Source: Lachnospiraceae bacterium
Lineage (GTDB): Bacteria > Bacillota > Clostridia > Lachnospirales > Lachnospiraceae
DNA length: 17,540 nucleotides
Assembly (NCBI GenBank): GCA_900753685.1
Contig: CAAEAB010000024.1
Coordinates: forward strand, 1-17,540
Direction of reading: 5' to 3'
Each line of letters begins with the position of its first letter. The first letter of the stretch is position 1. Shown piece after piece: positions 1 through 17,540 of this stretch. The notes beneath the pieces are model-generated. The model was not told where the DNA came from, made no database searches, and saw only the letters and a program-made list of their open reading frames with translations. The translations under genes and the position numbers were made by a program.

Positions 1-33
1 GTGGATCCGGTTTTGCTGTTTTACATAAAATGT

Positions 34-62
34 TTCGACAAAGTAATACACGAGTCGACAAA
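34..62 (-). promoter_or_regulatory. Two candidate Spo0A boxes (direct repeat, 20-bp period)
   Basis: The 9-mer TTCGACAAA at 34-42 is the exact reverse complement of the extended Spo0A box TTTGTCGAA. GTCGACAAA at 54-62 matches 8 of 9 positions. The two share TCGACAAAG and lie exactly 20 bp apart, about two helical turns, so they would sit on the same face of the DNA. They lie about 60-85 bp upstream of the likely transcription start of the protease-FHA operon. Binding by Spo0A is inferred from the motif alone. Confidence 0.5.
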
Positions 63-64
63 GC

Positions 65-84
65 TGTAACATTTTTTGTAACAT
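65..84 (+). repeat. Direct repeat TGTAACAT x2 upstream of first promoter
   Basis: The 8-mer TGTAACAT occurs at 65-72 and again at 77-84, with a 12-bp period and a T run between the copies. It overlaps the region just upstream of the putative -35 element. It could be an operator or simply part of an AT-rich upstream region. I recognise no specific regulator for it. Confidence 0.35.
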
Positions 85-85
85 A

Positions 86-114
86 TTTTCCGCCATATAT
101 CATTCTGATAAAAT
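86..114 (+). promoter_or_regulatory. Putative extended -10 sigma-A promoter of protease-FHA operon
   Basis: TAAAAT at 109-114 matches 5 of 6 positions of the -10 consensus. It is preceded by TG at 106-107, giving an extended -10 (TGATAAAAT). A weak -35, TTTTCC at 86-91, lies 17 bp upstream. Transcription would start near 121, leaving a short leader of about 24 bases before the ATG at 145. Confidence 0.5.
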
Positions 115-144
115 GAATACAAATGCAATATGGAGGAAAATGCT

Positions 145-1902
145 ATGAAAAGAAAAAAACTTTTATCGTTGTTTCTTGGACTTTGCATGGTATTCGGTGT
201 GCTGCTGCTTCCGGCTCAGGAAGCGGCGGCTGTAAATGCCAGTGAAGTTAACCAGGATGTGGTGGATGCATGTAACGGTATCCTGGAAGTGACTCAGGTG
301 ATCACGGTGGACGGTAATACAATTGCTTATTCACGTGGTACAGGCTTCCTTATCGGAACCGATGAGAATGCACAGAACGTTATTACGAATCATCACGTTG
401 TCAATGCCTTTCCGTATGAAGAAAAGGCATTAAAACAAATGATTCAGGAAGCCGGATTAACATTGGCTTCTGATGCAAAGGTCAAGTCAGAGATTCGGAT
501 CGTGGTTAAGAGAGATGTTTATCTTACAGCAGAAATCGTAAATCAGAGTGAGGCTGGTGATTTCTGTATTCTGAAAATGGAGCAGCCGATCTACGACAGA
601 GAACCGTTGACTCTGGGAGACAGCAGTAATGTCGTTACGACACAGCAGATTTATGCGCTTGGTTTCCCAGCCGCTGTCGAAGGAGCATGGGGACAGAATA
701 TTGGCGAGAGCCTTCAGTTGGATGCTATTTATACAGCAGAGGATGTAACAGTAACAAGTGGTACAGTATCTAAAGTTGGTAATTTTATTGGTACAGGGGC
801 TCCGATTTCTACAATCGTTCATTCAGCGACAATTTCTGGTGGGAATTCCGGCGGACCGTTGGTTACAGCCGATGGTGTAGTTATGGGTATCAATACATAT
901 GAACTGTCCCAGGAGACTGGTTATTATTATTCAACAGAAATTAATGAAGTTACAGATGTTTTATCAGCTCTTGGAATTGCTTATAAATCGACAAATGCTG
1001 TTTCAGAACCGGCTTCAACAGGAACAGAATCTGTGGAAAGCGCTGCTCCGGAAACAGAAGCGGAAACGATTGCTGTAGATAACGAAAAACTTGATGAGCT
1101 TGAGGAAGCTATAAACAATGCCGGAAGTATTGCTCTTGAAAACATGACAGCTGAAAGCGCTGCAAATTTCAATACAGCTTTAAAAGAGGCAAAAGCCGTG
1201 CTTAATAGCAGCGGACCGTCGGATGCTGAGATTGATGAAGCGATCAATAATTTGAAAACAGCTCAGGATGGTCTTGTAGAGGAAAAGGGTTCCAATACGA
1301 TGATGATCGTTATTGTTGCGGCGGCTGCAGTCATTATCATTATTATTATCGTTGTTGTAGTGACGTCTTCCGGAAAGAAGAAAAAGCAGCAGGAAGAAGC
1401 CGAGAAGGCGGCAGCAATGCAGAGACAGCAGCAACAGCAGAGAAATCAGTCTCAGGCCAATTCACAGCAGTGGCAGTCTCAGGCCAAGCCGCAATCTCAA
1501 TCCTTTACACATCAGCCAACACCAACACCAGTAAATGATGGCGCAGGCGAGACGAGTGTGCTGAATGATGGCGCGGGTGAGACAACTGTACTGGGAAATA
1601 ATATTCCGGGCGCTGTTTTGATCCGTAAGAAGAATAATGAACGGATCACAATTACCAAAGCTGTATTTAAGATTGGTAAAGAACGCAGAAAAGTTGATTA
1701 TTGCATTTCTGACAATACGAATATCAGCCGTTCACATGCAGATGTAGTTTTTAAAGATGGCCAATTCTTTATTATCGACAATAATGCAACAAACGGTACA
1801 AGCATCAATGGTACATCCGTACCGGCTGGTCAGGAAAGAAAGCTGAACAACAATGATGTGATCAAGATGGCTGATGAAGAGTTCCAGTTTAAAATGTTAT
1901 AA
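145..1902 (+). CDS. Membrane-anchored trypsin/HtrA-like serine protease with cytoplasmic FHA domain
   Basis: A 585-residue protein. I chose the ATG at 145 because GGAGG at 132-136 lies 8 bp upstream; the in-frame ATG at 130 would overlap that site. Order of parts: signal peptide (1-30); trypsin-like domain (about 40-280) with a full triad in HtrA-type motifs, His84 in TNHHVV, Asp139 in AGDFCILK and Ser235 in SGGNSGGPL; FIVAR-like helical segment (about 312-378); a helix of almost pure Ala/Ile/Val (386-406); a KKKK stop-transfer; a Gln-rich linker (426-452); two 10-residue repeats with ETSVL/ETTVL (464-483); and an FHA domain (about 490-585) with Gly511, Arg529, Ser530, His532 and Asn550-Gly551. 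The topology puts the protease outside and the FHA inside. No PDZ domain is visible. Genes for a phosphatase and a kinase follow directly, so the FHA probably reads phosphothreonine made by that kinase. The fusion is certain from the sequence; the signalling direction is inferred. Confidence 0.92.
   Translation: MKRKKLLSLFLGLCMVFGVLLLPAQEAAAVNASEVNQDVVDACNGILEVTQVITVDGNTIAYSRGTGFLIGTDENAQNVITNHHVVNAFPYEEKALKQMIQEAGLTLASDAKVKSEIRIVVKRDVYLTAEIVNQSEAGDFCILKMEQPIYDREPLTLGDSSNVVTTQQIYALGFPAAVEGAWGQNIGESLQLDAIYTAEDVTVTSGTVSKVGNFIGTGAPISTIVHSATISGGNSGGPLVTADGVVMGINTYELSQETGYYYSTEINEVTDVLSALGIAYKSTNAVSEPASTGTESVESAAPETEAETIAVDNEKLDELEEAINNAGSIALENMTAESAANFNTALKEAKAVLNSSGPSDAEIDEAINNLKTAQDGLVEEKGSNTMMIVIVAAAAVIIIIIIVVVVTSSGKKKKQQEEAEKAAAMQRQQQQQRNQSQANSQQWQSQAKPQSQSFTHQPTPTPVNDGAGETSVLNDGAGETTVLGNNIPGAVLIRKKNNERITITKAVFKIGKERRKVDYCISDNTNISRSHADVVFKDGQFFIIDNNATNGTSINGTSVPAGQERKLNNNDVIKMADEEFQFKML
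1534..1593 (+). repeat. Tandem 30-bp repeat coding NDGAGET(S/T)VL x2
   Basis: Two adjacent 30-bp units (1534-1563 and 1564-1593) encode NDGAGETSVL and NDGAGETTVL, residues 464-483 of the protease-FHA protein. They end about six residues before the FHA fold. Most base differences are at third positions, so the peptide appears to be under selection. The ETxV core resembles the phosphorylated ETTSV motif next to the FHA domain in actinobacterial GarA and OdhI. Confidence 0.85.
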
Positions 1903-1919
1903 GACAGGCAGGGGATCCT

Positions 1920-2696
1920 ATGGATTTTATGATTGCGTCCCACAGTGACGTAGGAATAAAAAAGAATACAAATCAGGATTCACTGCTTGTAAAAGTGGCG
2001 CAGACAAACCTTGGAAGGGTTTGTCTGTGCGTCGTATGTGACGGGATGGGCGGACTGGCCAAAGGAGAACTGGCCAGCGCCACAGTTATCCGCACTTTTG
2101 AAAACTGGTTTGAAAACGATTTTCCCGCCATGCTTGAGCGGGGGTTTGACCCGGACGAGTTAAGATTACAATGGGATAATATTGTTCTGGAACAGAATCA
2201 AAAAATCTCGGCCTATGCGTCAAGCCAGGGCACCCGGATGGGAACGACGATCACGACGATCCTCATTATCGGAGGCCAGTATTATATTATGAATGTCGGT
2301 GATTCCAGAGCGTATATGCTGACGGACCAATTATATCTCCTCACGAAGGACCAGACCGTTGTCCAGTATCAGCTGGATATGGGGATGATCACATTGGAGG
2401 AAGCCCTTGTACATCCGCAGAGGAATGTACTGCTTCAATGTGTTGGCGCTTCAGAGGTGGTCACGCCGGATTTTTACAGCGCTCCGGTAGTTCCGGATAC
2501 GATGTTCGTTCTGTGCAGCGATGGCTTTCGTCATGTCATTACACCGGAAGAGATTTATGACAACCTGAATCCGGGGCTTCTTGCGGATGAGCAGAGGATG
2601 AAGGAAAATGCCGTATGGCTTACGGAGCTTGATAAACAGCGGCAGGAAGTGGACAACATTTCTGTCGTTTTGATTCGGACATGTCAGGGAGGTTAA
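1920..2696 (+). CDS. PP2C-family protein Ser/Thr phosphatase
   Basis: A 258-residue cytoplasmic protein of typical length for bacterial PP2C (PrpC/Stp/PstP) enzymes, which use two metal ions to remove phosphate from Ser/Thr. Metal-binding and family motifs appear in the right order: NQDS (Asp20), VCDGMGG (Asp41), GTTITT (108-113), NVGDSRAYML (Asp128), CSDGF (Asp201) and DNISVVL (Asp245). No signal peptide or membrane helix is seen. The start has AGGGG at 1910-1914. It lies 17 bp after the protease-FHA gene and 3 bp before the kinase gene, so it is very likely the eraser for that kinase. The prpC-prkC order is the same as in the usual Firmicute pair, but the locus is different. I give no gene symbol because this looks like an accessory copy rather than the housekeeping prpC. 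Confidence 0.95.
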   Translation: MDFMIASHSDVGIKKNTNQDSLLVKVAQTNLGRVCLCVVCDGMGGLAKGELASATVIRTFENWFENDFPAMLERGFDPDELRLQWDNIVLEQNQKISAYASSQGTRMGTTITTILIIGGQYYIMNVGDSRAYMLTDQLYLLTKDQTVVQYQLDMGMITLEEALVHPQRNVLLQCVGASEVVTPDFYSAPVVPDTMFVLCSDGFRHVITPEEIYDNLNPGLLADEQRMKENAVWLTELDKQRQEVDNISVVLIRTCQGG

Positions 2697-2699
2697 GCG

Positions 2700-4511
2700 A
2701 TGCTGCAGATTGGTTCAGTAGTAGACGGTAAGTATAAAGTGCTTAATAAAATCGGTCAGGGCGGTATGAGCGTCGTTTATCTTGCTTTGAATGAACGGGC
2801 AAACAAAACCTGGGCGATCAAAGAAGTGCGAAAGGACGGCGTTCAGGATTTTGCCACGGTCAAGCAGGGGCTTATAGCCGAGACAAATATTCTGAAAAGT
2901 CTGAGTCACAAATATTTGCCGAGTATCGTAGACGTTATTGATGATAAAGATACCTTTATCATCGTTATGGATTATATTCAGGGAAAATCCCTGAAAGAGC
3001 TTCTTAAAGAAAGTATGGAATATGAGGGCTTTCCGATGGCGGTGGAAGACGTTATTTCATGGGGAAAGCAATTGTGCGAGGTTCTTTACTATCTACACAC
3101 ACGGGAGCAGCCGATCATCTATCGTGATATGAAACCATCCAACGTTATGATCAAACCGGATGGAGAAATATCTCTGATCGACTTTGGTACAGCCAGGGTG
3201 TTTAAAACGGGAAATACGGAAGATACTATCTGTCTTGGAACGCCGGGTTATGCTGCGCCGGAGCAGTATGGGGGCAATGGGCAGACAAGGCCCCAGACGG
3301 ATATTTACTGTCTGGGAGCAACGCTCCATCATCTGATCACCGGACGGGACCCGGCGCCGACGCCGTTTAACTTCCCGCTGATCACCCAGTGCCGTCCGAC
3401 GCTGCTGGATGAGACGCCGAGGGAGCTTCGTAATGCGGTCCTTGGACTGGAAATGGTCATTGAAAAATGTACTCAATATGAAATTAAGGATCGGTATCAA
3501 TCCTGCGCCGAGCTTAAATATGACCTGGAGCATCTGGAAGAGCTGGGACTGCCTTACCGAAAAAAGCTTAAACATAAGATGATAGCCTTTGGAGGCTGTC
3601 TCTTAATGGCGGCAGTTCTGGGCGGCGTTTCTCTTTTCGGAATGATCATGGAGAACCGTACGAAGACGAGCGGCTATGATTACTATATTGAAGCGGCTAA
3701 GACGGCATCTTCAAGTAATAAGCTGGAATTGTACCAAAAGGCTATTGAGCTGAATCCAACCAGTGAAACAGCTTATCTGGAAATGTTGGAAGAGATGATC
3801 GCCACAGAGGGCTTCACAACTGAAGACGATGCGCTGATGACTTCTGTACTTTATTCCAAATACAATGGCAGGGATAAGGATAATAAAACTTATTTTCAGG
3901 CGAATCGCAGCGGCTATGTTTATTTTGCCTATGAATTGGGATGCGCTTATTATACGGCCGGCGACGGCAGCGGTGATAAATCTTCGGCGGCCGGATGGTT
4001 CCAGATCGTCAATGAAGCGGATTTAGATTCGATGAATTTTGATATTAATGGCGCATATGTTGATAAAACGCAAATGAAAGCCATGTCAGAGATTCTCGGT
4101 CGAATTTGTGATTACTATAAGAGTAATAGTATTGGAAAAGTAAATGAACTTGGTATGGGTGAATATACTTATGGCGAATATTGGGATGACCTGATGGCCC
4201 TTTTAGATGGCGACGTGGCCGGAGATGCCAACGTTATGCTGGAATTAAAGCTTTATAATGAGATCGTCTATCAGATTTATACCCGGACGATCGAGTTTAA
4301 AACGGAAGCCGGATTAAAGGCCGAAGATTTAAACGAAGCTCTGGATAAGGTTACTGACAAGCTTGACAGAGTAGACTCAAGGTCTAACAGTATACCTCAG
4401 ACGATTATGGAAATCGAAGAGGATATTGCCATGGCGCGGAAAAATATTACAGCGGCCTATGCGTCAAACGCTGTCACAGGAAATTCAACTGGAGGAGGTA
4501 ATGGATCATGA
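2700..4511 (+). CDS. Transmembrane Ser/Thr protein kinase, PrkC-like, TPR-type outer domain, no PASTA
   Basis: A 603-residue protein. The N-terminal kinase domain (about 12-280) has a complete catalytic set: Gly-rich loop GQGGMSVV (19-26), Lys41 in WAIKEV, Glu61, the catalytic loop YRDMKPSN (Asp143, Lys145, Asn148; Tyr replaces the usual His), DFG at 161-163 and APE at 186-188. A membrane helix lies at about 294-316. The C-terminal part (320-603) would be extracellular; it begins with a TPR-like helical pair (about 325-362) and ends in a Gly/Asn/Ser-rich tail. PASTA domains, usual in Firmicute PrkC, are absent, so it should not sense muropeptides in that way. AGGGAGG at 2686-2692 lies inside the end of the phosphatase gene, and the stop overlaps the next start by 4 bp (ATGA). 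Likely targets are the ETSVL/ETTVL motifs in both flanking membrane proteins. This is inference. Confidence 0.94.
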   Translation: MLQIGSVVDGKYKVLNKIGQGGMSVVYLALNERANKTWAIKEVRKDGVQDFATVKQGLIAETNILKSLSHKYLPSIVDVIDDKDTFIIVMDYIQGKSLKELLKESMEYEGFPMAVEDVISWGKQLCEVLYYLHTREQPIIYRDMKPSNVMIKPDGEISLIDFGTARVFKTGNTEDTICLGTPGYAAPEQYGGNGQTRPQTDIYCLGATLHHLITGRDPAPTPFNFPLITQCRPTLLDETPRELRNAVLGLEMVIEKCTQYEIKDRYQSCAELKYDLEHLEELGLPYRKKLKHKMIAFGGCLLMAAVLGGVSLFGMIMENRTKTSGYDYYIEAAKTASSSNKLELYQKAIELNPTSETAYLEMLEEMIATEGFTTEDDALMTSVLYSKYNGRDKDNKTYFQANRSGYVYFAYELGCAYYTAGDGSGDKSSAAGWFQIVNEADLDSMNFDINGAYVDKTQMKAMSEILGRICDYYKSNSIGKVNELGMGEYTYGEYWDDLMALLDGDVAGDANVMLELKLYNEIVYQIYTRTIEFKTEAGLKAEDLNEALDKVTDKLDRVDSRSNSIPQTIMEIEEDIAMARKNITAAYASNAVTGNSTGGGNGS

Positions 4512-5110
4512 GTACTCAGAACTTTGAACAGTTGATGAATATGTATGGCAACATTAAATTCATTTGCGGTATTGCGGCTATTATCTTTTTGCTGCTTGCC
4601 ATTGCCTTATTTTTCCTGTTAAAAATCCCTTCCGTATTCAGTGAACTGACCGGGCGGGGAGCAAAAAAGGCCATTGAAGAAATGATGGCGGAAAATGACA
4701 GCGGCGGCCTGTCGGCTTCAAGAAAAATCGGTGATGACGGACGTAGGCATAAAAAGCGGATCATCGGCACGTCAAGACTTAGGAAGAATACAGGACGTAT
4801 GACCGGCGGCCTGAATACGGGGCGAATGACTGGAAATCTGAAAACAGATTCCATGACTGGGAGTGCGTCCGGGAGACAGGATGCTCCGGTTCAGGAAATG
4901 GTTCAACCGGCGTATACGGAGGAAACGGAACAGCGGATTGAGGAAGTTTCAGCTCTGGATGCAGAGAACAATGAAACCTCTGTGTTGGAGAGCGGAAGCA
5001 GCGAAACCTCTGTTCTGGAAACCGGTATTAATGAGACAACCGTGATGCGGCAGGGATTTATTATTCTGCGCAGCATTGTGGAAATACATACCGACGAGGT
5101 GATAAGCTAA
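4508..5110 (+). CDS. Small membrane protein with three ETSVL/ETTVM putative phosphothreonine motifs
   Basis: A 200-residue protein of unknown family. One membrane helix (about 18-38) follows a short uncharged N-terminus. The following segment is rich in Lys/Arg, so the C-terminal 160 residues should be cytoplasmic. The tail holds three TGRMTG/TDSMTG units (95-118, period 9), then ETSVL (156-160), ETSVL (166-170) and ETTVM (176-180) at an exact period of 10, and ends in a hydrophobic, beta-like segment (183-200). The ET[ST]V[LM] motif and the period of 10 are the same as in the protease-FHA protein. It is translationally coupled to the kinase by the ATGA overlap, with GGAGGAGG at 4491-4498. 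I infer that it is a kinase substrate that docks the FHA domain at the membrane. No enzyme motif is visible. I found no sign that a C-terminal domain was lost by frameshift: the next gene starts 36 bp later. Confidence 0.8.
   Translation: MSTQNFEQLMNMYGNIKFICGIAAIIFLLLAIALFFLLKIPSVFSELTGRGAKKAIEEMMAENDSGGLSASRKIGDDGRRHKKRIIGTSRLRKNTGRMTGGLNTGRMTGNLKTDSMTGSASGRQDAPVQEMVQPAYTEETEQRIEEVSALDAENNETSVLESGSSETSVLETGINETTVMRQGFIILRSIVEIHTDEVIS
4790..4861 (+). repeat. Thr-rich 9-residue repeat (TGRMTG) x3
   Basis: Residues 95-100, 104-109 and 113-118 of the 200-residue membrane protein read TGRMTG, TGRMTG and TDSMTG, a period of 9 residues (27 bp). The stretch is basic and Thr-rich and lies between the membrane helix and the ETSVL motifs. 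It may be a second phosphorylation cluster or a flexible linker. Confidence 0.6.
4973..5047 (+). repeat. ETSVL/ETSVL/ETTVM array, period 10 residues
   Basis: Residues 156-180 contain three copies of ET[ST]V[LM] spaced exactly 10 residues apart, in an acidic, polar context. If the first Thr is phosphorylated, an aliphatic residue (Leu or Met) falls at +3, a position many FHA domains read. The same motif and spacing occur before the FHA domain encoded at 1534-1593. Confidence 0.8.
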
Positions 5111-5146
5111 CAAATCAATATGAATTAAGAAAGAGGGAAAGGAAGA

Positions 5147-8100
5147 ATGAGAAAAAAGAGGATGCAAAGAGCGCTGGCCTTTTTTCTGGCAGCTCTGCTG
5201 GTCATCGGTTCGGTATTCACCGGAGACGTCTCATCGCTGCAGGCGTATGCAGTGGAGACGACAGGCAACCCGCCGGGAGAACCGATAAATGACCCGAACC
5301 CAGAATTGGCGGAGTTCACATTTAATGTGACTATGCCGGAAAAAACAGCAGATGTCGAATGGGGAGATCCGGTACTTACCATATTTGAGAATGGGAATAC
5401 CATGGCAACAGTAAACCTGACTGAAGACAGGAATATCCTGAACGGAACAGCGAGCATTACGAAGGTCGATAGTGCAGCTTACACATATTCAGTGACTTGC
5501 AATAATTATACGCTGGAGAATAATACAGGGAAGCTGGATTTTGCACAGTCGGCAGTTGTTGTCTCAGGTATTACGGCAAAGCCGTATTATGAGGCTGAGA
5601 TATTAGATAACGGAACACTTACGGTGGAAGATACAGCGACTTACACTTTGTCCGGCATTAACTTAAATGTTTGGGCGAATACGTTGAACTTTACATGGGC
5701 TGTAGAGTCTGGGGACTGTATTCAGATAGAAGGTGTCCATTCGGCTGAAAACTGTACCGTGAAAGCTGTAAAAGCAGGAACAGCAACTGTTCAGGTGACG
5801 GATGGAGATGGCTATGTGGTTGCAAGCCGGAGTATTACTGTAAATAAAAAAGATGTCAGCAGTAATATGAGCGTAACATTTGAACCGACAGGGGCTTCAG
5901 TGAATGATGCGGTAAGTGTGACAGTGTCCGGCGTACCGGCAAATGTCGGAGTCTGGCTGAAAATCAGTGAAGTTGAAAATGAAGATACGACATATATTAA
6001 GACTTCGGATTCAGACGGAAAAGTGGAATTTTCATGGACTCCAGTTGATGGTAATGCTCATACGTTATCTGCTGAAATAAATAGTGATTCTTATACCGGA
6101 ACAGTGACAGCTTCATATACGGCAAATAAGCTGGCTCAATCCTTTACGATTAAAGAAGTTGAGGACGTCGATGTTACCTATGGCGACGAAGCAAGAGTGA
6201 TAGCGTCCATTACCAATGGTGGCGGTATTCAAAATGATTCTAATGATTACAGCTATTTTGCCAAAGTTTATGCTGCAGATGCAGATGATGCAAAAACGGA
6301 AGAATTGTCTCAGGCAGCAGAGGTTTCTGTGGATGAGTCCACTGGAGAAATCAGTCTGACGCCGAAGGCGGCCGGCAAGGTTTATGTGGAAATCACAAAA
6401 GCCGGAAATGATGTTTATGCCGATTGTTCCAAGGGCTTTGTTTATGAAATTCTTCCGAAGGAGCTGACGATTGAAAGCGTAAAAGCAGTTGACCGGGTAT
6501 ACGATAGAACGACTTTCGTGGATGTTAGTGCGACAGTGGAAGGTATTGTTGATGCGGATAAAGGTGATGTGTCCGATACCATCAGCGGAACCGGAGAGAT
6601 GGCCGATGCCAATGCCGGAGAGAATAAGGAAGTTATATCCACGACGATTAAGCTCCCTGAAAACGGATATGAAAATTATATATTAAAAGAGGGCGATATC
6701 GCTAACATTGAGAATGTAGACACCACTGTATCCATTACCAAAAAGCCTTTATTGGTGACAATAGAGGATGGAACGAGGGTATTCCGTGAGGAAAATGAAC
6801 AGGTCGTTCAGACAGTGACTGAAAAAATGACATTTAAAGGTTTTGTTGACGGTGAGGATAAAGCGGTTCTTAAAAACAGCACAAAGCCATCGGTTTCTAT
6901 CAGTGTAGAACCTACAAAAGGTATTATCGGTGTTAATAAAAATGCCATTGAGGCAAATTTGGCTGGAGCAAATGATGATGAAAATGCGCCAGTCAACTAT
7001 GTGTATGCTTCTTCCGTGACAGATGATACAACTTATGAGACGACACCGGCTGTCAGTGATTTGACGATTACGGCAGAAACGGTGGACAGTTTTACAAAAT
7101 ACGTAGCGGTTGGCGGCACAAATGTTTATCAGGAAACAGATGATAATGCGGTTGGAACTGAGACTGTATATTACGGTTACAGCGCTGAGGCGACGTTTAG
7201 CATCAATGATGGTACCGGCGTATATACAAAACTGCGGGAGGTAACTGATGTGGTTGGCGGCGTAGAAAGCGGAAATGTTGGAACGGATGTAACAGCGGAC
7301 GGCGTGACATTATCGGGTGCAATGGAAGAAGAAATTAATCTTACCAATGTCACAAAGACTTTCTATCTGACCAATGGGGACGGAACGATATATTCGAAAC
7401 CGTTTGATATTACATTTACCGTGGATACAGCTGTACCGCAGGTGGAATTGTCCATGGAGGACGGAACACCGACAGTAAATAAGCTGGCAGAGACGATTAC
7501 ATTTGGTGTCTTCAAAAATGAGCAGACGGCGGTAAGCGTAACAGTAACAGATTCGGAAACAAGTGCGGTTTCAGGCATTAAAAACTGGCAGTATGCTATT
7601 TATAATTGTAGTGAAGGAACGGGCAAAAGCTATGAAGACTACAAAGATAGTTTGATATTCGAAGATGCGTCTCGGAACGGTATTGTCCAGATACCGGTAG
7701 CTGTTTCAGAAATGCCGGGGAAATATATTTTATTTGTTAAAGCGACGGATAACGTGGGCAATCAGATAATTTATGCCAGCAATGGCATGATTTTTGAGTG
7801 TTCGGTTATCGAGACCATTGATATTTATCATGGCGAGGGCGTTCGGAGCTATAATTATGTAAATAGTAATCAGACAGTGACGATTACGGCGACGGACGAG
7901 GACGAAAGCAATATTTATTCCGGTGTAGCAAAAATTGATTATGCTGTCAGCATTGACGGAAAAACGACGGAATATTCTTATCTGACAACGGAAGAGGGAA
8001 AAATTCCGGATGTGGCAGATTTAAGCGTATATAAGGAAGCTACGGTGGTTGATGGAAATAATCAGAAGCCGATAGTCAGTGTGGATGACAATACCAGCGC

Positions 8101-11100
8101 GGTTATTAAAATTACGGCGACAGCAACGGACTTTGCCGGAAATGAAATAACATCCGCAAACGCTTACAGTCATGCTTTTGTTATTGATAAACTGGCTCCG
8201 GTGATTGCCAACAGCGTAACATCCGCAGCTGCTGTACAAAACAGCAAATATTATAATAAAGACGTCGTTCTGACAACGACGATTACAGAGCGGTTTTTAG
8301 ATATTAACAATGCTCTCAAATATACAATTAACGGCGAAACGGTGTCATTGGCAGAATTGAAAGCACGGCAGGCGGATTTTGGTATCAGCAGTATCGTTGT
8401 TGACGAAGGCGCCGCTGAGGCAAATCGCACGGATAGCTCAAAATCAGTAGTGACGATTACCTTCCATGAGGACAATGTATATACGGTGAAGGTGTCTGTG
8501 ACAGATAAGGCCGGAAATTCAGATGTGAAATCAGTTTCCGAATTTGTCATCGACCAGACAGCGCCGGTAGTTAATATTACATATTACAGCTTTGGCAGCG
8601 GAAAAGAATTTAAAGCCGGTACAAATGCTTCGGCTCCGGCTTATCTGAATGGAGACTACAGTTCCTTTAAAGCTGTTGTTTCTGTGGACGAATTGAATTT
8701 TGCCGCTGAGGACGACACAGTCATTTCTACATTGACAATGACAGCGAAGGATTCTGCTAATATAGATATTCTGGCAGATTTTATAGCGGGCCATCAGACG
8801 GCTTCGGCAAAGGCTTCTTCCTGGAGTCAGGCGTCAGGAAATACGAAGAATTATGAAATTGCCGTACAGACAGACGCAAATTACAGTTTTGCCTTTGAGT
8901 ATACGGATTTGGCCGGAAATAAAGCTTCTGTGAATGTGGGCTATGTAACTCTGGACAGAGTGGTTCCGTCGGGAAGCATTACGGCAGACGGACTTGTCAA
9001 TGACACGGCGGTGACAAAGACCTGGTTTGAGTCTTTCCTCAGCACGATTACCTTCGGTTTATTCGGAAAGAATGATATGGGGGCGACGATGGAAAGCTCC
9101 GATATAACTTCCGGCGTGGCGTCCACCTGGTATCTGGCAACTTCCGAGCTGCTCACCAAAACAGACCTGGCAAAACGGACAGACTGGACCGCTTACACGG
9201 GAAGAATTTCTTTGACTGCTAACCAGAATGTGATCGTTTATGAAAAGGTTATCGATAAAGCAGGAAATATCAGTTATTTCAGTACAGAAAATCTTGTGGC
9301 GGATAATATCGATCCGGCGCCGACAGTCACCATCACACCGACGACGCCGGGATGGGGCAAAGGCGTTTACAGCGCGGGTGATGCTCCGGGATTTGATGTT
9401 TCGGTGACAGACCCGTCAACGAATGGGTCATACTCCGGTCTGAAAGAAATTACTTATCAGATTGTTAATGGAACGACGGGTTACGTTCAGTCAGGTACAT
9501 TGGCAAGTATCGCCCGGACGGCCCATCAGCAGAGCTGGACAGGCCACGTATCCATTGACCCGACAGCATTTTATAGTAACGATGTTCAGATTACCGTATC
9601 GGCTGCTGACTGGTCAACAAATCCGGCGACTTCGGAAACACAGCGGTTGAAGGTGGATAATGAAGCGCCTGTCGTATCATTCAGCTTTGATAAGTCGGAT
9701 GCTTCAAATGGAAAATATTATAATACGACAAAAGTATTAACGATTACTGTCAATGAACGTAACTTTGATGAGTCTTATCAGCCGACAGTAACGGCCAGCA
9801 ACGGCAGCGGTTACAGCTTCAGCGGCTGGTCCATTAACGGCGAAGTGGCTACAGGTACGATAACATTCAGCGGCGACGGCGACTATTCCGTAACCTATGA
9901 TTGTTATGATCTGGCGGGCAATAAGTCCAATACGGAAACATTGGAAGAAATTACGATTGATAAGACAAATCCTGTGATTTCTGTATCTTATGATAACAAT
10001 AATGCCCGCAACGGCAATTATTATAATGCTTCACGAACAGCGACGATTACCATTACGGAGCATAACTTTAATGCGGCCAACGTATCGGTACAGACGACCG
10101 CCAGCGGCGCTTCCGCACCGGGCGTGAGCGGATGGTCTACCAGCGGCGACCGTCATACGGCAACGGTAACCTTCGGCAGCGATGCAGATTATACCTTTGA
10201 TATCAGCTACACAGATTTGGCCGGAAATGCGGCTGCGGACTATGCGCAAGACAGCTTCACCGTCGACCTGACAAATCCGGAGGTCGAGATTACCGGCGTA
10301 GCAAATAAATCGGCCAACAAGGGCACGGTAGAACCGGTGATTACCCTGTCTGATACAAATTATGATACTCAGGGTATTACGATTACACTCGTCGGAAGCA
10401 ATAGGGGACGGGTCGATATTTCCAATATGATTACGACCATGACAACAGCGAACGGTCAGACAATCACATTCCTGAATTTCGGTGAAGGCATGGATGATAT
10501 TTATACGCTGACTGCGGAAGCAGTGGATAAGGCTGGAAATGAAACGACAACGAGTATTACCTTCTCTGTCAACCGTGACGGTTCCACTTATATTATCAAT
10601 AGTTCAACGCAGGAACTGCTGAAAAAGGGTTACACAAATAATCCGAAGGATATTGTAATTCAGGAAATTAACGTTGATACGCTGAAGTTCATTGAATTGA
10701 CTTATTCGAAGGACGGCAAGGTTGTCAAGCTGGTTGAGGGCAAGGATTACACGGTGACGGTCAGCCAGACCGAAGGCCAGTGGAAGATGTATACCTATAC
10801 TATTAAGGCATCCTGCTTTGAGGACGAAGGTCAGTATGTCATCAATATTTATTCTGAAGACGAAGCAGAAAACGCAACGACCAATAAGGCGAAGCAGACA
10901 AGTATAGAGTTCGTTGTAGATAAAACGCCTCCAACGATCGTCATTTCCAATCTGGAAGATGGCGAACGTTATAAAGAAGACAGTCATGAATTTACATTGA
11001 GCGTCAAGGATAACACATCTCTGGCTTATGTGGAATATTATCTGGACGGCGAGCTTGTCAGGGTTTATGAAGATGATGAACTTCTTGCGGAGGACGGCGT

Positions 11101-11344
11101 GATCAAGATTGATCTCGGAAGCGCAGGAACCTATCAGAACGTACAGATTAAAGCCTATGACGCGGCAGGCAATGAAATGGTTTCTGAGGAATACAGCGTA
11201 CTGGTAACGTCCAGCGCATGGATTCAGTTCTATATGAACAAGCCGTTGTTCTATGGCGTTATCATTGTCATTCTTCTGGCTATGGCGTTGATTATCTTCT
11301 TTATCGGAAAACGGAGAAAAGATGACGACAGGAAAAAAGCATAA
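5147..11344 (+). CDS. Giant multidomain Ig-like surface protein, C-terminally membrane-anchored
   Basis: A 2065-residue secreted protein. GAGGG at 5133-5137 lies 9 bp before the ATG. Signal peptide at 1-35, with cleavage likely near AYAVE. The N-terminal third holds a Big_2-like domain (about 150-233), an MBG-like module (about 335-440) and a YDG-type module (about 441-533, with DRVYDRTT). From about residue 759 there is a series of Ig-like units of 100-130 residues, most opening with D-x-x-x-P: 759, 1014, 1136, 1270, 1386, 1504, 1605, 1707 and 1925. Two units carry TITFG(V/L)F (783, 1300). Three carry a YYN followed by a TI-x-E-R/H-x-F type strand. A membrane helix (about 2035-2053) and the basic tail GKRRKDDDRKKA anchor it; no LPxTG motif precedes the helix, so sortase anchoring is unlikely. 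No catalytic domain was recognised. The likely role is adhesion or a long stalk. It follows the phospho-signalling genes by 36 bp with no promoter seen, so it is probably co-transcribed and may be a substrate of the protease. Confidence 0.9.
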   Translation: MRKKRMQRALAFFLAALLVIGSVFTGDVSSLQAYAVETTGNPPGEPINDPNPELAEFTFNVTMPEKTADVEWGDPVLTIFENGNTMATVNLTEDRNILNGTASITKVDSAAYTYSVTCNNYTLENNTGKLDFAQSAVVVSGITAKPYYEAEILDNGTLTVEDTATYTLSGINLNVWANTLNFTWAVESGDCIQIEGVHSAENCTVKAVKAGTATVQVTDGDGYVVASRSITVNKKDVSSNMSVTFEPTGASVNDAVSVTVSGVPANVGVWLKISEVENEDTTYIKTSDSDGKVEFSWTPVDGNAHTLSAEINSDSYTGTVTASYTANKLAQSFTIKEVEDVDVTYGDEARVIASITNGGGIQNDSNDYSYFAKVYAADADDAKTEELSQAAEVSVDESTGEISLTPKAAGKVYVEITKAGNDVYADCSKGFVYEILPKELTIESVKAVDRVYDRTTFVDVSATVEGIVDADKGDVSDTISGTGEMADANAGENKEVISTTIKLPENGYENYILKEGDIANIENVDTTVSITKKPLLVTIEDGTRVFREENEQVVQTVTEKMTFKGFVDGEDKAVLKNSTKPSVSISVEPTKGIIGVNKNAIEANLAGANDDENAPVNYVYASSVTDDTTYETTPAVSDLTITAETVDSFTKYVAVGGTNVYQETDDNAVGTETVYYGYSAEATFSINDGTGVYTKLREVTDVVGGVESGNVGTDVTADGVTLSGAMEEEINLTNVTKTFYLTNGDGTIYSKPFDITFTVDTAVPQVELSMEDGTPTVNKLAETITFGVFKNEQTAVSVTVTDSETSAVSGIKNWQYAIYNCSEGTGKSYEDYKDSLIFEDASRNGIVQIPVAVSEMPGKYILFVKATDNVGNQIIYASNGMIFECSVIETIDIYHGEGVRSYNYVNSNQTVTITATDEDESNIYSGVAKIDYAVSIDGKTTEYSYLTTEEGKIPDVADLSVYKEATVVDGNNQKPIVSVDDNTSAVIKITATATDFAGNEITSANAYSHAFVIDKLAPVIANSVTSAAAVQNSKYYNKDVVLTTTITERFLDINNALKYTINGETVSLAELKARQADFGISSIVVDEGAAEANRTDSSKSVVTITFHEDNVYTVKVSVTDKAGNSDVKSVSEFVIDQTAPVVNITYYSFGSGKEFKAGTNASAPAYLNGDYSSFKAVVSVDELNFAAEDDTVISTLTMTAKDSANIDILADFIAGHQTASAKASSWSQASGNTKNYEIAVQTDANYSFAFEYTDLAGNKASVNVGYVTLDRVVPSGSITADGLVNDTAVTKTWFESFLSTITFGLFGKNDMGATMESSDITSGVASTWYLATSELLTKTDLAKRTDWTAYTGRISLTANQNVIVYEKVIDKAGNISYFSTENLVADNIDPAPTVTITPTTPGWGKGVYSAGDAPGFDVSVTDPSTNGSYSGLKEITYQIVNGTTGYVQSGTLASIARTAHQQSWTGHVSIDPTAFYSNDVQITVSAADWSTNPATSETQRLKVDNEAPVVSFSFDKSDASNGKYYNTTKVLTITVNERNFDESYQPTVTASNGSGYSFSGWSINGEVATGTITFSGDGDYSVTYDCYDLAGNKSNTETLEEITIDKTNPVISVSYDNNNARNGNYYNASRTATITITEHNFNAANVSVQTTASGASAPGVSGWSTSGDRHTATVTFGSDADYTFDISYTDLAGNAAADYAQDSFTVDLTNPEVEITGVANKSANKGTVEPVITLSDTNYDTQGITITLVGSNRGRVDISNMITTMTTANGQTITFLNFGEGMDDIYTLTAEAVDKAGNETTTSITFSVNRDGSTYIINSSTQELLKKGYTNNPKDIVIQEINVDTLKFIELTYSKDGKVVKLVEGKDYTVTVSQTEGQWKMYTYTIKASCFEDEGQYVINIYSEDEAENATTNKAKQTSIEFVVDKTPPTIVISNLEDGERYKEDSHEFTLSVKDNTSLAYVEYYLDGELVRVYEDDELLAEDGVIKIDLGSAGTYQNVQIKAYDAAGNEMVSEEYSVLVTSSAWIQFYMNKPLFYGVIIVILLAMALIIFFIGKRRKDDDRKKA
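7421..11200 (+). repeat. Diverged tandem Ig-like units with D-x-x-x-P starts
   Basis: Nine D-x-x-x-P unit starts (DTAVP, DKLAP, DQTAP, DRVVP, DNIDP, DNEAP, DKTNP, DLTNP, DKTPP) occur at gaps of 255, 122, 134, 116, 118, 101, 102 and 218 residues. The two long gaps probably hide one more diverged unit each. The units starting at residues 1504 and 1605 are the most alike. Similarity is at protein level only; no long exact DNA repeats were seen. Confidence 0.7.
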
Positions 11345-11353
11345 TTAAATTTG

Positions 11354-11385
11354 TGGGCTGCTGCATTGTGCGGCAGCCCATTTCT
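11354..11385 (+). terminator. Hairpin with weak T run after the Ig-like gene
   Basis: TGGGCTGC at 11354-11361 pairs perfectly with GCAGCCCA at 11373-11380. Four inner pairs, one of them G-U, extend the stem to 12 bp around a 3-nt loop. Only TTTCT follows, so termination may be partial. No convincing promoter lies between it and the second kinase gene at 11436, which favours a read-through attenuator that lowers downstream expression. Confidence 0.6.
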
Positions 11386-11435
11386 AATATGCCAGAAGGG
11401 CTGAAATTCCATTGTAAGAAGAATGGGAGGAAAAA

Positions 11436-13421
11436 ATGCAAAGCGGCGATTTGATTCAAAATATGTATCGGATATTAAGGCCTTTGGGGAGCGGCGGCAT
11501 CGGCAATATTTATCTGGCCTGGCATGAAAATCTCCGAAAGTATATTATTGTCAAAAGAATTAAAGAACATTGTGTCAATCTGGTAAACTGTCGGAGCGAG
11601 GCGGATATTTTAAAAGAGCTTCATCATATGTATTTGCCCCAGGTTTATGATTTTGTGCAGATTGGTACAGATGTTTTTACAGTGATGGATTACATTCCCG
11701 GACATGACTTAAAATATTATCTGGATAGGGGACAGCAGTTTGATGAGAAACAGATTCTGATTTGGCTCAATCAGTTGCTGGAAGTGCTTGAATATTTGCA
11801 TACCCGGTCGCCGAAGATTATTCATTGCGATATAAAGCCGGCCAATATTATGATTACGGAGGAAGGCAATGTCTGCCTTATTGATTTTAATATATCTCTG
11901 GATGGTGAAAATAATAAAGAGCTTGTGGGCCTGAGTAACCAATTTGCTTCCCCGGAACAGGTTAAAAAGGCAGATTGCAAGCTGCGATATGGCAGCAGTG
12001 AAGGAGTTCCCATCGATGAACGCACCGATTTATATAGTCTCGGAGCGGTCATGTATTATATGATGACAGGGATTATGCCGAACGCCCGGAGAATCGATTT
12101 TATACCGATAGGCATGGTGGGAAACGATGTGAATTCTTACAGCGACGGACTGACTAATATTGTGGATAAGGCCATGCAGGAAAATCCGGACAGGCGTTTT
12201 AAAAGCGCGTCGAAAATGCGGGAAGCAGTTGTTCATATTGAAAAATGGGGAAATGATTACAGGAAGCTGACCCGTATCGGTATCGGTCTTGATGCGGCGG
12301 CCTTTATGATGGCGCTTGTTCTTATCTGTACGATGATTATCGGTTATGGCCGGATGAAAACGGATGAATTTTTTAAAGCTTACGAAGCGTATATGTCTGA
12401 GGTTCGGACGCTCTATGATGCGGAAATGGCGGCCGACGGGGACGAAGTTACGGAGAGAGAAAACGCGCGGCAGATTCTCAGCGACGGAATTTCATTTTTA
12501 AATACGGGTACATATCAAAAAAGATTTGAAAACTATGAAGAAGCCAGGTCCAACGTACTTTACGGTGTAGCACAGGCCTCCATGTATCTTGGAAATTATA
12601 ATCAGGCATTGTCCTATCTGGAAGAGGCGTTGATGTACAATCCTGAGAATGTTTCGATAAATAGAGATTTGATGATTGTCGGAATCCGGTGCGGTGAAAA
12701 AGATAGTGTATCGGCGAACGAACTTCTGACAGAAATGGACACCAGCGAGATGTATCTTATTGAAGCAGAAGCCGCTTACGCTTCGGGGGATTTTGAGCAG
12801 GCTTATGAAAAAGCTGTTCTGGCGGCGGACAGCGCCGTGGATTCTGACGGAGAAAACCGTCAGGAAATGATACAGCGGAGCGCCCTGCTTGCCGCGGACA
12901 GTGCCGGAAGATGCGGAAAAGTTCTCGAATGTATGGATTTTGCTGTGAAAATGGCCGAAGTATCCGGACGGTTCGACCGGATTTTCTGGCTTCGTAAGGC
13001 AGGAGAACTTTCTGTCCGGGCGCTGGACTCCGGCGAGGCGGACAGAAACCGGACGGAGCAGGGCATTTCTGCTTATGAAATGGTGAGAGAAAGCGGCTAT
13101 GCCCAGCTGACAGATTTGCTCAATCTGGCGGCTCTGTATGAAGCGGACGGACAACTTATCAACTGTAGCTCTCTTCTGACCGAGATGTATGAGGATGCGC
13201 CGGATGAGTATGAGATACCTCTGAGACTGTCGTCGATTTACTATCAGATAGAAAATAATAAAACGCCGACAAAACGGGATTATGCCCAGACAGTATACTA
13301 TTTTGACGCGGCACGCAAAATCTGTGAAACCAGAGGAATTGACTGGGCGTTTGACTCGGCAATGGTTCAGATGAGTGATATTGTGGCCCAGTTGAGAGAA
13401 AAAGGTCTGGTGAGAGAGTAG
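11436..13421 (+). CDS. Transmembrane Ser/Thr kinase with HCD and DFN motifs and TPR-rich outer region
   Basis: A 661-residue protein; GGGAGG at 11425-11430 precedes the ATG by 5 bp. The kinase domain (about 10-275) keeps Gly-loop GSGGIGNI (18-25), Lys40 in VKRI, Glu55, Asp132, Lys134 and Asn137 in HCDIKPAN, Asp150 and the SPE motif (172-174). Two positions depart from the norm: Cys131 replaces Arg of HRD, and Asn152 replaces Gly of DFG. All three residues for ATP and metal handling are present, so it is probably active, but activation-loop control should differ. A membrane helix spans about 282-304. The outer part (305-661) is helical with TPR-like units, clearest at about 378-411 and 440-473. 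It has the same overall plan as the kinase encoded at 2700-4511 but is quite diverged. No phosphatase gene lies beside it. It begins a short run with the 39-residue gene and the TPR-LRR gene. Confidence 0.92.
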   Translation: MQSGDLIQNMYRILRPLGSGGIGNIYLAWHENLRKYIIVKRIKEHCVNLVNCRSEADILKELHHMYLPQVYDFVQIGTDVFTVMDYIPGHDLKYYLDRGQQFDEKQILIWLNQLLEVLEYLHTRSPKIIHCDIKPANIMITEEGNVCLIDFNISLDGENNKELVGLSNQFASPEQVKKADCKLRYGSSEGVPIDERTDLYSLGAVMYYMMTGIMPNARRIDFIPIGMVGNDVNSYSDGLTNIVDKAMQENPDRRFKSASKMREAVVHIEKWGNDYRKLTRIGIGLDAAAFMMALVLICTMIIGYGRMKTDEFFKAYEAYMSEVRTLYDAEMAADGDEVTERENARQILSDGISFLNTGTYQKRFENYEEARSNVLYGVAQASMYLGNYNQALSYLEEALMYNPENVSINRDLMIVGIRCGEKDSVSANELLTEMDTSEMYLIEAEAAYASGDFEQAYEKAVLAADSAVDSDGENRQEMIQRSALLAADSAGRCGKVLECMDFAVKMAEVSGRFDRIFWLRKAGELSVRALDSGEADRNRTEQGISAYEMVRESGYAQLTDLLNLAALYEADGQLINCSSLLTEMYEDAPDEYEIPLRLSSIYYQIENNKTPTKRDYAQTVYYFDAARKICETRGIDWAFDSAMVQMSDIVAQLREKGLVRE

Positions 13422-13435
13422 GGAGGCAGACAGAA

Positions 13436-13555
13436 ATGTTTTATGTATCTTGTATTTTGATGGGCCTGTTGATCGTCATCTATGGCAGTCTGCGGGGATG
13501 GGTTATTTATAAAAAAGTAAAAATCCGGCGCCGGATGCAGGAGTCGGGGAAATGA
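13436..13555 (+). CDS. 39-residue single-pass membrane microprotein
   Basis: ATG at 13436, preceded by GGGAGG at 13421-13426 with 9 bp spacing, and TGA at 13553-13555. The product has a hydrophobic segment (about 3-25) followed by a strongly basic tail, YKKVKIRRRMQ, so the N-terminus should be outside and the C-terminus inside. It starts 14 bp after the second kinase gene and ends 22 bp before the TPR-LRR gene. The good ribosome binding site, tight packing and clean membrane-plus-basic architecture support a real gene. I recognise no family. A regulator or partner of the adjacent kinase is possible. Confidence 0.7.
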   Translation: MFYVSCILMGLLIVIYGSLRGWVIYKKVKIRRRMQESGK

Positions 13556-13577
13556 CGGCTGATATGGAGGGGTAGAT

Positions 13578-14927
13578 GTGGAAAAAGATAAGAAAAATAA
13601 AATTGTTTTCGGAATAGCGGCAGTGCTTATTGCGGCTATTGTGGCGGCTGCGGCGTTTCTTGTCAGCGGACAGCTAAAGGAGCAAAGATATTATGAGCAG
13701 TTGAAAACTGCTCAGGCTTTCATGACAAATCTTGATTATGACAGCGGTATCGAAGCTTATAAGGCGGCCATTGACATTAATCCGTCGGCCGCCGAGGCTT
13801 ATATTGAGCTGGCCGAGGTTTATATTGAATTGGGGGATTACAGCGAAGCCTCTTATATGGCGGAGCTTGGAAGCCTGAAATCCGGCAGCTCTTCCTTTGC
13901 GGCTTTGATGGAAAAGCTGGATGAAATTCGTGACAGAGGCGAGGTGGTCAATGTCGGCGAAAACGGTACGCAAGGAGAAGATTTGGATGATATTGTAATT
14001 AATGATAATGTTTCTTTACGGTATGGCACTATTGAAAATGTGGCGGATTTCTGTTATCAGCAATATGTGAATGAATATGGTTCGGCGACAATGAGCAAAG
14101 CTTCAGATGAAGAAGGCTATCAGGCAAAATTTCAGGGGTTTGGCGGTTATGCTTATTTTAAAAATACTTCGGAGTATAAAAATGTAATTAATGAGTCGAC
14201 ACGGCAGCCGGCAAAATCCGCAAAACCGTACAAGGTTGTTATCACATCAACGTCACTGCTGTTCGTAGGCTACAATGGTCCTGTCAGCAGCGCAAGATTG
14301 CAGCAGATGTTTAATACAAGCTTAACACCGGTTTATGACGAGACTCAGAACGCCTATTTTGCGGAGTTTGAATATATGGGTTGTCGTATTCGTCTGAAAG
14401 TGGACGAAAAAGGCAATATGGGAGCAGAGTCTCTGATTGAGCTGTATCCATTGAACCTGGTGAAAGAAGATTGGGAGGAAGAAGAAACAGAGGAAACAGA
14501 AGAAGAAGTTGAGACGTTTACGCTCGGAAGTCATACTTATACCTATGACGTTACGTCGATTGTTATTTCCGGGGAAAATATCGGTGATTTGTCGCCGTTA
14601 TTTGATTGCAAGAATCTACGGGAACTTGTATTGGAAAATTGCAGCATTGACAGTTTGGAACCTTTAGCCGGGTGTTTGGCTTTGGAAGTGCTGGATTTAC
14701 GGCGGTCGACGGGATTTTCGGATTTATCGCCGTTAAGTGGTTTATTAAATCTGCGTTATCTGGACCTTCACGGATGTTCCGGAGTCAGCGATATTTCGCC
14801 GATTATGAATCTGAATTTGAAATTGCTCCATACATGTGATACGGGAGTGACCCGGGAACAGACACAGGCTTATAAGGATGCTCATCCGGATTGTGAAGTG
14901 TGGTATGCCAGCCGTACCCTTTCATAG
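13578..14927 (+). CDS. Membrane-anchored TPR and leucine-rich-repeat protein
   Basis: A 449-residue protein starting at GTG 13578, with GGAGGGG at 13566-13572; the ATG at 13576 opens only a short frame. A signal-anchor helix (about 9-30) follows a Lys-rich N-terminus, so the bulk is extracellular. Residues 38-100 form TPR-like pairs, including the NLDYDSGIEAYKAAI and YIELGDYSEA helices. Residues 145-290 are an uncharacterised alpha/beta region, 298-312 an acidic Glu-rich linker, and 325-425 four to five LRR-like units (LRELVLENC, LEVLDLRRS, LRYLDLHGC). LRRs are binding modules, so a ligand or protein-contact role is likely. TPRs also occur in the outer parts of both kinases, which suggests that this protein associates with them on the outer face. 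No catalytic motif is visible. Confidence 0.88.
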   Translation: MEKDKKNKIVFGIAAVLIAAIVAAAAFLVSGQLKEQRYYEQLKTAQAFMTNLDYDSGIEAYKAAIDINPSAAEAYIELAEVYIELGDYSEASYMAELGSLKSGSSSFAALMEKLDEIRDRGEVVNVGENGTQGEDLDDIVINDNVSLRYGTIENVADFCYQQYVNEYGSATMSKASDEEGYQAKFQGFGGYAYFKNTSEYKNVINESTRQPAKSAKPYKVVITSTSLLFVGYNGPVSSARLQQMFNTSLTPVYDETQNAYFAEFEYMGCRIRLKVDEKGNMGAESLIELYPLNLVKEDWEEEETEETEEEVETFTLGSHTYTYDVTSIVISGENIGDLSPLFDCKNLRELVLENCSIDSLEPLAGCLALEVLDLRRSTGFSDLSPLSGLLNLRYLDLHGCSGVSDISPIMNLNLKLLHTCDTGVTREQTQAYKDAHPDCEVWYASRTLS

Positions 14928-14955
14928 GATAGACGGTTTTAGATAGACGGTTTTA
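14928..14955 (+). repeat. Perfect 14-bp tandem duplication
   Basis: GATAGACGGTTTTA occurs at 14928-14941 and again, without a gap, at 14942-14955. It begins at the first base after the TPR-LRR stop codon. It marks the join between the accessory locus and the rimP promoter, and could come from slippage. No terminator hairpin was found here. Confidence 0.85.
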
Positions 14956-14966
14956 TTGAAAAACGC

Positions 14967-14995
14967 TTGCATTTTAAATAAATTGGTGCTATAGT
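14967..14995 (+). promoter_or_regulatory. Sigma-A promoter of the rimP-nusA-infB operon
   Basis: TTGCAT at 14967-14972 (4 of 6 consensus) and TATAGT at 14990-14995 (5 of 6) are separated by the optimal 17 bp. Transcription would start near 15002, giving a leader of about 117 nt before rimP. This is the best promoter in the window by eye. Confidence 0.8.
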
Positions 14996-15025
14996 TATTA
15001 AGATAACAGATTATGATGAAACTAG

Positions 15026-15047
15026 AGAGTGGACGCAAGTCCACTCT
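15026..15047 (+). promoter_or_regulatory. rimP leader hairpin with GCAA tetraloop
   Basis: AGAGTGGAC at 15026-15034 pairs perfectly with GTCCACTCT at 15039-15047 around GCAA, a GNRA tetraloop. It lies about 25 nt into the predicted transcript. Only TTTG follows, so it is a poor intrinsic terminator. It may stabilise the leader, stall polymerase, or serve as a binding site for a product of the operon such as NusA. The structure is seen in sequence; the role is inferred. Confidence 0.65.
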
Positions 15048-15118
15048 TTGTACGTGTTAAGGGGAATTTTTTTCCGCAAAATGCTCTGGATTGGAGCGGC
15101 AAGGAGAGGTAGCGAACA

Positions 15119-15583
15119 TTGGCAAAGAAGGATTATGAAAGCAGAACCGAAGCATTGATTCAGCCGATGATTGACGAACATCATTTTGAGCTGGTCGATG
15201 TGGAATGGGTCAAAGAAGGAGCAAACTGGTATTTGCGTGTATTTATTGATAAAGAGGGCGGTATTACGGTGGACGATTGTGAGTTGATCAGCCGCGCCTT
15301 TGAGGAAATACTGGACAGAGAGGACTACATTTCGGAAAATTATATTTTTGAGGTCAGCTCGCCGGGACTGGACCGGCCTTTGAAGAAGGAAAAGGATTTT
15401 GCCAGAAGCATCGGAAAAGATGTGGAAATTAAATTATATAAGGCACTGAATAAAGAAAAAGAATTTGTCGGCGTATTGACGGATTATGATAAGGAAACGA
15501 TTACCATCGAGTTGGATGACGAGTCGACGATGGTATTTAAACGGTCGGATGTGGCATTGATCCGTTTAGCCTTTTTTTACTAG
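15119..15583 (+). CDS. rimP: Ribosome maturation factor RimP
   Basis: A 154-residue cytoplasmic protein needed for assembly of the 30S ribosomal subunit. The family signature EVSSPGLDRPL lies at 78-88 and the C-terminal domain ends in the usual IRLAF-type strand. Start is TTG at 15119, with AAGGAGAGG at 15101-15109, so the true first residues are MAKKDYESR. Length is normal. It is the first gene of the rimP-nusA-ylxR-ylxQ-infB operon and has its own promoter and hairpin-bearing leader. The rare TTG start may limit translation. Confidence 0.96.
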   Translation: MAKKDYESRTEALIQPMIDEHHFELVDVEWVKEGANWYLRVFIDKEGGITVDDCELISRAFEEILDREDYISENYIFEVSSPGLDRPLKKEKDFARSIGKDVEIKLYKALNKEKEFVGVLTDYDKETITIELDDESTMVFKRSDVALIRLAFFY

Positions 15584-15603
15584 AAACAGGAGGAATTTAG
15601 AAA

Positions 15604-16782
15604 ATGAATAACGGACACGAATTAATCGAAGCTTTAAATCAGATTGAAAAAGAGAAAGGCATCAGCAAGGATATTTTACTGGAGGCTATGGAAAATTCAC
15701 TGGTGGCAGCCTGTAAGAACGAGTATGGCAAAGCGGATAATATCCGGGTGAATATTGACAGAGAGACCGGTAATGTGGTTGTTTACGCAGAAAAAGAGGT
15801 CGTTGAAGAGGTGGAGGACGATGTGCTTCAGATCAGTCTGGCCAATGCACGGCTGAGAGATATTCACTGTGAATTGGGCGATATTGTTCATGTGGAGGTG
15901 ACACCGAGAAATTTTGGGCGTATCGCGGCTCAGAAGGCAAAGCAGGTCGTTGTTCAGAAAATCCGCGAGGAGGAACGGAAATCTCTGTATCATCAGTATT
16001 ATGATAAAGAGCGGGATATTGTGACCGGTATTGTACAGCGCTATTCGGGAAGAAATATAAGTATCAACCTGGGTAAAGTGGATACGGTGCTGACGGAAGC
16101 CGAGCAGGTGAAGGGCGAGTATTTCCAGCCAACAGAGCGTATCAAGCTCTATGTTGTGGAAGTTAAGGATACGACCAAAGGACCGAAGATTACGGTTTCC
16201 AGAACCCATCCGGAGCTGGTAAAACGTTTATTTGAATATGAGGTTGCCGAAGTTCGTGACGGTACGGTGGAAATCTGCAGTATTTCCCGTGAGGCCGGTT
16301 CCAGAACAAAGATCGCGGTACGTTCGAATCATCCGGATGTGGATCCGGTGGGCGCCTGCGTCGGTGTGAACGGCTCCAGAGTCGGCGCCGTTGTAGATGA
16401 GCTTCGGGGCGAAAAGATTGATATTGTTAATTGGAATGAGGACCCGGCAATATTTATTGAGAATGCTTTAAGTCCGGCGAAGGTAGTATCTGTATATGCG
16501 GATGAAGAGGAAAAAACAGCTTCCGTGATCGTGCCGGATTACCAGTTGTCTCTGGCTATTGGCAAAGAGGGACAAAATGCCAGACTGGCGGCACGTCTGA
16601 CCGGATATAAGATCGATATTAAGAGCGAGTCCCAGGCTTATGAAGAAGCGGAAGCTGCTCAAGAAGATTATGCCGGGGATAGTTATCCGGAAGGTGATTA
16701 TATCGAAGAAGATTTTGTCGAAGAGGATTACCCGGAAGATGAATATGCTGAGGATGATTACCTGGAATTTGAGGAGGAATAA
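15604..16782 (+). CDS. nusA: Transcription termination/antitermination factor NusA
   Basis: A 392-residue RNA polymerase-binding factor that controls pausing, termination and antitermination. The N-terminal polymerase-binding domain (1-125) is followed by an S1 domain (about 135-200), KH1 with GVNG (254-257) and KH2 with GKEG (320-323). Firmicute NusA lacks the two C-terminal acidic repeats of E. coli; here the protein ends instead in a 47-residue acidic, Tyr-rich tail (346-392) of EEDY/PEDE-like units. The ATG at 15604 has AGGAGG at 15588-15593. Its stop overlaps the ylxR start by one base (TAATG). Confidence 0.97.
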
Positions 16783-17057
16783 TGGCTGTAAAGAAGATTC
16801 CTATGCGGCAGTGTACCGGCTGCCGGGAGATGAGAAGTAAGCGGGAAATGATTCGGGTGATTAAAACGGCGGAGAACGAAATAGGTATCGATGCCACCGG
16901 ACGGAAAAACGGCCGGGGAGCTTATATTTGTCCGAACATGGAATGTCTGAAGCTGGCCATGAAAAATCGGGGGCTGGAGCGGTCTTTAAAGACAGCCATA
17001 CCCGAATCGGTGTATCAGCAGTTGGAAGAGGAGATGAGCCATATTGACAAAGGATAA
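16782..17057 (+). CDS. rnpM: YlxR/RnpM family RNA-binding protein
   Basis: A 91-residue basic protein of the YlxR (DUF448) family. In Bacillus subtilis this protein (RnpM) binds RNase P RNA and modulates RNase P activity. Signature motifs are MRQCTGCRE (Cys11, Cys14) and GRGAYIC (44-50), with a further Cys55, so a Cys4 set is retained. GAGGAGG at 16771-16777 lies inside the end of nusA. Length is typical. The downstream ylxQ start lies inside this gene with a 14-bp overlap, which indicates translational coupling. Confidence 0.93.
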   Translation: MAVKKIPMRQCTGCREMRSKREMIRVIKTAENEIGIDATGRKNGRGAYICPNMECLKLAMKNRGLERSLKTAIPESVYQQLEEEMSHIDKG

Positions 17058-17358
17058 AGTATTATCTTATCTTGGATTGGCGGCCAGAGCAAGGAAAATC
17101 CAGAGCGGTGAATTTTCCACGGAAAAATCGGTAAAAAACGGCAGGGCGGCGTTGGTCATTGTGGCGTCGGATGCCTCAGATAATACAAAGAAAAAGTTTA
17201 CAAATATGTGTACCTTTTATAAAGTGCCTATGTATATTTATGGTACGAAAGAGACATTGGGAGCTTCCATTGGGAGAGAGCTTCGGGCCTCTTTAGCTTT
17301 GGAAGATACCGGTTTTTGTAACGCCATAAAGAAACAGATTGATTCAGAACGGATGTAG
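17044..17358 (+). CDS. ylxQ: YlxQ, L7Ae/L30e-family RNA-binding protein
   Basis: A 104-residue protein of the L7Ae/L30e/S12e/Gadd45 family, whose members bind kink-turn RNA. Family features include [14 protein letters not shown] near the N-terminus and the central [15 protein letters not shown] segment. Start is TTG at 17044, overlapping ylxR by 14 bp, with AGAGGAG at 17027-17033; no ATG gives a full-length protein. It sits between ylxR and infB as in most Firmicutes. The exact cellular role is not settled. Confidence 0.92.
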
Positions 17359-17372
17359 ACGGAGGTAGGTAT

Positions 17373-17540
17373 ATGTCAAAAATAAGAGTACATGAATTAG
17401 CGAAAGAATTAAATAAAAGCAGCAAAGACATTATTTACGCATTGAAAGGCCATGGGGTCATTGTGGAAAGTCATATGAGTACCATCGGTGATGAGCATGC
17501 GGATAAGATCAGAAAATATTTTACAGCGCCGCCGGTGAAA
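17373..17540 (+). CDS. infB: Translation initiation factor IF-2, N-terminal part (cut by window end)
   Basis: ATG at 17373 with GGAGG at 17361-17365; 56 codons are present and the frame is open at the window edge. The visible residues ([12 protein letters not shown], then the [10 protein letters not shown] and HADKIRKYF segments) match the IF2-N module at the start of bacterial IF-2. The GTPase domain lies outside the window. Position after ylxQ is the normal one. Confidence 0.95.

What the first reader, a model, noticed from the sequence alone, without database searches (positions are those of the whole stretch)
1534..5047. A shared ET[ST]V[LM] motif at a 10-residue period links the FHA protein and the small membrane protein
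The FHA protein has ETSVL and ETTVL (residues 469-473 and 479-483). The 200-residue protein, two genes downstream, has ETSVL, ETSVL and ETTVM (156-180). All five are spaced by exactly 10 residues within each protein, and both predicted sites face the cytoplasm. A kinase and a phosphatase gene lie between them. GarA and OdhI use an ETTSV motif phosphorylated by Ser/Thr kinases and read by an FHA domain. This looks like a complete writer, eraser, reader and docking-site set.
Basis: partly seen in the sequence, partly recalled or inferred. Interest (0 to 1): 0.85.

Follow-up and report, generated by a model that had tools for sequence, protein, structure and literature searches.

The report
Shared phospho-docking motif in kinase operon
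Two membrane proteins made from one bacterial kinase operon carry the same short repeated threonine motif, conserved in relatives, which is most likely a phosphate-controlled tag that lets the proteins dock onto one another.

Summary
ETSVL/ETTVL lie just before the FHA domain of a membrane protease, and ETSVL/ETSVL/ETTVM in the tail of a 200-residue membrane protein, each at a 10-residue period, with PP2C and kinase genes between. Relatives narrow the core to T-x-[VIL]-L. In 65 aligned FHA proteins the two Thr are kept in 65 and 64 and the two Leu in 65 and 65, inside a hypervariable linker. At 55 loci from Lachnospiraceae genomes T-x-[VIL]-[LM] is enriched 27-fold in FHA linkers and 14-fold in small-protein tails, against 0.3 to 1.4-fold elsewhere. 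The invariant Thr takes the register of the phosphothreonine bound by the FHA domains of DgcB (pTSIV), OdhI and GarA (TSVF). Best reading: a kinase/PP2C-controlled, FHA-read, multivalent docking code joining a membrane protease and a small scaffold, often beside a giant surface protein; a new variant of the GarA/OdhI/DgcB self-ligand and Rv1747 clustering theme. Phosphorylation and binding are inferred, not shown. Against: 20 of 55 loci have no adjacent FHA gene, and at 11 of the other 35 the motif is missing from one or both proteins.

The parts
130..1902 (+). Reader: membrane protein with extracytoplasmic trypsin-like protease domain, FIVAR, one TM helix, disordered cytoplasmic linker and C-terminal FHA domain (585 aa from ATG at 145)
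   Evidence: Pfam Trypsin_2, FIVAR, FHA; AF2 model; H84, D139 and S235 invariant in the 65-row alignment
1549..1563 (+). ETSVL, first docking motif (Thr470 of the 585-aa form)
   Evidence: sequence; Thr 65/65 and Leu+3 65/65
1579..1593 (+). ETTVL, second docking motif (Thr480)
   Evidence: Thr 64/65 (one Ser) and Leu+3 65/65; pLDDT under 50 over residues 463-484
1612..1899 (+). FHA domain; predicted phosphothreonine pocket K512, S528, R529, T549, N550
1920..2696 (+). Eraser (candidate): PP2C-type phosphatase
   Evidence: Pfam PP2C_2 and PP2C; upstream of the kinase at 49 of 55 loci
2700..4511 (+). Writer (candidate): membrane Ser/Thr kinase with extracytoplasmic part
   Evidence: Pfam Pkinase E 2.8e-45; directly upstream of the small gene at 54 of 55 loci
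4508..5110 (+). Small single-pass membrane protein (200 aa) with motif-bearing tail and conserved C-terminus; proposed docking scaffold
   Evidence: 77 relatives, alignment A1; no Pfam match at E 0.01
4973..4987 (+). ETSVL, small-protein motif 1
5003..5017 (+). ETSVL, small-protein motif 2
5033..5047 (+). ETTVM, small-protein motif 3
   Evidence: T177 is 90% or more conserved in A1
5147..11344 (+). Giant Ig-like surface protein with C-terminal TM anchor; frequent neighbour and possible client
   Evidence: Pfam Big_3_3, YDG, Big_13; a next ORF over 700 aa follows the small gene at 41 of the 50 loci with a downstream ORF, no chance control made

Best explanation
The five ET[ST]V[LM] copies are instances of a conserved phosphothreonine ligand motif, T-x-[VIL]-L, read by the FHA domain encoded in the same operon. 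The operon kinase phosphorylates the invariant Thr in the disordered linker of the FHA protease and in the tail of the small membrane protein. FHA domains then bind pT-x-V-L with Leu in the +3 pocket, either on a neighbouring FHA protein or on the small scaffold, and PP2C reverses it. Because many of these proteins carry several copies (2 and 3 here, up to 10 in relatives), the result is a reversible multivalent membrane assembly that gathers the protease, the scaffold and possibly the neighbouring giant surface protein. Shown: motif, conservation, enrichment, gene linkage, FHA fold and pocket residues. Inferred: phosphorylation, binding, clustering, client.
For: Thr and Leu+3 nearly invariant in a hypervariable linker. 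Enrichment over shuffle 27x in FHA linkers and 14.4x in small tails, against 1.3x kinase, 1.1x PP2C, 1.4x rest of the FHA protein, 0.3x FHA domain, 0.8x other ORFs. Same register as DgcB LEKpTSIV and OdhI/GarA TTSVF, with the +3 residue in the FHA pocket. Best sequence match among solved structures is the DgcB FHA, E 2.4e-6; DgcB, GarA and OdhI are among the top fold matches, though other FHA domains such as MDC1 score about as high. DgcB contacts R61, R76, T96, N97 map to K512 (K or R in 65/65), R529 (65/65), T549 (63/65), N550 (65/65). Kinase 54/55, PP2C 49/55 and FHA 35/55 adjacent. Motif region predicted disordered. The share of V at +2 in the small and FHA proteins correlates over 23 loci, r=0.64, permutation p=0.003, kinship not removed.
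Against: No phosphosite or binding datum. At 20 of 55 loci no FHA gene is adjacent (4 of these have under 1 kb of contig left), though 14 of those 20 small proteins match the pattern, several by a single copy that may be chance. At 7 of 35 loci with an FHA neighbour only the small protein has the motif, at 3 only the FHA protein, at 1 (L037) neither; relaxed ETTAL or ETxPL copies remain in some. Of 64 FHA domains taken from all fetched regions, 25 have no copy in the 50 residues before them. AlphaFold2 does not place the motif with confidence. The usual FHA Arg is Lys (K512), and DgcB K72 is not kept. In one search locus L063 entered with one ETTVL, although its FHA protein has mostly ETTI[LM] copies further up, which weakens the correlation.
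Confidence: 0.72

Rival explanations
1. GarA/OdhI/DgcB-type intramolecular switch: each FHA domain is occupied in cis by its own phosphorylated linker motif, which frees or blocks the FHA face; the small protein is a competing ligand rather than a cluster builder.
For: Motifs lie about 10 and 20 residues before the FHA domain; GarA, OdhI and DgcB use such self-peptides; 118 of 120 listed FHA proteins keep at least two copies.
Against: The proximal Thr480 is only about 10 residues from the first FHA strand, which makes cis reach doubtful (inference, no modelled complex). Small proteins carry up to 10 copies, more than one pocket needs.
Confidence: 0.3
2. The motif is only the kinase's substrate or docking consensus (or a PP2C site), and both proteins are co-substrates without FHA reading of the motif.
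For: Kinase adjacency (54 of 55) is tighter than FHA adjacency (35 of 55), and 14 of 20 loci without an FHA neighbour keep a match.
Against: The motif sits directly before the FHA domain in 27 of 35 adjacent FHA proteins and in some FHA proteins at loci chosen because one search found no small protein in that genome (for example L117, L123, L124, L125). The register matches known FHA ligands.
Confidence: 0.2
3. Low-complexity tandem repeat noise or recent duplication without function.
For: Copy number and period vary between relatives.
Against: Thr and Leu+3 nearly invariant among relatives of 38-83% identity to the window protein; 14-27x enrichment; synonymous codon differences between copies.
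Confidence: 0.02

Closest known systems
GarA (Mycobacterium) and OdhI (Corynebacterium)
   Different: Those are metabolic regulators with one motif. Here the FHA is on a membrane protease, the motif is repeated, and a second operon protein carries the same motif.
DgcB of Bdellovibrio
   Different: One motif, controls a GGDEF enzyme; no partner protein with the motif is mentioned in the two sections read.
Rv1747 ABC transporter of M. tuberculosis
   Same: Membrane protein with FHA domains and a disordered linker; condensation promoted by the kinase PknF and reversed by PstP (review section)
   Different: A transporter, not a protease; no T-x-V-L repeat or small scaffold is mentioned in the section read.

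Membership tests
FHA domain proteins | FHA fold with phosphothreonine pocket | tested here: met
   Pfam FHA E 3.7e-14; fold matches; pocket residues conserved, with Lys for Arg at 512
GarA/OdhI family | small FHA protein with single N-terminal ETTSVF motif | tested here: not met
   585-aa membrane protease with two ETxVL copies
GarA/OdhI family | binds and inhibits 2-oxoglutarate dehydrogenase when unphosphorylated | not testable with these tools
   none
FHA self-ligand (works like GarA/OdhI/DgcB) | Thr with Ser/Thr at +1 and hydrophobic +2 and +3 in a disordered segment next to the FHA | tested here: met
   window protein; +1 is Gly in 12% of FHA-side copies
FHA self-ligand (works like GarA/OdhI/DgcB) | Thr is phosphorylated and bound by the FHA | not testable with these tools
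   AF2 gives no confident docking
Kinase-driven FHA clustering (works like Rv1747) | phosphorylation-dependent clustering or phase separation | not testable with these tools
   multivalency shown only by sequence
Trypsin-like serine protease | catalytic His, Asp, Ser | tested here: met
   H84, D139, S235 invariant in 65 rows; their role as the triad is read from context and Pfam Trypsin_2, not from a structure match

The most novel reading that the evidence does not exclude
A Lachnospiraceae surface system in which a transmembrane kinase and PP2C write and erase a repeated pT-x-[VIL]-L code on a dedicated small membrane scaffold. FHA-bearing proteases assemble on it into reversible membrane clusters around a giant Ig-like surface protein: a phospho-scaffold whose valency is set by repeat number.
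Probability: 0.35. Interest if true: 0.8.

Novelty: new variant of a known kind. Interest (0 to 1): 0.62.

Why it matters
Substrates and outputs of Ser/Thr kinases in gut Clostridia are, as far as I know, largely unknown (recalled, not from a call). This gives concrete, conserved candidate phosphosites, a reader domain and a partner in one operon, with simple tests. It would extend the single FHA self-ligand of GarA, OdhI and DgcB to a repeated code shared by two membrane proteins, suggesting membrane assemblies built by phosphorylation at the cell surface of gut bacteria.

Tried and rejected
Rejected: chance or low-complexity origin. Rejected: the second Thr of ETTVL as the conserved acceptor, because +1 varies (S, T, G on the FHA side; D, S, T, M on the small-protein side) while the first Thr is fixed. 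Phage origin: not supported (four partial hits, 30-41% identity over 19-32% of the protein, in unannotated fecal records).

Led nowhere: the genome-contig scan gave one locus, Catenibacillus scindens L001, from one strict peptide pattern. AlphaFold2 gave no confident placement of the motif in the FHA pocket. Literature: searches (10 of 1,295 listed; 12 of 12; 12 of 419; 1 of 1; 4 listed of 5) showed in their listings no paper on this operon or on ETxVL next to FHA domains; two searches returned none. One search did bring the GarA/OdhI papers by ETTSVF. Only CC0/CC BY/CC BY-SA papers are held, so this is weak evidence of absence.

Selections: A1 holds the window plus 43 of 77 small relatives. 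A2 and A3 hold the window plus 64 of the 120 listed FHA relatives, picked by hand; the 56 left out are largely near-duplicates and include the truncated P0141 and P0174. The correlation used 23 of the 24 loci with matches in both; L058 was left out because its small-protein ORF runs together with the kinase (L058 is counted). In one search only the 60 residues before the FHA domain are counted, so most copies of L063 are not. The 20 FHA regions were chosen by hand from the best FHA or protease hits in genomes without a small-protein match; at two of them (L116, L122) my local search at E 0.01 did find a weak small-protein match, so 55 of 397 is a lower bound.

Results against my reading: no T.[VIL][LM] in the small tail at 10 of 55 loci; none in the FHA linker at 8 of the 35 loci with an FHA neighbour (L070 is a 69-aa fragment and L074 has only 37 residues upstream, so these two cannot be judged). 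Of 64 FHA domains in all regions fetched, 26 have two or more copies in the 50 residues before them, 13 one, 25 none; in the 20 hand-picked regions 10 of 21 have at least one.

Full report
Observation. The window carries, in order: an FHA protein (130-1902; 585 aa from the ATG at 145), a PP2C phosphatase (1920-2696), a Ser/Thr kinase (2700-4511), a 200-aa membrane protein (4508-5110), a giant Ig-like protein (5147-11344), a second kinase with TPR (11436-13421), a TPR/LRR protein (13578-14927), and then ORFs that look like rimP and nusA (names recalled from sequence, not from a call). Shuffling gives a mean of 0.002 and 0.003 copies in the two proteins.

Conservation. A search with the FHA protein gave 708 relatives, of which 120 were listed. 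119 of 120 have T.[VIL][LM] in the 70-residue stretch before the FHA domain and 118 have two or more; the exception, P0174, lacks the FHA domain and ends in the linker. In an alignment of the window protein with 64 of the 120, Thr470 is kept in 65/65, Leu473 65/65, Thr480 64/65 (one Ser), Leu483 65/65, Gly466 and Gly476 65/65, while the linker before them is gapped and variable. Over 258 FHA-side copies +3 is Leu, +2 is V 82%, L 10%, I 8%, +1 is S 52%, T 34%, G 12%, and -1 is E 86%; 127 successive spacings are exactly 10, 8 are 8 and 4 are 11. The small protein has 77 relatives at E up to 1. 72 of 77 have at least one T.[VIL][LM] after residue 45 and 58 at least two; there +1 is mostly D, S, T or M, +3 is L 88% or M 12%, and spacings of 10 (50) and 11 (42) dominate. 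The core is therefore T-x-[VIL]-L, and the first Thr is the invariant residue.

Neighbourhood test. One named locus, Catenibacillus scindens (family Lachnospiraceae), was the centre for a search of 397 genomes of its family; 55 have a small-protein relative. Regions around all 55 were read. The kinase gene is directly upstream at 54 of 55, PP2C upstream of that at 49 of 55, and an FHA gene directly upstream (34) or downstream (2) at 35 of 55. Of those 35, both proteins match T.[VIL][LM] at 24, only the small protein at 7, only the FHA protein at 3, neither at 1. Density per 100 residues and ratio to shuffled sequence: small tail 2.08 (14.4x; 158 copies against 11.0 expected), 60 residues before the FHA 2.34 (27x), kinase 0.16 (1.3x), PP2C 0.19 (1.1x), rest of the FHA protein 0.19 (1.4x), FHA domain 0.03 (0.3x), other ORFs of at least 250 aa 0.11 (0.8x). 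The enrichment is thus confined to two short segments. Among the 10 loci whose small tail does not match the pattern, relaxed copies such as ETTAL or ETxPL can be seen in several (L032, L072, L078, L085). The share of V at +2 in the FHA and small proteins correlates over 23 loci (r=0.64, permutation p=0.003); kinship was not removed and L063 entered with an unrepresentative copy, so this is only indicative. A next ORF over 700 aa follows the small gene at 41 of the 50 loci that have a downstream ORF; many of those printed begin like signal peptides and end with a hydrophobic segment and basic tail, as the window's giant protein does (no chance control).

FHA proteins in genomes without a small-protein match. 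In 20 regions picked by hand, some FHA proteins of other make-up carry the motif before the FHA (L117 GTTVL x2, L121 ETMVL, L123 and L124 ETTVL/ETTLL, L125 KTGLL/ETCLL), and others do not (for example L128, L130, L134, L135); 10 of 21 FHA domains there have at least one copy in the 50 residues before them. Over all regions 39 of 64 have one. At L129 the ORF directly after the kinase is a 182-aa protein that the small-protein profile does not recognise but that has GTDVL, three GTVVL and GTVIL.

Reader domain. The best sequence match among solved structures is the FHA of Bdellovibrio DgcB (6hc1, E 2.4e-6). Nearest folds by Z are EmbR (18.7, rmsd 3.3), DgcB (18.0-18.1, rmsd 1.3), GarA (17.1, rmsd 1.5) and OdhI (17.0, rmsd 1.6), with FhaA and MDC1 at 16.9, so the fold alone does not single out the self-ligand group. 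The DgcB paper (PMC6733907; passages, and sections 9 and 10 read) shows the FHA binding its own tail, LEKpTSIV, with pT14 and the +3 Val in two depressions, and compares this with GarA and OdhI: Glu at -2, Ser at +1, hydrophobic +2 and +3. The motif here, E-T-S-V-L, fits with Thr central, Ser +1, Val +2, Leu +3, though Glu is at -1. In GarA/OdhI terms the invariant Thr matches the second Thr of ETTSVF (OdhI pT15 in the structure; a GarA phosphopeptide with the second Thr marked is listed in PMC4322841, passages), not the first (OdhI Thr14/GarA Thr21, the PknG site; PMC8546545 and PMC9769921, passages). DgcB contacts R61, R76, T96 and N97 correspond to K512, R529, T549 and N550 by the alignment; R529 and N550 are 65/65, T549 63/65, K512 is K or R in 65/65, and S528 is 63/65. 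The pocket is kept, with Lys for Arg at one place.

Architecture. AF2 of the full protein gives confident protease, helical FIVAR region and FHA, a TM helix at 385-408, and pLDDT under 50 over 463-484, the motif segment. A tail-only model also leaves the motif segment at low confidence. H84, D139 and S235 of the protease are invariant. The small protein has one hydrophobic helix followed by basic residues, so its tail should be cytoplasmic (inference).

Mechanism. The kinase writes pThr at T-x-[VIL]-L in both tails, the FHA reads it with Leu at +3, and PP2C erases it. With two sites per FHA protein and three (up to ten in relatives) per small protein, the natural outcome is a reversible multivalent membrane assembly, comparable to Rv1747, where PknF phosphorylation promotes and PstP reverses condensation (review PMC9312465, passages and section 6 read). 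Copies about 10 and 20 residues before the FHA domain would also allow a cis switch for the distal copy; that is the main rival. I put 0.72 on the phospho-dependent FHA-ligand reading and about 0.35 on the full cluster-plus-surface-protein reading. The tie to the giant protein is by gene order only.

Novelty. The ingredients (kinase, PP2C, FHA, pThr self-ligand) are known. The repeated ligand code shared between an FHA protease and a dedicated small membrane protein was not seen in the listings of the paper searches made. I rate it a new variant of a known kind.

Noticed in passing
window 5147-11344: Giant 2065-aa Ig-like (Big_3, YDG) protein follows the small gene; a next ORF over 700 aa does so at 41 of 50 loci with a downstream ORF, so it may be part of the system.
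   Followed up: partly
window 11436-13421: Second kinase has DFN in place of DFG and HCD in place of HRD (sequence); it may be an atypical kinase or pseudokinase.
   Followed up: no
window 5057-5107: Small protein ends in a strongly conserved segment, consensus FVIxRSIVEIHTDEVI, of unknown role; possibly a second binding element.
   Followed up: no
L129:4653-5201 (-): 182-aa ORF directly after the kinase, not recognised by the small-protein profile, carries GTDVL, GTVVL x3, GTVIL: motif kept where overall similarity is not detectable.
   Followed up: partly
L063:12254-13501 (-): FHA protein with seven ETT[IV][LM] copies, six at a 10-residue period and one 12 further on, well before its FHA domain.
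   Followed up: no
L074, L075, L076, L077, L081, L084: Group in which the small protein carries 4-10 T-x-[VI]-L copies (many TDVL) while the adjacent FHA protein shows none in its linker (L074 has little linker held): labour may be divided.
   Followed up: partly
   Followed up: yes
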